NCBI RefSeq assembly: GCF_017357385.1
Contig: NZ_CP071634.1
Span: 248,001 to 312,000 of the forward strand
Reading direction: 5' to 3'
Source of the DNA: Rhizobium sp. NZLR1
Lineage (GTDB): Bacteria; Pseudomonadota; Alphaproteobacteria; Rhizobiales; Rhizobiaceae
Length of the DNA: 64,000 bases
The stretch's first letter is position 1. Each line of letters begins with the position of its first letter. The position numbers were made by a program, and so were the translations under genes. Of the stretch, positions 1-64,000 are shown in pieces. The notes below the pieces were generated by a model. The model did no database searches, was not told where the DNA came from, and was given only the letters and a program-made list of their open reading frames with translations.

Positions 1-62
1 TCCTCTTTCACATGATGGGTCACCATATCCTGGCGACGGCTCAAAGCTTCACAATCTGTCAT
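1..62 (-). CDS. N-terminal edge of a minus-strand gene, possible regulator
   Basis: Only the first 20 codons are visible before the window ends. The ATG is the complement of 60-62 and is preceded, in its own direction, by a CAGGAG ribosome binding site about 9 bases upstream. The visible peptide begins MTDCEALSRRQDMV. An N-terminus of this style followed by a helix fits a GntR-type regulator divergent from the amidase gene, but too little is visible to assign a family. Confidence 0.4.
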   Translation of the reverse strand, partial: MTDCEALSRRQDMVTHHVKE

Positions 63-288
63 TTCTAAATACTCCTGCAACACATGCGGCGCCGGTCTCT
101 CGAGAGTAAACTATGGACCTGCTCTGCATGCGTGCATCATGTGTGTCTTCGATCGCGGCAATTGAAGGGGCATTCTGCAAACTCAGTGTTCAGAAAATCG
201 CACTAATAAAATGCAAAATAACGTGAAGCTCTGGTTCGCCGGAATGATCCGGGGTAATCCAGGGGGTCATCTTTCTGTGGATCGTCCC
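63..288. promoter_or_regulatory. Divergent intergenic region
   Basis: This non-coding stretch separates the leftward edge gene from the amidase gene. It contains the near-palindrome TGCATGCGTGCA at 125-136, which could be an operator for the leftward regulator. I see no convincing -35/-10 pair. An upstream in-frame ATG at 211 would extend the amidase into this region, but that extension is not family-like. Confidence 0.3.
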
Positions 289-1659
289 ATGAGTAAATCT
301 TTCGGCGCGATGTCGGTCGCGCAGCTTTCCGTCCTCATCCAAAGTGGTGCTGCCGATCCGGTCGATGTGGCCGAGGCTGTCTTCGAATCCATCGCCGATT
401 ACGCCGACAAAGCCGTTTTCACCACGCTGCTGGAAAGCCGGGGGATGGATGAGGCGCGCGCCGCCTCCAGGCGTTTGCGGGAAGGGCGCTCGCTCGGATT
501 GCTGGATGGCATTCCGATCGCCTGGAAGGATCTTTTCGACATCGAAGGCCTGCCGACAACCGCGGGTTCCGTCGTGCTGGGCGGGGAGGCGCCGGCCGAG
601 CGCGATGCGGCCGTCGTCGCTTTCCTCAGGCAGGCGGGCATGGTCGCTATCGGCCGCACCAATATGAGCGAATTCGCCTTTTCGGGCCTCGGCATCAATC
701 CGCATTACGGCACGCCGGTCAATCCACGCGGCACCGACCTCCGGCGCATTCCGGGCGGCTCGTCTTCCGGCGCCGGTGTTGCGGTCGCCGCCGGGCTGGT
801 GCCGGTCGCCATGGGCACGGATACCGGCGGCTCAGTGCGTATTCCCGCCGCCCTGAACGGCATCGTCGGCTACAAGGCAACCCGGGGCCGTCACGCGATG
901 GAGGGCGTCTATCCGCTGGCAAAGAGCCTGGATTCGTTGGGACCGCTCTGCCGCACCGTCAGGGACGCAGTCTGGATCGATGCGGCGATGCGCGGGCTGA
1001 CGGCACCTGACGCCGCTGAGCGCCCGCTGCAAGGACTGGAATTGCTCGTGCCCGAGAATGTCGTTTTCGACGGGGCCGAACCGGGCGTGATTGCCGCGTT
1101 CGAGGCAGCTTTGGAACGTCTTCAAAAGGCCGGAGTCCATGTCGCCCGCGCCGTCATTCCCGCCTTCGACGAGATTTTCGATCTGATGACGAGATATGGT
1201 CCGCTGGTGACGGCGGAGGCTTTCGCGCTTCACCGTGAACGCTTGGCCGGGCCGGACGCGGACAGGATGGATCACCGTGTCGTCATGCGCACCCGCTTGG
1301 GAAGCAGGACGACACTGGCCGATTACCTGGCGATCCTCGAGGCGCGCAGCCGCCTGATCGCGGAAGTCGAGCGCCTTGTCGGCCACCGGCTGCTCGCTTT
1401 TCCGACCGTCGCCCATATCGCTCCGCCGATTGGTCCGTTGGAGCAGGACGACGAACTGTTCTTCGCGACGAACAACAAGACGTTGCGCAACACCGCGCTC
1501 GGCAATTTCCTCGACTGGTGCGGCGTTTCCATTCCTTGCGGTACCGGCGAGGCGGGCATGCCGGTCGGCCTGCTGCTCTCGGCCACCGCCCGTCGCGATG
1601 AGGTGCTGCTCGGCGTTACCCTTGCCGCCGAACCGGTCGTGCGTGGCGATTTCGCCTGA
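289..1659 (+). CDS. Amidase signature family hydrolase
   Basis: The product is about 456 residues and belongs to the amidase signature (GatA-like) family, which hydrolyses carboxamides with a Ser-cisSer-Lys triad. The lysine is K80 in AWKDLFD. The glycine/serine-rich signature GGSSSGAG spans about 156-163, and the nucleophilic serine is S182 in DTGGSVRIPA. The C-terminal part (NFLDWCGVSIPCG) is also typical. I prefer the ATG at 289 to the one at 211 because the family usually starts shortly before a helix like AMSVAQLS. No signal peptide is present. The next gene follows 66 bases downstream on the same strand, so the two may be cotranscribed. The substrate cannot be read from the sequence; allophanate, indoleacetamide or other amides are all possible. 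Confidence 0.85.
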   Translation: MSKSFGAMSVAQLSVLIQSGAADPVDVAEAVFESIADYADKAVFTTLLESRGMDEARAASRRLREGRSLGLLDGIPIAWKDLFDIEGLPTTAGSVVLGGEAPAERDAAVVAFLRQAGMVAIGRTNMSEFAFSGLGINPHYGTPVNPRGTDLRRIPGGSSSGAGVAVAAGLVPVAMGTDTGGSVRIPAALNGIVGYKATRGRHAMEGVYPLAKSLDSLGPLCRTVRDAVWIDAAMRGLTAPDAAERPLQGLELLVPENVVFDGAEPGVIAAFEAALERLQKAGVHVARAVIPAFDEIFDLMTRYGPLVTAEAFALHRERLAGPDADRMDHRVVMRTRLGSRTTLADYLAILEARSRLIAEVERLVGHRLLAFPTVAHIAPPIGPLEQDDELFFATNNKTLRNTALGNFLDWCGVSIPCGTGEAGMPVGLLLSATARRDEVLLGVTLAAEPVVRGDFA

Positions 1660-1725
1660 AATGGCCATTGAACTACCGGGTTTTTGTTGCGATTGATGGC
1701 CTCAGGAGATGCTGGAGGAAAGTAC

Positions 1726-2586
1726 GTGCAGGATATGCAAAACGGACGCTTCGCGGTTTCGACGTGGTCATTGCATCGGCTGCTCGGTGCCGTCCACGGC
1801 TATAGCCCCGATCCTGACAAAAGCGCGGCGCCCAGGGAACCCTATGGCCCTGGCGCGGCGGCCTTGATCGACATGCCTGCGGCGCTGGCGGCGCGCGGCA
1901 TCAACCGGCTTGAGGTATGTTCCTTCCATCTGCCGAGCCTCGACGCCGGCTATCTCGGCGAATTGCGCGATGCGCTGGCGTCGTCGAACGTGCTGTTTCA
2001 GACGCTGCTCGTCGAGGATGGCGATCCGAGCCATGCCGAGACAGCCGAACGCGACGTCAAATGGATGGCGGAGTGGATCGACACTGCCGCTTCCCTCGGG
2101 GCGCAGCGGATGCGCGTCATCGCCGGCAAACAGACGCCGACGGACGAAAATCTTAGCCGCGCCGCCCGACACCTGAACTGGCTGGCAGACGAAGCGGAAG
2201 GCAGCGGCGTGCGTGTCGTCGTCGAGAACTGGTTCGACCTGCTGCCGTCGCCGGTCGAGATGAACTGGCTGCTGGACCGGCTGGACGGCAAGGTCGGCCT
2301 CAACGGCGACCTCGGCAATTGGGCAGCGCCCGCGAAATATGAAGGCCTGGCCGACATCATGCGCCGTGCCGAGATCTGCCACGCTAAGGCCGACTACAGT
2401 GTTGGCGGCCTCGATGCCGACGATTACCGCAAGTGCCTGGAAATGTGCGAAAGGGCCGGTTACGCCGGCCCCTTCACGCTAATCTACGACTCACCGTTTT
2501 TTCCCGACGAATGGGACGGCATCCTGCTGCAAAAGCAGTTCATCGAGGATTTCCTTCGCGAGGCGCCGGCCCGCAGGACGGCCTGA
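1726..2586 (+). CDS. Sugar phosphate isomerase/epimerase-like TIM-barrel protein
   Basis: The product is about 286 residues with the xylose-isomerase-like TIM-barrel fold (AP endonuclease family 2). Family-type strand ends are visible: RLEVCSFHL, MRVIAGKQT, VRVVVENW (the metal-binding glutamate strand), VGLNGDLGNW and ICHAKADY (a metal-binding histidine strand). I place the start at the GTG at 1726, seven bases after a GGAGG; an ATG at 1735 is the alternative. Such proteins isomerise or epimerise sugars, inositol derivatives or hydroxypyruvate. The neighbouring amidase suggests a small catabolic unit, but the substrate is unknown. It ends 18 bases before the convergent sulfatase gene. Confidence 0.75.
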   Translation: MQDMQNGRFAVSTWSLHRLLGAVHGYSPDPDKSAAPREPYGPGAAALIDMPAALAARGINRLEVCSFHLPSLDAGYLGELRDALASSNVLFQTLLVEDGDPSHAETAERDVKWMAEWIDTAASLGAQRMRVIAGKQTPTDENLSRAARHLNWLADEAEGSGVRVVVENWFDLLPSPVEMNWLLDRLDGKVGLNGDLGNWAAPAKYEGLADIMRRAEICHAKADYSVGGLDADDYRKCLEMCERAGYAGPFTLIYDSPFFPDEWDGILLQKQFIEDFLREAPARRTA

Positions 2587-2604
2587 TCCCGAAGCAGTTT
2601 TCGC

Positions 2605-4119
2605 TCATTCCTCACGCGGAAACCTCTGGCTTTCCTCCAGCACGTTCAGGTCCATGTGATTGCGCATATAGCGTTCCGAGGCCTTCTGCAGCGGTTGATA
2701 GTCCCAGGGATAATAGGCGCCGTTGCGCAGCGCTGCGTAGACCACCCAGCGGCGCGCTTGGCTTTCACGCACGGCGGCGTCGAATTCGGCAAGGTTCCAA
2801 CGCCGCCTGGCCTGGTCGGCAAGCCCTGCCAAGGTTTCGGCATGGACCGGGTCGGCTGCCAGATTGTCCAATTCCCTCGGGTCGGCTTCGAGATCGAACA
2901 GCATCGGCGGGTCTTTATCGCAGAGCGAAAGCTTGTATCGACCGTCCCTGATGCAGACGAGCGGTGCTTCGGAACCTTCGGCGGCATATTCCATCGGTAC
3001 CGGCCCACGGCTGCCGATGCCCTCGGCCAGTGCCGTCAGATCCTCGCCCTCGGTCCATGGTTTCAATGAGGCGATATCGATGCCGGCAAGAGCCGCCAGC
3101 GTCGGCGTCACGTCGAGAGTGGAGACAGGCTGATCGATGCGCTTGGGTGTCCAGCCGGGGACTGAGATCATCAGCGGAACGCGGGCCGATCCTTCGAAAA
3201 AGTTCATCTTGAACCAGAGGCCGCGGTCCCCGAGCATGTCGCCATGGTCGGAAACGAACAGGATGATCGTGTTCTCGGCCATACGGCTGCGTTCCAGCAC
3301 ACCGAGAATCTCGCCGATCTTCTCGTCGACATAGGAGATATTGGCGAAATAGCCCTGCCTTGCCCGCCTGATCTGTTCGCGGCTGATGTCGAAAGCATCA
3401 TGGTCGCAGGCTTTCATCAGGCGCTGCGAGTGCGGGTCCTGTCGCTCGAAGGCAATCGGCGCCACCGCCGGGTCAAGGACCGGGCAATCCTCGTAGAGGT
3501 CCCAGAATTTGCGGCGCGCGACATAGGGATCGTGCGGATGGGTGAAGCTGACGGTCAGGCACCAGGGGCGTCCGTCGTGGGCGCGTGAGAGGTCGAACAG
3601 CTTGCGGCTGGCGTGGTAGGCGACCTCGTCGTCATATTCCATCTGGTTGGTAATCTCGGCAACGCCGGCGCCGGTCACTGAACCCAAATTGTGATACCAC
3701 CAGTCTATGCGCTCGCCGGGCTTGCTGTAGTCGGGCGTCCAGCCGAAGTCGGCCGGATAGATGTCTGTCGTCAGGCGCTCCTCGAAGCCATGCAACTGGT
3801 CGGGGCCGACGAAATGCATCTTGCCGGAAAGCGCCGTCTGGTATCCGGCGGCGCGCAGATGATGCGCGTAGGTCGGAATGTCGGAGGCGAATTCCGCGGC
3901 ATTGTCATAGACCCGCGTTCGGCTCGGCAATTGCCCGGACATGAAAGACGCCCGTGCCGGTGCGCAGAGCGGGCTTGCGGTATAGGCATTGGCGAAACGA
4001 ACGGAACGTTCCGCCAACGATTTCAGGTGCGGCGCATGAAGAAAATCGGCAGGCCCATCGGGAAACAAGGTGCCGTTCAACTGATCGACCATCAGGATGA
4101 GAATATTCGGACGCGCCAT
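2605..4119 (-). CDS. betC: Choline-sulfatase
   Basis: The product is a 504-residue type I sulfatase. The formylglycine motif C-x-P-x-R is C52-A-P-A-R56, and an N-terminal metal-binding aspartate lies in ILMVDQLN. The stretches LFPDGPADFLHAPHL and ASPLCAPARASFMSGQ closely resemble rhizobial BetC, which hydrolyses choline-O-sulfate to choline and sulfate, feeding glycine betaine synthesis and supplying sulfur. The cytoplasmic location is supported by the absence of a signal peptide. The start is the ATG ending at 4119. It is divergent from a LysR gene of the type that accompanies choline sulfatases in alpha- and gammaproteobacteria. The transporter and betAB are not in this window. Confidence 0.9.
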   Translation of the reverse strand: MARPNILILMVDQLNGTLFPDGPADFLHAPHLKSLAERSVRFANAYTASPLCAPARASFMSGQLPSRTRVYDNAAEFASDIPTYAHHLRAAGYQTALSGKMHFVGPDQLHGFEERLTTDIYPADFGWTPDYSKPGERIDWWYHNLGSVTGAGVAEITNQMEYDDEVAYHASRKLFDLSRAHDGRPWCLTVSFTHPHDPYVARRKFWDLYEDCPVLDPAVAPIAFERQDPHSQRLMKACDHDAFDISREQIRRARQGYFANISYVDEKIGEILGVLERSRMAENTIILFVSDHGDMLGDRGLWFKMNFFEGSARVPLMISVPGWTPKRIDQPVSTLDVTPTLAALAGIDIASLKPWTEGEDLTALAEGIGSRGPVPMEYAAEGSEAPLVCIRDGRYKLSLCDKDPPMLFDLEADPRELDNLAADPVHAETLAGLADQARRRWNLAEFDAAVRESQARRWVVYAALRNGAYYPWDYQPLQKASERYMRNHMDLNVLEESQRFPREE

Positions 4120-4215
4120 GCGGCTTCCCTTTTTGTCATTTGAAGGTTTTATCAAAGCTTCTATCATTACGCTTGTAAAGGCGACATTTTTCGATGGATG
4201 CCAAAAGGATTCTTT
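4120..4215. promoter_or_regulatory. betC / LysR divergent promoter region
   Basis: This 96-base AT-richer gap lies between betC and the divergent LysR gene. LysR proteins normally bind such shared regions and act on both genes, so the operator is expected here. I do not see a clear T-N11-A palindrome that I would single out. Confidence 0.45.
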
Positions 4216-5118
4216 ATGTCAGATCGTCTGCCGGAACTTGGATGGATGCGCATCTTCGTCGAGGTCGCAAGGCTCGGCAGCTTTTCGGCGGCGGCCGGCG
4301 CCCTTGGCCTCACGCAGCCTGCCGTCAGCTATCAGATCCGCCGGCGGGAAGAGCAATTCGGCGTCAACCTGCTGCGCCGCCAGCATCGCGGTGTCGAGCT
4401 GACCGCGGCGGGGGAGCGGCTTTTTGTGGTCGCCGCCAAGGCGGTCGCTGACATCGATGCACTCGCCCGCAACTTCCGTGCCGAAGCCCAAAGACCGGTC
4501 GCCCGGCTGAGAACCGACTATGCCTTTTCGTCGCTCTGGCTGATCCCGCGCATGGACGGCTTCCGGCTTCTTCATCCGGAAACGGATATACAGATCGTCG
4601 CGACGCAGCGGTTTGCTGCGGGCTTTCGCGACGAGGCGGATGTTGCGGTCGTTTTCGGCACGCGGGCGGAATTCGGCGCCATCGGCACGCTTCTGCTGCG
4701 GGAAAAGGTCGTGCCGGTCTGCACGCAGGGCTTTCTCGATCGCAATGGCCCGTTCGACGATCCGGGGCAGCTTGCCAAGGCGGTTCTAATCCATCTCGAC
4801 ACGCCGATGCCATCGCCCTGGTTCGACTGGCGCAGTTATCTGACCGAATTCTCCGTCCTTCGCGACGCCCATGCCGGCCGCGGCGATATAAGCTTCAATA
4901 CTTATTCGCTGGTCGTTCAGGCTGCGCTGAGCGGGCAGGGCGTGGCGATCGGCTGGATGGGTCTCGTCGATACGCTGCTCTCCGCCCGCATGCTGGTGCA
5001 AGCCGGGCCGCCGCTCGAGTCCCGCGACCGCGGTTACTGGCTGATCCCGCCGCAATCGGCCAATGTCGATAGCGAGAGGCTCAGCAGCTGGCTGGTGAAG
5101 GAAGCCGACGGGCCCTGA
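4216..5118 (+). CDS. LysR-family regulator, probable choline sulfate utilisation regulator
   Basis: The product is 300 residues. It has an N-terminal winged helix-turn-helix (ARLGSFSAAAGALGL with TQPAVSYQIRRRE) and a LysR substrate-binding domain from about residue 90 to the end. The start is the ATG at 4216, which follows AAAAGGA; the ATG 18 bases upstream lacks a good site. It is transcribed divergently from the choline sulfatase gene, the arrangement known for the dedicated choline-sulfate LysR regulators. It therefore probably activates betC in response to choline sulfate or choline. Specificity is inferred from context only. Confidence 0.85.
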   Translation: MSDRLPELGWMRIFVEVARLGSFSAAAGALGLTQPAVSYQIRRREEQFGVNLLRRQHRGVELTAAGERLFVVAAKAVADIDALARNFRAEAQRPVARLRTDYAFSSLWLIPRMDGFRLLHPETDIQIVATQRFAAGFRDEADVAVVFGTRAEFGAIGTLLLREKVVPVCTQGFLDRNGPFDDPGQLAKAVLIHLDTPMPSPWFDWRSYLTEFSVLRDAHAGRGDISFNTYSLVVQAALSGQGVAIGWMGLVDTLLSARMLVQAGPPLESRDRGYWLIPPQSANVDSERLSSWLVKEADGP

Positions 5119-5228
5119 CCTTCCAGACGCCGTATTGCATCCGGAATATGTGCGGGCGGGGAAAGAAGCCTTGTCATGAACGAAGCCGATCGACATTGTG
5201 GCATCGATTCACACGGAAGGGCCGAAGC

Positions 5229-5432
5229 ATGTTGCGAACTGCCGGATATGTCGTTGGGCTACTGATGATCCTCCTGGGACTGATCTGGGTCGCACAGGGA
5301 AGCGGCTATTTTCCCTATCCGTCGTCCAGTTTCATGATCAACCAAAGCATCTGGATCGTCTGGGGAGCCATCCTGGCTGCGGCCGGGCTCGCCGTGACAA
5401 TAACGATTTCACGGCTGCGCCGGCGAGGATGA
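5229..5432 (+). CDS. Small two-helix membrane protein, unknown function
   Basis: The product is 67 residues. It has a hydrophobic helix at about 5-21 (GYVVGLLMILLGLIWVA), a short loop (YFPYPSSSF) and a second helix at about 40-58, ending in a basic tail RLRRRG. This is a typical short inner-membrane protein with both ends probably cytoplasmic. The ATG at 5229 has a weak GAAGG site. A longer in-frame start at 5148 would add a hydrophilic, unconserved-looking extension. I do not recognise a specific function. Confidence 0.6.
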   Translation: MLRTAGYVVGLLMILLGLIWVAQGSGYFPYPSSSFMINQSIWIVWGAILAAAGLAVTITISRLRRRG

Positions 5433-5531
5433 GCCGGCAACCGTGCAGGGCTTCGCAGGAATTCGGCATCGAAGAATTCCTCGAAGTGAAAATAGGGCCG
5501 TTGGCGGCCTGTCGAAATCGAGGAGAATGGC

Positions 5532-6326
5532 ATGAGCGCAGCTGATATCGACGGTTTCGCGGCACGGATCAGGAACCACCAGGGCGGCATGATCTCCGCC
5601 TGGGTGGGTATTCCGGACGCCACGCTCGCCAACCACCTGGCGCAGGAGGCTTTCGACGCCGTCGTACTGGATATGCAGCACGGTATGTGGGACATGCCGG
5701 CGGCAGCAAACGCCGTCGGCCAGGTGCGCCTCGCCGGCAAACCAGCCTTGGCGCGCATACCGGTCGGCGATTTCGCCTCCGCCTCGCGCCTGCTCGACGC
5801 CGGCGCCTCCGGCATCATCGCGCCAATGATCAATTCGGCCGAAGACGCGCAAGCCTTCGTCAGGACCACGAAATATCCGCCGCTCGGCGAGCGCAGCTGG
5901 GGACCGTCGCTGGCGCTGAACCACACCGGCCTGTCCGCCGACGATTATCTGAAAAACGCCAACGCGCTGACCGTCGCCATCGCCATGGTCGAAACCCGGG
6001 CGGCGCTCGAGGCGATCGACGGCATTCTCGGCGTTGCCGGCATCGACGGTATCTTCGTCGGTCCGTCCGACCTTTCGATCGCGCTGTCGAACGGCGACCA
6101 GGTGGCGCCGAACGCCGCGGAGATCGATAGCGCCATGCAGCATGCCGTCTCGCGCTGCCGCGCCCACGGCAAATTCGCCTGCGCCTATGCCGCCGACGGC
6201 GAGCGGGCCGGCGAATTGCTTAAATTCGGCTTCGATCTGGTCATTGCCGGCGCCGAGACCACGCAACTGCGCTCCGGCGCCCGCCGCGCCATCAATGCTG
6301 CCCGCAGGATCGCTTCGGGCAGCTGA
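5532..6326 (+). CDS. HpcH/HpaI family class II aldolase
   Basis: The product is 264 residues and belongs to the HpcH/HpaI family, metal-dependent aldolases that cleave 2-keto-3-deoxy acids to pyruvate and an aldehyde. Family features include VVLDMQHG (catalytic histidine H50), a phosphate/keto-acid-binding arginine in LARIP, VAMVETRAALEAID with the metal-binding glutamate, and IFVGPSDLS with the metal-binding aspartate. The residue before H50 is Q, where many homologues have E. It starts after GAGGAGAATGGC. It stands alone, followed by about 700 bases without a gene, so its substrate cannot be inferred from neighbours. Confidence 0.85.
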   Translation: MSAADIDGFAARIRNHQGGMISAWVGIPDATLANHLAQEAFDAVVLDMQHGMWDMPAAANAVGQVRLAGKPALARIPVGDFASASRLLDAGASGIIAPMINSAEDAQAFVRTTKYPPLGERSWGPSLALNHTGLSADDYLKNANALTVAIAMVETRAALEAIDGILGVAGIDGIFVGPSDLSIALSNGDQVAPNAAEIDSAMQHAVSRCRAHGKFACAYAADGERAGELLKFGFDLVIAGAETTQLRSGARRAINAARRIASGS

Positions 6327-7036
6327 TCCGAGCGCCCCCCATTGCACAGTTCCTCTCCGGGCACGTATTTTTGCGCTTGGGCCAGCCCGTAGATTATGTG
6401 CTGCATGAGGGGTGCCTCGCCGCTACTGCAACCCGTTTCTCACGCCGCCATGAACTGAACATGATCGACCATATGGGTTATGGGATAGAGGGTATTTACC
6501 GCCTCCAATGCCAACGGCTCTTTCGCGATTATGAACTTCGCGAGCCCAACATGGAAGCCGATAATTCACGGACCGGTAAAGACTGCGATCAGCTGAAACT
6601 CCTCTCATGTCAGCTCAGTGTTGGTTTCGATGCACCTGTCCCGCAATGACGGACACAATCGAAAGGTCGCCACGAGCATCCATTTTCGGAGTTCATTGAC
6701 AGTTCCCGCAAAAAAGCTTTCCGGCCATCGCGCTGCATAGTGCCTTCAGCGCGGCTTGATTTCGAGCTCGTAGCCGCCGGGGCCCTCGCTTCGCTTTTCG
6801 GAGGGTTCACGAAGGGGAGCGTCATAGCAGGCGGTTTAACTAAATATCACGCGACTCCCGTGTCGAAGTTTCGGCTGGTTACTCCAACGCACAAGCCCTC
6901 AATGGGTATTTCGATTTTATTGCATGACTAAACAGCGCGAAAAGGAACGCATTGGCCAACCCTTCGCAATCGCCCCAATTGTCTTTTCATGCATCAACGA
7001 TACACTTGCATTTAGATCGAAATCTCGTAAACTCTT
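6327..7036. other. Long intergenic stretch without a supported gene
   Basis: About 700 bases lie between the aldolase gene and the lrp promoter region. Short open frames exist on both strands, but none has a recognisable domain, a good ribosome binding site or codon use like the neighbours. The base composition becomes clearly AT-richer towards 6830-7036, consistent with decayed sequence followed by the lrp promoter. Confidence 0.5.
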
Positions 7037-7082
7037 TTTCATATTAGAAAGAAAGAGCCATAAATTCTTTCCATTTATGAAA
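7037..7082. promoter_or_regulatory. Interrupted palindrome just upstream of the lrp start
   Basis: The left arm (7037-7053) is TTTCATA, then TTA, then GAAAGAA. The right arm (7065-7082) is TTCTTTC, then CATT, then TATGAAA. Both seven-base pairs of arm segments are perfectly complementary, separated by an 11-base loop. The element ends 10 bases before the regulator's TTG start. It could be an operator for autoregulation by the Lrp protein or, if transcribed, a hairpin in the leader that hides the ribosome binding site. Confidence 0.6.
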
Positions 7083-7092
7083 GACAGAGCCT

Positions 7093-7599
7093 TTGCGCGA
7101 ACATCTCGATCAGACCGACCGGCGACTGGTCAAGCTGCTGTCGCAGGATGCGCAGCTTGGCGTCAATCGCCTCGCCGAGAAGATGGCGATCTCGGTTCCG
7201 ACCGTGCGCGTGCGGCTGCGCGGTCTCGTGGGCCGCAACCTGCTCAAGATCGTCGGATTGCTGAACCTGACCGAGCGCCCCGAATTGATTTCAGCCATCG
7301 TCGGCATCAATGCGCAGGGACGCGGCCGCGCACGGGAACTGGCGCAGCGCATCTCCGAGCTGCCTTTCGTGAACTCGGCCTGCGTGGTCACCGGACGTTT
7401 CGACATTATCGTCGACGTGACCGTGGCCGGTGATGTTGACGATCTCTACCGTGTCACCAGCGAGCTGATCCCCGGCGCGGGCGAGCCGGGCGAAATCGTG
7501 CGCAGCGAGACCTTCGTCGTCATGGCCGCATGCAACAAGTGGGTCAGCCTGCCGGAAGGCTGCTGGTCCGACGAGAATATGCGAAAGGAAACCGCATGA
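7093..7599 (+). CDS. Lrp/AsnC-family transcriptional regulator
   Basis: The product is 168 residues. It has an N-terminal helix-turn-helix (LDQTDRRLVKLLSQD to VRVRLRGLVGRNL, about residues 5-52) and a C-terminal RAM ligand-binding domain (FVNSACVVTGRFDIIVDVT). The only possible start in frame is the TTG at 7093, because a stop codon lies at 7078-7080; the resulting N-terminus LREHLDQTD matches the usual family length. The stop overlaps the next gene's ATG (ATGA). It most likely senses an amino acid and controls the downstream dehydrogenase and transporter genes. Confidence 0.85.
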   Translation: MREHLDQTDRRLVKLLSQDAQLGVNRLAEKMAISVPTVRVRLRGLVGRNLLKIVGLLNLTERPELISAIVGINAQGRGRARELAQRISELPFVNSACVVTGRFDIIVDVTVAGDVDDLYRVTSELIPGAGEPGEIVRSETFVVMAACNKWVSLPEGCWSDENMRKETA

Positions 7600-8759
7600 A
7601 GATCGCGGTCCTCGGCGGCCTCGGCCTACAAGGCCGGGCGGCGATCGCCGATCTCGTCGCCAGCGACGGTGTCGAGCAAGTGGTCTGTGTCGATATCGCG
7701 CCGGATGGCGCGGCCCGGCTTGGCGGCCTGACCGACCTTACCCGCATACGTTTCGTCGTGCCGGAAGGTCCGATCGGTCCGGTGCTGGCGGATGTGATCA
7801 GGGATGCCGACGCCGTCATCGACCTCTTGCCACAGCCGCTGATGCGCGAGGCGGTGCTGGCGGCGATCGCCACGTGCACGCCGCTGGTCACCACCAATTA
7901 CGGCAAGGCCATTGCCGATCTCGCTCCCGCGGCTACGGCAGCGGGCGTTTCGATCATGACCGAATGCGGGCTCGACCCCGGCATCGACCTTGTGCTCTAT
8001 GCGCGGGCCGCCCGGCAATTCGAAACCATCACCTCCATCGATTCCTATTGCGGCGGCGTCCCCGAGCCGAAAGCGATGACCAAGCCGCTATGCTACAAGG
8101 TGAGCTGGAACTTCGACATGGTTTTGATGAGCCAGAATCGCGACAGCGTGCTGATCGAGGACGGCGAGCGGGTCGAGGTGCCGGCCCGCCGGCAACACGA
8201 CAATCGCTTCATCCATCAGATCGAGGTCGCAGGCCTCGGCAGGCTGGAGGCCTTCCCGAATGGCGATGCGCTCCATTATGCCGGCATGCTCGGCTCTGCC
8301 AAGGGGCTGCAGCGCAGTGGCCGCTATTCGCTGCGCTGGCCGGGCTGGTCGGCGTTCTGGGCTCCGCTGAAGGAACTCGGCTTCCTCTCTGAAGACAAAG
8401 TGCCTGGCCTTGGCGCCAGCCCGCGCGAATTTCTCGGCCGGATGCTCGGTCCCCAATTGCAGTATGGCGCCGACGAGAAGGATCTTTGCGTGATGCGCAA
8501 TGTCTTTTCCGGCAGCAAAGGCGGCCGCCGCAAAACAGTGACATCGGACCTGAGCATAGCGCGCGACCTGACCTCTGGACTGTTCGGCATGAGCCGCGGC
8601 GTCGGCTATCCCGCCAGCATCGTGGCGCAGATGCTGGCGCGCGGCGAAATCGCCGAGCCCGGCCTGCTCAACCCGCTGATGCATGTGCCGGACGGCCACT
8701 TCTTCGACGAATTGGCCAGGCGCGGCATCCGGGTTTCCGAGACGGTTAGCTGGGATTGA
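7596..8759 (+). CDS. Saccharopine dehydrogenase-family oxidoreductase
   Basis: The product is 387 residues. An N-terminal Rossmann fold opens with MKIAVLGGLGLQGRAA, a GGxGxxG dinucleotide-binding loop. VTTNYGKAIADLA and the hallmark ECGLDPGIDLVL follow, as in saccharopine dehydrogenase and L-lysine dehydrogenase-like enzymes. The C-terminal half carries the catalytic domain. The start is translationally coupled to the Lrp gene by an ATGA overlap. Placed between an amino acid regulator and an amino acid importer, it probably oxidises or reductively modifies an imported amino acid such as lysine, ornithine or a related compound. The exact substrate is an inference. Confidence 0.8.
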   Translation: MKIAVLGGLGLQGRAAIADLVASDGVEQVVCVDIAPDGAARLGGLTDLTRIRFVVPEGPIGPVLADVIRDADAVIDLLPQPLMREAVLAAIATCTPLVTTNYGKAIADLAPAATAAGVSIMTECGLDPGIDLVLYARAARQFETITSIDSYCGGVPEPKAMTKPLCYKVSWNFDMVLMSQNRDSVLIEDGERVEVPARRQHDNRFIHQIEVAGLGRLEAFPNGDALHYAGMLGSAKGLQRSGRYSLRWPGWSAFWAPLKELGFLSEDKVPGLGASPREFLGRMLGPQLQYGADEKDLCVMRNVFSGSKGGRRKTVTSDLSIARDLTSGLFGMSRGVGYPASIVAQMLARGEIAEPGLLNPLMHVPDGHFFDELARRGIRVSETVSWD

Positions 8760-8852
8760 GGATTTTCGAACGCGGTCGCCGCCGGCAACGGCACCGCCGT
8801 TCAAAAGGCACCCAAGGGTGGGAACGACAACGATAACAGGGAGGAATGCCAG

Positions 8853-9641
8853 ATGAAGATTGCCAAGCTTTTTATCACAACACTTGCGCTCGCAAGTATC
8901 GCGGCCGCTGCAAACGCCGGGACGCTCGACGACATCACCAAGCGCGGTGAGTTGCGGGTTGCGGTGCAGACACAAGGCCCTCCCTTCTCCCTGGTCGGGA
9001 AGGCCGGTGAACGGACCGGCAGTTCGGTCGAACTTGCCGAATTGATGGCCAAGGAAATGGGCGTGAAGATCACCTTCCTTGATTTCGACTGGGACGGCCT
9101 GATTCCGGCGCTGCTATCCGGCAAAGCTGATCTTCTGGTTGCCGACATGACGCCGACGCTGGCGCGGGGGATGAAAGTCGCCTTCACCAAACCATATATG
9201 TTCACCGGCAGCACCGTTTTCACCAAGGCCGGTGGCAAGTTCGGCTCGACCAACGACTGCAAGGCCAAGGGCACCAAGATCGCTGTGCTCCTGGGTGCTA
9301 CCGGCGAGAAAGAGGCCAAGGCCGCCTTCCCCGACGCCGAGATCAAGAGCTACAAGGGCGGCGGCCCGCTGCTGCTTGATGCTGTCAATAACGGCCAGGC
9401 CGATTGCGGCGTCAATGACGTCTCGGCAGTGAAGGGCCAGTCAACGGCCTATCCGGCCGGCAGCTTCACCATCATGCCCGACATGCTGTCAAAGGAGCCG
9501 CTGGCGTTTGCCACACGCTATGACGAGCAGGACCTCCTGATCTGGATGAACCAGTTTCTGGACCAGGTAAGCCTCGATGGCCGCCTGCAGAAAAACCTCG
9601 ACTACTGGGTCAATTCCGACGACTGGAAGAAGGATCACTAG
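8853..9641 (+). CDS. Amino acid ABC transporter, periplasmic solute-binding protein (family 3)
   Basis: The product is 262 residues. A Sec signal peptide spans about 1-22 (LFITTLALASIAAAANA), and the mature domain begins TLDDITKRGELRVAV, as in family 3 polar amino acid-binding proteins. DLLVADMTPTLARGMKVAFTKPY is the typical ligand-site segment. Two cysteines (NDCKAKG and ADCGVND) may form a disulfide. The ribosome binding site is GGGAGGAA. It is the first gene of a binding protein-permease-permease-ATPase set and delivers the ligand to that importer. Confidence 0.9.
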   Translation: MKIAKLFITTLALASIAAAANAGTLDDITKRGELRVAVQTQGPPFSLVGKAGERTGSSVELAELMAKEMGVKITFLDFDWDGLIPALLSGKADLLVADMTPTLARGMKVAFTKPYMFTGSTVFTKAGGKFGSTNDCKAKGTKIAVLLGATGEKEAKAAFPDAEIKSYKGGGPLLLDAVNNGQADCGVNDVSAVKGQSTAYPAGSFTIMPDMLSKEPLAFATRYDEQDLLIWMNQFLDQVSLDGRLQKNLDYWVNSDDWKKDH

Positions 9642-9772
9642 GTTCGACCCTCCTGATCGATCCGGATCATGATCTAGGCATCTTTATGGCCCGGACGGTT
9701 TCGCATGCGCCTCGGCGTTGCGGAACCGTCTGGACAATTCGTCCCCTTGCCGCCTGAGGTAGTCCGCCCGCA

Positions 9773-10450
9773 ATGCTCGAGAACTTCAGCTTCCGCACCA
9801 TCGTTGAATATCTGCCCCTGTTCGGGCAGGGCCTCATTACGACCGTGTGGCTGTCGCTCCTCTCCTTTGCCGGCGCGCTCGCCATTGGCATCGTGCTGGC
9901 CGCCATGAACCTGCAGCGCGCCCGGCTTTTTCGTCTTCCGACCAAGGCCTATATCGACATGGTGCGTGCCACGCCATTGCTGGCGCAGCTCTATTTCCTC
10001 TATTTCGGCCTGCCCCGGCTCGGCTTCATCCTGCCGGAACTCGTTGTCGGCATTCTCGCTTTGTCGCTGAATAGCGGCGCCTATGTCGCCGAGATCATCC
10101 GTGCCGGCATCCTGTCGATCCCCCGCGGCCAGGTGGAGGCGGGCGTCGCTTCTGGCATGACCTATATCCAACGCATGCGCTTCGTCGTTCTGCCACAAGC
10201 GTTCAAGGTAACGATCCCGCCGTTGCTGGGCCAAGCGATCGTGCTGGTCAAGGATTCGGCGTTGTTATCGTTGATCTCAGTCGCCGAACTGACGCGTGCC
10301 GGGCAACTGCTCGCCTCTGATCGGTTCATGCCGGCGGAAGGTTTCATCACCATCGCGGCGTTTTACCTCCTGCTCTATTACGCTCTTAAGGGGCTGGCGG
10401 CGCTGTCCGGACGTCGGCTCGGAATGGCACCAACAGGAGCGCGGACATGA
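9773..10450 (+). CDS. Amino acid ABC transporter permease (HisM/GlnP type)
   Basis: The product is 225 residues with five hydrophobic segments. It carries the polar amino acid permease hallmarks: TVWLSLLSFAGAL near the N-terminus, YIDMVRATPLLAQLYFLYF, and the EAA-type cytoplasmic loop EAGVASGMTYIQRMRFVVLPQAF at about residues 121-143, which couples to the ATPase. It overlaps the next permease by four bases (ATGA), so the two are probably a cotranslated heterodimer. Confidence 0.9.
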   Translation: MLENFSFRTIVEYLPLFGQGLITTVWLSLLSFAGALAIGIVLAAMNLQRARLFRLPTKAYIDMVRATPLLAQLYFLYFGLPRLGFILPELVVGILALSLNSGAYVAEIIRAGILSIPRGQVEAGVASGMTYIQRMRFVVLPQAFKVTIPPLLGQAIVLVKDSALLSLISVAELTRAGQLLASDRFMPAEGFITIAAFYLLLYYALKGLAALSGRRLGMAPTGART

Positions 10451-11121
10451 TTTGGCAGCAGCTGCAAAGCCTCGCCGGCAGCTATCCCCTCGCGTTGCGC
10501 GGCCTCAGCATGACCATCATGCTGTCGCTGATCAGCTTGGTGCTGGGTACGTTGATCGGCTTTTGCCTCGGCATCCTTCGAACCGGCAGCAACCGGCTGG
10601 TCAGCGGGGCGATCGGCACCTGGGTCGACCTGATCCGCGGCACGCCGTTCTTGGTCCAGATCTTCCTGATATTCTTCATTCTGCCGGAATTCGGCATCGA
10701 GCTCGACGCCTTCACCGCCGGCATCATTGCGCTGACAAACCTGGCCGCCTGCTTCATCTGCGAGATCGTCGCCGCCGGCATCCGCGCGGTACCAATCGGT
10801 CAGATCGAGGCGGCACTGGCGTCCGGTCTGTCACGCTGGCAGCGGATGCGTCAGGTGGTGCTGCCGCAGGCGATGCGCATCGTGCTGCCGCCGTTGGTCG
10901 GGCAGTATGTGCTGCTGATCAAAGATTCTTCCGTCGTCTCGGCCATCGGGCTCACCGACCTCACCCGGGTCGGCTGGCTGGTGGTGCAGCGAGTGCCGAA
11001 CGGCCTGCTGGTCTTCTTCCTGGTCGGCTTCGGCTATTTCATCGTTTGCTATCCGCTGATCATGCTCGCCCGCCGTCTGGAGCACCGGATGGGAACCGGC
11101 CATGGCGAGGTGCAATTGTGA
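10447..11121 (+). CDS. Amino acid ABC transporter permease (HisQ/GlnP type)
   Basis: The product is 224 residues and is the partner of the preceding permease, starting inside its stop codon. It has LRGLSMTIMLSLISLV at the N-terminus, WVDLIRGTPFLVQIFLIFF and the EAA loop EAALASGLSRWQRMRQVVLPQAM. Five membrane-spanning segments are apparent. Together with the preceding gene it should form the channel of a type I importer for a polar amino acid. Confidence 0.9.
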   Translation: MIWQQLQSLAGSYPLALRGLSMTIMLSLISLVLGTLIGFCLGILRTGSNRLVSGAIGTWVDLIRGTPFLVQIFLIFFILPEFGIELDAFTAGIIALTNLAACFICEIVAAGIRAVPIGQIEAALASGLSRWQRMRQVVLPQAMRIVLPPLVGQYVLLIKDSSVVSAIGLTDLTRVGWLVVQRVPNGLLVFFLVGFGYFIVCYPLIMLARRLEHRMGTGHGEVQL

Positions 11122-11153
11122 CGTCGCCGCAAAATCCGAAAGGTTGAACCAGC

Positions 11154-11882
11154 ATGATCGAGTTTCGCGGCGTCAACAAATGGTTCGGCCCACTGAATGT
11201 GCTCAAGGATATCACGCTGAGCGTCGAGCCGCGCGAAGTTGTCGTCGTCTGCGGCCCGTCCGGGTCGGGAAAGAGCACCTTGATCCGCTGCATCAACGGT
11301 CTGGAGACGATCCGTGACGGCGATTTGATCGTCGACGGCCAGCGCCTCGGCGATCCCGCTACCAACATGACACGGCTGCGCACCGAGATCGGCTTCGTTT
11401 TTCAGTCGTTCAACCTCTACCCGCACAAGACAGCATTGGAGAACGTCACGCTGGCGCCGATCCACGTGCGCAAGATCCCGCGTGCCGAGGCCGAGAAGGC
11501 CGGCCGCGAACTGCTTGCCAAGGTCGGCCTTGCCGACAAGCTCGATGCCTATCCCGCACAGCTTTCCGGCGGCCAGCAGCAGCGTGTGGCGATCGCGCGC
11601 TGCCTCGCCATGCGCCCCAAAATCATGCTGTTCGACGAGCCGACCTCGGCGCTCGATCCCGAGATGATCTCGGAAGTGCTCGACGTCATGGTCGCCGTCG
11701 CCGAGGAAGGCATGACCATGATGGTGGTGACCCACGAGATGGGTTTTGCCCGCAAGGTCGCCCAGCGCGTGGTGTTCATGGATGCCGGCACGATCGTCGA
11801 GAGCGGCACGCCGGATGAATTCTTCGCCAACCCGAAAACCGACCGCAGCCGCGCCTTCCTGAGCAAGATCCTGCGCCATTAG
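11154..11882 (+). CDS. Amino acid ABC transporter ATP-binding protein
   Basis: The product is 242 residues with complete nucleotide-binding motifs: Walker [10 protein letters not shown] (34-42), Q-loop [12 protein letters not shown], signature LSGGQQQR, Walker [13 protein letters not shown] and the switch histidine in [10 protein letters not shown]. It is a GlnQ/HisP-type ATPase. It closes the 7093-11882 operon-like series (regulator, dehydrogenase, binding protein, two permeases, ATPase), so this importer probably serves the substrate of the dehydrogenase. Confidence 0.92.
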
Positions 11883-11902
11883 GACACTCCGCGCAATAAC
11901 TG

Positions 11903-12500
11903 CTACGACCGTCGGGGCTTGATTGTGTAGTTCGATTCAGGATGGAACGGGTCGCCGGTGATGTCGAGAACCCCCATGTCTGCATCGCTGACCTTGATGC
12001 CCTTTTGGTCGATGCGGGTGTCGAGTGCGCATTCGACCTTGAGGCCGGATTTCGTCGTTGTCGCGCCGATCAGCTCCACCACTGCGACACGATCCGTCAG
12101 CGGTCGGCCGCGCCAGTTCTGCGTGGTATGCAGAACAGGCGGTGCTCTATTCTGTTCCACTTGGATGTGCCCGGCGGATAATGGTGGACGTGAGGGTGAG
12201 GCCGGTCTCGTCGGCGAGCCTTTGCAGCTCGAGCCTCCACAGCCGCACGCGCGCACCATTCGAGCCGCCGCAGTCTGCGGTAATAGTCAGGTCGCTTGCT
12301 GTTGGATAGCGCTCGCATCCCATTCGCTCGCGCCAACATCGGATTGCCTGCAGCGCGAACTCGGCCGTGTCGCTCGTTATGCCGAGGCTGACGAAGCCGG
12401 TGTTGGCCGTCACATCATAGACGCCATACGGCACGACCTTTTCGCCTGTAGTGAGCCCACCAAGGAGCTTCTCAACCTGATGCTGCAGGCTTTCCGCGGC
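11903..12500 (-). pseudogene. ISAzo13-type transposase remnant
   Basis: Three minus-strand segments in different frames line up as one transposase C-terminal half. About 12434-12150 gives GVYDVTANTGFVSLG and TADCGGSNGARVRLW, about 12180-12100 gives YPPGTSKWNRIEHRL, and about 12130-11903 gives QNWRGRPLTDR and LIGATTTKSGLKV. This order matches ISAzo13-family transposases as I remember them. At least two frameshifts and the missing N-terminal half make it inactive. I could not define terminal inverted repeats. It marks an old insertion between the amino acid transport operon and the next genes. Confidence 0.75.
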
Positions 12501-12560
12501 CAGGGCGAAGAGGGCGAATTGCAGACGGACGCCGCCTGAGGAATACTTCAGGGCCTCCCG

Positions 12561-13241
12561 TCAGCTCGTCGCTTTGACCGCCAGCCAGATGACGTGACGG
12601 GCGCCGCCGCGTTTGCCGTTGGCGCGGGTGTTGACTGCATCGACGGAAAAACCGCTGTCCTTGAGGCGGCTGGTGAAATCCGGATCCGGACCGGACGACC
12701 AGACGGCAAGCGCGCCGCCGGGGCGAAGTGCGTCGCGGGCGGCGCGAAGGCCGGCGAAATCGTAGAGCCGATCGTTGGATTTTCGGGTCAACCCATCCGG
12801 GCCGTTGTCGACGTCGAGCAGGATCGCGTCATAGGCGGCCTTGCCGGCGCGGATCGCCTCGCCGACATCGCCCTGATGGATGCCGACGCGCGGATCGTCG
12901 AGACAGCCCTTGAAGACCTCGGTCATCGGGCCGCGGGCCCAGGCAACGACAGCAGGCACCAGTTCGGCGACGGTGACGCCGGCATCTTCGGGAAGAACTG
13001 CCAGGGCGGCGCGCAGGGTAAAACCCATGCCGAGCCCGCCGATCAAGATTCTCGGCTTCGGATGCGCCTTGATCCGCTCCCAGGAAAGTGTCGCCAGCGC
13101 TTCCTCCGAGCCGCTGAGGCGGCTGTTCATCAGCTCATTGGCGCCGAGCATGATCGAGAATTCGCCGCCGCGCCGCTTCAATCGCAGTTCGCCGTTTTCA
13201 CCGGGAATGGTCGCGGAATCGAGCTGTATCCAGGGCAGCAT
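12561..13241 (-). CDS. Spermidine synthase-like methyltransferase-fold protein
   Basis: The product is 226 residues. A Rossmann-type nucleotide-binding loop ILIGGLGMGFTLRA lies at about 65-78, followed by VTVAELVPAVVAWA and the acidic strand YDAILLDVDNGPDG. These features match spermine/spermidine synthase-like proteins that use the S-adenosylmethionine fold. It lacks the long N-terminal domain of true spermidine synthases, so it may be a methyltransferase of unknown substrate. It is not obviously linked to neighbours. The transposase remnant lies immediately downstream. Confidence 0.7.
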   Translation of the reverse strand: MLPWIQLDSATIPGENGELRLKRRGGEFSIMLGANELMNSRLSGSEEALATLSWERIKAHPKPRILIGGLGMGFTLRAALAVLPEDAGVTVAELVPAVVAWARGPMTEVFKGCLDDPRVGIHQGDVGEAIRAGKAAYDAILLDVDNGPDGLTRKSNDRLYDFAGLRAARDALRPGGALAVWSSGPDPDFTSRLKDSGFSVDAVNTRANGKRGGARHVIWLAVKATS

Positions 13242-13485
13242 GACGGCTTTGCCTCGTTTGAAAGGAACCGTCCCCTAGCATGCGGCGATGAGCCGGGCCA
13301 GTCAGCAGGCCTCGGAGACCGTTTGAAAACGGCGCGGTGGTTTGAGGCGGTCCATGATTCAAGCTTCTGATGTGGACAGCAGCGAATTGGGTTCGGACGG
13401 CTGTCGGTGTTGGGGCGCCTCAAACGTCCTTTGTCAGACGAGGCGGCACCTCGTAGATTGCAACGACACTTTGGAGATTGGAAAC

Positions 13486-13923
13486 ATGGCGCTCAAGCGG
13501 ATGGACAATGTAGGCATCGTCGTCGAAGACCTCGCAGCAGCGGTTGATTTCTTTGGCGAACTCGGCCTCGAGCTCGAAGGACGGGCCACGATCGAAGGAG
13601 AATGGGCCGGACGTATCACTGGACTGGGCGATCAACGCGTCGAGATTGCCATGATGCGCACACCTGATGGCCACAGCCGGCTCGAGCTTTCCCGCTTCCT
13701 CATGCCTGATATCGTCGCAGATCACCGCAACGCTCCGGTCAACGCGCTCGGCTATCTCCGCGTCATGTTCACCGTGGATGACATCGACATGACGCTGGAA
13801 AGGCTCAGCGCGCGGGGCGCGCAGCTCGTAGGCGAGGTCGTCCAGTATAAGGACGCGTATCGGCTCTGCTACATCCGTGGGCCCGAAGGGCTTCTCCTCG
13901 GGCTTGCGCAAGAACTCAGCTGA
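13486..13923 (+). CDS. VOC/glyoxalase-fold protein
   Basis: The product is 145 residues with one vicinal-oxygen-chelate domain of two beta-alpha-beta modules. The first begins RMDNVGIVVEDLAAAVDFF, and the second includes LRVMFTVDDIDMTLERL and ends with YKDAYRLCYIRGPEGLLLGLA. The start is the ATG at 13486 after TTGGAGATTGG; longer in-frame starts give an unrelated-looking extension. Single-domain members include glyoxalases, resistance proteins and lactone-modifying enzymes, so function is not assignable. It runs convergently into the ABC ATPase gene 20 bases downstream. Confidence 0.75.
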   Translation: MALKRMDNVGIVVEDLAAAVDFFGELGLELEGRATIEGEWAGRITGLGDQRVEIAMMRTPDGHSRLELSRFLMPDIVADHRNAPVNALGYLRVMFTVDDIDMTLERLSARGAQLVGEVVQYKDAYRLCYIRGPEGLLLGLAQELS

Positions 13924-13942
13924 GGCGCAATCAAACGGGCTG

Positions 13943-14842
13943 TCAGATCATCCGCATGAAATGCTCCGGCTCCACTTCGACGATCTCGTCCTGCGGCGCG
14001 GCCGAACGGCGGCGGATATCCTCGACCTCGTCGGGCCGGAGACGGGCCTTCGGATCCTCGAAGCGGATGTCGGGATCGGGCACGGCCGAGAGCAGCAGCC
14101 TTGTATAGGGATGCAGCGGATTGTCGATCACCCGGGCGGTACTGCCCCATTCGACGATCTGACCGGCATACATCACGGCGATGTCTTCTGCGACATAACG
14201 GGCGGTGGCTATGTCATGGGTGATGTAGAGCAGGCCGAGGTTCATCTCCTGTTTCATCTCGTTCAACAGATTCAATACACCGAGGCGCACCGAGACATCG
14301 AGCATCGAGGTCGGTTCGTCCGCGACGATCACCTCCGGCTTCACGGCGAGTGCGCGAGCGATGTTGACGCGCTGGCGCTGGCCGCCGGAGAGTTCATGCG
14401 GATATTTCGGGGCGAGAAGATCGGGATCGAGCCTGACACGGTGAAGCAGTTCGCGGACCGCGCCGTCGATCTCGCTTCCTTTGATCTCCGGGCGATGCAG
14501 CTTCAGCGGCCGCCTCAGATGATGGGCGATGGTGTGGGCGGGGTTCAGCGAGGCGAAGGGATCCTGGAAGATCATCTGTACCGAGCGGCGGTAGCGGGCG
14601 ATCTCGGCGGAGTTCGCCGCTTCGACCGGCCGGCCCTTGTAGAGAATCCGGCCCGATGTCGGCAGATATTCGCGCATCGCCATGCGGGCGCAGGTGGTCT
14701 TGCCGCTGCCGGATTCGCCGACGAGCGCCAGCGCCCTGCCGGCATGCAGCGAAAACGAGATGACGCGCGCCGCATGCACGGTGCCGGTGCCGTGGCCGAA
14801 AGTCTTCGTCACCGCGTCGAGCGCGAGTATGGCATCGCTCAT
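13943..14842 (-). CDS. Peptide/oligosaccharide ABC transporter ATPase (DppF/OppF type)
   Basis: The product is 299 residues and shows Walker A GESGSGKTT, signature LSGGQRQRVNIARAL, Walker B VIVADEPTSMLD and LLYITHDIATARYVAEDIAVMYAGQIVEWG. The C-terminal segment HPYTRLLLSAVPDPD is the oligopeptide/dipeptide transporter extension. It overlaps the upstream ATPase gene by four bases (ATGA) and is the last gene of the seven-gene minus-strand operon starting at 20811. Confidence 0.92.
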   Translation of the reverse strand: MSDAILALDAVTKTFGHGTGTVHAARVISFSLHAGRALALVGESGSGKTTCARMAMREYLPTSGRILYKGRPVEAANSAEIARYRRSVQMIFQDPFASLNPAHTIAHHLRRPLKLHRPEIKGSEIDGAVRELLHRVRLDPDLLAPKYPHELSGGQRQRVNIARALAVKPEVIVADEPTSMLDVSVRLGVLNLLNEMKQEMNLGLLYITHDIATARYVAEDIAVMYAGQIVEWGSTARVIDNPLHPYTRLLLSAVPDPDIRFEDPKARLRPDEVEDIRRRSAAPQDEIVEVEPEHFMRMI

Positions 14843-15642
14843 AACAGCACTCCTCCATGCAGCGAGGGGAAGGAGGCCCAGAGCTTTTTGGTGTAGTCGT
14901 GCTGCGGCGTCCGGTAGATCGCCGCGGCCGTGTTCTGCTCCACCAGCCTGCCTGACAGCATGATGCCAATGCGGTCGCAGAACTGCACCATCAGCCCGAG
15001 ATCATGGGTGATGAACAGCACGGAGAAGCCGAAATTGCGGCGCAGCTCGTTGATGCGCTGCAGGATCTCGCGCTGGACGACCACGTCGAGCGCCGTCGTC
15101 GGCTCGTCCATGACGACGAGCTTCGGATCGAGCGCCATGCAGATGGCGATGACGATGCGCTGGCGCATGCCGCCGGAAAACTGATGCGGATAGTCACGCA
15201 TGCGGTCCGGCGCGATGTCGACGAGCCTCAGCATCTCGGCGGTGCGCTCGCGGGCCGCCGCACGGCTCATGCCCTTGTGGGTGCGCAGCATATCGTAGAA
15301 TTGCGCCTCGATGCGCAGCACCGGGTTCAGCGAGTTCATGGCGCTCTGGAAGACCATGGCGACCTCGCGCCAACGGAATGCGGCAAGCGCCTGCCGGTCG
15401 AGCCCGAGCACGTCGCGGCCGTCGAGCAGGATGCGGCTCTCTTTGCGGATCAGGGCCGGCGGTTTGTGCAGGCGGCTGATGGCAAAGGCGATGGTGCTTT
15501 TGCCACAGCCGGATTCGCCCGCAAGGCCGAAGACCTCGCCCGGCGCCACGTCGAAGCTGACATCGTCGACGGCGCGGAAATCCTTCTCCTCGCCGATATA
15601 GTCGATGGTGAGGTTCCTCACCGAAAGCAACGGCTGCGTCAC
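14839..15642 (-). CDS. Peptide/oligosaccharide ABC transporter ATPase (DppD/OppD type)
   Basis: The product is 267 residues starting VTQPLLSVRNLTIDY. Motifs are Walker A GESGCGKST, signature FSGGMRQRIVIAICMA, Walker B LVVMDEPTTALD and VLFITHDLGLMVQFCDRIGIMLSG. The start is a GTG overlapping the stop of the upstream permease (GTGA). A longer frame reading into the permease gene is not real. It pairs with the following ATPase to form the heterodimeric motor of the importer. Confidence 0.9.
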   Translation of the reverse strand: MTQPLLSVRNLTIDYIGEEKDFRAVDDVSFDVAPGEVFGLAGESGCGKSTIAFAISRLHKPPALIRKESRILLDGRDVLGLDRQALAAFRWREVAMVFQSAMNSLNPVLRIEAQFYDMLRTHKGMSRAAARERTAEMLRLVDIAPDRMRDYPHQFSGGMRQRIVIAICMALDPKLVVMDEPTTALDVVVQREILQRINELRRNFGFSVLFITHDLGLMVQFCDRIGIMLSGRLVEQNTAAAIYRTPQHDYTKKLWASFPSLHGGVLL

Positions 15643-16517
15643 AGGCGGCCCTCCCCGGAACGGACGAGCAGGGACCAGCGCTTCAGGTGATTGCCGGTGC
15701 GCAGCCGCGGATTGGCGATCTCGTCGACGGCGAAGTTCAACAGCGACATGCCGATGCCGAGGAAGGCGAGCGCGAAGCAGGGGGTGAGAATATCCCACCA
15801 TGCACCGACCGAAAGGGCCGAGGCCTTCTGGGCATTGTAGAGCATTGTACCCCACGAGATCGCGCGGGGATCGCCGAGGCCGAGAAACTCCAGTGTCGCC
15901 TCGGTGATGATCGCGAAGATGACGCTGCCGATGAAATTGATGCCGACGATCGAAATCACGTTGGGAAAGATCTCGAAGGTCATGATCCGCCATTGCGGCT
16001 CGCCCATCATCTCGGCCGATTTGATGAAATCCTTGTGCTTGACGGAGAGCGTTTCGGCGCGGGTGACGCGTGCGCCCCAGGCCCAGGAGGTGGCGCCAAG
16101 GATGAGGGCGATGACGAGCGGGCTTGCCTGGCCGATGAAGGCGGCCAGCACCAGCAGCAGCGGCAGGTTGGGAACGACCAGCACCATATTGGTGAAGAAG
16201 CTGATCACCTCGTCGGTTCTGCCGCCGCGATAACCGGAGATGATGCCGAGCGCGGTGCCGACAAGGGTGATCAGCAGGCCGGCGCCGAAGCCGACGGCAA
16301 GCGAGGTGCGGGCGCCGTAAATCAGCCGGGCAAAGACATCCTGGCCGATGCGGGTGGTGCCGAGGATATGGTCGAGCGACGGCGGCTGGTGCGGCCGCCC
16401 GGTGCGGGCGGCGGGATCATATTGCGTCAGCAGCGGTGCGGCGATCGCGATGATGATGATGACGGCGATGATGACGAGGCCGGTGAGCGCCTTGCGGTTT
16501 CGAAGTAGGGTCATCAT
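15639..16517 (-). CDS. ABC transporter permease (DppC type)
   Basis: The product is 292 residues. The N-terminal helix (LTGLVIIAVIIIIAIAAPLL) is followed by the DppC-family loop YDPAARTGRPHQPPSLDHILGT and DVFARLIYGARTSL, then five membrane helices. The EAA loop lies near ETLSVKHKDFIKSAEMMG. The stop overlaps the downstream ATPase start. It is the second permease of the importer. Confidence 0.9.
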   Translation of the reverse strand: MMTLLRNRKALTGLVIIAVIIIIAIAAPLLTQYDPAARTGRPHQPPSLDHILGTTRIGQDVFARLIYGARTSLAVGFGAGLLITLVGTALGIISGYRGGRTDEVISFFTNMVLVVPNLPLLLVLAAFIGQASPLVIALILGATSWAWGARVTRAETLSVKHKDFIKSAEMMGEPQWRIMTFEIFPNVISIVGINFIGSVIFAIITEATLEFLGLGDPRAISWGTMLYNAQKASALSVGAWWDILTPCFALAFLGIGMSLLNFAVDEIANPRLRTGNHLKRWSLLVRSGEGRL

Positions 16518-16518
16518 C

Positions 16519-17496
16519 TCACGCTCCCTTCAGCCGCGGGTCAAGCAGCATATAGCTGACGTCGACGATGAAATTGGCAATCAGCATGGTCGCAGTCATG
16601 ATGAGGAGCTGGCCCTGGATGACAGGGTAATCGCGGGCGAGGATCGCCTGGTAGAGAATGTTGCCGAGGCCGGGATAGTTATAGACGACCTCCGTCACCA
16701 GCGAGCCGCCGAGGATGGTGCCGATGGCGATGGCGAGACTGGAGACGGTCGGCAGCAGGGCGTTGCGGGCGGCGTACCAGAGCATCACATGTCGGTCGGA
16801 AAGTCCCTTGGCGCGGGCCATAACGATATAGTCCTCACCGAGCAGGTTGATCATGTTGTTGCGCATGGTGACGGTGAAGCCGCCGATCAGCACCGTGCAG
16901 AGCGTCACCATCGGCAGGATGCCGTGATAGGCGACGCTGCCGAGATATTGCAGGCTGAAGGCTGGATCGAGCGATGGATCGGCGGCGTAGCCGTTCGGAA
17001 ACCAGCCGAGCGTGAAGCCGAAAATGAAGAGCACGATCAGCGAGGTGACGACGGCCGGCACCGAGGTCGCGAAAATCGCGCCGACGGAGACGATAACGTC
17101 GAACCTGCTGCCGCGGCGCCAGGCGGCGGCGATGCCGAGCAGGGTGCCAAGTGCAAAACTGATGATCGTCGCTGTGCCCATCAGGCCGACGGTCCAGATG
17201 AGAGCATGGCCGAGCACCGATGTGACCGGCAGCGGGAAATACTTGATCGAGCGGCCGAGATCGCCGGTGAAGATGCTGCCGAGATAGGTGAGATACTGTT
17301 GCCAGAGCGGGCCGTCGACGAAGCCGAAGGTGAGCTTCAGCGCCTGCAGGCTTTCCGGTGGCAATTCGGTGCCGGCGCTGGAGAACATGATCTGCACCGG
17401 ATCGCCCGGCATCAGCCGCGGCAGGAAGAAATTGATCGTCGCTGCCGCGATGAAGGCTGCCATGTAAAAGACGAGGCGGCGAAGCAGGAAAGCCAT
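16519..17496 (-). CDS. ABC transporter permease (DppB type)
   Basis: The product is 325 residues. It begins with a membrane helix (LVFYMAAFIAAATINFFL) and the family signature RLMPGDPVQIMF, and carries the EAA-type loop EDYIVMARAKGLSDRHVMLWYAARNALLP. It ends MLLDPRLKGA, as DppB-like permeases do. The gap to the DppC-type gene is one base. A large hairpin separates it from the binding-protein gene upstream. Confidence 0.92.
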   Translation of the reverse strand: MAFLLRRLVFYMAAFIAAATINFFLPRLMPGDPVQIMFSSAGTELPPESLQALKLTFGFVDGPLWQQYLTYLGSIFTGDLGRSIKYFPLPVTSVLGHALIWTVGLMGTATIISFALGTLLGIAAAWRRGSRFDVIVSVGAIFATSVPAVVTSLIVLFIFGFTLGWFPNGYAADPSLDPAFSLQYLGSVAYHGILPMVTLCTVLIGGFTVTMRNNMINLLGEDYIVMARAKGLSDRHVMLWYAARNALLPTVSSLAIAIGTILGGSLVTEVVYNYPGLGNILYQAILARDYPVIQGQLLIMTATMLIANFIVDVSYMLLDPRLKGA

Positions 17497-17512
17497 GGGA
17501 ACTCCGTCGTGA

Positions 17513-17586
17513 CGGGAGCGGCGCGTCTAGATGAGCATCCGAAAACCGCTTACAGTTTTCGGCATCATGCTCTGACGCCGCTCCCG
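17513..17586. repeat. Two-tier perfect hairpin between binding-protein and permease genes
   Basis: An outer stem is formed by CGGGAGCGGCG (17513-17523) and CGCCGCTCCCG (17576-17586), a perfect 11-base match. Inside it a second palindrome pairs GAGCAT (17533) with ATGCTC (17567) and CCGAAAAC (17539) with GTTTTCGG (17555). The inner part resembles a dispersed palindrome common in rhizobial genomes and is related to the copy at 56526-56570. In the operon transcript it lies directly after the binding-protein stop, a place where such structures protect the upstream message and lower expression of permease genes. Confidence 0.75.
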
Positions 17587-17598
17587 GGATGATGATGC

Positions 17599-19245
17599 TT
17601 ACTTGACGGGTTCGAGGGCCAAGAGGTTGAGCAGGCGTGCCGGGTTGGTCCGCGAGATCGACGGATTGACGAAGGGGTTTTCCTTGGTCGACCAGCCTGT
17701 GAAACGCTTGGTGTTGTACTGATACCAGTTCGGATTGTTGAACACCGGAATGACGGGCATATTTTCGGCGACGATGCGCTGCGCCTTGTTCATCGCATCC
17801 TTCTGCTCGGCAAGATCGGCGGTCTGGGTGAACTCGGTGACGAGCTTCTCGACATCAGGATTGAACCAGCGCTGCGCGGTGAAGCGGGTCTTGCCCTTGT
17901 CCGAAGCGCTGAAGGCGCGCTTGTAGGGATAATAGGGCGAGGCCGATGCCGGCAAGCTGTTGATCGCCGCATCGAAGGTGCCGTTGATGAGGTTGCCGGT
18001 CCAGACGGCTTCTTCAGGCGTTTCGATCTTGGCGTCGATGCCGACTGCCTGCATGCCTTCGACGGCGAGGTTGACGGTGTCGATCCAGTCGGTCCAGGCG
18101 CTCGGGACGATGATCGAGAAGGAGATCTTGCTGCCATCGGGATTGTCGCGGAGGCCGTCGCCGTCCTTGTCCTTATAGCCCGCTTCGTCGAGCAGCGCCT
18201 TGGCGGCATCGGCGTCATAAGTCGCGAACTTGCCGAAGTCGGCCTTGACCGATGGATCCGCCCAGCTCTTGTAAAGCTCGCCCATCAGGCCGGGGTCTTC
18301 GTTCAGCGTCGGATAGCCGTAGCCGGCGACATCGATCATCGTCTTGCGGTCGAGTGCCATCGAGACGGCACGACGGAACTTCAGATCGTTGAAGGCCTTC
18401 TTGTTGTTCTCGTTCGCCGTGTCCAGGTTGAACAGGAAGGCGACCATGCTGCTCGGCGAATACCAGTAGTGGAAATGCGCCGGGTCCTTGGAGACGTAGA
18501 CATTGTCGATATCGGGAATGAAGGAGACGCCCCAGTCGAGCGTGCCGTCGGCCGTCGCCGTCAGCATCTGGTTGTTGTCGGCAAGCTGCGGGAAGCGCAT
18601 GCAATCGACCTTCAGATGCGCGTTGTCCCAGTAATTCGGATTGCGGCACTGGTCGTAAGTCTGGCCGGTGAAGCGCGGCACCTCAGTCAGCGGGCCGCTG
18701 CCGACCGGCGTCTCGTTGGCGAAAGTGACCGGATCGGCGACGTCCTTCCAGACATATTCGGGAACGATCGGCAGTTGCGAGATCTGCTCGGCGGCGAGCG
18801 AGCTCGGATTGGCGAGCGTGAAGCGCACCGTCTGGCCGTCGACGGCTTGCACGTCGGTGATGAAGGTCCAGATGCTGACGAAGTCGAGCGCCGGGAATTT
18901 CTTTAGATAATCATAGGTGAACTTGACGTCGGCTGCGGTCAGCGGCTTACCGTCCGACCATTTCAGGTTCGGACGCAGCTTGAAATCGATGCTCTTCAGA
19001 TTGTCGGAGAGCTTGAAGCTTTCGGCCAGGCGATAAACCGGTTTGTTGCTGTCGAAGCGATTGAAGATAACCAGCGGCTCGTAGATGAAATCGAGCGTCG
19101 ACTGGCGCGACGAGGTCTGGTTGAACGGATTGAAGTTGCGAACCCAGGTCGTCGCCGGTTCGATATTTACCGTCAGGATCGTCTGCGCCAGGGCAGAGCC
19201 CGAAAGCAGCGTCAGCGCAGCGGCGGCAAGAAGATATTTTTTCAT
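17599..19245 (-). CDS. Peptide/oligosaccharide ABC transporter solute-binding protein (family 5)
   Basis: The product is 548 residues. A Sec signal peptide (LLAAAALTLLSGSALA, cleaved near residue 21) precedes a family 5 domain. Typical features are FIYEPLVIF, LSDNLKSIDFKLRPNLKWSDG, LTAADVKFTYDYL and KFRRAVSMALDRKTMIDV. Family 5 proteins bind peptides, oligosaccharides or other large ligands. The neighbouring NagZ-like hexosaminidase and GNAT genes favour an N-acetylglucosamine-containing ligand such as a chito-oligosaccharide or muropeptide. This is an inference from context. Confidence 0.9.
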   Translation of the reverse strand: MKKYLLAAAALTLLSGSALAQTILTVNIEPATTWVRNFNPFNQTSSRQSTLDFIYEPLVIFNRFDSNKPVYRLAESFKLSDNLKSIDFKLRPNLKWSDGKPLTAADVKFTYDYLKKFPALDFVSIWTFITDVQAVDGQTVRFTLANPSSLAAEQISQLPIVPEYVWKDVADPVTFANETPVGSGPLTEVPRFTGQTYDQCRNPNYWDNAHLKVDCMRFPQLADNNQMLTATADGTLDWGVSFIPDIDNVYVSKDPAHFHYWYSPSSMVAFLFNLDTANENNKKAFNDLKFRRAVSMALDRKTMIDVAGYGYPTLNEDPGLMGELYKSWADPSVKADFGKFATYDADAAKALLDEAGYKDKDGDGLRDNPDGSKISFSIIVPSAWTDWIDTVNLAVEGMQAVGIDAKIETPEEAVWTGNLINGTFDAAINSLPASASPYYPYKRAFSASDKGKTRFTAQRWFNPDVEKLVTEFTQTADLAEQKDAMNKAQRIVAENMPVIPVFNNPNWYQYNTKRFTGWSTKENPFVNPSISRTNPARLLNLLALEPVK

Positions 19246-19284
19246 GTCTTATTCCCCTTTTTTATACGATGAGAGATGCGCCGG

Positions 19285-20307
19285 TCAGGAGACCAGCGCG
19301 CTTGCAAACATGTCTTCGACTTCAGCATGGGCGGCGCGGACGTCGACCTTGAGATTGCCGAGGCGGCCCTTGCCGGCGGCGATCCGTTGCAGCGCGGCGT
19401 CCGTCAGCGGCCGGGCGGCCTTGGCGGCGGCCTCGCTTTCGGCAATGTCGCCATGGCTGTGGAGGGCGATGTCGAAGCCGGCGTCGAGCACCTGCCTGAC
19501 GCGTTCCGGCAGGGTGCCGGCGAGCGACTCCATGAAGATGCAGTCGGAAATCAGCACGCCGTCATAGCCGATGTCGTTGCGGATGACGTCGTGCATGACA
19601 GGTGAGACGGAGGCCGGCAGCTCCGCGTCATAGGCCGAGTAGACGACATGGGCGACCATCGCCCAGGGCGTATCCTTCAGCGCGACGAAGGGCTTGAAAT
19701 CGGTCGCAGTGAGCGTCGCGCGGGAGGCGTCGACCACCGGGCGCTCCTTGTGGGAGTCAAGCGTCGCACGGCCATGGCCGGGAATGTGCTTGATCACAGG
19801 CATGTTGCCGGTCTCGAGCAGGCCATTGACCACCTCGCGGCCGAGGGCGGCGATGACATCGGGATCCGGGCCGAAAGAGCGGGCGCCGATGACCGCGCTC
19901 GTCGTCTCGAAGACGAGATCGAGAACGGGCGAGCAGCCGCTGGAAAGACCGAGTTCCGTCATCATCGCGCCCATGGCCTGGGAGGAAAGGCGCAGTGCTT
20001 TTTTGCCGAGATCGAAATCGCGGCGGGCAAGTTCGGCAAACTGGCCGAAGCTGCGGAAAAGCGGCCAAGGCCCGGCATCGAGATGCTGGACGCGGCCGCC
20101 TTCCTGGTCGGTGAAGACAGGCGCATCGTCGCGGCCGACGGCTTGCCGAAAGCGTTCGATCAGGCGCCTGGTCTGTTCCGGCTCGCGCTGGTTGCGCCGG
20201 CCGACGAAGAGGCCGAGCGGATTGGTCTCGCGGAAGAGGGCGAATTCATCATCCGAAATCGCGGGATTCGGAAGGCCGACGAAAAGGGCGAGCGGGGTCG
20301 AGGACAA
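19285..20307 (-). CDS. Glycoside hydrolase family 3 beta-N-acetylhexosaminidase (NagZ-like)
   Basis: The product is 340 residues with no signal peptide, so it is cytoplasmic. VFTDQEGGRVQHLDAGPWP, VIKHIPGHGRATLDSHKERP and the nucleophile region VLISDCIFMESLAG are NagZ hallmarks: the KHxPGHG loop with its catalytic His-Asp pair, and the nucleophilic aspartate in SDC. NagZ removes N-acetylglucosamine from muropeptides or short chito-oligosaccharides. It lies 39 bases upstream of the binding-protein gene in the same operon, so it probably degrades the imported sugar rather than serving only wall recycling. Confidence 0.85.
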   Translation of the reverse strand: MSSTPLALFVGLPNPAISDDEFALFRETNPLGLFVGRRNQREPEQTRRLIERFRQAVGRDDAPVFTDQEGGRVQHLDAGPWPLFRSFGQFAELARRDFDLGKKALRLSSQAMGAMMTELGLSSGCSPVLDLVFETTSAVIGARSFGPDPDVIAALGREVVNGLLETGNMPVIKHIPGHGRATLDSHKERPVVDASRATLTATDFKPFVALKDTPWAMVAHVVYSAYDAELPASVSPVMHDVIRNDIGYDGVLISDCIFMESLAGTLPERVRQVLDAGFDIALHSHGDIAESEAAAKAARPLTDAALQRIAAGKGRLGNLKVDVRAAHAEVEDMFASALVS

Positions 20308-20331
20308 TTCTGTAACTCCGGGATCAGATGG

Positions 20332-20811
20332 TCATTTCGGCATGCTTCTCAGCATGCCTTCGTAAATGCCCTTGTCGGGGGCGGGGATGACGATGGCGCC
20401 GGCGGTCCCGGCGTAGAAATCGACCGGGCCGGCATCGCCGATGAAGGCATAGGCGTGACCGAGCGTCTTCATCGCCTGAAGGCAGGCGGAAAAAAGGGCG
20501 AGCCCGATGCCCTTGCCGCGCGCTTGGCGGTCGACGCCGGTCGGGCCGAAGAAGCCGCGCGCCGTCGTGTCATAGCAGGCAAAGCCCTTGAGCTTGCCGC
20601 CGTCGACGGCGATCAGGCAGGCAACAGGCTGACGCGCGAAGGCGATTGCAACTTCGCTCGCCCAGTTTTCGCTGAAGTTTTCGCGAACCCAGTTGACGAC
20701 GAGATGCAATTCCGGGGGAAGGGCCGGGCGGATGGAAACGCTGACATCGTCGGCTTTCCGCTTCAGATCGGCAAGCTGTGTGGAGTATAAGCTCACAAGC
20801 AGGTCTGGCAC
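20332..20811 (-). CDS. GNAT-family N-acetyltransferase
   Basis: The product is 159 residues. The acetyl-CoA-binding motif is GVDRQARGKGIGLALFSACLQAM (Q/RxxGxG/A pattern), preceded by strands CLIAVDGGKLKGFACYD and followed by YAFIGDAGPVDFYAG. It is the first gene of the operon with NagZ and the ABC importer, with 24 bases to the NagZ gene. Its substrate could be an amino sugar released by NagZ, but nothing in the sequence decides this. Confidence 0.8.
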   Translation of the reverse strand: MPDLLVSLYSTQLADLKRKADDVSVSIRPALPPELHLVVNWVRENFSENWASEVAIAFARQPVACLIAVDGGKLKGFACYDTTARGFFGPTGVDRQARGKGIGLALFSACLQAMKTLGHAYAFIGDAGPVDFYAGTAGAIVIPAPDKGIYEGMLRSMPK

Positions 20812-20826
20812 CCGTCACTCCTCCTG

Positions 20827-20848
20827 ATATTCCTCTATTACGGAATAT
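20827..20848. promoter_or_regulatory. Inverted repeat upstream of the GNAT-NagZ-ABC operon
   Basis: ATATTCC (20827-20833) and GGAATAT (20842-20848) form a perfect seven-base inverted repeat with an eight-base spacer, 16 bases upstream of the GNAT start codon. The surroundings are AT-rich, as expected for the promoter of this minus-strand operon. It is a candidate operator; the regulator is not obvious in the window. Confidence 0.5.
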
Positions 20849-20971
20849 ATCCCCTTTTAATGACATAGATTTGGCGATCTGGCTGGGCTTGTCAACAGGG
20901 ATTTTTCAGATGGGTCGCAACGCTGCTCGCCGTTACGCTCCTGCTTTCAAAGCAAGGTAGTTGCCGAACGC

Positions 20972-21004
20972 AAAAACGGCTCGGGGCGCGAGCCCGAGCC
21001 GTTT
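20972..21004 (-). terminator. Intrinsic terminator of the thi operon
   Basis: Arms AAACGGCTCGGG (20974-20985) and CCCGAGCCGTTT (20993-21004) form a perfect 12-bp stem with a seven-base loop. Read on the minus strand the stem is followed by a run of T (complement of 20972-20976). It lies 28 bases after the thiD stop codon. Confidence 0.85.
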
Positions 21005-21032
21005 CGATGGAAGCGTGCGTCGATGTGCGCGC

Positions 21033-21854
21033 TTATCCCTCGACTCTCCAGAGCGCATGAAAATGCTGCACCGGGCCGTGGCCGGAGCCGACGGTGAGGC
21101 TTCCTGATGCCGCGACCGCGCCGGCGAGGTAATCCTTGGCGATGGCGACGGCCTCAGACACCGAGGCGCCCTTGGCAAGCTCTGCCGCCAGCGCGCTCGA
21201 CAGCGTGCAGCCGGTGCCGTGGGTGTTCTTGGTCGGCTCGCGTCTGGCTTCGAACCAGTGCAGGCCGTCGGCTGTGGCAAGCACGTCGGGGCTGTCGTCG
21301 CTGTCGAGATGACCGCCCTTGACCAGCACGGCCGCCGGGCCGAGCGCGCGCAGCTGCTCGGCCTGCGCCGCCATGTGAGACCGGTTTGTCGCCACCGGCT
21401 GGTGCAGCAGGGCGGCGGCCTCCGGCAGGTTCGGGGTCAGAAGTGTCGCCAGCGGCAGCAGCCGGCTGGTCAGCACGTCGACCGCTTCGGGTGCCAGCAG
21501 GGCGGCGCCGCCCTTGGCGATCATGACGGGGTCGATGACGATGGGGATGCTGCGCCGGTCGGCCAGTGCGGCAACAAGCGCGTTGGCGACGGCATCGGCG
21601 ATGCCGGCATTGGCGATCATGCCGATCTTGACGGCATCGACGCGCACATCGGCAAAGACGGCGTTGATCTGGTCGGCGACGAATTGCGGCGGCACCAGAT
21701 GCACCCCGGTGACACCTTGAGTGTTCTGCGCCGTCAGCGCGGTCAGTACCGCCATGCCGTAGACGCCGCGAGCGGAAAAGGCCTTGAGATCGGCCTGGAT
21801 GCCGGCGCCGCCCGAGGGATCGGAGCCGGCGATAGAGAGGACGTTGCGGATCAT
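21033..21854 (-). CDS. thiD: Hydroxymethylpyrimidine/phosphomethylpyrimidine kinase
   Basis: The product is 273 residues of the PfkB/ribokinase-like ThiD family, which phosphorylates HMP to HMP-P and HMP-PP for thiamine synthesis. Features are SIAGSDPSGGAGIQADLKAF at the N-terminus, IVIDPVMIAKGGAALL in the middle and the anion-hole segment NTHGTGCTLSSALAAELA near residue 210. The start overlaps the thiE stop (ATGA). It is the last gene of the thiM-thiE-thiD salvage operon and is followed by a strong terminator. Confidence 0.95.
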   Translation of the reverse strand: MIRNVLSIAGSDPSGGAGIQADLKAFSARGVYGMAVLTALTAQNTQGVTGVHLVPPQFVADQINAVFADVRVDAVKIGMIANAGIADAVANALVAALADRRSIPIVIDPVMIAKGGAALLAPEAVDVLTSRLLPLATLLTPNLPEAAALLHQPVATNRSHMAAQAEQLRALGPAAVLVKGGHLDSDDSPDVLATADGLHWFEARREPTKNTHGTGCTLSSALAAELAKGASVSEAVAIAKDYLAGAVAASGSLTVGSGHGPVQHFHALWRVEG

Positions 21855-22486
21855 GCGCGGGCCTTTCGGATTTCTCCGGCGATGCGGCGAGCGGCGGCTT
21901 CAGGGTCCGGCGTGCCGCAGATGGCGGAGACGACGGCAAGCCCCTTGGCGCCCGCGTCAAAGACTTCGGCCACATGCTCTGCCTTCAGGCCGCCGATCGC
22001 AACCGACGGCACCGGCGAAGCCGCCACCAGCCTTGCCAGGCCCTCAAAGCCGATCGGCTGCTTGTGGTCGGCCTTGGTCGGCGTCGCAAACACCGGGCCG
22101 ACGCCGGTATAATCGACGAGGCTGGGATCGACGGCAGCGGCGAGCGCCTCGGTCTCGACCGACAGGCCGAGGATCATTCCGGGGCCGATCATCTTGCGCG
22201 CTCTCGCCGCATCCATGTCTTCCTGGCCGATATGCAGGCCGTCGGCGCCGATGGCGATAGCCGCCTCGACATCGTCGTTGACGATGAGCAGGGCGCCGGT
22301 GCCATCAAGCGCCTGTTTCAACGCGCGTCCGGTCTCGATCATCCCGGTCGTGCCGGCATGTTTGTCGCGCAGTTGCACCATTGTCGCACCGCCGGCAACG
22401 GCAAGGCGGGCGGTCTCGACCATGCCGATCCCGGCGCAGAGATCGGGGTCGAGGACGAGATAGAGCGAAAGATCGAAGGTCTTCAT
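21851..22486 (-). CDS. thiE: Thiamine-phosphate synthase
   Basis: The product is 211 residues, a TIM-barrel enzyme that joins HMP-PP and thiazole phosphate. Features are MVQLRDKHAGT (substrate-binding QLRDK), LLIVNDDVEAAI, ADGLHIGQEDMD, YTGVGPVFATPTKADH and VAIGGLKAEHV. I use the ATG ending at 22486 because it overlaps the thiM stop (ATGA); an ATG nine bases upstream is less likely. Confidence 0.95.
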   Translation of the reverse strand: MKTFDLSLYLVLDPDLCAGIGMVETARLAVAGGATMVQLRDKHAGTTGMIETGRALKQALDGTGALLIVNDDVEAAIAIGADGLHIGQEDMDAARARKMIGPGMILGLSVETEALAAAVDPSLVDYTGVGPVFATPTKADHKQPIGFEGLARLVAASPVPSVAIGGLKAEHVAEVFDAGAKGLAVVSAICGTPDPEAAARRIAGEIRKARA

Positions 22487-23286
22487 GCGGCCCATATCCT
22501 GGCCCTGGCATCGAGCGTTTCGGCGTCAAGCGCGTTCAGCGCATCGAGGAAGCGCCAGGCGAAGGAGCCGGGACCGGCCGCACCGAGTGCTGCCTCTTCG
22601 CCGGCGATGGCGAAGGTTGCAAGGGCTGCGACCGTCGCCCCGAACATATCCTCGGGCACTGTGGCGGCAAAGGCGCCGACGAGGCAGGTGAGCGAGCAGC
22701 CGAGGGCGGTGACCTGCGGCATCAAGGCCGATCCGCCTGTGATCCGCACCGCCCGCTCCCCATCGGTGACGAAATCGACTGCACCGGTGACGGCGACGAC
22801 CGCCTGCTGGCGCTCGGCGAGCCATCGCGCCGAACCTTCCGCCTGTTCAACCGGATCGCGGCTGTCGACGCCCTGGCCGCGGCTCTCGCCGCCGGCGAGC
22901 GCGATGATCTCGGAGGCATTGCCACGGATGATCGTGGGCTTGAGCGCCAGCAGACCGGCGACCGCATCGCGGCGGAAAGCCGTGGCATAATGGGCGACCG
23001 GATCGAGCACCCAGGGTTTGCCGGCTGAGGTCGCTGCCTTCGCCGCCGCCTGCATGCCGTCGATCCATTGCGGCGACAGCGTGCCGATGTTGACCGTCAG
23101 CGCATTGGCGATGTCGGCGAATTCGCCGGCTTCCTCTGCGGCATGCACCATGGCGGGCGAGGCGCCGGCGGCCAGCAGAACATTTGCGGCAATGTTCATG
23201 GCGACGTAATTGGTGATGCACTGAACGAGCGGCGGCTTTTCGCGCATCGCCTTCAGCATGGCTCCTGGTGTGGTCCTGGTCTGCAT
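22483..23286 (-). CDS. thiM: Hydroxyethylthiazole kinase
   Basis: The product is 267 residues, a ribokinase-like kinase that phosphorylates salvaged hydroxyethylthiazole. PLVQCITNYVAMNIAANVLLAAGASPAM is the N-terminal family segment, split here by its key residues: the NYV substrate loop and the GASPAM turn. GKPWVLDPVAHYA and GNASEIIALAG follow, with ALGCSLTCLVGAF as the anion hole. It is the first gene after the TPP riboswitch. A possible AAAGGGG ribosome binding site lies just upstream, within the region the riboswitch may control. Without thiC/thiG nearby, the operon is a salvage set. Confidence 0.95.
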   Translation of the reverse strand: MQTRTTPGAMLKAMREKPPLVQCITNYVAMNIAANVLLAAGASPAMVHAAEEAGEFADIANALTVNIGTLSPQWIDGMQAAAKAATSAGKPWVLDPVAHYATAFRRDAVAGLLALKPTIIRGNASEIIALAGGESRGQGVDSRDPVEQAEGSARWLAERQQAVVAVTGAVDFVTDGERAVRITGGSALMPQVTALGCSLTCLVGAFAATVPEDMFGATVAALATFAIAGEEAALGAAGPGSFAWRFLDALNALDAETLDARARIWAA

Positions 23287-23349
23287 GTGGCCCCTTTCAG
23301 GCGGGGGCGGGCACGGGGTCATTCGTACGGCAGTGCCGCGACCCCGAGC

Positions 23350-23424
23350 GACTCCCTCCGCCGGCATTATCCGGTTCAGGTTCGAAGGGTGCTTCTCAGC
23401 CCGTCTGTCGACGGGCGCCCCTGT
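23350..23424 (-). ncRNA. TPP riboswitch (THI element)
   Basis: Read on the minus strand, the leader of thiM carries the conserved TPP aptamer blocks. These are GGGCTGAGA, then CACCC, then GAACCTGAACCGGATAATG, then CCGGCGGAGGGA. They form the two sensor helices that grip thiamine pyrophosphate. Between the aptamer and thiM, GGGGTC and GACCCC can pair, and the GGGG ribosome binding site lies just beyond, so control of translation initiation is likely, as in other proteobacteria. Confidence 0.93.
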
Positions 23425-23579
23425 CTCTCATCGCGCTCTTTTTCGCAGAGAATGAGGCGGATGTCATCTCGAAAATGACAGTCCTATTTGTGTGGCATTT
23501 ACAGCAGGGGCAACGAATAGAACGGCCAACATTCGTGGATCACCCCAGATCGTGTCCGCAGAGAATCTTATAATAGCGT
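23425..23579. promoter_or_regulatory. thi operon promoter region / convergent boundary
   Basis: This stretch lies between the riboswitch and the 3' end of the DUF1349 gene, both on the minus strand. It must contain the thi promoter. The minus strand has AT-rich text around 23450-23510 but no strong consensus boxes that I can place with confidence. Confidence 0.4.
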
Positions 23580-24164
23580 CTAACTCAAATCATGAAGATC
23601 CGTCGCAATCGCCAACCCGATCGAGAACTCCGAAAAGCGCACCGTCAACCCGCTGCGCTCCGGCGTGCAGGCCATCGGCCCGACCTCGTAACCGTCGGCG
23701 GCCGGGAAGGGCGCTAGCCGCAGCAGCGGCCAGCGGCTCCCGTCGCAAGAGGTCTGGATGCGCAGGGCGCCGTTGGCGAGGGTGACGCGGATGTGGAAAT
23801 CTTCGAGTCCCTTGAAGGGTTGTGACACCGACCAGTCGGACCTGCCGTCGGTGACGACGGTGCTGAGGAAAGCTTCGCCGTCGGTGAATTCCACGCCTGT
23901 TTTTACCCAGCGTTTCCCGTCGAGGCGCACCATCAGGCCAGCCTGGTCGTAGAGGGTGCGGAATTCGCCCTGGATGCGGATCTGGGCGGTGAAGCTCTCT
24001 GCCGTGGGAAAGGCGAGGAAATGGCCGCTGTCGCGGGTGAAGCCGTAATGGGTTTCCCGCCAGAAATCGGTTTTTTCATCGGTCGTCAGGGTGAGGGCGG
24101 TGTCGTCGGCGTGCCAGCTGGCCGGTTCGTTCAGCCATTTTCCGCCCTTGAAATTGATGTTCAT
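23580..24164 (-). CDS. DUF1349 family protein (concanavalin-like fold)
   Basis: The product is 194 residues beginning MNINFKGGKWLNEPASWH. ETHYGFTRDSGHFLAF, YDQAGLMVRLDGKRWVKTGVEF and GSRWPLLRLAPFP are typical of the DUF1349 (YwqG/beta-sandwich) family, whose members resemble lectin-like beta-jelly-rolls. No enzymatic role is established. The start is the ATG ending at 24164, preceded by GGGAGAAAAG. It is divergent from the peptide-type ABC operon. Confidence 0.75.
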   Translation of the reverse strand: MNINFKGGKWLNEPASWHADDTALTLTTDEKTDFWRETHYGFTRDSGHFLAFPTAESFTAQIRIQGEFRTLYDQAGLMVRLDGKRWVKTGVEFTDGEAFLSTVVTDGRSDWSVSQPFKGLEDFHIRVTLANGALRIQTSCDGSRWPLLRLAPFPAADGYEVGPMACTPERSGLTVRFSEFSIGLAIATDLHDLS

Positions 24165-24299
24165 TCTTTTCTCCCGTTCCGCTGAAGCCTGACCATCCGT
24201 GTGCTTGGCATAATGCGCAGCCTTCGTGCAGGGCGCAGCCGAAGATTGTGTTTTCTCGCGTTCTGGTATCCCGGCAGAGGCATAATCGGTCACCCACGC

Positions 24300-24327
24300 T
24301 TGACAGGATCAATCCAGCTCTTATTCT
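24300..24327 (+). promoter_or_regulatory. Putative sigma70 promoter of the 24.4-32.4 kb operon
   Basis: TTGACA (24300-24305) and TATTCT (24322-24327) are separated by 16 bases, 51 bases before the start codon of the solute-binding protein gene. The region between DUF1349 and this gene is AT-rich and free of other genes, supporting the assignment. Confidence 0.55.
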
Positions 24328-24378
24328 GTTACAAAAAGATTGATTACATAATTGTGGAACTTGACCGGGAGCCCTCAC

Positions 24379-25905
24379 ATGAAAACACTTGTCGCATTTC
24401 TCCTTGGCACCGCGCTTGTCGCCCTGCCCTCGACCCTGCTTGCCCAGGAAAAGGGCGGCGTCATCAATGTCGCGACGATCGGCGAGCCGCCGACGCTTGA
24501 TCCGATGTCGTCGACGGCCGATCTCGTCGGCATTGTCACCCAGCATATTTTCGAAACGCTCTACACTTTCGACAAGAGCTGGAACGTCACGCCGCTGCTG
24601 GCCGAAAGCCTGCCTGAGATCAGCGCCGATGGCAAAACTTATACGATCAAGCTCAGGACCGGCATCAAGTTCCACGACAATAGCGACATGACCTCGGACG
24701 ATGTGGTCGCCTCGCTGACCCGCTGGATGAAGATCGCCTCGCGCGGCAAGCAGGTGTCGGGCTTCATCGACAAGATCACTGCTGTCGATCCTTCGACCGT
24801 CACAATCACGCTGAAGCAGCCCTATGCGCCGCTGACTTCGCTGCTTGCCTTCAATAATTCGGCGGCGATCATCATTCCCTCGGAAAAACAGGACGAGCCG
24901 ATGAAGGAGTTCATCGGCACCGGTCCCTATATGCTGAAGGAGCGCAAGGCCGACCAGTATATCCAGCTCGTCCGCTTCGATGGCTACAAGTCCCGTGACG
25001 GCGACAGCAATGGCTATGGCGGCGCCCGCCATCAATATCTCGATGAAATCCGCTTCGTGCCGGTGCCCGATCCGAACACCCGTGTCGAAGCCGCCGTCTC
25101 CGGCCAGTATGATTATGTCGATTCGATCGCCGTCGAATCCTACGACAAGGTGAAGGCGTCGACTGCCTCGCAGCCGGTCATGTTGAAGCCCTTCGGCTAT
25201 CCGGTCTTCGTCTTCAACACGAAGGAAGGTGTTGCTGGGAATGTCGAGGTCCGCAAGGCGATCCGCCAGGCGCTCAGCATGGAAGACATGCTCGCCGCCG
25301 CTTTCGGCAGCAAGGATTTCTATGCGCTCGACGGCGCCATCTATCCGAAGTCCTTTTCCTGGTCGACCGATGCCGGCGTCGAAGGCGCCTATAATCTCGC
25401 GGATCCGGAAGGGGCGGCCGCTGCTGCCAAGAAGGCCGGTTATAATGGCGAGCCGATCCGCATCCTGACCAGCCGGCAGTACGAATTCCACTATAAGATG
25501 GCGCAGGTCGCCGCAGAATATCTGAAGCTTGCCGGCTTCACCGTCGATATGCAGGTGGTGGACTGGGCGACGCTGACCCAGCGCCGCACCGATCCGAAGC
25601 TCTGGGATGTCTACATCACCCACAGCCCGTTCCTGCCGGAGCCGGCCCTGATCGGCTCGCTTTCGACCAGCTCGCCCGGCTGGTGGGATACGCCGGCCCG
25701 CAAGGCCGCCGTCGATGCCTTCACCGCCGAGGTCGACCCGAAGAAGCGCGTCGCGCTCTGGGCCGATGTCCAGAAGGCTATCTATACAGATGCGCCCTTT
25801 ATGAAGATCGGCGATTTCAACGCCGTCTCGGCGAAATCGGTCAAGCTCGAAGGTGTCGATCCGGCCCCATGGCCGTATTTCTGGAACGCTTCGATCAAGA
25901 AGTAA
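24379..25905 (+). CDS. Peptide-type ABC transporter solute-binding protein (family 5)
   Basis: The product is 508 residues with a Sec signal peptide (TLVAFLLGTALVALPSTLLA, cleaved before QEKGG). Family 5 segments are ATIGEPPTLDPMSSTADLVG, SWNVTPLLAESLPEIS, TYTIKLRTGIKFHDN and VEVRKAIRQALSMEDML. The start is the ATG at 24379. It leads a seven-gene plus-strand series (binding protein, two permeases, RidA, PLP enzyme, fused ATPase, cupin). The ligand is unknown; the attached enzymes suggest an amino or ureido compound. Confidence 0.9.
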   Translation: MKTLVAFLLGTALVALPSTLLAQEKGGVINVATIGEPPTLDPMSSTADLVGIVTQHIFETLYTFDKSWNVTPLLAESLPEISADGKTYTIKLRTGIKFHDNSDMTSDDVVASLTRWMKIASRGKQVSGFIDKITAVDPSTVTITLKQPYAPLTSLLAFNNSAAIIIPSEKQDEPMKEFIGTGPYMLKERKADQYIQLVRFDGYKSRDGDSNGYGGARHQYLDEIRFVPVPDPNTRVEAAVSGQYDYVDSIAVESYDKVKASTASQPVMLKPFGYPVFVFNTKEGVAGNVEVRKAIRQALSMEDMLAAAFGSKDFYALDGAIYPKSFSWSTDAGVEGAYNLADPEGAAAAAKKAGYNGEPIRILTSRQYEFHYKMAQVAAEYLKLAGFTVDMQVVDWATLTQRRTDPKLWDVYITHSPFLPEPALIGSLSTSSPGWWDTPARKAAVDAFTAEVDPKKRVALWADVQKAIYTDAPFMKIGDFNAVSAKSVKLEGVDPAPWPYFWNASIKK

Positions 25906-25915
25906 ACATCGCCGT

Positions 25916-25943
25916 CGGCGCCGGCCCTTCGTGGCCGGTGCCG
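25916..25943 (+). repeat. Intercistronic hairpin after the binding-protein gene
   Basis: GGCGCCGGCC (25917-25926) pairs with GGCCGGTGCC (25933-25942) around a CTTCGT loop, with one G-T pair, extended by a C-G pair at the base. A TCTTCTTTTCTG tract follows. It sits between the binding-protein stop and the permease start and could attenuate or process the transcript so that more binding protein than permease is made. Confidence 0.6.
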
Positions 25944-25988
25944 GTCTTCTTTTCTGCCGCATCTGCAAGGGCTTGAAGGCCAGCATTC

Positions 25989-26930
25989 ATGATCCGCTAC
26001 ATCCTCCAGCGCCTGTTCGGCATGATCGTCGTGATGTTTCTCGTCGTCACGATCGTCTTCGTCATCGTGCGCGTGACGCCGGGGGACCCGGCTGCCGTCA
26101 TGCTCGGGCCAGATGCGACGCCGCAGGATGTTGCCGATCTTCGGGCCCGCCTCGGCCTCGATCAGTCGCTCGGCCTGCAGTACGTCTATTATATCGGTCA
26201 GCTGCTGAGGGGCGATCTCGGCCAGTCGATCTTCCTCAACATGCCGGTCACCTCGGCTCTGCTCGACCGCGCCGAGCCGACCTTCTTCCTGACGCTGTTT
26301 TCGCTGGCCATTGCCGGCGTCATCGCGCTGCCGATCGGCATCTATGCGGCCTATCGGCGCGGCTCCTTCGTCGACCAGGCGGCAACGACGCTGGCGATGT
26401 TTGCCGCCAGCATCCCAAGCTTCTGGCTCGGCCTCATCCTGATGCAGTTCTTCGCCGTTCGGCTCAACCTTTTCCCGGTCTCGGGTTATGGCGGCCCCGG
26501 CTCGACCTTCCTTGAGCGGATGTATCATCTGACCCTGCCGGCCTTCGCGCTCGGCATCGTCTCCTCGGCGCTGATCCTGCGTTTCACCCGCGCGTCGATG
26601 CTCGATGTGCTCGGCGATGATTATATCCGCACGGCGCGCGCCAAGGGGCTGGTCGAGCGCAAGGTCATCCTCAAGCACGCGCTGAAGAATGCGCTGATCC
26701 CGATCCTGACGGTGCTCGGCCTGACGGCGGCGGTGCTGATTTCGGGCGCCGTCGTCACCGAGACCGTCTTCGGCCTGCCGGGTGTCGGCAATCTCGTCGT
26801 CTCGGCGGTGCTGCGCCGCGATTACCCCGTCATCCAGGGGGCGCTGCTCGTCATCGCCGCCCTCTACGTGCTGATCAATTTTGCAATCGACATGCTCTAT
26901 CTGCTGGTCGATCCGAGGGTGCGCTACTGA
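25989..26930 (+). CDS. ABC transporter permease (DppB type)
   Basis: The product is 313 residues. It has the N-terminal helix, the family segment VRVTPGDPAAVMLGPDAT, DLGQSIFLNMPV and the EAA loop DDYIRTARAKGLVERKVILKHALKNALIP, and ends LLVDPRVRY. Its stop overlaps the ATG of the next permease by one base. Confidence 0.92.
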   Translation: MIRYILQRLFGMIVVMFLVVTIVFVIVRVTPGDPAAVMLGPDATPQDVADLRARLGLDQSLGLQYVYYIGQLLRGDLGQSIFLNMPVTSALLDRAEPTFFLTLFSLAIAGVIALPIGIYAAYRRGSFVDQAATTLAMFAASIPSFWLGLILMQFFAVRLNLFPVSGYGGPGSTFLERMYHLTLPAFALGIVSSALILRFTRASMLDVLGDDYIRTARAKGLVERKVILKHALKNALIPILTVLGLTAAVLISGAVVTETVFGLPGVGNLVVSAVLRRDYPVIQGALLVIAALYVLINFAIDMLYLLVDPRVRY

Positions 26931-27799
26931 TGGCCGATATCGCGATCAAGCCCGCCGAGAGCGAAGGCAGCAAATTCGTCCGCCGCCTGCTGAAGCGCAA
27001 GACGGTGGCTTTCGGCCTGCTGATCCTGACGATCTTCGTGCTGCTGGCTGTCTTCGCCCCTGTCGTCGCGCCCTATTCGCCGTCCAAACTTTCCATCGTC
27101 AACCGGCTGAAACCGCCGAGCGGCACCTTTTTCTTCGGCACCGACGAGTTCGGCCGCGACGTCTTCTCGCGCACGATCTTTGCCGGCCGCCTGTCGCTGC
27201 TCGTCGGGGTGGCGGTCGTCAGCCTGTCAGCCGTGATCGGCGTGACACTCGGCCTGCTTGCCGGTTTTTTCCAGAAGCTCGATACGCCGATCGCCCGGCT
27301 GATCGACGCGATGATGGCCTTTCCCGATATTCTGCTGGCGATCGCGCTTGTCGCCGCCCTCGGTCCCTCCTTGACCACGGTTATCATCGCGCTGTCGATC
27401 GTTTATGCGCCCCGCCTTGCCCGCATCGTCCGTGCGTCGACGCTGGTCATTCGCGAGCTGCCCTATGTCGAGGCGGCAAGGGCGCTCGGCATTTCGACCT
27501 TCCACATCATGACCCGGCATGTGCTGCGCAATCTGCTCTCGCCGATCCTGGTGCAGGCCACCTTCCTCTTTGCCAGCGCCATGCTCGCCGAAGCCGGGCT
27601 CTCCTTCCTCGGCCTCGGTGTCAGCCCCGAAATCCCGACCTGGGGAACGATGATCGCCGCCGGCCGCCAATATATCGGCCAGGCCGACTGGATGACGCTG
27701 TTTCCGGGTGTCGCCATCATCCTCTCGGTACTGTCGCTGCAGATGGTCGGCGACGGCCTCAGGGACATGCTCGATCCAAGACTTCGCAAGGACCTTTAA
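26930..27799 (+). CDS. ABC transporter permease (DppC type)
   Basis: The product is 289 residues. FVRRLLKRKTVAFGLLIL and the periplasmic loop YSPSKLSIVNRLKPPSGTFFFGTDEFGRD are DppC features, followed by five membrane helices and the EAA loop YVEAARALGISTFHIMTRHVL. It ends MLDPRLRKDL. It overlaps the preceding permease. Confidence 0.92.
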   Translation: MADIAIKPAESEGSKFVRRLLKRKTVAFGLLILTIFVLLAVFAPVVAPYSPSKLSIVNRLKPPSGTFFFGTDEFGRDVFSRTIFAGRLSLLVGVAVVSLSAVIGVTLGLLAGFFQKLDTPIARLIDAMMAFPDILLAIALVAALGPSLTTVIIALSIVYAPRLARIVRASTLVIRELPYVEAARALGISTFHIMTRHVLRNLLSPILVQATFLFASAMLAEAGLSFLGLGVSPEIPTWGTMIAAGRQYIGQADWMTLFPGVAIILSVLSLQMVGDGLRDMLDPRLRKDL

Positions 27800-27849
27800 T
27801 CCGCCGACCAGACGTCGGCCCAATCCAAATTTGCATGACAGGAGTTTGC

Positions 27850-28347
27850 GTGAATCAGTTTCCCACCGCCGCCGGCAAGGTCGAGAACTCGCCTTACCAA
27901 CGGTTAGCCGCCCTCGGCATCAAGCTTCCGCCGCCGCCGCCGCCGATCGCCAATTTCGTGACGCATGTGGTGGAGGGCAATATGCTCTACCTCTCCGGCC
28001 AGGGGCCGCGCGAGGCCGATGGCTTCCTGCATGCCGGCAAGGTCGGCGCCGGCGTCAGTGTCGAGGAGGCCTATCGGCATGCACGGCTGACCGGCATCAA
28101 TCTGCTCGCTGTCATGCATGATGCGCTCGGCGATCTCTCCCGCGTCAAGCGGGTGGTCAAGCTGCTCGGCATGGTCAATGCCGTGCCTGAGTTCGAGGAT
28201 CATCCGAGCGTCATCAACGGCTGCTCGGATCTGCTGATCGCGGTCTTCGGCGCGGCCGGCGAACATGCCCGCTCAGCCGTCGGCTTCGGCTCGCTGCCGG
28301 GCAACATCACCGTCGAGATCGAGGCGATCGTTGCCTTGAATGGCTGA
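27850..28347 (+). CDS. RidA/YjgF-family protein
   Basis: The product is about 165 residues of the Rid (YjgF/YER057c) family: [14 protein letters not shown] near residue 50 and the C-terminal [19 protein letters not shown]. The usual catalytic arginine of RidA near residue 105 is not evident in the aligned stretch, so it may belong to a Rid subgroup without imine deaminase activity. I choose the GTG at 27850 after CAGGAG; an in-frame ATG at 27835 is the alternative. Placement between the transporter and the PLP enzyme suggests it handles the enamine/imine products of that enzyme. Confidence 0.8.
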
Positions 28348-28417
28348 CGAGAGCTTTCATATTTGGAGAAGGGTCCACCCAGGGCCCGTTCCTCGACCCA
28401 GACTTCTGGAGACCTTC

Positions 28418-29614
28418 ATGCCCAATGATATCAGACCTTCGCTCGGCCTTCGACCCGTCATCAACGTATCCGGCACGATGACCAGCCTCGGCGCGTCGAT
28501 CGTCGTGCCGGAGGCGATCGAGGCGATGGCATCGATCCTGCCGCATTTCGTCGAGATCAACGACCTGCAGCGCAAGGCAAGCGCCATTATTGCCCGGCTG
28601 ACCGGCGGTGAGGCGGGCTTCGTCACCGCCTCCTGCTCGGCCGGCATTTCGCTGGCGGTCGCCGGCGCCATCACCGCCGACAATCTGCTGGCGATCGAAA
28701 AGCTGCCGGATGCCGTGCCCGAGAAGAACGAAGTGCTGGTGCAGATGGGCCATGTGGTGAGCTACGGCGCGCCGGTCGACCAGGCAATCCGGCTTGCCGG
28801 CGGCAAGGCCGTGCTGATCGGCCAGGCGACCTCGACGCATCGCTTCCACATGGAAAAGGCGATCACCGACAAAACAGCCGCCGCCGTCTATGTCGTCTCC
28901 CACCATGTCGTCGATTACGGCCTGTTGAACCTCAAGGAATTCGTCGAGGTCGCCCATGCCAAGGGCGTGCCTGTGATCGTCGATGCCGCCTCGGAATACG
29001 ATCTCCGGATTTTCCTGGAGCAGGGGGCCGATATCGCCCTCTATTCCGGCCACAAGTTCCTCGGCGGCCCGACCTCCGGCATCGTTGCCGGCCGGAAGGA
29101 ACTGGTGCGCCATGCCTTCCTGCAGAACATGGGCATCGGCCGCGGCATGAAGGTCGGCAAGGAAAGCATCTTCGGCGTCATGGCAGCGCTGGAAGCCTGG
29201 GAAAACCGTGACCATGCCGGCATCCGCGAACGCGAGACCGGTTATCTCAACCTGTGGAAGCGCACACTCGATGGCCGCCCCGGCCTGACCTCGCTGATCG
29301 AGCCTGACCCGACCAACAATCCGCTCGAGCGGCTGCGCCTGATCGTCGATCCCGAAGAGGCCCATATCACCGCCTGGGACTTGGCCGATGCGCTGGCGAG
29401 GGGCAACCCGCCGATCATCGTGCGCGACCATGAGGTGGAGCACCGTTATTTCTATCTCGACCCGTGCAACCTGCATCCGGGCCAGGACGTCATCGTCGCA
29501 AACCGCCTGGCCGAGGAACTCGACAAGGCGCGCGCTTCCAACGAAATCATCGCGACGCCGATCGAAAACCGCAGCCGGCACCGCTTCGATGCCGCGCTGC
29601 GCTGGCCGGATTAA
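28418..29614 (+). CDS. SelA-like PLP-dependent enzyme (ammonia-lyase/aminotransferase type)
   Basis: The product is 398 residues of the SelA/DgaE-like branch of fold-type I PLP enzymes. [15 protein letters not shown] at the N-terminus, [29 protein letters not shown] (aspartate that pairs with PLP) and the Schiff-base lysine in [13 protein letters not shown] (near residue 212) are visible. Members include D-glucosaminate-6-phosphate ammonia-lyase and L-seryl-tRNA selenium transferase relatives. I use the ATG at 28418 after CTGGAG. It is flanked by RidA and the transporter ATPase, so it probably deaminates or transaminates the imported ligand. Confidence 0.8.
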
Positions 29615-29631
29615 GCCGCAAGGGGAGCGAT

Positions 29632-31467
29632 ATGGCTGAGGTTCAAGCGCAACCGATCGAGACGAGCGCACCCGTTCTTTCCGTCGACAGGCTAACCACC
29701 TCCTTTCTGGTGGATGGCGCCTGGAAGCCGGTGGTGCGCGATGTCTCGTTCACCGTCGCACCCGGCGAGACGGTGGCGATCGTCGGCGAATCCGGCTCGG
29801 GCAAGAGCGTCACCTCGCTCTCCATCATGCGGCTGCTGCAGGCGGATACGAGCCGCGTCGACGGCCGCGTGCTGCTCGGCGGCCGCGACCTGCTGGCCTT
29901 GCCGGAACATGCCATGCGGCAGGTGCGCGGCAACGAGGTGGCGATGATCTTCCAGGAGCCGATGACATCGCTCAATCCGCTCTTCACCATCGGCGACCAG
30001 ATCTCCGAGGCGCTGCTTTGCCATTCCGATATGAGCCGAGCCGATGCCAAAGCCGAGACGATTAGGCTGCTGGAAAAAGTCCGCATCCCCTCTGCCGCCT
30101 CGCGTTTCGGCGAATATCCGCATCGTTTTTCCGGCGGCATGCGCCAGCGGGTCATGATCGCCATGGCCCTTGCCAGCCGGCCGAAACTGCTGATCGCCGA
30201 CGAGCCGACGACGGCGCTCGACGTGACGATCCAGGGCCAGATCCTCGATCTCATCAAGATGCTGCAGGAGGAGGAGGGGACCTCGGTTCTGTTCATCACC
30301 CATGACATGGGCGTCGTCGCCGAGATCGCCGACCGGACGGTGGTGATGTATCGCGGCGAACAGGTGGAAAGCGGGCTCACCGCCGATATTTTCCACCGCG
30401 GCAGACATCCCTATACCAGGGCGCTGCTATCGGCCGTGCCGGTGCTCGGCTCAATGCAGGGCCGCCAGCGGCCTCTGCGTTTCCCCGTGGTCAATACGGC
30501 GACGGGGGAATCCGACATTCCGGCCGAAGCCGCCGATACGGTCGCGATGGCGCCGGTCCTTGAGGTGAAGAACCTCACCAAGCGTTTCGACATTCACTCC
30601 GGCCTGTTCGGCCGGCTGACCAGCCGCGTGCACGCGGTCGAGAACGTCTCCTTCGATCTCCATGCCGGGGAGACGCTGTCGCTCGTCGGCGAGTCCGGCT
30701 GCGGTAAATCGACGACGGGGCGCGCCATCTTGCGGCTCATCGAGCCGCAAGCCGGTTCCGTTCTCGTCGAGGGCAGGGAGGTGCTCGGCCTCGACAGGAG
30801 GGAGCTGCGCGAGATGCGAAAATCCGTGCAGATGATCTTCCAGGATCCCTTTGCCAGCCTCAATCCGCGCATGACGGTGGGTGCGGCGATCGCCGAACCC
30901 TATCTCGAACACAGGATGGGCAATGCAAAGCAGGCAAGGGACGTGGTCGCCGACCTGTTGGTGAAGGTCGGCCTGTCTGCGGATATGGCGGCGCGGTATC
31001 CGCATGAATTTTCCGGCGGCCAGCGCCAGCGCATCTGTATTGCCCGGGCGCTTGCCTTGCAGCCGAAGGTCATCGTTGCCGACGAAAGCGTCTCGGCGCT
31101 CGACGTTTCGATCAAGGCGCAGGTGATCAACCTGATGCTGGACCTGCAGCAGAGCCTCAACCTCGCATTCCTGTTCATTTCGCACGACATGGCGGTGGTC
31201 GAGCGCGTCAGCCACCGGGTGGCGGTGATGTATCTCGGCGAGATCGTCGAGATCGGCCCACGGGCCGCCGTCTTCGAAAATCCGCAGCATCCCTACACCA
31301 GGAAACTCATCGCCGCCGTGCCGGTGCCCGATCCGGACCGCCGCCACGAAAAGCGGATGGTGGCCAATGACGAGATCAAGAGCCCGATGCGCTCGGTCGA
31401 CTACCAGCCTCCGGCCACCTTCTATCGTGAAGTCGGACCGGGCCATCTGGTGATGGCCGATCGGTAG
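29632..31467 (+). CDS. Fused double ABC ATPase (DppD-DppF type)
   Basis: The product is 611 residues and carries two complete nucleotide-binding domains in one chain. The first has GESGSGKSV, FSGGMRQRVMIAMAL and LLIADEPTTALD; the second (from about residue 310) has GESGCGKST, FSGGQRQRICIARAL and VIVADESVSALD. Both have the peptide-transporter C-terminal segment HPYTRALLSAVP or HPYTRKLIAAVP. In the second Walker B, DES replaces the usual DEP, which is seen in this family. The start is the ATG at 29632 after AAGGGGA. It powers the importer of the two preceding permeases. Confidence 0.93.
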   Translation: MAEVQAQPIETSAPVLSVDRLTTSFLVDGAWKPVVRDVSFTVAPGETVAIVGESGSGKSVTSLSIMRLLQADTSRVDGRVLLGGRDLLALPEHAMRQVRGNEVAMIFQEPMTSLNPLFTIGDQISEALLCHSDMSRADAKAETIRLLEKVRIPSAASRFGEYPHRFSGGMRQRVMIAMALASRPKLLIADEPTTALDVTIQGQILDLIKMLQEEEGTSVLFITHDMGVVAEIADRTVVMYRGEQVESGLTADIFHRGRHPYTRALLSAVPVLGSMQGRQRPLRFPVVNTATGESDIPAEAADTVAMAPVLEVKNLTKRFDIHSGLFGRLTSRVHAVENVSFDLHAGETLSLVGESGCGKSTTGRAILRLIEPQAGSVLVEGREVLGLDRRELREMRKSVQMIFQDPFASLNPRMTVGAAIAEPYLEHRMGNAKQARDVVADLLVKVGLSADMAARYPHEFSGGQRQRICIARALALQPKVIVADESVSALDVSIKAQVINLMLDLQQSLNLAFLFISHDMAVVERVSHRVAVMYLGEIVEIGPRAAVFENPQHPYTRKLIAAVPVPDPDRRHEKRMVANDEIKSPMRSVDYQPPATFYREVGPGHLVMADR

Positions 31468-31551
31468 GTTCGCTTGGCCCAATGGCAGTTGCCTAACGGG
31501 CTGGCGGCGCATAAAGCAGATGTAGTGACACCTGCCTGGAAAGCCGCATCA

Positions 31552-32373
31552 ATGGACAAGACAGAGTATTATTCGAAGCTTGGCGGTCTGCCGCCGCAGA
31601 CCCAATTGCTTTCCGGCAAGGCCGTTTTCACCACGGCTTACGCGGTCATCCCGCGCGGCGTCATGAGCGATATCGTCACGAGCGTCCTTCCGCATTGGAC
31701 GGGAACGCGGGCATGGGTTCTGTCCCGGCCGCTTTCCGGCTTCTCCGAGACCTTCTCGCAATATGTTATGGAAGTTCAGCCGGGCGGCGGAAGCGACCGG
31801 CCGGAGCCGGACAAGCGGGCCGAGGCGGTCCTCTTCGTCGTCGAAGGCGGCATGACGGTGGAGCTTGAAGGCGTCAGCCACGCGCTGCGCGCCGGCTCCT
31901 TCGTCTATATCCCGGCCGGTTCGGCCTGGCGCCTGAAAAACGATGGCTCGACCGCGGCGATCTTCCATTGGATCCGCAAGGCCTTTCAGGAGGTCGAGGG
32001 GCTGGAGCTGCCGCCGGCCATCGTCACGCATGAGGATGACCATCCGATCCGGGCGATGCCCGACACCGATGGGCGCTGGGGCACGACCCGCTTCATCGAT
32101 CCAGCCGATGTGCGCTACGACATGCACGTCAATATCGTGACCCTGGAGCCAGGTGCGGTGATCCCCTTCATGGAAACCCATGTCATGGAGCATGGCCTTT
32201 ATGTGCTTGAGGGAAAGGCGGTCTATCGCCTCAACCAGGATTGGGTCGAGGTCGAGGCCGGCGACTTCATGTGGCTGCGCTCCTTCTGCCCGCAAGCCTG
32301 TTACGCCGGCGGCCCCGGCCGGTTCCGCTACCTGCTCTACAAGGACGTCAACCGGCACATGAAACTCTGGTAG
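31552..32373 (+). CDS. allE: (S)-ureidoglycine aminohydrolase-like bicupin
   Basis: The product is 273 residues with two cupin domains (about 55-145 and 170-265). The C-terminal cupin carries the metal site in MEHGLYVLEGKAVYRL, preceded by IPFMETHVMEHGL, as in ureidoglycine aminohydrolase, which converts (S)-ureidoglycine to ureidoglycolate and ammonia in allantoin degradation. WTGTRAWVLSRPLSGFSETFSQY is also family-typical. The ATG at 31552 is the likely start. No other allantoin genes are in the window, so it may act on a related ureido compound. It closes the transporter operon. Confidence 0.8.
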   Translation: MDKTEYYSKLGGLPPQTQLLSGKAVFTTAYAVIPRGVMSDIVTSVLPHWTGTRAWVLSRPLSGFSETFSQYVMEVQPGGGSDRPEPDKRAEAVLFVVEGGMTVELEGVSHALRAGSFVYIPAGSAWRLKNDGSTAAIFHWIRKAFQEVEGLELPPAIVTHEDDHPIRAMPDTDGRWGTTRFIDPADVRYDMHVNIVTLEPGAVIPFMETHVMEHGLYVLEGKAVYRLNQDWVEVEAGDFMWLRSFCPQACYAGGPGRFRYLLYKDVNRHMKLW

Positions 32374-32406
32374 AACCTGCGCCGGGCGACATCCATGCGG
32401 CCGTGA

Positions 32407-33336
32407 TCACGCCGCCGTTGCTTGTCGCTTGGCAGCCTTCACATGGGTTGTGCTGCGGCGACCGTCGACGCTGACGGGGACGTCGCCGTCAACAGTGGCG
32501 CGGCGCACCACCCGGTGCTGGTCGCCATAATCGTTGACAGCATAATGCTGGGTGGCGCGATTATCCCAGATCGCGACATCTCCGGCTCTCCAGCGCCAGC
32601 GCACGGTATTTTCCGGCGCGGTGACGTAGGACTGGAAGACCTCGTAGAGTTTGGCGGAATCGGCCTTCGATACGCCGATCAGGCGCTGAACGAAATTCCC
32701 AAGCAGCAGCGATCTTTCGCCGGTTTCCGGATGAACACGCACGACCGGATGCTCGGTCTCGTAGATGGTCGAGGTGAAAATCTCCTCGAAATGCTTCTTC
32801 TCTGCATCCGTGGCGCGAGGGCGCACGGCGGCATAGTCATAGGCATTGCTGTGAATGGCCCATAAATTATCCGCCAGCAATTTGAGCGGCGCCGGCAGAC
32901 TTTCGTATGCCGCATGGGTGTTGGACCAGATCGTGTCACCGCCGGCTGCCGGAATGACGACGCCGCGAAGGACAGAAAATTTGGGGTAGGCGTCGACGAA
33001 GGTAACGTCGGTGTGCCACTGGTCCGCTCTGCCGCCGCCGCGGCTGGAATCGAGGTTGAGGATGGAAGCGGTGCCGGCGACCGGTCCCTGGGTTGGATGC
33101 GGCACGAGGTCGCCCAGGCGGCGTGCGAAGGATTCCTGTTCGGAATCGTCAAGATGTCCCTGGTCGCGGAAGAAGATGACCTTGTGCTTCAGGAGAAGCT
33201 GATTGATGGCCGCCACCGTTGCATCCGAAAGTTCTCCGCCGAGGCGGATACCTTTGATTTCGGCTCCGACACGGCCGGTCAGCGGCACGACATCGGTGTC
33301 GGGAATGATCTGATTGACGAGAACCGGATTGCTCAT
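32407..33336 (-). CDS. TauD/TfdA-family 2-oxoglutarate dioxygenase, AtsK-like
   Basis: The product is 309 residues. The iron facial triad is visible as the HxD in QWHTDVTF and the distal histidine in RATQHYAVNDYG, and the 2-oxoglutarate-binding arginine follows in QHRVVRRATVDGD. The C-terminal stretch RATVDGDVPVSVDG resembles alkylsulfatase AtsK, which releases sulfate from alkyl sulfate esters. Taurine dioxygenase is the alternative. Such genes are induced by sulfur starvation. It is convergent with the cupin gene and divergent from the AhpD-like gene. Confidence 0.85.
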   Translation of the reverse strand: MSNPVLVNQIIPDTDVVPLTGRVGAEIKGIRLGGELSDATVAAINQLLLKHKVIFFRDQGHLDDSEQESFARRLGDLVPHPTQGPVAGTASILNLDSSRGGGRADQWHTDVTFVDAYPKFSVLRGVVIPAAGGDTIWSNTHAAYESLPAPLKLLADNLWAIHSNAYDYAAVRPRATDAEKKHFEEIFTSTIYETEHPVVRVHPETGERSLLLGNFVQRLIGVSKADSAKLYEVFQSYVTAPENTVRWRWRAGDVAIWDNRATQHYAVNDYGDQHRVVRRATVDGDVPVSVDGRRSTTHVKAAKRQATAA

Positions 33337-33653
33337 GGAAATCTCCTGTTGATATGGGAAGAAGTCGGCAGGTCACATGCGCCCGAAGAAGCGTTCAAAG
33401 GGCGTTCGAAAATCTCATCGCTGAAATCGACAGGGTCATCGAACAAAATAATCTATAAAAGATATAGACAATAATTTCTAATTTTGCGTGTTTTCGTAAA
33501 AACAACCGACTTCGATCGTTCTTTCTTGCCGATGGTTTCCTCGCCGACGGGGAGACTGGCGGCGCCTGTCGTTTCTTCGTATCGTCCGCAGGCTGCGCCG
33601 GATGTCCCGGCAATTTCAGAGGCCGTAAATCGGCGCCCGGAGAGGAACTTTCG
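33337..33653. promoter_or_regulatory. Divergent AT-rich promoter region with palindrome
   Basis: This 317-base region separates the dioxygenase gene from the AhpD-like gene. It contains the perfect inverted repeat TCTATA (33452-33457) and TATAGA (33463-33468) with a five-base spacer in a strongly AT-rich block (about 33440-33500). This is the probable promoter of the dioxygenase gene and a candidate operator. Confidence 0.45.
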
Positions 33654-34061
33654 ATGACAACAGTCAAACTCCTGTCGGACCAAGAGGCCGCAGCCATTCC
33701 GGCCGTGCAAGCCGTGTTCGACGACATCCGAGCGACACGCAAGACCGACTTCATCAACAACTTCTGGCGTGCCCTTGCAATCGATCCCGCAAACCTCAAA
33801 CGCGTACGGGAAACGCTCAAATCGGTCATGACGGTCGAGGGCGCGATCGATCCGTTGACGCGCGAGATGATCTACATAGCGGTGTCAACAGCCAATGCTT
33901 GCCAGTACTGCGTTCAATCCCATACCGCTGCCGCCCGTGCGCGGGGAATGACCGATGCCCAACACGGCGAACTCCTGACGATCATCGGACTTGCCGGCCA
34001 GACAAACCATCTCGCTCTCGCCATGCAGGTTCCGCCCGATCCGGAATTTGAGGTGCGATAG
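33654..34061 (+). CDS. AhpD/carboxymuconolactone decarboxylase-family protein
   Basis: The product is 135 residues with the AhpD-like core: E71 followed by ANACQYCVQSHTAAA, giving the redox pair C83-x-x-C86 and H90. Such proteins are peroxidatic or peroxiredoxin-partner enzymes. GERGAFSERRE-type N-terminal extras are absent. It precedes the LysR-linked cluster but does not carry the shared upstream element described for those genes, so it is probably controlled separately. The start follows GAGAGGAA. Confidence 0.85.
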   Translation: MTTVKLLSDQEAAAIPAVQAVFDDIRATRKTDFINNFWRALAIDPANLKRVRETLKSVMTVEGAIDPLTREMIYIAVSTANACQYCVQSHTAAARARGMTDAQHGELLTIIGLAGQTNHLALAMQVPPDPEFEVR

Positions 34062-34381
34062 AAACAAGGGACTTGGCGCTGGCATCACATGCGCAGCTGC
34101 CGCCATCTGCAATCTCCACCTCCAGATACGGGAGTGATATAATGCAACGTTAAATTGGCCGTTGGCTCTGGGAACCAGACACCCGCCTTCTGCTAAATAC
34201 CCTCCAAGGATCCTTTCCTCGGCGCCTTGCGGGCCGCGAGGGATGCTGCAGGCATCTCAAAGAGATCGTTCTTCGTCCTGATGAAACGTCCGGATATGAA
34301 CGCCGCCTTGCTCGATTTCGGGGGCGGCTTCAAGATCGGACCTTCACTTCTGCGAAGGCGCGTCTCATTATTGCAGACCCG
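34062..34381. other. Intergenic stretch, no supported gene
   Basis: No plus-strand gene is supported here. On the minus strand one frame from about 34395 to 34185 reads smoothly (CRVCNNETRLRR, then KPPPKSSKAAF), with a C-x2-C pair, but it has no start codon after its upstream stop. It may be a fragment of a small protein gene. I do not recognise a family. Confidence 0.35.
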
Positions 34382-34437
34382 GCAATAAAATAGAAACTAT
34401 TCACGCAATTGTGGGTGTGAGGATCTGACGGCAATAT
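34382..34437 (+). promoter_or_regulatory. Shared LysR-type operator/promoter, copy upstream of the alpha/beta hydrolase
   Basis: Half-site GCAAT at 34382 and GCAATT at 34405 are 23 bases apart. Between them the positions AAT, GAAAC and ATT match the copy at 42453. The second half-site runs into TTGTGG (-35, 34409-34414), and CAATAT (34432-34437) lies 17 bases further as -10. The same geometry recurs at 37180, 39154, 42453 and 44657. Transcription would start near 34444. Confidence 0.75.
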
Positions 34438-34520
34438 CCATCCGTCAGACGAACACAGCGTCGCCTGAAGTTTTCAATGATGAAATCGCAAGACGCGAGA
34501 TGGCTCAGAACCTTTCTTCC

Positions 34521-34644
34521 ATGAACACGCAGGGGCGTACTACTCTCCGCAGGCGCCGCCGCAGCGGCCATGGCAATTTCACCCTCTCTCAGCTTCGCAG
34601 CCAATGCTGCTCCCGCCACCAACCCAATCGAAGGAACCAAGACA
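34521..34644 (+). pseudogene. Out-of-frame Tat signal peptide of the alpha/beta hydrolase
   Basis: In the hydrolase frame, codons from 34525 read TRRGVLLSAGAAAAAMAIS and then SLSFAANAAPATNP, a typical twin-arginine signal with a hydrophobic stretch and AxA cleavage site. The frame is closed immediately upstream by TGA at 34522-34524, while the natural-looking start ATG at 34521 (MNT...) is in another frame. A two-base loss in a CGCGC run, or one extra base, would explain it. The signal is therefore disconnected unless the sequence has an error or a frameshift occurs. Confidence 0.6.
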
Positions 34645-35481
34645 ATGGCATATATAACCACCAACGACGGCGTTGAGATCTTTTACAAGGACTGGGGTCC
34701 GAAGGATGCGCAGCCGATCGTCTTCCATCACGGCTGGCCGCTGTCATCGGACGACTGGGACGCCCAGATGCTTTTCTTCCTTTCGAAGGGATACCGCGTC
34801 GTCGCCCATGACCGCCGCGGTCACGGTCGCTCCGCCCAGGTTGCCGACGGACACGATATGGACCATTACGCCGCCGATGCCTTCGCCGTCGCAGAAGCGC
34901 TCGACCTGAAGAATGCCGTGCATATCGGCCACTCGACGGGCGGCGGCGAGGTTGCCCGCTATGTCGCCAAGCACGGCCAGCCCGCCGGCCGCGTCGCCAA
35001 GGCGGTTCTCGTCTCGGCTGTGCCGCCGCTGATGCTGAAGACCGAGAACAACCCGGAAGGCCTGCCGATCGAAGTCTTCGATGGTTTCCGTTCGGCGCTC
35101 GCGACGAACCGCGCCCAGTTCTTCCGCGACGTTCCGGCCGGTCCGTTCTACGGCTTCAATCGTGATAGCGCGACAGTTCAGGAAGGTGTGATCCAGAACT
35201 GGTGGCGGCAGGGAATGATGGGCGGAGCCAAGGCCCACTACGACGGCATCAAGGCCTTCTCCGAAACGGACCAAACGGAAGACCTGAAGGCGATCACGGT
35301 TCCGACGCTCGTACTGCACGGCGAAGATGACCAGATCGTTCCGATCGCGGATTCGGCCCTGAAGTCGGCAAAGCTGTTGAAGAATGGTTCACTCAAGACC
35401 TATCCCGGCTTCTCGCACGGCATGCTGACCGTCAATGCCGATGTCCTGAACGCCGATCTTCTGGCCTTCGTGCAGTCCTAA
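34645..35481 (+). CDS. Alpha/beta hydrolase (non-haem chloroperoxidase/arylesterase type)
   Basis: The product from the ATG at 34645 is 278 residues. It is an alpha/beta hydrolase of the cofactor-free haloperoxidase group: FHHGWPLSSDDW (oxyanion hole), nucleophile S97 in HIGHSTGGGE, the acid in VLHGEDDQIVP and histidine in YPGFSHGM. AAGGA at 34631-34635 gives a usable ribosome binding site for this start. An in-frame ATG at 34570 lies inside the relic Tat signal. As it stands the protein should be cytoplasmic, whereas the intact ancestor was probably exported. Substrates of this group include esters, lactones and peracids. Confidence 0.85.
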   Translation: MAYITTNDGVEIFYKDWGPKDAQPIVFHHGWPLSSDDWDAQMLFFLSKGYRVVAHDRRGHGRSAQVADGHDMDHYAADAFAVAEALDLKNAVHIGHSTGGGEVARYVAKHGQPAGRVAKAVLVSAVPPLMLKTENNPEGLPIEVFDGFRSALATNRAQFFRDVPAGPFYGFNRDSATVQEGVIQNWWRQGMMGGAKAHYDGIKAFSETDQTEDLKAITVPTLVLHGEDDQIVPIADSALKSAKLLKNGSLKTYPGFSHGMLTVNADVLNADLLAFVQS

Positions 35482-35490
35482 ACAAGACCC

Positions 35491-35532
35491 GGAGCCGCGA
35501 TGTGAAAGCAATCGCGGCTCCGATCTTTTATT
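35491..35532 (+). terminator. Intrinsic terminator after the alpha/beta hydrolase
   Basis: GGAGCCGCGAT (35491-35501) and ATCGCGGCTCC (35511-35521) form a perfect 11-bp stem with a nine-base loop, followed by GATCTTTTATT. It lies ten bases after the hydrolase stop codon. Confidence 0.88.
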
Positions 35533-35561
35533 GAACACAGCACGAAATTCGGAACGGGACC

Positions 35562-36242
35562 ATGATGCTGTTGACCCCAGAGCTTGTTGCCCTGACGTTG
35601 CGAGACGTCCTGGACGATGGCCCAGAACCGGGCTGGACACCACTCTCCGAGGCGGAACTTGACTGTCTCGTCGACAGGATTGAACGAGAGGCAGGTGGCG
35701 AACCGATTTGGGTCTTCGCTTACGGGTCCCTTATCTGGAACCCTGAGTTCGAGCCGGCAGCCCGAATGCCAGCATTCGCATATGGATGGCATCGATCGTT
35801 TTCGCTGAGGATCGAACGTTGGCGGGCAACCAGCGAACAACCAGGTCTGATGATGGTTCTCGAACGCGGCGGGCGTTGTGATGGTGTGGTACTCCGTTTA
35901 TCCGAAGAGCGTCGCCGCCAGGATCTCGGTGCGCTCGTGGCGCGCGAAATCAAGTACCACGAAGTCGCCGCCATGGTCCGGTGGGTTCGCGTGCAGACGC
36001 CTGAAGGCATGAAGAACGCCCTGACCTTCTGGGCAAGTACCAGACGATCCGGCCTCACCAAGCCATTGCCGAGGCAGACCACCGCGGAGCTAATCGCAAA
36101 CGCCTGCGGGCAGGGCGGATCGTGCGCGCAATATCTGCACAACACGATCGTTGATCTTGAGGCCGAGGGGATCCGAGACCGAAATCTCTGGCATCTGCAG
36201 GCGCTCGTGGCCGAGCAGATCAAGGCAAAGCAAGCAGCCTGA
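35562..36242 (+). CDS. chaC: ChaC-like gamma-glutamylcyclotransferase
   Basis: The product is 226 residues. The nucleotide-free substrate loop WVFAYGSLIWNPEF near residue 47 is the hallmark of gamma-glutamylcyclotransferases, and the following WHRSFSLR and CDGVVLRL match the ChaC branch. ChaC cleaves glutathione to 5-oxoproline and Cys-Gly. It follows the terminator of the hydrolase and lacks the shared upstream element, so it is probably independent of the cluster's LysR. It is convergent with the LysR gene. Confidence 0.85.
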   Translation: MMLLTPELVALTLRDVLDDGPEPGWTPLSEAELDCLVDRIEREAGGEPIWVFAYGSLIWNPEFEPAARMPAFAYGWHRSFSLRIERWRATSEQPGLMMVLERGGRCDGVVLRLSEERRRQDLGALVAREIKYHEVAAMVRWVRVQTPEGMKNALTFWASTRRSGLTKPLPRQTTAELIANACGQGGSCAQYLHNTIVDLEAEGIRDRNLWHLQALVAEQIKAKQAA

Positions 36243-36261
36243 TCGTCGTCCTAACTGAACG

Positions 36262-37161
36262 TCAATCCAGCATGACCATGTGCGCCGGGACTTGCTCTTC
36301 GAAGAACTTCGAGAAGGATGCGATCCGGGGCGGCAGGGCCTGATATGGCGGGTAGTAGAGCGTCAACCACAGGTCGGGCGGAGCCCATCCCTTGAAGACA
36401 TGGACAAGACGACCGCTGCGGATGTGGTCGGCAATATTGAACCCCGGTAGCATGGCAACGCCCACACCGTCGGCGGCCATGTCCGCCAGAACCTCGCCAC
36501 TGTTGGCGCTGAAGGCCCGACCTGCCGAAATCGTCATGCTGGATCCACCATCCGATAGCACCCAGTTCTCGCGCCGGCTCTCACCGCTATAGGCGAGACA
36601 GTCGTCAGGTGTCAGTTCGTTCGGGTGCTGCATTTCGGCGAACCGACTCCCGGGCGCCGCGATGAGTATCCGAGGAACGGCACGGATCTTGCGCCAGATC
36701 GTGAACTTGTCCGATGGTTGGGATGAGATGCGGATCGCCAGGTCGTAGTCGTCATCGACAATGTTCACCAATCCATCGGACAGCGAGATCTCGAAGCTCA
36801 TCTTTGGATATCGTTCCTTGAATCCTGAAAGGATCGGCGGCAGCACTGCCTTTCCGAACCATGTCGGCGCGCTGATCCGGAGCCGCCCTTCGTCAGCCTT
36901 GTGAGTGTTCATCACCTCGCGCCGTGCGTCTTCGAGCGTCTTCACCGCAGGCTGGATCTGCGCGGCAAAGATCGCGCCATCGGTCGTGAGGGAAACCTGC
37001 CTCGTAGTGCGCACAAAGAGCTGAACGCCGAGTTCTGCCTCGAGCGCGGCGATGGCACGCGTGACGGCTGCGGGTGTCATGTCCAGTTCGCGGGCTACCT
37101 GGGCGAAATTCCGCTTCTCGGCGGCGAGGAGGAAGGTTCGGAGAGCTTTGTAATCGTTCAT
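36262..37161 (-). CDS. LysR-family regulator, candidate controller of the 34-45 kb cluster
   Basis: The product is 299 residues. The helix-turn-helix (AAEKRNFAQVARELDM, TPAAVTRAIAALEAELG) occupies about 12-48, followed by the effector domain (GRLRISAPTWFGKAVLPPIL onward). It resembles the CrgA/PA2206-like branch of LysR regulators that respond to toxic or oxidised compounds. The gene is divergent from the VOC dioxygenase-like gene with a shared 117-base region that contains one copy of the cluster's repeated element, 18 bases before its own start codon. Autoregulation and control of the other copies are inferences. Confidence 0.88.
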   Translation of the reverse strand: MNDYKALRTFLLAAEKRNFAQVARELDMTPAAVTRAIAALEAELGVQLFVRTTRQVSLTTDGAIFAAQIQPAVKTLEDARREVMNTHKADEGRLRISAPTWFGKAVLPPILSGFKERYPKMSFEISLSDGLVNIVDDDYDLAIRISSQPSDKFTIWRKIRAVPRILIAAPGSRFAEMQHPNELTPDDCLAYSGESRRENWVLSDGGSSMTISAGRAFSANSGEVLADMAADGVGVAMLPGFNIADHIRSGRLVHVFKGWAPPDLWLTLYYPPYQALPPRIASFSKFFEEQVPAHMVMLD

Positions 37162-37179
37162 ATCATTGTTTCAAAAATT

Positions 37180-37235
37180 GCAATTCAATCACAAGGAATA
37201 TTGCAATTCTCGGCGGCGATCAACCGGCCTACATT
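37180..37235 (+). promoter_or_regulatory. Shared LysR-type operator/promoter, VOC-LysR intergenic copy
   Basis: TTGCAATTC occurs at 37178-37186 and again at 37201-37209, exactly 23 bases apart. ATT and AAT between them are 11 bases apart, a classic LysR T-N11-A box. TTCTCG (37207-37212) and TACATT (37230-37235) form -35 and -10 with a 17-base spacer. This copy sits between the LysR gene and the VOC gene, the expected primary site. Confidence 0.8.
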
Positions 37236-37278
37236 CATATCAACACACGAACATCAACGCCCATTGAAAGGCATCGAC

Positions 37279-38211
37279 ATGATCAAGGATATCAAGGGAC
37301 TGCATCACGTGACCTCGATGGCATCGGATGCGCGGCAGAACAACCGCTTCTTCACCGACACGTTGGGCCTGCGCCGCGTCAAGCAGACAGTCAACTTTGA
37401 CGACCCAAGCGTCTATCATCTGTATTACGGCGACGAGAACGGCTCAGCCGGGACGGTCATGACCTACTTCCCGTTCCAGAACATGATGCTGGGGCGTCCA
37501 GGCGTGGGCGAGGTCGGTGAAACGCAGTTCTCCGTGCCGAAGGGTTCGCTGAAGTTCTGGCAGGATCGCTTCACCGCTCAAGGTGTCGACGGGCTGGAAA
37601 CGGACACCGTCTTTGGTGCCAACCGTCTTCGTTTCATGGGACCGGATGGCGACAGCCTTGCGCTTATCGAGTCCGCCGACGATACCCGCGCCCCATGGCT
37701 GGGCGACGGTATCCCTAGCGATGCTGCCATCCGCGGTTTCGCCGGCGCTCGCTTCAGCCTGCACGATATCGCAGCGACTGAAGAACTGCTCGGCTTCATG
37801 GGCTACCAACGCGCCGAAAAGGAGGGCGATGTGACTCGCTTCATCATTCCAAACGGAAACGGAGCGGACACGATCGATCTTGCAGCACTGCCGAAGACGC
37901 CTTTTGCCCGTCAGGGTGCGGGTTCGGTCCACCATATCGCGTTTGCGGTCGACAACCGCGAGAAGCAGCTTGAGGTGCGCAAGGCGCTGATGGATACCGG
38001 ATATCAGGTCACGCCCGTCATCGACCGCGACTATTTCTGGGCGATCTACTTCCGCACGCCGGGTGGCGTTCTGTTCGAGGTTGCCACGAACGAGCCGGGC
38101 TTCAACCGAGACGAGGACACCGCGCATCTCGGCGAAGCACTCAAGCTCCCGAGCCGATACGAGGAATTCCGGGATGAGATCCAGGCCAACCTCGTGCCGC
38201 TGGCGGCCTGA
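37279..38211 (+). CDS. VOC-family ring-cleaving dioxygenase-like protein
   Basis: The product is 310 residues with two VOC domains. The first begins IKGLHHVTSMASDARQNNRFF, the second (near residue 205) SVHHIAFAVDNREKQ, and LFEVATNEPGF supplies the C-terminal glutamate ligand. This is the MhqO/YkcA-type family, annotated as ring-cleaving dioxygenases and linked to hydroquinone, quinone and catechol stress. The start ATG at 37279 is preceded by GAAAGGC. A near-perfect stem follows its stop. It carries the shared LysR element in its promoter. Confidence 0.88.
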   Translation: MIKDIKGLHHVTSMASDARQNNRFFTDTLGLRRVKQTVNFDDPSVYHLYYGDENGSAGTVMTYFPFQNMMLGRPGVGEVGETQFSVPKGSLKFWQDRFTAQGVDGLETDTVFGANRLRFMGPDGDSLALIESADDTRAPWLGDGIPSDAAIRGFAGARFSLHDIAATEELLGFMGYQRAEKEGDVTRFIIPNGNGADTIDLAALPKTPFARQGAGSVHHIAFAVDNREKQLEVRKALMDTGYQVTPVIDRDYFWAIYFRTPGGVLFEVATNEPGFNRDEDTAHLGEALKLPSRYEEFRDEIQANLVPLAA

Positions 38212-38244
38212 TGCCCAGCATTGATCGTCATGTGACGAAGAACT

Positions 38245-38280
38245 TGAAGCGTCGCGGATCCCTGAATCGCGGCGCTTCAG
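38245..38280 (+). terminator. Hairpin after the VOC gene, possible terminator
   Basis: GAAGCGTCGCG (38246-38256) pairs with CGCGGCGCTTC (38269-38279) with one G-T pair around a short loop. No T-run follows, so it may be a processing or stability structure rather than a strong terminator. Confidence 0.5.
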
Positions 38281-38905
38281 TGCGTCCTGCGCGAACGCCC
38301 GCAGCGATGAGCTATGTGGGCGTTGAGGGCGAGGGCGATATGCGCGACGAGAGAGCGGTCCGCGCCATCCTGACCGATCAGGGGCAGGAGGGCAGCGCCG
38401 ATATCCCGCACCGTAGGATCATCCATGCCGCGACAGACAGCCAGATCATTCAGCCCTCACCTGTCTGATCCGCGAGTTCGGTCAGATGCTTCCGCGGGAG
38501 ATGTATGACGAATGCTTCGAACTTTCCGCGGACGGCGATTGCCGCGCCCTGCGCAGACTTATGAGACAGACGGATCCTTTGGGATAAGATCTTCGGAGGA
38601 GAGGGCGGTCTGTTCTGCCATATGTCGGAATGCTCGACTCGATCAGATGGAGCACGATGAGAAACGCGTCGTCGGCCGGATATGACCACGGCAGGATCCC
38701 GCTCGGTGTAACCTCTGGCGACATAGGCCATTGTCATCTCGGCTTCCCGAAGAGGCCTCGTCACGAGAGTGCGTGCACTGCCCGCCTGGACCCATTCGCC
38801 CATATTGTTGGCGACCGCCGATGCTCCCTCACAATGAACTCTTATGAAGAGGGCGTGGAGGTCGAACAGACTTCCCGAGCCGCTGGTTTGCAAATTTCCG
38901 CTCAA
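38281..38905 (-). pseudogene. Degraded AraC-family regulator
   Basis: Minus-strand segments in two or more frames add up to the N-terminal part of an AraC-type regulator. They read ADDAFLIVLHL, then PKGSVCLISLRR, then FEAFVIHLPRKHLTELADQTG, then (after a frame change near 38450) MDDPTVRDIGAALLPLIG and LVAHIALALNAHIAH. The order and spacing match AraC regulators with a cupin-like sensor domain. The DNA-binding domain is missing, as if cut at the end of the VOC gene. It cannot make a functional regulator. Confidence 0.65.
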
Positions 38906-39153
38906 TCCACCGTTGTGGCGCGTCGGGTCATATTAGGATAGTTTCTCGCGCGAAGTTCGCCGCAGGTCTTGTCGAATAGTCAGATCCATGGAACGAAAGA
39001 CAGGCAAATCTGGCCGCGCGCGCTGGAGCGGCCCAGGCGTTTCGGCGCCAGATTCCAGGCGTGGTTCCGACTCCCCTGATCGGGCGAGCGGCGGGCGCTT
39101 CCCCACTACGGAACGGCGGAAGCTGAGGCTTGATGTCCATTGTTGCGAAATGT
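38906..39153. other. Intergenic stretch, no supported gene
   Basis: No open frame on either strand has a recognisable domain or a credible start. It probably continues the decayed region around the AraC remnant. Confidence 0.4.
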
Positions 39154-39209
39154 GTAATTCATTCGCAAGTAATATTGCAATTCCGTGTCGAGAGCCGACG
39201 CAATAGATT
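39154..39209 (+). promoter_or_regulatory. Shared LysR-type operator/promoter, isochorismatase operon copy
   Basis: GTAATTC (39154) and GCAATTC (39177) are 23 bases apart, with ATTCGCAAG and AATATT in between, matching the 37180 copy. TTCCGT (39181-39186) and TAGATT (39204-39209) give -35 and -10 with a 17-base spacer. It lies 154 bases before the isochorismatase start, leaving a fairly long leader. Confidence 0.7.
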
Positions 39210-39362
39210 TCTATTCAGCAGCCAAGACAACGAGTGAGCGGCTCTCAAAGGGAACCCGCAACACTCCAAGGATTGCAGAACGAGCGTCGTGCCGCGGCAT
39301 CCGATGCTGCTGCCCATTCTGACACCGCACAGGCGGTCCAAACAACCGAAGAGGAATTGACT

Positions 39363-40052
39363 ATGTCCAAGCTCGAAGTCCTGACCCCGGCAAACAGCCA
39401 GCTCATCTTCATCGACCAGCAGCCGCAGATGGCGTTCGGTGTGCAGTCGATTGATCGCCAGACACTGAAGAACAATGTCGTCGGCCTTGCCAAGGCCGCC
39501 AAGATCTTCAACGTCCCCACCACGATCACCACGGTCGAAACCGAATCCTTCTCGGGCAATACTTTTCCGGAACTGCTCGCCGTCTACCCGGAGAACGATA
39601 TTCTCGAGCGGACCTCTATGAACTCCTGGGACGACCAGAACGTCCGTGACGCGCTGGCGAAGAATGCCGCCAACGCACGCAAGAAGATCGTCGTCTCGGG
39701 GCTCTGGACGGAAGTCTGCAACACGACCTTCGCACTCTCCGCCCTCCACGACGTTCCGGAATACGAGATCTACATGGTCGCCGACGCTTCGGGCGGGACT
39801 TCGTCCGACGCACACAAATACGCGATGGATCGCATGGTGCAGGCAGGCGTGATCCCGGTCACCTGGCAGCAGGTTCTGCTCGAGTGGCAGCGCGACTGGG
39901 CCCGCAAGGAGACCTACGACGCGGTCACCACGCTTGTGAAGGAACACTCCGGCGCCTATGGCATGGGCATCGACTATGCCTACACCCACGTCCACAAGGC
40001 CGCCGAACGCGTCGCCCACGGCAAGCGCATCGGCCCGAACCCCGCCAAGTAA
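39363..40052 (+). CDS. Isochorismatase-like hydrolase (YcaC type)
   Basis: The product is 229 residues of the cysteine-hydrolase (isochorismatase-like) fold. The candidate triad is D18 in LIFIDQQPQ, R83 in LERTSMNSWDD and C119 in SGLWTEVCNTTFALSA, as in YcaC-type members. MVADASGGTSSDAH is the usual oxyanion region. The start ATG at 39363 follows GAGGAATT. It is followed 65 bases later by the XapX gene and the amidohydrolase. YcaC-like proteins often appear in stress-induced LysR clusters, but their substrates are not well known. Confidence 0.88.
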   Translation: MSKLEVLTPANSQLIFIDQQPQMAFGVQSIDRQTLKNNVVGLAKAAKIFNVPTTITTVETESFSGNTFPELLAVYPENDILERTSMNSWDDQNVRDALAKNAANARKKIVVSGLWTEVCNTTFALSALHDVPEYEIYMVADASGGTSSDAHKYAMDRMVQAGVIPVTWQQVLLEWQRDWARKETYDAVTTLVKEHSGAYGMGIDYAYTHVHKAAERVAHGKRIGPNPAK

Positions 40053-40117
40053 GGCCTGCTCGGCCCGCTCCGATAACCCCGTCGGGGCGGTCTTTCCGTC
40101 ATTCTGGAGGACATCCC

Positions 40118-40405
40118 ATGAAAATCTATCTCCTGTCGCTCGGTGCAGGCCTGCTTGTCGGCATCGTCTACAGCCTGCTCAACGTCCGCTCACCCGCACC
40201 GCCGGTCATCGCTCTAGTCGGCCTTCTCGGAATTCTTGTCGGCGAACAGATCATACCGCTCGCAAAGACCTTGTGGAGCAAGGAGCCGGTAGCCGTCTCA
40301 TGGCTTCATCAGATCAAGCCGCACATGTTCGGTCACCTACCCAAGGGCGGCGATCGTATCGACGTTGCTCATCGCGCAGACGGCCAAGTAGAGGAGCGGA
40401 GCTGA
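40118..40405 (+). CDS. XapX-domain small membrane protein
   Basis: The product is 95 residues with two membrane helices: YLLSLGAGLLVGIVYSLL, then VRSPAPPVIALVGLLGILVGEQ, the XapX (DUF1427) pattern. The C-terminal tail (KPHMFGHLPKGGD onward) is hydrophilic. Function is unknown. It starts after CTGGAGG. Its stop shares one base with the start of the following amidohydrolase gene, so the two are probably cotranslated. Confidence 0.85.
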   Translation: MKIYLLSLGAGLLVGIVYSLLNVRSPAPPVIALVGLLGILVGEQIIPLAKTLWSKEPVAVSWLHQIKPHMFGHLPKGGDRIDVAHRADGQVEERS

Positions 40406-42387
40406 TGACGACGCGGCGAACCTTCCTTGGAGGAGCATCAAGCCTGGCGTTTTCGAACCTCTTCTCACCGGCGAAAGCCGCCGATCTCAACCAGACCCGA
40501 GTAGACACCATGCATCCCGACCTGATCCTTCACAACGGCCGCATCACCACACTTGACCGGACCAATCCGAACGCGACGGCGATCGCCATCAAGGACGGGC
40601 TGTTCTTGGAGGTCGGATCCGACAGCGAGATCATGGTGTTGGCTGGCCCCGACACCAGGATCGTCGACCTCAAGGGCAAGCGCGTCCTGCCGGGCCTGAT
40701 TGACAACCATACCCACGTTATTCGCGGTGGCCTGAACTACAACATGGAACTGCGCTGGGACGGCGTGCGCTCGCTCGCAGATGCCATGGACATGCTGAAG
40801 CGCCAGGTGGCGATCACGCCCGCGCCGCAATGGGTGCGCGTTGTCGGCGGGTTCACCGAACATCAGTTCGCCGAAAAGCGTCTGCCGACGATCGAGGAGA
40901 TCAATGCGATCGCTCCCGATACCCCGGTCTTCCTGTTGCATCTATACGATCGGGCACTCCTGAATGGCGCGGCCCTGCGCGCCGTCGGCTACACCCGCGA
41001 TACGCCGAACCCGCCGGGTGGTGAAATCACCCGTGATGCCAATGGCAATCCGACTGGCATGCTGCTGGCCAAGCCGAATGCAGGCATTCTCTACTCGACG
41101 CTCGCCAAGGGGCCGAAGCTTCCTCTGGACTATCAGGTAAACTCGACCCGCCACTTTATGCGCGAACTGAACCGCCTTGGCGTGACCGGAGTGATCGACG
41201 CGGGCGGCGGCTTCCAGAACTATCCGGACGATTACGAGGTCATCCAGAAGCTGTCGGACGAGAACCAGATGACGGTTCGTCTGGCCTACAATCTCTTCAC
41301 GCAGAAACCGAAGGAAGAAAAGCAGGATTTTCTGAACTGGACGCAGTCGGTCAAATACAAGCAGGGCAACGACTATTTCCGTCACAACGGTGCCGGCGAA
41401 ATGCTTGTCTTCTCCGCCGCCGATTTCGAGGATTTTCGACAGCCACGTCCTGAAATGGCTCCGGAGATGGAAGGCGAGCTGGAAGTGGTGGTCCGGGTTC
41501 TTGCCGAAAACCGTTGGCCGTGGCGCATGCACGCCACCTATGACGAGACCATCTCCCGCTCGCTCGACGTGTTCGAGAAGGTCAACAGGGACATCCCGCT
41601 CAAAGGCCTCAACTGGTTCTTCGATCACGCGGAGACCATATCGGAACGGTCGATCGACCGCATTGCGGCACTTGGCGGCGGCATCGCCACTCAGCATCGC
41701 ATGGCCTATCAGGGCGAATATTTCGTCGAGCGCTACGGCCATGGCGTGGCGGAAGCCACGCCGCCGATCAAGCGCATGCTCGACAAGGGCGTGAATGTCT
41801 CGGCAGGTACGGATGCCACCCGTGTCGCCTCCTACAATCCGTGGGTCTCGCTCTCGTGGATGGTGACCGGCAAGACAGTTGGCGGAATGCAACTCTACCC
41901 GCGTGCCAACTGCCTTGATCGCGAGACGGCGCTTCGCATGTGGACCGAAATGGTCACCTGGTTCTCGAACGAAGAGGGCAAGAAGGGCCGTATCGAAAAG
42001 GGCCAGTTCGCTGATCTGGTCGTGCCGGACAAGGACTTCTTCTCCTGCGCCGAGGACGAAATCTCGTTCCTCGTTTCGGAGCTGACCATGGTCGGTGGCA
42101 AGATCGTCTACGGCGCGGGCGACTTCAAGACGCTCGACGAGAACGACATCCCGCCCGCGATGCCCGACTGGTCTCCTGTCCGCAAATTCGGCGGCTATGC
42201 CGCCTGGGGCGAGCCGGAAGGTGCCGGTGCCCGTTCGTTACGCCGCACGGCAATCTCCACATGCGGATGTGCCAGCGATTGCGGCGTGCATGGGCATGAT
42301 CATGCCGGTGCTTGGACGTCCAAACTTCCGATCGCCGACCTCAAGGGATTCTTCGGCGCTCTCGGCTGCTCCTGCTGGGCAGTCTGA
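40405..42387 (+). CDS. Tat-exported amidohydrolase (YtcJ-like) with cysteine-rich tail
   Basis: The product is 660 residues. A Tat signal (TTRRTFLGGASSLAFS, AKA cleavage near residue 27) precedes an amidohydrolase family 3 domain. Metal ligands are the HTH in LIDNHTHVIRGG, histidines in WRMHATYDE and WFFDHAETI, and the aspartate in SAGTDATRV. The tail has an unusual Cys/His cluster (CGCASDCGVHGHDH, then GCSCWAV at the end). It should act in the periplasm on amide, urea or related substrates. The start overlaps the XapX stop (TGATG). Confidence 0.88.
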   Translation: MTTRRTFLGGASSLAFSNLFSPAKAADLNQTRVDTMHPDLILHNGRITTLDRTNPNATAIAIKDGLFLEVGSDSEIMVLAGPDTRIVDLKGKRVLPGLIDNHTHVIRGGLNYNMELRWDGVRSLADAMDMLKRQVAITPAPQWVRVVGGFTEHQFAEKRLPTIEEINAIAPDTPVFLLHLYDRALLNGAALRAVGYTRDTPNPPGGEITRDANGNPTGMLLAKPNAGILYSTLAKGPKLPLDYQVNSTRHFMRELNRLGVTGVIDAGGGFQNYPDDYEVIQKLSDENQMTVRLAYNLFTQKPKEEKQDFLNWTQSVKYKQGNDYFRHNGAGEMLVFSAADFEDFRQPRPEMAPEMEGELEVVVRVLAENRWPWRMHATYDETISRSLDVFEKVNRDIPLKGLNWFFDHAETISERSIDRIAALGGGIATQHRMAYQGEYFVERYGHGVAEATPPIKRMLDKGVNVSAGTDATRVASYNPWVSLSWMVTGKTVGGMQLYPRANCLDRETALRMWTEMVTWFSNEEGKKGRIEKGQFADLVVPDKDFFSCAEDEISFLVSELTMVGGKIVYGAGDFKTLDENDIPPAMPDWSPVRKFGGYAAWGEPEGAGARSLRRTAISTCGCASDCGVHGHDHAGAWTSKLPIADLKGFFGALGCSCWAV

Positions 42388-42452
42388 TCTCGGCTTCACG
42401 CTTGGGCGGCCACGCCGCCGCCCGAGCAATCCATTTCATAATTTCAAAAATC

Positions 42453-42508
42453 GCAATTGAATCGAAACGATTGCTGCAATTGTTGGCAGGGCGGTAACCA
42501 GCCAATAT
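42453..42508 (+). promoter_or_regulatory. Shared LysR-type operator/promoter, DoxX-MFS copy
   Basis: GCAATTG at 42453 and 42476 are 23 bases apart, with the palindrome AATCG-AAA-CGATT between them. TTGTTG (42480-42485) and CAATAT (42503-42508) form -35 and -10 with 17 bases between. It lies 54 bases upstream of the DoxX start codon. Confidence 0.78.
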
Positions 42509-42562
42509 CGCTCCATCAAACGCAGCCGCTCGTTCAGACCGGCGAACCTGCAGGGAGCAGAT

Positions 42563-43006
42563 ATGACCAACCAATCACATATGTCGAATCCAGTTCGGAG
42601 CAGTCTGGCCCGCGTCGTCGGCTCTCCTGTCACGCGAACGGTGTCGCTGCTGGCGCTCTGCGCCGCCTATATCCAGGGACCGCTCACCAAGATCTTCGAT
42701 TTCAACGGCGCATTGGCCGAGATGGATCATTTCGACCTCCATCCAGCGGCCTTCTTCGCAGTCGCCGTCATCGTCTTCGAACTCACGGCTTCCGCCATGG
42801 TGGTCTCGGGCTTCCTGCGCTGGACAGGCGCCCTGGCGCTGGCTGGCTTCACGCTTCTCGCGACCTTCATCGCGCTCCGCTTCTGGGAAATGGCCCCGGG
42901 CATGGACCGTATGATGGCGGCCAACGCCTTCTTCGAGCACCTGGGCCTCGCAGGCGCATTCGTCTTCGTTGCAGCATTTGACCTCACCAAGGGAGCAGGC
43001 AAATGA
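42563..43006 (+). CDS. DoxX-family membrane protein
   Basis: The product is 147 residues with four membrane segments. YIQGPLTKIFDFNGALAEMDHF is the N-terminal DoxX motif, followed by AVAVIVFELTASAMVVSGF and FIALRFWEMAPGMDRM. DoxX proteins are linked to redox and thiol-oxidative stress in several bacteria. Its stop overlaps the MFS start by four bases (ATGA). An ATG at 42581 is an alternative start. Confidence 0.85.
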   Translation: MTNQSHMSNPVRSSLARVVGSPVTRTVSLLALCAAYIQGPLTKIFDFNGALAEMDHFDLHPAAFFAVAVIVFELTASAMVVSGFLRWTGALALAGFTLLATFIALRFWEMAPGMDRMMAANAFFEHLGLAGAFVFVAAFDLTKGAGK

Positions 43007-44601
43007 GTGCCGCAAAATCATCCGGGGGAACCTTCGGGCCCCTCGCACAGCCAGTCTTCGCTGTTCTGTGGATCGCCACCGTCGTTGGCAACACCGGAAG
43101 TTTCATGCGCGACGTCGCCAGCTCCTGGCTGATGACGGATCTGTCCGCATCGCCCGCCGCAGTCGCCATGGTTCAGGCGGCCGGAACCCTGCCGATCTTC
43201 CTGCTTGCCATCCCGGCAGGCGTTCTCACCGACATCCTCGATCGCCGCAAGTTCCTGATCGCTGTCCAGCTCCTGCTGGCATCCGTCAGTATATCCCTGG
43301 TGGTTCTGTCCCAGACAGGCATGCTTTCGGTCAGCGCGCTGATCGGCCTGACCTTCCTCGGCGGCATTGGCGCCGCGTTGATGGGGCCGACCTGGCAGGC
43401 GATCGTTCCGGAACTGGTGAAGCGCGAGGACGTGAAGAGCGCGGTGGCGCTCAACTCGCTCGGCATCAATATCGCCCGCTCCATCGGGCCTGCTGCGGGC
43501 GGCCTGCTTCTCGCAGCCTTTGGAGCCGGGATCACCTATGGCGCGGATGTCGCAAGCTACATCGTGGTGATCGCAGCTCTGGTCTGGTGGCCACGGGCGA
43601 AGGATGCAAACGACGCGCTTCAGGAGAACTTCTTCGGTGCCTTCCGCGCCGGACTTCGCTACACCCGCTCCAGCAGACCGATGCATGTCGTCCTCCTGCG
43701 GGCCGCCATCTTCTTCGCCTTCGCCAGCGCCGTCTGGGCGCTCCTCCCGCTCGTCGCCCGGCAACTGCTCGGTGGGGATGCCAGCTTCTACGGCATCCTG
43801 CTTGGTGCGGTCGGAGCTGGTGCGATCGGTGGAGCCTTGGTCATGCCGAGGCTGCGCGAACGCCTGAGCTCGGACGGTCTGCTTCTTGGCGCAGCACTGA
43901 TCACCGCAGTCGTCTTGGGTGTCCTGTCGCTTGCCCCGCCGAAGATCGTCGCCATCATCGTTCTTATGTTCCTCGGGGGCGCATGGATCACCGCCCTGAC
44001 CACGCTCAACGGCGCAGCGCAGGCTGTTCTACCCAACTGGGTGCGCGGTCGTGGTCTTGCCGTCTACCTGACCGTATTCAATGGTGCGATGACTGCCGGA
44101 AGCCTCGGCTGGGGTGCTGTCGGCGAAGCTGTTGGCATCCAGTCTACCTTGCTCATTGGAGCGGCTGGTCTTCTCGTTGCCGGTTTCATCATGCATCGCG
44201 TGAAGCTTCCTGCAGGCGATGCCGACATGGTGCCGTCCAACCACTGGCCCGAACCGCTTGTCGCCGAGCCGATCGCCCATGACCGTGGTCCGGTTCTGAT
44301 CCTGATCGAGTACAAGGTCGAGAAGCAGCACCGCAGTGCGTTCCTGCACGCAATCGATTATCTGTCCAAGGAGCGTCGCCGCGATGGAGCATATGGCTGG
44401 GGCGTTACCGAAGACTCGGCTGACCCGGAGAAGATCGTCGAGTGGTTCATGGTGGAATCCTGGGCCGAACACCTTCGCCAGCACCGGCGGGTTTCCAATG
44501 CAGACGCCGACCTTCAGGGCAAAGTTCTGACCTACCACGTCGGCCCGGAGAAGCCCGTCGTCCGTCACTTCTTGACCATCAATCGGCCTGATGCCGCATA
44601 A
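43003..44601 (+). CDS. MFS exporter (EntS-like) with C-terminal stress-antibiotic-type domain
   Basis: The product is 532 residues. Twelve membrane helices occupy roughly 20-410, with the MFS_3 pattern FAVLWIATVVGNTGSFMRDV at the start and TDILDRRKFLIAVQ in the first loop. From about 425 there is a soluble tail (RGPVLILIEYKVEKQHRSAFL to DLQGKVLTYHVG) resembling a dimeric alpha-beta barrel, present in many MFS_3 members. It probably exports small toxic compounds. It is cotranslated with DoxX and followed by a strong terminator. Confidence 0.87.
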   Translation: MSAAKSSGGTFGPLAQPVFAVLWIATVVGNTGSFMRDVASSWLMTDLSASPAAVAMVQAAGTLPIFLLAIPAGVLTDILDRRKFLIAVQLLLASVSISLVVLSQTGMLSVSALIGLTFLGGIGAALMGPTWQAIVPELVKREDVKSAVALNSLGINIARSIGPAAGGLLLAAFGAGITYGADVASYIVVIAALVWWPRAKDANDALQENFFGAFRAGLRYTRSSRPMHVVLLRAAIFFAFASAVWALLPLVARQLLGGDASFYGILLGAVGAGAIGGALVMPRLRERLSSDGLLLGAALITAVVLGVLSLAPPKIVAIIVLMFLGGAWITALTTLNGAAQAVLPNWVRGRGLAVYLTVFNGAMTAGSLGWGAVGEAVGIQSTLLIGAAGLLVAGFIMHRVKLPAGDADMVPSNHWPEPLVAEPIAHDRGPVLILIEYKVEKQHRSAFLHAIDYLSKERRRDGAYGWGVTEDSADPEKIVEWFMVESWAEHLRQHRRVSNADADLQGKVLTYHVGPEKPVVRHFLTINRPDAA

Positions 44602-44610
44602 CGAAAACGC

Positions 44611-44641
44611 AAAGGGCAGGGCGGCTTCGGCCGCCCTTTCC
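44611..44641 (+). terminator. Intrinsic terminator after the MFS gene
   Basis: GGGCGGC (44619-44625) and GCCGCCC (44630-44636) enclose a TTCG tetraloop, followed by TTTCC. AAAGGG upstream extends the pairing with the T-rich end. It is located ten bases after the MFS stop and just before the next shared promoter element. Confidence 0.85.
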
Positions 44642-44656
44642 ATTATGTCGCCTGGC

Positions 44657-44712
44657 GCAATGAATTCGAAACAATTGATGCAATTGCGAGAGCCGACGAT
44701 CAGCGGCAAAAC
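44657..44712 (+). promoter_or_regulatory. Shared LysR-type operator/promoter, YoaK/DUF1275 copy
   Basis: GCAATG at 44657 and GCAATTG at 44680 are 23 bases apart, with TTCGAAAC and AATT in between as in the 42453 copy. TTGCGA (44684-44689) would be -35 and CAAAAC (44707-44712) a weak -10 at the same spacing. It lies 56 bases before the YoaK-like start. Confidence 0.65.
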
Positions 44713-44768
44713 TCAGGTGCCGTGCGAGACACGAAATTACGGCAACAGCATCAGTCGAGGTCACGATC

Positions 44769-45446
44769 ATGAAACTTCCTTCCCTTCCCACACTCCTGAG
44801 CTTTAATGGCGGCTATGTCGACACACTCGGCTTCCTGTCGCTTTCCGGGCTGTTCACCGCCCATGTCACTGGAAACTTCGTGACGCTAGGTGCCACGTTG
44901 GCGCACGGTCTGGACGGAGCATTGTCAAAACTCCTGGCACTACCGATGTTTTGTCTGGTCGTTTTTGTATCACGTCTGGTCTGCCTGAAACTTCAAAGTC
45001 GGGATCGCTCACCCATCCGGCCAATGCTTGTCGTCAAGCTGCTGCTGTTTGTGGGAGTTGCTGCCTACGCACTCTTTCATGGCCCGTTTCGGGCTGAAGA
45101 AGGGGCCGTCACACTGGCGGTCGGCATGGCCCTGGTTTCGGCGATGGCTATTCAGAATGGGCTTCACAAGGCGCATCTGTCGAAAGCGCCGCCTTCCACG
45201 CTGATGACCGGCACGACCACGCAGATCATGCTCGATCTCGCGGACATTCTGGCCGATCCGAAAGCCGACGAAGTCGTGACAGCGAAAGCACGGGTTAAAA
45301 AGATGGCAGCAGCCGTCGCGACCTTCGCCCTCGGCTGCGGTGTCGGCGCTGTCGGTTACATGTACGCTCCCGCAGCGGCGTTCAGCCTGCCTGCGGTAAT
45401 TGCCACGGTCGCGCTCTTTGCAAGCAGCGCAGGTGCCGAGTCCTGA
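44769..45446 (+). CDS. YoaK/DUF1275-family membrane protein
   Basis: The product is 225 residues with about six membrane segments. FNGGYVDTLGFLSLSGLFTAHVTGNFV is the family signature (GGYVD..G..F.AHVTGN), and MAIQNGLHKAHLSKAPPSTLMTGTTTQ is the second conserved block. Function is unknown. Codon use in this gene looks somewhat less GC-biased than its neighbours. It carries the shared LysR element and appears to be the last member of the cluster; transposon debris follows. Confidence 0.88.
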   Translation: MKLPSLPTLLSFNGGYVDTLGFLSLSGLFTAHVTGNFVTLGATLAHGLDGALSKLLALPMFCLVVFVSRLVCLKLQSRDRSPIRPMLVVKLLLFVGVAAYALFHGPFRAEEGAVTLAVGMALVSAMAIQNGLHKAHLSKAPPSTLMTGTTTQIMLDLADILADPKADEVVTAKARVKKMAAAVATFALGCGVGAVGYMYAPAAAFSLPAVIATVALFASSAGAES

Positions 45447-45589
45447 AACCCGACAGCCCCTTCGATATTGATCCGTCGAATCGAAAAGGACACCACTATG
45501 GACATCGGCAGTGAAGCAGGCGGCGTCGCCAGCCTGATAGCCCCCATTCTGAAATATCTCGGTCGCGGAATATTGCTGGGGCTCGAAAT

Positions 45590-45930
45590 CCTAGCGTTAC
45601 CGCATAACCCCGAACGCCATCGCTGATCCGGCTGTTCGACGGCCGGCCGATCGCCTTGTGCCGCACCGACGCCGCGCCGCCAGTGCCGATACGGTTCAGC
45701 AGTCGGCAAACCTGGCGCTCGCTCAACTCAAGCACACATGCGCCGCGCTGCGAAGATTCTCGCTATGGCGACGATTGCATGGCCGCGATCGCTTCAGCGA
45801 AACCAGACCGGCTGCACCGGCATGGTCATAAGCCTGCAGCATGAGTCCAAGCAGTAAGTTGACATTGACCAGCATATCAAGAGGCGAGACTGTCGCATCT
45901 CTAACTGGCCCAACTGTCGCATTACTAAAT
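45590..45930 (-). mobile_element. ISNCY-type transposase remnant with end repeats
   Basis: On the minus strand, about 45735-45594 encodes LSERQVCRLLNRIGTGGAASV and HKAIGRPSNSRISDGVR, and about 45830-45740 encodes AYDHAGAAGLVSLKRSRPC. These resemble the N-terminal helix-turn-helix part of ISNCY-family transposases. The rest of the gene is missing. ACTGTCGCAT occurs twice in the same orientation (45889-45898 and 45913-45922), probably transposase-binding repeats near the element's end. It is an inactive remnant bordering the LysR-linked cluster. Confidence 0.6.
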
Positions 45931-46303
45931 AGAATGTACCCTCCTACATCACAATGTGGCGTAATCTGTCTTATGGAACTTAGGGGATCGCGGTTGCCGC
46001 CGGATTGGCAGCCTTCGGAATATACAACCTTGTCGCGGCGCGGTACCGCGTCATTTCCGGTCCGTCATTGGCAGACGCCAAAGCGTTCACTCCCGCTGGG
46101 GAGCTCCTGAATACCACTTTGTCAGAGGTCGGCTTGCTTCGGCCGAAGCTGCGGTTTGTGGCCACCTTTATTCGCGGCTTGCCAGGTGACGCTTTTTCTC
46201 GTCTTTTCGTTGTGGTTTATGCATGGATTAGTTGCATTTTAATGATGCCTATATGATTTCGTTAGGTCCGCTTTGGCACCCTCCCCCACCTTCGGGAGAT
46301 GCC
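45931..46303. other. Decayed stretch with a possible DUF1206 fragment
   Basis: The plus strand from about 45986 to 46055 reads GIAVAAGLAAFGIYNLVAARYR, which resembles the last membrane helix and basic end of DUF1206 proteins. It continues open to about 46256 without further recognisable domains. The rest is AT-rich and is probably old insertion debris plus the promoter of the following gene. Confidence 0.35.
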
Positions 46304-48628
46304 ATGTTCACTGTGCTTTCATGTATCGCCGACCAGCATGACTGGACGTTGCTTTTCGTTGCCCTGGCGATCTGCTGCTTCGGCAGCCTGACGGCAGTCT
46401 TCATGCTGACGCGTGCGCAGGAATGCGTGCGGCACCACCACCACTACTGGCTCATCGCCGCTGCCGTCGTTCTCGGCGCCAGCACCTGGGCAACCCATTT
46501 TATCGCGATGCTGGCCTATGCCGGTCCGGTGCCCATCGGCTACGACGGCCCTCTGATCGTTCTGTCGATTATCGCCGCCGTCGTTCTGTTTGCGGTAGCG
46601 GTTGAAATCGCTTTCATGAATGCTAGCCGGCTTGTCCAGGCGTCTGGTGGCGTCTTGGTCGGCATTGCCATTGCGGCGATGCACTTCGTGGGGCTGCTCG
46701 CGATCACGCCTTTCAGCATGGTCTCACTCGCCGTAGATAAATCGATCGTTGCGTGTATGTTGGCAATCGTGTTCGGCATGGTTGCGGTTGCCGTCCTACG
46801 GCGGAGCGCAGGCAGCCGTTCCTACATTTTCGCCAGCGCGGCGTGTATCGTCCTGGCGATCTGCAGCCTGCATACCGTGTCGATGAGCGGTGTCCAGATC
46901 ACCCCTTCCGCCGAGCCCGTCCATGCCGATTTGTCATCGGTCGATCGGATCGCCATCGCCATCGCTGTATCGATCATCTCGACATTGATCCTGCTCGGAG
47001 CCGCCGCAGCCCTGTTTCTTGACCGTCATTTGACCGATCTGCGCGGGCTGGCGAACGCCTCGTTCGAGGGGCTCGTCATTGCCCAGGAGAATGTCGTCAT
47101 CGATCTCAACGAGAAATTCGCGGCGATGGCCGGTAAGGCAGCTGCGCTTCTGAAAGGGCAACCGGTCGAGGCGGTGCTTGCGATCGAAAGACGCCTTGGC
47201 ATCGACACCTGCCAAGGCGCCGTGTTCCGAGAGGGCCAGGACAGGATTCCGGTCGAGATCCTTGCTCGAACGATCGAATATCGTGGGCGCGAGTGCCAGG
47301 TCATAGCCGTACGCGATCTGACCGAGCGCCGTGAGGCGAGCCGCAGGATCGAGCATATGGCGCGCCATGACCCATTGACCGGCCTCGCGAACCGTCGCGA
47401 GTTTGACCGGCGTTTCGAGATGGCGATTGCCGGCGCTGCAGAAACACCAAGCGGGCTGGCGCTTCTTGCCCTCGATCTGGACCGTTTCAAACTCGTCAAC
47501 GACACGTTCGGCCATGCCGAGGGGGACGCAGTTCTTCAGCGGGTTGCGCAGGTCTTGGTCCGCACCTTGCCACCGCATGTCACGATCGCTCGCATGGGCG
47601 GAGACGAATTCTGCATCATCCTCGCAAATACGTCCCGCCAACAGACGGAAGCGTTGTCGGCCGATCTGCTGAAGACTTTCGCCGGCGAGTTCGCAGATCT
47701 CGCAACCTCTTCGGGATTCGGCGCCAGCATCGGCATTGCCTTGTACCCGGAGCACGGCGTTACCGATCGGCGCCTCAGAAACAATGCCGACATGGCGCTT
47801 TACCGGGCCAAGAGCGGCGGCCGCGGCAGAGCCTGCACATTCGAGCAGGCGATGGACATTGAATTGCATGCCAAGCGGCAGCTCGAGCATGATCTGCGGC
47901 ACGCACTCGGCAAAGGTGATCTGTTCCTCGTCTACCAGAGGATCGTTGACACATCCTCGCAAGAGCCGTGCGGTTACGAGGCATTGTTGCGATGGCGTCA
48001 TGCAAGCAGAGGCATCCTTGCACCGGCAGACTTCATCACTGTCGCCGAAGAAACCGGCTGCATCATCCCCATCGGGATCTGGGTCCTGGAAGAAGCTTGC
48101 AGCGAAGCAGCCTCGTGGAAAACCCCGCTGACGATCGCGGTCAACATCTCGCCGGTTCAGTTTCTGATGCCGAACCTGGTGGAGCAGTTCTCGCAAATTC
48201 TTGCGAAAACCGGACTGCAGCCTGACCGCCTGGAGCTTGAGATCACCGAGTCGGCGCTGTTTCACGATCGGGCTGCCGTCCTTTCCACGCTCGGTCAGCT
48301 GCGCTCGATGGGGATCCGGATCGTCCTGGACGACTTCGGGACCGGTTATTCCTCGCTCAGCAACCTCCGCGATTTTCCGTTCGACAAGCTGAAAATCGAT
48401 AGACGCTTCCTTGCCGGCATCGGCGTCGATCCCACCATCAGGGCGCTGTTTGAGAATGTCATCGAGATGGCGTCGACGCTCAACCTGCCGGTAATTGCCG
48501 AAGGGGTCGAGACGCAGGAACAGCTTGCGATCCTTCATGCAAGCCATCCGGCGCAGATGCAGGGCTTCCTGTTCGGCAAGCCCGAGGCAGCACCGAGCAG
48601 CCGCGCGCCGTTGAAAGCCATCGCCTGA
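46304..48628 (+). CDS. MHYT-GGDEF-EAL membrane c-di-GMP protein
   Basis: The product is 774 residues. The N-terminal 230 residues hold seven membrane helices of the MHYT sensor type (WATHFIAMLAYAG, AAMHFVGLLAI, LHTVSMSGVQI). A short PAS-like stretch follows, then a GGDEF domain (about 360-510; RMGGDEFCIIL is intact) and an EAL domain (about 520-765; YEALLRWRH and DDFGTGYSSL are present). Both catalytic halves look active. MHYT domains are proposed to sense O2, CO or NO through copper. The start ATG at 46304 follows CGGGAGA. Confidence 0.9.
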   Translation: MFTVLSCIADQHDWTLLFVALAICCFGSLTAVFMLTRAQECVRHHHHYWLIAAAVVLGASTWATHFIAMLAYAGPVPIGYDGPLIVLSIIAAVVLFAVAVEIAFMNASRLVQASGGVLVGIAIAAMHFVGLLAITPFSMVSLAVDKSIVACMLAIVFGMVAVAVLRRSAGSRSYIFASAACIVLAICSLHTVSMSGVQITPSAEPVHADLSSVDRIAIAIAVSIISTLILLGAAAALFLDRHLTDLRGLANASFEGLVIAQENVVIDLNEKFAAMAGKAAALLKGQPVEAVLAIERRLGIDTCQGAVFREGQDRIPVEILARTIEYRGRECQVIAVRDLTERREASRRIEHMARHDPLTGLANRREFDRRFEMAIAGAAETPSGLALLALDLDRFKLVNDTFGHAEGDAVLQRVAQVLVRTLPPHVTIARMGGDEFCIILANTSRQQTEALSADLLKTFAGEFADLATSSGFGASIGIALYPEHGVTDRRLRNNADMALYRAKSGGRGRACTFEQAMDIELHAKRQLEHDLRHALGKGDLFLVYQRIVDTSSQEPCGYEALLRWRHASRGILAPADFITVAEETGCIIPIGIWVLEEACSEAASWKTPLTIAVNISPVQFLMPNLVEQFSQILAKTGLQPDRLELEITESALFHDRAAVLSTLGQLRSMGIRIVLDDFGTGYSSLSNLRDFPFDKLKIDRRFLAGIGVDPTIRALFENVIEMASTLNLPVIAEGVETQEQLAILHASHPAQMQGFLFGKPEAAPSSRAPLKAIA

Positions 48629-48669
48629 TCCGCCTGGGCAGAATTATGGGCTTTCCAGCAAGCTCCGGA

Positions 48670-49392
48670 CTACTTTCCGTCTAGCCACTCCTGCAGCTCT
48701 GCCTCGGCCCGCTCCAGAGCGCTGTAGTTCAGCAGCTTGCGCAGGAAAGCCACCGTAATGGCGCGGGCGCGGAGATTGAAGCGGCCGTCCTCGTGGTCGT
48801 CGCCGGCGCTCTGGTAGACGTCGAGCTTGTCGTAGAGCTGCTGCAGGCGGTTCTGCACGCTACGCAGCGACAGGCTGCGGCGTTTGGCAATGGCCCGGTC
48901 GGTGAGACCGAGCGCGATATCGACGAGGATCTCGTATTCGGAATCGGTAAAGCCGTTCGCCTGGCCGAGGCTCTTTTGCTGCAGGCCGCGCACCTCGCGG
49001 TCGATGACGCACTGGCTCTCGATGAAGATCGAGCGCAGCGCCAGCTTCAGCCGCTCGTCGGAGGCGGATTTCAGCACATAGCCGTAGGCTGCGCCATCCG
49101 GCACGATGCGCGAGACGCCGCGCACATAGGCCTCGTCCGAATAATTCGACCAGAACAGGATGCGGGTCTCCGGCCGCTCCTTCCAGATGGTGCGTGCCGC
49201 CTCGATGCCGTTGCGGCTGACCATCTGCAGGTCCATGACGATATGCGCCGACTTGTGGTCGCGGGCGAGCTTCTCGCCGACGGTGCCGTTCTCAGCCTCG
49301 ATCACCGTATCGCATTCCGGCAGGGCGGCGTTGACAGCCTCATGCAGATAGGAACGGTGCAGCGGGTCGTCCTCGACGATCAGAACCTTCAT
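48670..49392 (-). CDS. NarL/LuxR-type response regulator
   Basis: The product is 240 residues. The receiver domain (1-125) has the acidic pair ED8-D9, phospho-acceptor D54 in IVMDLQM and the lysine in YVLKSAS. The C-terminal LuxR-type helix-turn-helix (GFTDSEYEILVDIALGLTDRAIAKR to SVQNRLQQLYDKL) occupies about 148-195. The stop of the upstream kinase gene overlaps its start (ATGA). It most likely controls the divergent sugar ABC operon through the tandem repeat at 50726-50761. Confidence 0.9.
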   Translation of the reverse strand: MKVLIVEDDPLHRSYLHEAVNAALPECDTVIEAENGTVGEKLARDHKSAHIVMDLQMVSRNGIEAARTIWKERPETRILFWSNYSDEAYVRGVSRIVPDGAAYGYVLKSASDERLKLALRSIFIESQCVIDREVRGLQQKSLGQANGFTDSEYEILVDIALGLTDRAIAKRRSLSLRSVQNRLQQLYDKLDVYQSAGDDHEDGRFNLRARAITVAFLRKLLNYSALERAEAELQEWLDGK

Positions 49393-50642
49393 CGTGTCTC
49401 TCCTCGGTCCGGGCCGCTCGCCGGGTCGTGCGGGGTTAGCGGTAGCACGACGCGCACCACAGTCCCGCGATTGTTGTGGCCGGGGCCGGTGGCGAAGCGC
49501 GCTGAGATCAGCCGCGCACGGGTCTTCATATTGTCGATGCCGCCGCCGATCCGTCCCCGCGCCTTGGCGAGCCCGGTCCCATCGTCGAAGATTTCGATCG
49601 ACAGCCGCTCCCCGTCGGCCTCAAGCCGCACGGTCACGGCCAGCGGGGCGGCATGGCGCACCGCATTGTTGATCGCCTCCTGGGCGATCCGGAATAGCGC
49701 GACGCTGACGGTCGGTTCCAACCGCTCCAGTGCACCATGCGTTTCGTCGACGAGGCCCCATTCGATGGCCGATCCCGTGTCGCGGGTCGATCGGTCGAGA
49801 TGATGCTCGATCGCCTGCGCGAGACCGAAGAGCTGGAGCACCGAGGGCTTTGCCTGTTCGATGATCTGCCGCAGATCCTGCATGCAATGCTGCAGGGAAC
49901 GGGAGACCGGCTCCAGCGCCTCGGGCGCCACCTCGCCGTTGCGCGACAGCCGGTCGATCCGGCGGGCAAGCCGCGTCAGGTCGGCAAGCGTCTGGTCGTG
50001 CAGGTCCATGCCGATCCGCTGGCGTTCCTGCTCCAGTGCCTCGGTCAGCTTCAGCGCCCCCTGCCGCAATCCCTCCTCGCGGGCGCGAGCCTCCGCCTCG
50101 ACGATGGCCGAGCGTTGCGCCTGCTCGGCAGCCTGCAGCGCGAAGAAATAGGGGGTCAGCAGGTCGGCGATGATGCGGGCGCGTTCGATATCCTCCATCG
50201 TGTAGACGCCCGCCGTTCGCGACGAACAGGAGAGCGCGGCGATGATCGTGCCCTGCACCTTCATCGGCACATGCAGGCGGCTCCTCAGCGACTCTTCGAC
50301 GATCGGCCGCTTGAAGGCGCCCTCGAAGTGGAAACGCGGGTCCGTCATGGCGTCGTCCGCCAGCAGAAAGTCCACCTCGCCCCAGAGCAGCGAACGGATC
50401 GGGCTGTTGACCACGGGCGCGCCGGCAAGGTTGCCCCAGGCGGTTTCGATGCCCGTCTCGTAGGCCGTATGGTAGTTGCCTCCCTCAAGAAGCACACAGA
50501 CATCGAGATGGTCGTGCGGGATGATATGAGCGACTTCGGCCGCAACCGAACGGATAGCCGAGCGGAAGTCGAGCTGGCCCGCGAGCAGCCGAGAAATACC
50601 GAGATAGTGGTCGAACATGGCTGCGGGTGCGAGATGCAGCAT
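49389..50642 (-). CDS. NarX/DesK-type sensor histidine kinase with GAF domain
   Basis: The product is 417 residues without membrane segments. A GAF-like sensor domain (about 15-175) precedes the HisKA_3 dimerisation helix with the phospho-acceptor histidine in GMDLHDQTLADLTRL. The ATPase domain has IAQEAINNAVRHA (N box), IEIFDDGTGLA (G1) and RIGGGIDNMKTRA (G2). The start is the ATG ending at 50642, with GGGGAGGAA in front. As a soluble kinase it probably reads a cytoplasmic metabolite, likely from the sugar imported by the divergent operon. Confidence 0.9.
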   Translation of the reverse strand: MLHLAPAAMFDHYLGISRLLAGQLDFRSAIRSVAAEVAHIIPHDHLDVCVLLEGGNYHTAYETGIETAWGNLAGAPVVNSPIRSLLWGEVDFLLADDAMTDPRFHFEGAFKRPIVEESLRSRLHVPMKVQGTIIAALSCSSRTAGVYTMEDIERARIIADLLTPYFFALQAAEQAQRSAIVEAEARAREEGLRQGALKLTEALEQERQRIGMDLHDQTLADLTRLARRIDRLSRNGEVAPEALEPVSRSLQHCMQDLRQIIEQAKPSVLQLFGLAQAIEHHLDRSTRDTGSAIEWGLVDETHGALERLEPTVSVALFRIAQEAINNAVRHAAPLAVTVRLEADGERLSIEIFDDGTGLAKARGRIGGGIDNMKTRARLISARFATGPGHNNRGTVVRVVLPLTPHDPASGPDRGETR

Positions 50643-50725
50643 GGTAGTTCCTCCCCGAGACGGCAGCAGGCTCCTCAACCCGCGGCGATCCCCTTGCAGT
50701 AAGCGCCCACGGAAGCGCCGCCGTC

Positions 50726-50761
50726 TTGCGTAAACCCGCAGCTAATTGCGCAAAACCCGCA
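50726..50761. promoter_or_regulatory. Tandem repeat between kinase and sugar-importer operons
   Basis: TTGCGTAAACCCGCA (50726-50740) and TTGCGCAAAACCCGCA (50746-50761) are two nearly identical copies 20 bases apart, about two helical turns. They lie in the divergent region between the kinase gene and the sugar-binding-protein gene. This is the expected arrangement for binding of two dimers of the NarL-type response regulator. Confidence 0.6.
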
Positions 50762-50922
50762 AACGACTTGCTGCCTTGCCCCTGTACAGGCCGGTCGATC
50801 TCCCGCATCCTGCCCTTACTGAGAGGAGGAAGCTCAGTGCAAGAACAATTTTCACTCGAGCCCGATTGGGTTGGCAGGAGTGAAGCGATCCGCCGACCAG
50901 CGCGATCATCAGGGAGGAAGAC

Positions 50923-51939
50923 ATGACAATCCGCAAGATGCTTCTGGCATCGGCCGCTATTGCTTGCGCCGCGATGCCCGTTTCCGCCTTTGCCGACACA
51001 GCGGCCAAGAAAATCGCCCTTTCCAACAACTATGCCGGCAATTCGTGGCGCCAAGCCATGCTGACGAGCTGGGGAAAGGTGACGGGTGAAGCCGTGAAGG
51101 CCGGCGCCGTTGCCGCAGCCGACCCTTTCACCACCGCCGAGAACCAGGCGACGGAACAGGCCGCGCAGATCCAGAACATGATCCTGCAGGGCTATGACGC
51201 CATCGTGCTGAACGCAGCCTCGCCGACGGCGCTGAACGGCGCGGTCAAGGAGGCCTGCGACGCCGGCATCACCGTCGTTTCCTTTGATGGCATCGTGACC
51301 GAGCCCTGCGCCTGGCGCATCGCCGTCAACTTCAAGGAAATGGGCCGCAGCGAAGTCGAGTACCTGTCGAAGAAACTGCCTGATGGCGGCAACCTGCTCG
51401 AAATCCGCGGCCTTGCCGGTGTCTTCGTCGACGACGAGATCTCGGCAGGCATCCACGACGGCGTCAAGCAGTTCCCGCAGTTCAAGATTGTCGGCTCCGT
51501 TCATGGAGACTGGGCGCAAGACGTGGCGCAGAAGGCTGTTGCCGGCATCCTGCCGAGCTTGCCCGACATCGCCGGCGTGGTAACGCAGGGCGGCGACGGT
51601 TATGGCGCCGCACAGGCGATTGCGGCGACAGACCGGAAGATGCCGATCATTATCATGGGCAACCGTGAAGACGAACTGAAGTGGTGGAAGGAGCAGAAAG
51701 AGGCGAAGAGCTACGAGACCATGTCCGTGTCCATCGCGCCGGGTGTCTCCACGCTCGCCTTCTGGGTCGCCCAGCAGATCCTCGACGGCAAGCAAGTCAA
51801 GAAGGACCTCGTCGTGCCCTTCCTGCGCATCGACCAGGACAATCTCGAAACCAACCTTGCCAATACCCAGGCCGGCGGCGTTGCCAACGTGGAATACACG
51901 CAGGCAGACGCGATCAAGGTCATCGAGTCGGCAAAGTAA
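50923..51939 (+). CDS. Sugar ABC transporter solute-binding protein (ribose-type)
   Basis: The product is 338 residues with a Sec signal peptide (KMLLASAAIACAAMPVSAFA). It is a type I periplasmic binding protein: IALSNNYAGNSWRQAM, AAQIQNMILQGYDAIVLNAASPTAL and VVSFDGIVTE are the typical ligand strands. The ribosome binding site is AGGGAGGAAGAC. Such proteins bind pentoses, hexoses or polyols. It heads the binding protein-ATPase-permease-permease-lactonase operon. Confidence 0.9.
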   Translation: MTIRKMLLASAAIACAAMPVSAFADTAAKKIALSNNYAGNSWRQAMLTSWGKVTGEAVKAGAVAAADPFTTAENQATEQAAQIQNMILQGYDAIVLNAASPTALNGAVKEACDAGITVVSFDGIVTEPCAWRIAVNFKEMGRSEVEYLSKKLPDGGNLLEIRGLAGVFVDDEISAGIHDGVKQFPQFKIVGSVHGDWAQDVAQKAVAGILPSLPDIAGVVTQGGDGYGAAQAIAATDRKMPIIIMGNREDELKWWKEQKEAKSYETMSVSIAPGVSTLAFWVAQQILDGKQVKKDLVVPFLRIDQDNLETNLANTQAGGVANVEYTQADAIKVIESAK

Positions 51940-51998
51940 ATCTCCCGGCGACCGCCGCGCGCCCGCAAATGGCCGCGCGGCATTCTTTGCAAGCAGGC

Positions 51999-53462
51999 AT
52001 GGCGGGCAGCATGGATGAGGTTTTGAAGGCGGTGATCGCCGTCGATGGCGCCAAGGTGAGCTTCGGCGCGGTCAGGGCGCTCGACGGCGTCACACTCCGC
52101 GTCATGCCGGGCGAATGCGTCGGGCTCGTCGGACATAACGGAGCCGGCAAATCGACGATCGTCAGCGTGATCAACGGCGGCCTCACACCGCACGAAGGAA
52201 GTGTGGCAAGCGACGGCGAGCGGCTGGAGCGCTATGGCATCAACGTGGCGCGAGCCCGCGGCGTGCGCTGCGTCTTCCAGGAGCTTTCGCTCTGTCCCAA
52301 CCTCTCCATCGTCGAGAACACGCGCATCATGCATCGTCATCTCGGCGGTTTCGGCTGGCGCAGGCGCGCCGAAAAAATCATCGAGAAGAGCCTCGATGCC
52401 GTCTTTCCCGGCCATGGTATCGACAGCAGCCGGGCCGTGGGCGATCTTTCGATCGCCGAGCGGCAGATGGTCGAGATATCAATGGCCTTTTCCGACGCCG
52501 GTGTTGCGCCGCGGCTGGTGATCCTCGACGAACCGACCTCGTCACTCGATGCAAGCCTTGCCCGCCAGATGCTCGATCATGTCCGCCGCTTCATCGCCGC
52601 CGGCGGATCGGTCATCTTCATCTCGCATATTCTGCACGAGATCCTCGAAACCTCCGACCGCATCGTCGTCATGAAGGACGGCCGCGTCGTCGCCGAGCGT
52701 CCGGCGCAGGGCTTCGACCATCACGGCCTTGTGGAAGCGATGGGCACCGTCGCCAAGGAGGAAACCAAGCAGCGCCCGGGGCGCGAACAATCCACCGCTC
52801 CGCTCATTCTGTCCCATCAGACGAAAGGCCTGCCCTTCGCTGCCCGCAAGGGAGAAATCATCGGACTGGCGGGACTGGCCGGCCACGGGCAGACCGAACT
52901 GCTGCTTGCCCTGCATGCCGCCCAGTCCGGCAACTGGCTGCCTGAGCGCGATCCGCTCGTCACCTTCGTCGCCGGCGACCGCCGCCTTAACGGCGTCTTC
53001 GAACTCTGGAGCATCCTGCGCAACTTCTCCATCGCCTCGCTCGGTGACCTCACCCGGCGCGGCCTGATCCTTTCCGGCGAAGAGGAGATGAAGGGCGCCG
53101 ACTGGAGGCGGCGGATCGAAATCCGCACGCCCGATATGGCCAATCGCATCCTGTCGCTTTCCGGCGGCAACCAGCAGAAGGTGCTCTTCGCCCGCGCACT
53201 TTCAACGCGCGCGCCGATCGTGCTGATGGACGATCCGATGCGCGGCGTCGACGTCGGGACCAAGCAGGAGGTCTACGCCATCATCCGCGACGAAGCGGCG
53301 CGTGGCCGCACCTTCATCTGGTACTCGACCGAAATGGACGAAGTGAGCCTCTGTGACCGCGTCTACGTCTTCCGCGAAGGCCGCATCACCGCCGAACTTG
53401 CGGGCGACGCGGTCAACGAGAAGAATATCATCGCCGCCTCCTTCGAAGGGCTCGCCGCATGA
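51999..53462 (+). CDS. Sugar ABC transporter ATPase with two domains (RbsA type)
   Basis: The product is about 487 residues with two nucleotide-binding domains. The first has Walker A GHNGAGKST, a degenerate signature LSIAERQMVEI and Walker B LVILDEPTSSLD. The second has a degenerate Walker A region (GLAGHGQTELLL) but a complete signature LSGGNQQKVLFARAL and Walker B IVLMDDPMRGVD. This asymmetry is normal for ribose-type ATPases. In-frame starts exist at 51969, 51999 and 52011, none with a strong ribosome binding site, so the exact start is uncertain. Confidence 0.88.
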   Translation: MAGSMDEVLKAVIAVDGAKVSFGAVRALDGVTLRVMPGECVGLVGHNGAGKSTIVSVINGGLTPHEGSVASDGERLERYGINVARARGVRCVFQELSLCPNLSIVENTRIMHRHLGGFGWRRRAEKIIEKSLDAVFPGHGIDSSRAVGDLSIAERQMVEISMAFSDAGVAPRLVILDEPTSSLDASLARQMLDHVRRFIAAGGSVIFISHILHEILETSDRIVVMKDGRVVAERPAQGFDHHGLVEAMGTVAKEETKQRPGREQSTAPLILSHQTKGLPFAARKGEIIGLAGLAGHGQTELLLALHAAQSGNWLPERDPLVTFVAGDRRLNGVFELWSILRNFSIASLGDLTRRGLILSGEEEMKGADWRRRIEIRTPDMANRILSLSGGNQQKVLFARALSTRAPIVLMDDPMRGVDVGTKQEVYAIIRDEAARGRTFIWYSTEMDEVSLCDRVYVFREGRITAELAGDAVNEKNIIAASFEGLAA

Positions 53463-54406
53463 CGTTCCGGCTGTCGTCCGACGCCATGCGTCTTGCCATC
53501 CCCGCTCTGTCGCTGACGCTGCTGCTCGCCGCCGTCTTCTGGCTGCAGCCGCGCGCCATGAGCTATGTCGGGCTCAACCTGCTGTTCAATCTGGCTGTGC
53601 CCATCGCGCTGGCGACGATCGCCCAGATGCTGGTGATGGCGGTCAACGATCTCGATCTCTCGATGGGCACCTTCGTCAGCTTCGTCGCCTGCGTAACCGC
53701 AACCTTTCTGCGGGATGCTCCACTGACCGGCATCCTGATCCTTGCCGGCGCGATCGCCATCTATGCGGGCCTCGGTGTCGTCATCCATTTGCGCAACCTG
53801 CCGTCCATTGTCGTCACCCTCGGTATGAGCTTCGTCTGGGGCGGCCTTGCCGTGCTGTTGCTGCCGGCACCCGGCGGTCAGGCGCCGGACTGGGTGCGCT
53901 GGCTGATGACCGTCAAACCGCCACTGGTGCCGATGGCGATCGTCGCCAGTATTATCATCGCCGCTGTCGCTCATCTTCTCGTTATGCGCTCCTCGCTTGG
54001 CGTGCTGATCCGCGGCATCGGCGGCAACCAGCGCTCGGTCGAGCGCGCCGGCTGGTCGATTGTCGCAGCGCGCGCCAGCGCCTACGGTCTTGCCGGCTTG
54101 TTTGCGGTGCTTGCCGGCATCGCCCTCGTCGGCCTGACGACCTCCGCCGATGCCAATATCGCGCTGCGCTACACGTTGCTGTCGATCGCCGGCGTCATCC
54201 TCGGCGGCGGCGAGTTCATCGGCGGCCGCGTCTCCCCTGTCGGCGCCGTCATCGGCGCGTTGACCCTGACGCTTGCCGGCTCGTTCCTATCCTTCCTGCG
54301 CATCTCGCCGGACTGGCAGATCGGGGCTCAGGGCGCGATCCTGATCATCGTGCTCGCGCTTCGCCTGATGCTGAACCGCTTGGAGAAGCGGGAGAAACGC
54401 CGATGA
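53459..54406 (+). CDS. Sugar ABC transporter permease (RbsC type)
   Basis: The product is 315 residues with about eight to ten membrane helices. LFNLAVPIALATIAQMLVMAVNDLDLSMG is the family segment ending in the DLS motif, and GGNQRSVERAGWS is the cytoplasmic coupling loop. GVILGGGEFIGGRVSPVGAVIGAL is also conserved. It overlaps both the ATPase stop and the second permease by four bases. Confidence 0.9.
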   Translation: MTFRLSSDAMRLAIPALSLTLLLAAVFWLQPRAMSYVGLNLLFNLAVPIALATIAQMLVMAVNDLDLSMGTFVSFVACVTATFLRDAPLTGILILAGAIAIYAGLGVVIHLRNLPSIVVTLGMSFVWGGLAVLLLPAPGGQAPDWVRWLMTVKPPLVPMAIVASIIIAAVAHLLVMRSSLGVLIRGIGGNQRSVERAGWSIVAARASAYGLAGLFAVLAGIALVGLTTSADANIALRYTLLSIAGVILGGGEFIGGRVSPVGAVIGALTLTLAGSFLSFLRISPDWQIGAQGAILIIVLALRLMLNRLEKREKRR

Positions 54407-55353
54407 CCGCACTCCTCAGCCTTTTCGGCAAACCCTGGATCTGGTCGTGGCTTGCCGCGTTCATCGTCTGGTTCCTGACGATCATGGTGACGCTCGGCGC
54501 CAGCACGCTCGGCCTGTCGCAGGCAGCACTCACCTTCGCTGCCTTCTCGGTCATCGTCGGCATCGGCCAGATGTTCGTCATCACTCTCGGTCCCGGCAAT
54601 ATCGATCTCTCGGTTCCCGCCACGATGACGCTTGCCGGCACGGTGGCGCTGAAGCTGATGAATGTCGAAAACGGCATGATCCTGCCCGGCCTTCTCGGTG
54701 CCGTCGTCATCGGCCTTGTCGTCGGCCTCGGCAATTATGCGCTGATCAAGGCGCTGCGCATTCCGCCGATCATCGCCACGCTGTCCATGAGCTTCATCGT
54801 CCAGTCCGCCGCGATCTGGACGAACCGGGGATTGCGCATCAAGCCTCCGAGCATGCTTGCGGAGTTCACCACCTCGAACACGCTCGGCGTGCCGAATGTG
54901 GCGATCGTCGCGCTTGTCATCTCGCTGCTTGCCTGGTTCCTGCTCGAGAAGACGATCTACGGGCGCTGGATCTCGGCGATCGGCCAGAGCATGCCGGCGG
55001 CGCGCATGGCCGGCATACCGGTGGACGGCACACGCTTCGTCACCTATCTGTTCTGCGCTGTGCTCGCCGCGGTCGCAGGCTATTTGCTTGCCTGTTTCTC
55101 CGGCGGCGCGGCGCTCAATATGGGCTCGGAATATCTGCTGATGTCGATCGCCGTCGTCGTGATCGGCGGCACGGCGGTTGCCGGCGGCGATTCCAACGTG
55201 CCGGGTATCTGGGGTGCATCGCTCTTCATGTTCCTGGTCGTCTCGATGCTCAACACTTACGGGGTCGGCGCGGGCATCCGCCTCATCATGACCGGCCTCA
55301 TCATCATCAGCGTCATCATGCTCGCCGGCGGTCGCCGGGCCGGCATGCGATAA
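54403..55353 (+). CDS. Sugar ABC transporter permease (RbsC type, second subunit)
   Basis: The product is 316 residues, the partner of the preceding permease. It has GQMFVITLGPGNIDLSVPATM, the coupling-loop region GQSMPAARMAGIPVDGTRF and VVVIGGTAVAGGDSNVPGIWGASL. It starts inside the stop of the upstream permease gene (ATGA). Two non-identical permeases suggest a heterodimeric channel. Confidence 0.9.
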   Translation: MTALLSLFGKPWIWSWLAAFIVWFLTIMVTLGASTLGLSQAALTFAAFSVIVGIGQMFVITLGPGNIDLSVPATMTLAGTVALKLMNVENGMILPGLLGAVVIGLVVGLGNYALIKALRIPPIIATLSMSFIVQSAAIWTNRGLRIKPPSMLAEFTTSNTLGVPNVAIVALVISLLAWFLLEKTIYGRWISAIGQSMPAARMAGIPVDGTRFVTYLFCAVLAAVAGYLLACFSGGAALNMGSEYLLMSIAVVVIGGTAVAGGDSNVPGIWGASLFMFLVVSMLNTYGVGAGIRLIMTGLIIISVIMLAGGRRAGMR

Positions 55354-55367
55354 ACGGAAAGACCGCC

Positions 55368-56282
55368 ATGGCCGAGGCCAGCATCTACGAAATCCACGAC
55401 CCGCGCTTCCGGCAGCTGATCGTGACGAGCGCCGCTCTCGACGAACTTTATTCCGGTTGCCGCTGGGCGGAGGGTCCCGTCTGGTTCAACGATGCGAACC
55501 AGCTGCTGTGGAGCGACATTCCCAATCAGCGCATGCTGCGATGGACGCCCGAGAGTGGTGTCTCCGTCTACCGGCAACCCTCCAACTTCGCCAACGGCCA
55601 TACACGCGACCGGCAGGGGCGGCTGATCTCCTGCGAACATGGCGCCCGCCGCGTCACGCGCACCGAGGTCGATGGCTCGATCACCGTGCTCGCCGATCGT
55701 TTCGAGGGCGCCAAGCTGAATTCGCCGAACGACGTGGTGGTGAAATCCGACGGCACGATCTGGTTCACCGACCCCACCTACGGCATCATGTCGGACTATG
55801 AAGGCTATCGCGCCGTACCGGAGCAGCCGACCCGCAACGTCTACCGGCTCGATCCGGCGACCGGGGGGCTTGCGACTGTCGCCACCGATTTCATCCAGCC
55901 GAACGGCCTTGCCTTCTCCCCCGACGAGACGATTCTCTATGTGGCGGATTCAGCCGCAAGCCATGATGAGAGCCTGCCGCGCCATATAAGGGCTTTCGAC
56001 GTGGTCGACGGCCTCAGGCTTCAAAACGGCCGCGTCTTCTGCCTGATCGACAGCGGCATTCCGGACGGCATCCGCACCGATGTGAACGGAAACCTCTGGT
56101 CGAGTGCCGGTGATGGCGTGCATTGCTTCGATCCGATGGGAAAACTGATCGGCAAGATCCGCGTGCCGCAAACCGTCGCCAACCTCACCTTCGGCGGGCC
56201 GAGGCGCAACCGGCTGTTTATTGCGGCGACGCGTTCGGTGTATTCGGTCTATGTCGCACTCAGCGGTGCTCAGATGCCGTAA
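55368..56282 (+). CDS. SMP-30/gluconolactonase-family lactonase
   Basis: The product is 304 residues, a six-bladed beta-propeller lactonase. CRWAEGPVWF holds the metal-binding glutamate, KLNSPNDVVVKSDGTIWFTDP the asparagine, and IPDGIRTDVNGNLWSSA the aspartate. QPNGLAFSPDETILYVADS is also typical. It hydrolyses sugar lactones produced when sugars are oxidised, which fits its position as last gene of the sugar importer operon. Its end overlaps the small minus-strand gene that follows. Confidence 0.88.
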   Translation: MAEASIYEIHDPRFRQLIVTSAALDELYSGCRWAEGPVWFNDANQLLWSDIPNQRMLRWTPESGVSVYRQPSNFANGHTRDRQGRLISCEHGARRVTRTEVDGSITVLADRFEGAKLNSPNDVVVKSDGTIWFTDPTYGIMSDYEGYRAVPEQPTRNVYRLDPATGGLATVATDFIQPNGLAFSPDETILYVADSAASHDESLPRHIRAFDVVDGLRLQNGRVFCLIDSGIPDGIRTDVNGNLWSSAGDGVHCFDPMGKLIGKIRVPQTVANLTFGGPRRNRLFIAATRSVYSVYVALSGAQMP

Positions 56283-56448
56283 GAGCGATCGTCAGTGCTT
56301 GACGTTCCCATCGCCTCGAACCCTCCCCCGACTTGGCTTTGGTCTTCGCCGTTTGGCGGCGGTCGGCTGACAGCGAGCGGCCATTGCGGCGGACGTAGCG
56401 TTTGTCGGTGGCGGTATCGATGAGTTCGCGCTTGGTCATGTCGTTCAT
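56260..56448 (-). CDS. Small basic protein of rhizobial type, unknown function
   Basis: The product is 62 residues: MTKRELIDTATDKRYVRR at the N-terminus followed by a basic RSLSADRRQTAKTKAK segment. I recall very similar short proteins in other rhizobia, in which extra residues separate the two segments; the present one looks internally shortened and carries an unrelated-looking end (RWERQALTIALTASEHR) that overlaps the lactonase gene by 23 bases. An ATG nine bases downstream is an alternative start. Function is unknown. Confidence 0.6.
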   Translation of the reverse strand: MNDMTKRELIDTATDKRYVRRNGRSLSADRRQTAKTKAKSGEGSRRWERQALTIALTASEHR

Positions 56449-56525
56449 CCCTGTGGTTGCCGTCTCGTTAAAGTGCGTCGCGATCTTTCAGATTCGCTCC
56501 TCGCGCGTTAGCTCTTTGCTTTTGC

Positions 56526-56570
56526 GCATGTCGTTGCCGCAAAACCGCTGCACGCTTTTGCGCGACATGC
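56526..56570. repeat. Dispersed rhizobial palindrome
   Basis: GCATGTCG (56526-56533) pairs with CGACATGC (56563-56570), and GCAAAA (56539-56544) with TTTTGC (56556-56561). The loop centre resembles that of the palindrome at 17533-17572: on the minus strand both contain AAAA-x-x-GT followed by AGCGGTTTT. The element lies upstream of the ku genes. Confidence 0.7.
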
Positions 56571-56739
56571 TTTAGAACGCACGCCACGGCAAAAAGGCGC
56601 ATGGAATCAAAAGCATCTCGCGACTCGCAAAACGAGAAACTTAGGCGTGTTAAGTGCTTGAATTTAGATTCGTTTTGACTCGGAACAAATGGCGGGGTCA
56701 GCCGTTGACTCGCGTTGGTTGCGTGAGGGAGTCGGGTCG

Positions 56740-57636
56740 ATGGTTGCGCCGCGAGCGAATTGGAAGGGCTATATCAAGTTCGGAGAAGTCGCGTTTCCCG
56801 TTGCGCTCTACACGGCGGCATCCTCTTCCGAACGGATCGCCTTCAATACCTTGAATCGAAAGACCGGCAATCGTGTCCGGCGCGAGTTCGTCGATAGCGA
56901 AACCGGCGATGCCGTCGAGCGCGACGATCAGGTCAAAGGCTTCGAGATTGAGGATGGGCGATACGTCGTCCTCGAACCCGATGAAGTCGCGGCCGCAATT
57001 CCAAACAGCGACAAGACGCTGAAGGTCGAAGCGTTCATTCCCATTGACGAGGTCGACGACGTCTATTTCGACAAGCCTTATTATCTTGCTCCTGACAAGA
57101 TGGGCAGCGATGCCTACAAGCTGCTGCGCGACGGCATGACGAAAGCCAAGGTCGCCGCAATTGCCCGCACGGTTCTGTTCAGGCGCCTGCGCACCGTTCT
57201 CATTCGGCCGCATGGCAGCGGCCTCATTGGCTCCACCTTGAACTACGACTATGAGGTCCGCTCGTCGGAAAAGGCTTTCGAGGAGATGCCGGATCTGAAG
57301 ATCGAGGGCGAGATGCTGGAGCTTGCCAAACACATCATCAACACGAAAAAAGGCCAGTTCGATCCCAAGCAGTTCGAAGACCGGTATGAAAAGGCGGTGG
57401 CGGAGCTGGTGAAGGCCAAGATAGAGGGCCGGACTCTGCCGAAGAAAAAGGCGGTCGCCGCGTCCAAGCCGAGCGATCTTCTGCAGGCGCTGCGTGAAAG
57501 TGCGGGAATGTCCGCGCCTGCCAAGACCAAACGCACCGCGGCCAACGCCAATGCCGGCAAGAGCAGGCAAAAAGCCACTCGAGCGTCCGGATCCAAGGGC
57601 CGCAGCACCGGCGCCCACCAGCGCCGTGCCGGCTGA
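56740..57636 (+). CDS. ku: Ku homologue, DNA end-binding protein (first copy)
   Basis: The product is 298 residues of the bacterial Ku family: NWKGYIKFGEVAFPVALYTA at the N-terminus, FNTLNRKTGNRVRREFVDSETG, DKPYYLAPDKMGSDAYKLLRDGM and LELAKHIINTKKGQFDPKQFED. The C-terminal tail from about 255 is rich in lysine and arginine (KTKRTAANANAGKSRQKAT). Ku rings bind broken DNA ends and recruit LigD in non-homologous end joining. It is followed 17 bases later by a second, divergent Ku, so a heteromeric ring is possible. The ATG at 56740 follows GAGGGAG. Confidence 0.93.
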   Translation: MVAPRANWKGYIKFGEVAFPVALYTAASSSERIAFNTLNRKTGNRVRREFVDSETGDAVERDDQVKGFEIEDGRYVVLEPDEVAAAIPNSDKTLKVEAFIPIDEVDDVYFDKPYYLAPDKMGSDAYKLLRDGMTKAKVAAIARTVLFRRLRTVLIRPHGSGLIGSTLNYDYEVRSSEKAFEEMPDLKIEGEMLELAKHIINTKKGQFDPKQFEDRYEKAVAELVKAKIEGRTLPKKKAVAASKPSDLLQALRESAGMSAPAKTKRTAANANAGKSRQKATRASGSKGRSTGAHQRRAG

Positions 57637-57653
57637 TCGAGGAGGAAGTGATA

Positions 57654-58481
57654 GTGCCCCGCCCCCACTGGAAAGGCTATCTGAAGCTGTCGCTGGTGAC
57701 CTGCCCCGTCCAGATGACGCCGGCCACGTCGGAAAACGAAAAGGTACGCTTCCACACTTTGAACCGGGAAACCCGGAACCGCGTCGTGAGCCACTATGTC
57801 GATTCCGTCACCGGCAAGGAGGTCAAGGAGGAGGACGAGGTCAAGGGCTATCAGCGCGATGAGAACGAGTATGTGATCCTCGAAGACGAGGAACTGGAAA
57901 ACGTCGCGCTGGATAGTACCAAGACCATCGACATCGAGGTCTTCGCACCGCGCGACGGTGTCGAATGGATCTGGCTCGATACGCCCTATTACCTCTCTCC
58001 GGACGACCCGGTCGGTGAGGAGGCGTTCACGGTTATCCGCGACGCCATGGCAGCCGAGAATATGGTCGGTATTTCCAGGCTGGTGATCTCGAGGCGGGAA
58101 CGCGCCGTCATGCTCGAGCCACGCGGCAAGGGTATCGTGCTCTGGACGCTGCGTTACGGTGACGAGGTTCGCGACGCCAAGACCTATTTCGAGACGGTTG
58201 ACGATGACGCAGCCGACAGCGAGATGATGCCGCTGGTTCAACAGCTGATCAAAAAGCAGACGCAGCACTGGAGCCCGAAAATGGTCTCCGATCCGGTTCA
58301 GGACAAGCTTCTCGATATCATCGATGCGAAGCGGAAGCAGATGAAAAAGCCGGGCAAGGCGAAGCCCAAGGCGAGCGAAAGGGAAGAGCCGGCGCCGAGC
58401 AACGTCATTAACATCATGGATGCGCTTCGCAAGTCGGTCGAAGCGGAAAACCGGTCCGGGAAGGGCAAACATCCATCATGA
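57654..58481 (+). CDS. ku: Ku homologue, DNA end-binding protein (second copy)
   Basis: The product is 275 residues, clearly related to but different from the first Ku: HWKGYLKLSLVTCPVQM, FHTLNRETRNRVVSHYVDSVTG, DTPYYLSPDDPVGEEAF and PLVQQLIKKQTQHWSPKMV. The C-terminal tail is shorter and basic (KRKQMKKPGKAKPKA). I use the GTG at 57654, seven bases after GGAGGA, rather than the GTG at 57648. Its stop overlaps the ligase start (ATGA). Confidence 0.93.
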   Translation: MPRPHWKGYLKLSLVTCPVQMTPATSENEKVRFHTLNRETRNRVVSHYVDSVTGKEVKEEDEVKGYQRDENEYVILEDEELENVALDSTKTIDIEVFAPRDGVEWIWLDTPYYLSPDDPVGEEAFTVIRDAMAAENMVGISRLVISRRERAVMLEPRGKGIVLWTLRYGDEVRDAKTYFETVDDDAADSEMMPLVQQLIKKQTQHWSPKMVSDPVQDKLLDIIDAKRKQMKKPGKAKPKASEREEPAPSNVINIMDALRKSVEAENRSGKGKHPS

Positions 58482-59533
58482 CGCGTTCGCGCCGCCCCTC
58501 ATTACCATTTCTCAACGAGTCCAACACAACGCTGCAGTCTCGTCCGATCCGCAAGCGCGATCCCGACCAGCCAGGCCTGCCCTTCGATCCAATGCCGGCG
58601 AGGATCGAGCCCTGCCTTGCGCTGCTGAAACCCACCGTGCCGCTGGGTTCGGATTGGCTCTACGAGGCGAAGTGGGATGGCTACCGGCTGGCGATCCATA
58701 TCGAGCCGAAGAGCGTTCGTGTCATTACGCGTGGTGGCCATGACTGGACCGACCGCTTTCCCACCATCGCCGCGGCGGCCAAAGAACTGGGTGTGGCCAC
58801 CGCCATACTGGACGGGGAAGCGGTGGTTATGGACGAGCACGGCCGATCGGATTTCGGCGCATTGCAACGTTCGCTCGGCGGTCGAGGCGGCAAGCGGGTC
58901 TCGTCCGAGTCGATGCTCTACGCCTTCGACCTTTTGTATCTTGACGGACATGACCTGACCGGCACCGAACTCGCCGTGCGTCGGCACCTTCTTGAAGACC
59001 TGATACCAGAAGGCGGCAATGGGCAGATCCGCTTTTCCGAAGAGATAGACCAGCCGGCCGAAGACCTCCTCGAGCATGCCTGCCATCATCGGCTGGAGGG
59101 CATCATCGCCAAGCATCGCGACCGGCCCTACCGCAGTGGCCGAACAGGCGACTGGCTGAAGATCAAATGCGTTGAGAGCGAGAGCTTCATGATCGTCGGT
59201 TACGAACAGTCGGCATCCGCGCGCGGCGGCATCGGCAGCCTGCTGCTCGCCGGCAAGAAGGGTTTTGACTGGATTTCCGTGGGGTCGGTCGGAACCGGTT
59301 TTAGCACTAGCGATGCCGAGCACCTGAAAAAGACGCTCGACCGATTGAAGACGACCCGGCCGGTCGTTCCCCTGAAGGGCAAGCGCTACGTCTTCGTGCA
59401 GCCGACACTGATCGCCGAGATCGAGTTTCGCGGTTGGACCGATGACGGCAGTCTCCGCCACGCTTCGTATAAAGGGCTGCGCGAGGTTCAGGACAACGCG
59501 GCCGTGTTCGATATGACCGGCTTCGGCAGTTGA
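58478..59533 (+). CDS. ligD: Stand-alone ATP-dependent DNA ligase (LigD ligase domain)
   Basis: The product is 351 residues. The nucleotidyltransferase lysine is K65 in YEAKWDGYRLAI; other motifs are LDGEAVVMDEHGRSDFGAL (motif III), EGIIAKHRDRPYRSGRTGDWLKIKC (motifs IV/V) and an OB-fold end with VFVQPTLIAEIEFRGWTDDGSLRHASYKGLRE. The polymerase and 3'-phosphoesterase domains of full LigD are absent, so end processing would need another protein. Cotranslation with two ku genes supports an NHEJ role. Confidence 0.92.
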   Translation: MTRSRRPSLPFLNESNTTLQSRPIRKRDPDQPGLPFDPMPARIEPCLALLKPTVPLGSDWLYEAKWDGYRLAIHIEPKSVRVITRGGHDWTDRFPTIAAAAKELGVATAILDGEAVVMDEHGRSDFGALQRSLGGRGGKRVSSESMLYAFDLLYLDGHDLTGTELAVRRHLLEDLIPEGGNGQIRFSEEIDQPAEDLLEHACHHRLEGIIAKHRDRPYRSGRTGDWLKIKCVESESFMIVGYEQSASARGGIGSLLLAGKKGFDWISVGSVGTGFSTSDAEHLKKTLDRLKTTRPVVPLKGKRYVFVQPTLIAEIEFRGWTDDGSLRHASYKGLREVQDNAAVFDMTGFGS

Positions 59534-59590
59534 GGATCACGATCGCCTGTGGTCCCCTTGGGAAGCTCCAAATCCGAAGCGGCAGCAGCC

Positions 59591-60781
59591 TCAGACGTCG
59601 TCCTGAAGGTAGCGCTCCGCGAGCCTTGCCCACATTGCCGCGCCAACCGTCAGGCTGGCATCGGCGAAGTCGTATTTGGTGCTATGCAGCATGGCGGAAT
59701 TCATGCCATTGCCGAGACGCAGGAAGCTGCCCGGCTTGTGCTCGAGAAAGTGTGAAAAATCCTCGCTGCCGGGAATGAGCGGGCAAGTCGCGACCCTGTC
59801 TTCGCCGATCAGTTCAACGGCTACGATCCGGGCAAAATCCGTCTCAACAGGCGAATTGACGACGACAGGATTACCGCGATCGTAGTCGATCTCGATGGAA
59901 GCATCGTGACCTTCGGCCACTGAGCGGGCTAGCTTGGTGATGCGCTGCTGCAGAAGATCGCGGATGCGCGGCTCGAAAGAGCGCACGCTCAATGCGAGCT
60001 TGGCATATTCCGGAATGACGTTGACCGCATCGCCGGCATGGATCGTGCCGACGGTAACGACCGCCGTCTGGGTCGGATCGAGGTTGCGCGAGATGATCGT
60101 CTGCAGCGAGACGACGAGGTTGCATGCCACGACCACGGGATCGATGGTCAGGTGCGGGCGCGAGGCATGGCCGCCTTTGCCCTTGATGGTGATATTGACG
60201 GTATCCGAGGCCGCCATCATCGGGCCTGATCGCAGCAGCAGGGTGCCTTCGGGAGCGCCGGGGTGGTTGTGCAGACCAAAGATTGCGTCGAACGGAAACC
60301 GCTCGAACAGGCCGTCGGCGATCATCGCCTGGGCGCCGCTATTCTTGCCCGCCTCTTCCGCCGGTTGGAAGATCAGTGTCACCGTGCCGCTGAAGCGGCG
60401 GGTGCGGGCGAGATATTCGGCTGCGCCGAGCAAGACGGTCGTGTGGCCGTCATGGCCGCAGGCATGCATCTTACCGGGAGTGTTGCTGGCATAGGAAAGC
60501 CCCGTTGCCTCGACGATCGGCAGAGCATCCATATCGGCGCGGATGGCGATACTCTTGTCACCCTTGCCTGCGCTGAGCCGCGCGACAACGCCATGGCCCC
60601 CGACATTGCGGGTCACGTCATAACCCCAGCCTTCCAGCTTTTCGGCGACATAACGTGCCGTTTCCGCTTCTTCGAAAGAGAGTTCCGGACGAGCATGCAG
60701 ATACTGGCGGGTCGCCTTCAGCTCCGCCTCCATAGCTTCGAAATCGGAAACGCGGGCATAGGCATTATCGAGCGTGGGCAT
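59591..60781 (-). CDS. M20-family amidohydrolase (N-acyl amino acid / hippurate type)
   Basis: The product is 396 residues of the M20D amidohydrolase family: RADMDALPIVEATGL, HACGHDGHTTVLLGAAEYLA (metal ligands), FQPAEEAGKNSGAQ (Glu pair) and GLHNHPGAPEGT. Members hydrolyse hippurate, indole-3-acetyl-amino acids or other N-acyl amino acids. I use the ATG ending at 60781 rather than the GTG two codons upstream. It lies 71 bases after the ATPase gene, likely in one operon with the amino acid importer, whose ligand it may hydrolyse. Confidence 0.87.
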   Translation of the reverse strand: MPTLDNAYARVSDFEAMEAELKATRQYLHARPELSFEEAETARYVAEKLEGWGYDVTRNVGGHGVVARLSAGKGDKSIAIRADMDALPIVEATGLSYASNTPGKMHACGHDGHTTVLLGAAEYLARTRRFSGTVTLIFQPAEEAGKNSGAQAMIADGLFERFPFDAIFGLHNHPGAPEGTLLLRSGPMMAASDTVNITIKGKGGHASRPHLTIDPVVVACNLVVSLQTIISRNLDPTQTAVVTVGTIHAGDAVNVIPEYAKLALSVRSFEPRIRDLLQQRITKLARSVAEGHDASIEIDYDRGNPVVVNSPVETDFARIVAVELIGEDRVATCPLIPGSEDFSHFLEHKPGSFLRLGNGMNSAMLHSTKYDFADASLTVGAAMWARLAERYLQDDV

Positions 60782-60852
60782 GAACACATCCAGTCGTGAT
60801 CGAAAAGAACCATTGCTCCGGCCTGCGGGTCGAAGCAGCTGAGTGGTGCCAG

Positions 60853-61632
60853 TCAGAGAAATCGGGCGAGAAAGGCCTGGGTGCGAGGATGTTGCGGATT
60901 TCCGATGACATCCTCAGGCTTGCCCATCTCAACGACATTGCCGTCGTCCATGAACACGACCCGATCGGCCGCCTCACGGGCAAAACCGATCTCGTGGGTC
61001 ACGACGATCATCGTTAGGCCCTGTTTGGCGAGATCGCGCATGGTGGCAAGCACTTCGCCGACCAGCTCCGGGTCGAGCGCAGAGGTGGGCTCATCGAACA
61101 GCATCAGCTTCGGCTTGATCGCCAGGGCGCGGGCGATGGCGACGCGCTGCTGCTGACCGCCGGAGAGCTGGCGAGGATAGCTGGCCGCCTTTTCCGACAG
61201 ACCGACCCGCTCCAAAAGCCGCAGGGCATTCTCCGTCGCAGCCTTGCGACTTTCTCCGTGCACGCCGACTGGGGCCTCGGTGATGTTCTGCAGCACCGTC
61301 ATATGCGGATAGAGATTGAACTGCTGGAACACCATGCCGATCTTGCGCCGCTGGCGGGCGATCCCGTTGCTGGACAGCTTTTCCAGCCGGTCCTTGCGGA
61401 TGCGATAGCCGATCTGTTCGCCATCGACTTCGATGAACCCCTGATTGATCGCTTCGAGATGGTTGATGCAGCGCAGGAAGGTCGATTTTCCCGATCCGGA
61501 CGGGCCGAGCACCACGACGACTTCACCCGGCATGACGTCGAGGTCGATCCCCTTCAGCACGTCGAGCTGGTCGAAGGACTTGTGGACGTTGCGGGCCCTG
61601 ACGAGAGGCTTTGTGGTTGCGGCGGCGGTCAA
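60853..61632 (-). CDS. Amino acid ABC transporter ATP-binding protein
   Basis: The product is 259 residues with Walker [11 protein letters not shown]-loop [12 protein letters not shown], signature [15 protein letters not shown], Walker [13 protein letters not shown] and the switch histidine in [11 protein letters not shown]. The only fitting start is a TTG that overlaps the stop of the permease gene (TTGA), giving [20 protein letters not shown]. It is the motor of the importer formed with the two preceding genes on the minus strand. Confidence 0.9.
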
Positions 61633-62558
61633 TGGCTTGCCTCCTCGACACGGGTCTCGGATTTGGCGGCTGCGGTATTGCTGCGCCGTTCGCTGCGGCC
61701 GTAATAGGCCTCGATATAACTCTGGCCGAGATTGAGGATCGAGGTGATGAAGAGGTACCAGAGGACCGCGACAAGCAGCATCGGCACGATCTCGAACGTA
61801 CGGTTGTAGATCGACTGGACGGAATAGAGCAGATCGGCCATGGCGATGACGCTGACGAGCGACGTCGCTTTGATCATGCTGATCAGCTGGTTGCCCGTCG
61901 GCGGCACGATCGAGCGCATCGCCTGCGGAATGATGATCCGCCACAGCGCCCTGCCCTTGGTCATGCCGAAGGCTTCCGCCGTCTCGAACTGGCCGCGATC
62001 GACGGAGAGAAGGCCGCCGCGAATGATCTCGGCCATGTAGGCCGCTTCGTTCAGAGCCAAGCCGCCGATCGCCGCCGTCATTGGCGTGATCACCGAATTG
62101 GTCTCCCAGCTCGCCAGCGTCGGGCCGAACGGAATGGCGATCGAAAGTTCGGGAAAAAGGGTCGAGAGATTGTACCAGAGGATCAGCTGTACCAAGAGCG
62201 GCGTGCCGCGAAAGAACCAGATGAACAGCGATGCCAGCGACCTTGCGAGCCGGTCATTCGACAGCCGGGCGATCGCCAGGCCGAGGCCGAGAACGATGCC
62301 GATGGCCATCGCGACCACGGTGAGGCCCAGGCTGACGTAAAGGCCTTTGATGACTGTCGGATCGAAGAAATAGGCCGCGACAACAGGCCAGCCGAAATTC
62401 TCGTTGTGGGCGACGATCCACAGGAAGTTCGCGGCAACGAGGAGCACGACCACCCACAGGACGAGCCGGCCGGTTCGAAAGGGCTTATGGGCGTTGGCGA
62501 CATCCCGAAAATCCGCACCGCCCGAAGGCGGTGTGGCAGTCGTGCGGTCATTGCTCAT
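61629..62558 (-). CDS. Amino acid ABC transporter permease
   Basis: The product is 309 residues, longer than usual because of a hydrophilic N-terminus of about 30 residues before the first helix ([19 protein letters not shown]). Family marks are [36 protein letters not shown] and the coupling loop [24 protein letters not shown]. Only one permease gene is present, so a homodimeric channel is likely. The start overlaps the binding-protein stop (ATGA). Confidence 0.9.
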
Positions 62559-63445
62559 TTCGGCAGGGCTCCACCAAGATTGAGGCCGGGCTGCTTGATC
62601 ATGTTGTTCTCAAGACCCCACTTTTTCATGATGGCGGCATAGGCGCCGTTATCCATCAACGACTTGATCGCGTCGAGCAGAACGGGGCCGAGCGGCGAGC
62701 CTTTCGGCACGACGGCGCCCTGATAGAGATCGTCGAACCCATTCTTCTGGCCGACGCCGCTCAGTTCCAGCTGGCCGTTTGCCTGAGACACGAAATAGGT
62801 CAGCGGCGCCTGCGAGGAGAAGAAGGCATCGGCGCGTTTGGAGCGGACCGCCAGGATCGAGCTCGGCTGGTCGGTGTAGGACTGCACTTCAAGCGCGGGC
62901 TTGCCGTCCGTCTTGCACTTTTCGACCTGAGCCTGGATCACCTTTTCGGCGGAGCCGCCGGCCATGACAGCAATGCGATTGCCGCAGGCGCTGTCGAGTG
63001 AACCGATGGCCTTCGGATTGCCCTTCTGGACGGAAAAGACCACGTATTCCTGAACCCAGTCGACGAAATCATTGGCCTCTTCGCGGGTCTTGAAGTCACC
63101 GATCGGGCCAAAGGCGAACTGGTATCGGCCGGAGTTGATGCCGGCGAGCAACGCGGTCAATCCGCTAACGGTTTCGTGCTCGATCTTGACGCCGAGCATC
63201 TGGCCGATCGCATCGGTAAGATCGGCGCTGGCGCCGGTCAGTTCCGTGCCGGTGACGATCTCATAAGGGGGAAATGAACCATTATTGACGGAGATCATCT
63301 TGCCGTCTGTGCGGATCTTCTCCGGCAAGCGGGCGCGAAGCGCGTCGTTGACGGTCTGTTTCGGAACGGCGGCTTCCTGGGCGAATACCGACGTCGTCAT
63401 CATCAGGCCCAACAGGGCGGCGGAAGCGATCAGTTTCGAATGCAT
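62555..63445 (-). CDS. Amino acid ABC transporter solute-binding protein (family 3)
   Basis: The product is 296 residues. A Sec signal peptide (LIASAALLGLMMTTSVFA, cleaved before QEAAV) precedes a family 3 domain: MISVNNGSFPPYEIVTG, ADLTDAIGQMLGVKIEHE and SGLTALLAGINSGRYQFAFGPIGD. Two cysteines (SACGNRIAVMAGG and VEKCKTDG) could form a disulfide. The start ATG ends at 63445 after AAAAAGGGGAA. It heads the operon running left to the M20 amidohydrolase. Confidence 0.9.
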   Translation of the reverse strand: MHSKLIASAALLGLMMTTSVFAQEAAVPKQTVNDALRARLPEKIRTDGKMISVNNGSFPPYEIVTGTELTGASADLTDAIGQMLGVKIEHETVSGLTALLAGINSGRYQFAFGPIGDFKTREEANDFVDWVQEYVVFSVQKGNPKAIGSLDSACGNRIAVMAGGSAEKVIQAQVEKCKTDGKPALEVQSYTDQPSSILAVRSKRADAFFSSQAPLTYFVSQANGQLELSGVGQKNGFDDLYQGAVVPKGSPLGPVLLDAIKSLMDNGAYAAIMKKWGLENNMIKQPGLNLGGALPK

Positions 63446-63505
63446 GTCATTCCCCTTTTTGGTCTTGCGAAAATGGTGGCTCAACGATGAGGCCTGCGAG
63501 GAGTT

Positions 63506-64000
63506 TCACCGGGCTTTGGCGTGCCACGGAAACAGGTCGGCGGGTGTCAAAAGGCGCGGCATGATCTTCTGTTCGTAAAGTTCCTCGGCGAAGCCGGCGA
63601 TCATTGCCTCGTTCTCGGCAAGCCCGCTGACGTTCCAGGTCGGCGGCAGGTCGGCTGCGCAGCGGCGCAATTCGTCGATCATCCACGGCGTGGTGTCGGC
63701 GTATTTCTCGCGCTTCTCCAGCCAGATACGCTGGGATTCGTCGATCAGCTCGCTGAGTTCATCCATGATCCAGGGATGCTCCATGACGATTTCCGCCTTG
63801 AAGCCGATCAGGTGCATGCCCGGAATATAGCCGACCGCGTGGAAGTAAGCGACTTCAGCGGAGCGGAAATCATCCAGCACCTGACGCAGCGGCGAACCCT
63901 GATCGAAAAAGCCCTTCGGCATGAAAGGCGTGAAAACGGCGTCCAGCCGACCATCCAACAACAGATCGACCATAGGGCGTTCGCCGGGAGCAGCTTCGAT
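63506..64000 (-). CDS. Partial protein of the solute-binding/4,5-dihydroxyphthalate decarboxylase-like family
   Basis: Only the C-terminal 164 residues are in the window; the frame is open to the edge. LLLDGRLDAVFTPFMPKGFF, YIPGMHLIGFKAEIVMEHPWIMDEL and NEAMIAGFAEELYEQKIMPRLLTPADLF match the C-terminal half of the family that contains 4,5-dihydroxyphthalate decarboxylase and related ABC solute-binding-like proteins. It lies 60 bases upstream of the binding-protein gene on the same strand. Whether it is enzyme or binding protein cannot be decided from the fragment. Confidence 0.65.
   Translation of the reverse strand: MEAAPGERPMVDLLLDGRLDAVFTPFMPKGFFDQGSPLRQVLDDFRSAEVAYFHAVGYIPGMHLIGFKAEIVMEHPWIMDELSELIDESQRIWLEKREKYADTTPWMIDELRRCAADLPPTWNVSGLAENEAMIAGFAEELYEQKIMPRLLTPADLFPWHAKAR

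Follow-up and report, generated by a model that had tools for sequence, protein, structure and literature searches.

A conserved 44-base operator-promoter element and a putative five-unit regulon of a LysR-type regulator in Rhizobium sp. NZLR1

Five copies of a 44-base element in a gene cluster of the soil bacterium Rhizobium sp. NZLR1 are very probably the operator-promoter elements of one LysR-type regulator, which is predicted to bind them and to activate five transcription units. The window analyzed here is the whole stretch of 64,000 nt from contig NZ_CP071634.1 (positions 248,001 to 312,000; assembly GCF_017357385.1), and all coordinates below refer to it. That a single LysR protein (36262-37161) stands behind all five units had been proposed in a sequence-only reading of this DNA, and the proposal gains support from the conservation of the element, its placement before the first genes of units and the way it tracks the lysR gene among genomes; binding and activation are deduced from these patterns.

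The proposed binder, encoded on the reverse strand (36262..37161), contains an N-terminal HTH_1 domain and a C-terminal LysR_substrate domain, both above the Pfam cut-off, as is characteristic of LysR-type regulators. The genes and element copies described next are all on the forward strand. The first copy of the element (34367..34410; -10 hexamer CAATAT at 34432-34437) precedes the gene for an alpha/beta hydrolase of the non-heme chloroperoxidase/esterase type (34570..35481, start at 34570 or 34645), which matches Pfam Abhydrolase_1 and, with about 450 bits, the PDB entries 1zoi and 1a88; judging by the spacing, the gene for a ChaC-like protein (35562..36242, Pfam ChaC) possibly belongs to the same unit. 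The second copy (37165..37208; TACATT at 37230-37235), whose edge is 3 bases away from the start codon of lysR, heads the gene for a VOC-family protein (37279..38211) that shows a whole-length match to ring-cleaving dioxygenases of the MhqO/PcpA type (PDB 3oaj, 242 bits; 4huz, 145 bits). The His, His and Glu metal ligands, which for 3oaj are named in the part of PMC12673573 covered here, line up in both comparisons, as read by eye, so that this protein is a predicted MhqO/PcpA-type ring-cleaving enzyme with putative activity toward hydroquinone-type rings. The third copy (39139..39182; TAGATT at 39204-39209) is followed by genes for a YcaC-like isochorismatase-family hydrolase (39363..40052; Pfam Isochorismatase, PDB 1yac), a XapX/DUF1427 membrane protein (40118..40405) and an amidohydrolase (40405..42387, Amidohydro_3); the fourth (42438..42481; CAATAT at 42503-42508) by genes for a DoxX-family membrane protein (42563..43006, Pfam DoxX) and an MFS transporter (43003..44601, MFS_3); and the fifth and weakest (44642..44685; CAAAAC at 44707-44712) by the gene for a DUF1275 membrane protein (44769..45446, Pfam DUF1275).

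The element spans positions -15 to +28 relative to the first GCAATT and consists of a LysR box (T-N11-A) and a second GCAATT that runs into the -35 position, with the -10 hexamer 17 bases further on; an upstream T-N11-A box with a second site next to or over the -35 is the arrangement of a LysR-type operator. The half-site pairs previously noticed at 34382/34405, 37180/37203, 39154/39177, 42453/42476 and 44657/44680 are correctly placed, and in all five the two half-sites start exactly 23 bases apart. The second half-site is GCAATT in every copy; the first is exact in two of the five, the others being GCAATA, GTAATT and GCAATG. That description nevertheless missed the left arm (ATNRTTNC), with which the element reaches 15 bases further upstream. 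Position counts over 233 element sites bear out a -10 hexamer at the fixed 17-base distance (A at +51, within the -10, in 98%); as for the proposed -35-like hexamer, TT at +27/+28 is present in 98% of these sites but the rest is not conserved. T-N11-A is found in 219 of the 233 sites and in four of the five window copies (the DUF1275 copy has G for T), and, among the five, only the hydrolase copy contains a perfect ATTGC-N7-GCAAT dyad.

In the mechanism that we favor, one dimer of a LysR tetramer would occupy the upstream box, of the ATTGC-N7-GCAAT type, at about -66; once inducer is bound, the other dimer would contact the GCAATT half-site (about -39 to -34), beside RNA polymerase. Both positions are predicted relative to the start site. 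The units activated in this manner would be hydrolase(-ChaC), dioxygenase, isochorismatase-XapX-amidohydrolase, DoxX-MFS and DUF1275. Since the dioxygenase-side operator ends close to lysR (3-4 bases from the ATG in 71 of 73 loci), the bound protein should also restrain its own gene. Some LysR proteins act as repressors, and an operator that overlaps the -35 position and abuts lysR would suit a regulator that binds the five elements mainly to repress, with the inducer lifting repression. However, activating LysR proteins usually bind at about -66, which is where the box is expected to lie, and activator-dependent promoters have poor -35 hexamers, as do the promoters here, in which the second site ends at -35; we consider repression as the main mode unlikely.

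The sequence-only reading had named lack of conservation at orthologous promoters as evidence against its proposal; the element turned out to be conserved at these promoters and absent before operon-internal genes. In 80 loci with an orthologue of the LysR gene, scored with patterns and matrices built in part from the same genomes, the element is found before all 67 dioxygenase genes, 50 of 54 DoxX genes, 48 of 51 hydrolase genes and 9 of 11 DUF1275 genes. A separate copy is present before the isochorismatase gene whenever this gene stands apart from the dioxygenase gene (31/31) and never when the two abut (0/28), and no copy precedes the operon-internal genes for XapX (0 of 63 loci) and the amidohydrolase (0 of 58). 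Among the hits of at least 16 bits in these 80 loci, 18 were not matched to a cluster gene, with scores of 16-21 bits for six of them; one 17-bit hit in reverse orientation was assigned to lysR.

Across the genus sample, the element is present in all 54 genomes with the LysR orthologue vs 1 of the 66 without it, and, across the family sample, in 6 of 6 vs 1 of 115. One genome lacking the LysR orthologue carries an orphan copy of the element. Some genomes contain up to seven copies, and 17 of the 21 unlinked copies inspected precede the same genes as in the cluster. Thus, the shared element before five units stands as part of the "local LysR regulon" originally suggested, but the regulon is not strictly local, given that relatives have the same genes with the element on other contigs. 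Distant homologues of the regulator, among them one with about 46% identity, have a related element in the lysR-dioxygenase gap, and in their loci hits of at least 10 bits occur almost only in this lysR-side gap, as detected with a narrow matrix from ten gap sequences that may miss weaker copies at other genes. An exception in that scan is a pair of 10.6-bit hits in locus L153; the reversed control reaches 10.3 bits.

The remaining cluster genes track the element about as closely as lysR does, so that the binder cannot be identified from co-occurrence by itself. The element might belong to a LysR paralogue encoded elsewhere or to some other factor, with the linked LysR gene a mere neighbor of one target. 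A search of the NZLR1 genome with this LysR protein gives 85 matches at E <=0.001, so that other LysR proteins exist, and a second LysR gene or an AraC gene is located in the region of some relatives (L157; H2, H6, H8). However, the LysR paralogues in this genome are all at most 34% identical to the linked protein, the box is of the LysR type, and no other DNA-binding family was recognized in ORF clusters common to at least 12 of the 80 loci (with queries from 11 loci). Together with the genus-wide tracking of this particular orthologue and the related element beside lysR in distant homologues, these observations leave a different regulator quite improbable, and the linked LysR protein is the preferred candidate.

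The five copies also stand out from the surrounding DNA. With leave-one-out matrices, each built without the copy being scored, the copies score 26.3-39.5 bits, and the best other position in the window 11.0-15.7 bits. A search of the 64-kb window for half-site pairs with at most one mismatch per half-site identifies six pairs on the forward strand, namely, the five copies and one pair in which the second half-site of the isochorismatase copy serves again, and three on the reverse strand, of which two overlap these same elements and one, at 6270, does not. In the complete genome (6.856 Mb), a pattern of 18 positions with up to three mismatches retrieves the five copies and one further match on contig C6, which was not counted as a sixth copy because it lies inside a long ORF that, by eye, resembles an FAD-type oxidoreductase. 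A 44-base pattern derived from the window sites and related sites retrieves the five only, with no reverse and no control matches. The concern that equally good matches might abound elsewhere in the genome was accordingly not borne out, as neither pattern revealed such a family. Copies that are alike and occur several times per genome could, in principle, have arisen by chance or represent a dispersed repeat that plays no part in regulation. However, the similarity ends at the element edges (57-82% inside vs 20-38% in the upstream flank), which counts against a repeat, the copies precede unit-first genes with the -10 at one distance, and sites of at least 25 bits number 229 vs 0 in reversed sequence; the leave-one-out scores, edge comparison and reversed controls rule out both readings.

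Several known regulons resemble this system in part. YhaJ of Escherichia coli is a LysR-type regulator encoded divergently from one target that recognizes one common box at several scattered promoters, as is proposed here, with hydroquinone among its inducers and aromatic-ring enzymes among its targets (PMC5031710), and nod boxes are multi-copy 47-bp elements of rhizobia, nearly the same length as the element described here, that are bound by the LysR-type NodD before several operons (PMC5596368). The elements could thus be sites of an already named regulator, but the YhaJ box TCA-N7-TGA is found in 0 of the 233 sites and the nod box palindrome ATC-N9-GAT in 18 of 233 and in none of the five window copies. 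The targets differ as well, those of YhaJ in the covered part of its source being yqjF, yhaK, ybiJ, ygiD, yhhW and yceP, and so do those of the nod boxes; the pattern counts reject both identities, which we regard as barely conceivable. The MhqR regulon of Bacillus subtilis and Staphylococcus aureus, which is induced by methylhydroquinone, has, as here, one operator type before several units that include ring-cleavage dioxygenases and hydrolases, and the dioxygenase of the window matches B. subtilis MhqO. In contrast, MhqR is a MarR-type repressor that, in the covered part of PMC6798810, binds an inverted repeat (9-9 bp) located at the start site; the present regulator is of the LysR type, and its element, located upstream of and up to the -35, differs from the published operator in sequence and position. 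PnpM/PnpR (PMC5603801) and PcpR (PMC4264193) are LysR-type proteins that control genes of hydroquinone or chlorophenol pathways, and the dioxygenase here is PcpA-like; the comparison covers regulator class and genes, and the 48 PDB sequences matched by the LysR regulator include no entry named PcpR. Two lignin degraders, Agrobacterium sp. B1 and Paenibacillus sp. B2, carry mhqO genes, and gene 1652 of strain B1, comparable to the dioxygenase here by type rather than as an established orthologue, is reported to be 17-fold up on soda lignin (PMC12673573); a LysR regulator is mentioned nowhere in the covered text portions of that paper. Searches of open-licence PMC papers listed no published regulon with this gene set.

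Collectively, the cluster genes suggest a response to hydroquinone or lignin phenolics. Given that the most constant target is a predicted MhqO/PcpA-type dioxygenase, the inducer would, on balance, be a hydroquinone/quinone-like or lignin-derived phenolic compound, which we hold with less assurance than the identity of the regulator, and the regulon perhaps serves the breakdown of toxic quinone-like plant compounds. The DoxX, XapX, DUF1275 and amidohydrolase families do not by themselves indicate quinones. In PLSDB, 298 records match the region at least in part, and in 6 of these the match covers 80% or more of it; among the matches listed, the annotated genes carry generic names.

We tentatively view this system as the LysR-based equivalent of the quinone response under MhqR, and it might have grown by operator capture. 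The ancestral state would be one operator between lysR and the ring-cleaving dioxygenase gene, as still seen in more distant relatives; in the Rhizobium group, the 44-bp element would then have been acquired by as many as four more units and, in certain genomes, by genes elsewhere, each independent gene being recruited separately through its own promoter. With its defined boundaries, its dialect in distant homologues and the natural gene rearrangements around it, the element offers a ready system for studying the stepwise growth of a LysR regulon from promoter to promoter; one such rearrangement concerns the isochorismatase gene, which carries a copy of its own only once it is out of the dioxygenase operon. 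If the inducer is indeed a quinone or a lignin phenolic, this would also put a name to a switch found widely on the plasmids of rhizobia and agrobacteria.

The five GCAATT-type half-site pairs that the sequence-only reading claimed are all present where it placed them, with a spacing of exactly 23 bases. When a 40-column matrix is derived from four of the copies, it recovers the remaining one at 26.3-39.5 bits, and the best non-site position on both strands of the window reaches 11.0-15.7 bits with the same leave-one-out matrices. Identity among the copies is 57-82% within the element versus 20-38% in the upstream flank. A scan of the own genome (6.856 Mb, six contigs) for equally good matches with a 44-base pattern identifies these five copies only, all on one strand, with no control matches; an 18-position pattern allowing up to 3 mismatches finds one more match, within a long ORF of contig C6.

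The region is also found in relatives from Rhizobium, Sinorhizobium/Ensifer, Neorhizobium and Agrobacterium, and the best 80 of 128 relatives provided loci with an orthologue of LysR (82-96% identity). An alignment of 233 sites of at least 20 bits (232 distinct, the five window copies among them), anchored on the first GCAATT, reveals a sharp onset of conservation at -15 and fading past about +31, with the order ATNRTTNC, seven loose bases, GCAATT, an inner A-T-(CGAAA)-A-T part and TGCAATT. The portion from position 0 onward corresponds to the element as originally proposed, from which the left arm, starting at -15, was missing. The upstream half forms an imperfect dyad around position -4. T at -10 is paired with A at +2 (T-N11-A) in 219 of the 233 sites, and 56 have the perfect dyad ATTGC-N7-GCAAT; four of the five window copies keep T-N11-A, and the DUF1275 copy is the one without it. 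Judged from this alignment, the upstream half, left arm included, is the predicted LysR box. The second GCAATT, at +23 to +28, merges into the TT at the -35 position (TT in 98% of the sites), and the -10 hexamer occupies +50 to +55, where 98% of the sites have A at +51 and 76% have T at +55. Assuming a transcription start some 7 bases past the -10 hexamer, the predicted box centre falls near -66, and the second half-site spans roughly -39 to -34. These are the usual positions for LysR activators. The RBS/ABS model of such activators is treated in PMC11739112.

Placement of the element before genes of the 80 loci was counted with a matrix derived solely from the five copies of the window (at least 16 bits; distances from the element centre). 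The element is conserved at orthologous promoters: it precedes the dioxygenase gene in all 67 loci with that gene (75-98 bases), DoxX in 50 of 54 (80-101 bases), the hydrolase gene in 48 of 51 (85-248 bases) and DUF1275 in 9 of 11 (93-187 bases). The lower count for isochorismatase, 38 of 66, arises because gene order varies. Among loci with both genes, an isochorismatase gene directly behind the dioxygenase gene (gap below 250 bases) has its own element in 0 of 28 cases, versus 31 of 31 when separated; three genes in opposite orientation (L059, L062), excluded from these counts, also carry an element. XapX and amidohydrolase genes have no element of their own (0 of 63 and 0 of 58 loci, respectively), whereas an element precedes MFS in 1 of 52 loci (L060, where the DoxX gene was not detected) and ChaC in 1 of 21. 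A refined matrix, whose scores are not independent because it was trained on the same sites, gives similar counts (DoxX 49/52, hydrolase 49/51, DUF1275 9/11) and 229 sites of at least 25 bits in 1.59 Mb versus 0 in the reversed sequence; the reversed control of the leave-one-out analysis yields 3 matches at 14-16 bits and zero above.

Counting against a simple picture, 18 matches of at least 16 bits in the 80 loci are unassigned to any cluster gene. Six score 16-21 bits, five lie in a lysR gap where the dioxygenase gene was undetected (L013, L014, L027, L076, L079), two are upstream of a further gene, and the remaining five fall in none of these groups; one reverse match, of 17 bits, was assigned to lysR (L025). 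The further gene follows a near-lysR copy in two genomes (position 8762 of L066, equal to 3046 of L172, and 8457 of L076, equal to 7370 of L173). Its product, scanned in one of the two, has a sub-threshold glyoxalase-type match only and is probably exported; the gene is a possible extra regulon member.

The element and the LysR orthologue occur together. In a sample of 120 genomes of the genus (orthologue threshold E <=1e-120, lists compared by eye), at least one element is present in 54 of 54 genomes with the orthologue versus 1 of 66 without; the exception, genome G764, carries a copy with three mismatches, and no ORF of at least 90 aa starts within 450 bases downstream of it. Across 121 genomes spread over the family (orthologue at 82% identity or more), the counts are 6 of 6 versus 1 of 115 others. 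Here the exception, genome G071, encodes a LysR homologue with 46% identity, and its copy precedes an isochorismatase gene whose protein is 89% identical to that of the window. Fisher tests give 1e-33 (genus) and 2e-9 (family), values that are only indicative because the genomes are related and some pattern-defining sites come from the same genomes.

LysR is the sole DNA-binding family recognised in the ORF clusters common to at least 12 of the 80 loci (by eye, with queries from 11 loci); in some relatives, an AraC gene or another LysR gene lies close by. Columns 13-41 of LysR, presumed to include the recognition helix, each keep one residue in at least 90% of 86 orthologues. In the window, the operator and the start codon of lysR (37159-37208) are 3 bases apart, with no Shine-Dalgarno-like sequence before the codon. 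A gap of 3 or 4 bases between operator edge and start codon recurs in 71 of 73 loci, so predicted binding there should affect lysR itself. A Shine-Dalgarno-like four-mer precedes the start in 2 of 73 loci, and lysR may be transcribed as a leaderless message.

At least 21 copies, chosen by eye, are unlinked to the LysR gene, being either on a different contig or 45 kb or more away from it: 10 before hydrolase genes, 4 before DUF1275, 2 before isochorismatase (one being that of G071) and 1 before DoxX. The other four comprise a copy upstream of a DUF1622 membrane-protein gene (L118, position 7511), an ambiguous one 330 bases ahead of a long ORF (L160), one at the end of a contig (L116) and the orphan of G764 (L175). 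The regulon had been called local; the five window copies do lie near lysR, and the same genes carry unlinked copies elsewhere, so that the term has to be relaxed. It still holds that one LysR protein very probably drives the five units, now through a full LysR box plus a second site and not strictly locally.

The dioxygenase matches MhqO (242 bits) and PcpA, 2,6-dichloro-p-hydroquinone 1,2-dioxygenase (145 bits), with His, His and Glu aligned; the hydrolase matches chloroperoxidase/esterase structures, and the isochorismatase protein matches YcaC. According to the respective papers, YhaJ of E. coli is a LysR regulator answering to hydroquinone via one shared box (PMC5031710), the MarR-type MhqR has one operator ahead of several dioxygenase and hydrolase units (PMC6798810), and an Agrobacterium mhqO gene, a possible orthologue of the window dioxygenase gene, is up 17-fold on soda lignin (PMC12673573). 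A quinone or lignin phenolic is our best guess for the signal, held at slightly better than even confidence.

Some features of the neighbouring sequence deserve mention. Upstream of 34570 (window 34500-34645), the hydrolase frame resembles a twin-arginine leader (TRRGVLLSAG...), with an in-frame stop just upstream and no start codon between; several relatives (e.g., L163, L164, L166, L168) have such a leader and the hydrolase in one open frame. The interval 38211-39139, which separates the dioxygenase gene from the isochorismatase element, contains two ORFs without a Pfam match, and a second LysR-like gene of locus L157 matches this stretch at 25% identity. The upstream neighbours encode a TauD-family dioxygenase (32407-33336) and a carboxymuconolactone-decarboxylase-family protein (33654-34061); the window scan found no element ahead of either.

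Among 20 loci with distant LysR homologues (39-52% identity), lysR is divergent from a dioxygenase gene in 18; a dioxygenase match is absent from L131 and L151, and in the latter the divergent partner of lysR is an isochorismatase gene. A matrix for the operator dialect of these loci, built on 10 of the 20 gaps, scores 25-37 bits in four of the other ten (L126, L148, L154, L159) and 13 bits in three (L151, L155, L156), finds no match in the gaps of L134, L152 and L153, and reaches up to 10.3 bits in the reversed control. The dialect pattern is matched in 9 of 16 genomes with distant homologues and has no match in seven; eight of the nine hold a single copy, adjoining lysR, and G071 holds two, in the lysR gap and at the isochorismatase promoter. 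Presence and absence, taken without a tree, suggest a single ancestral operator, to which the Rhizobium group has added further copies. On the boldest reading, the regulon would have grown by operator capture.
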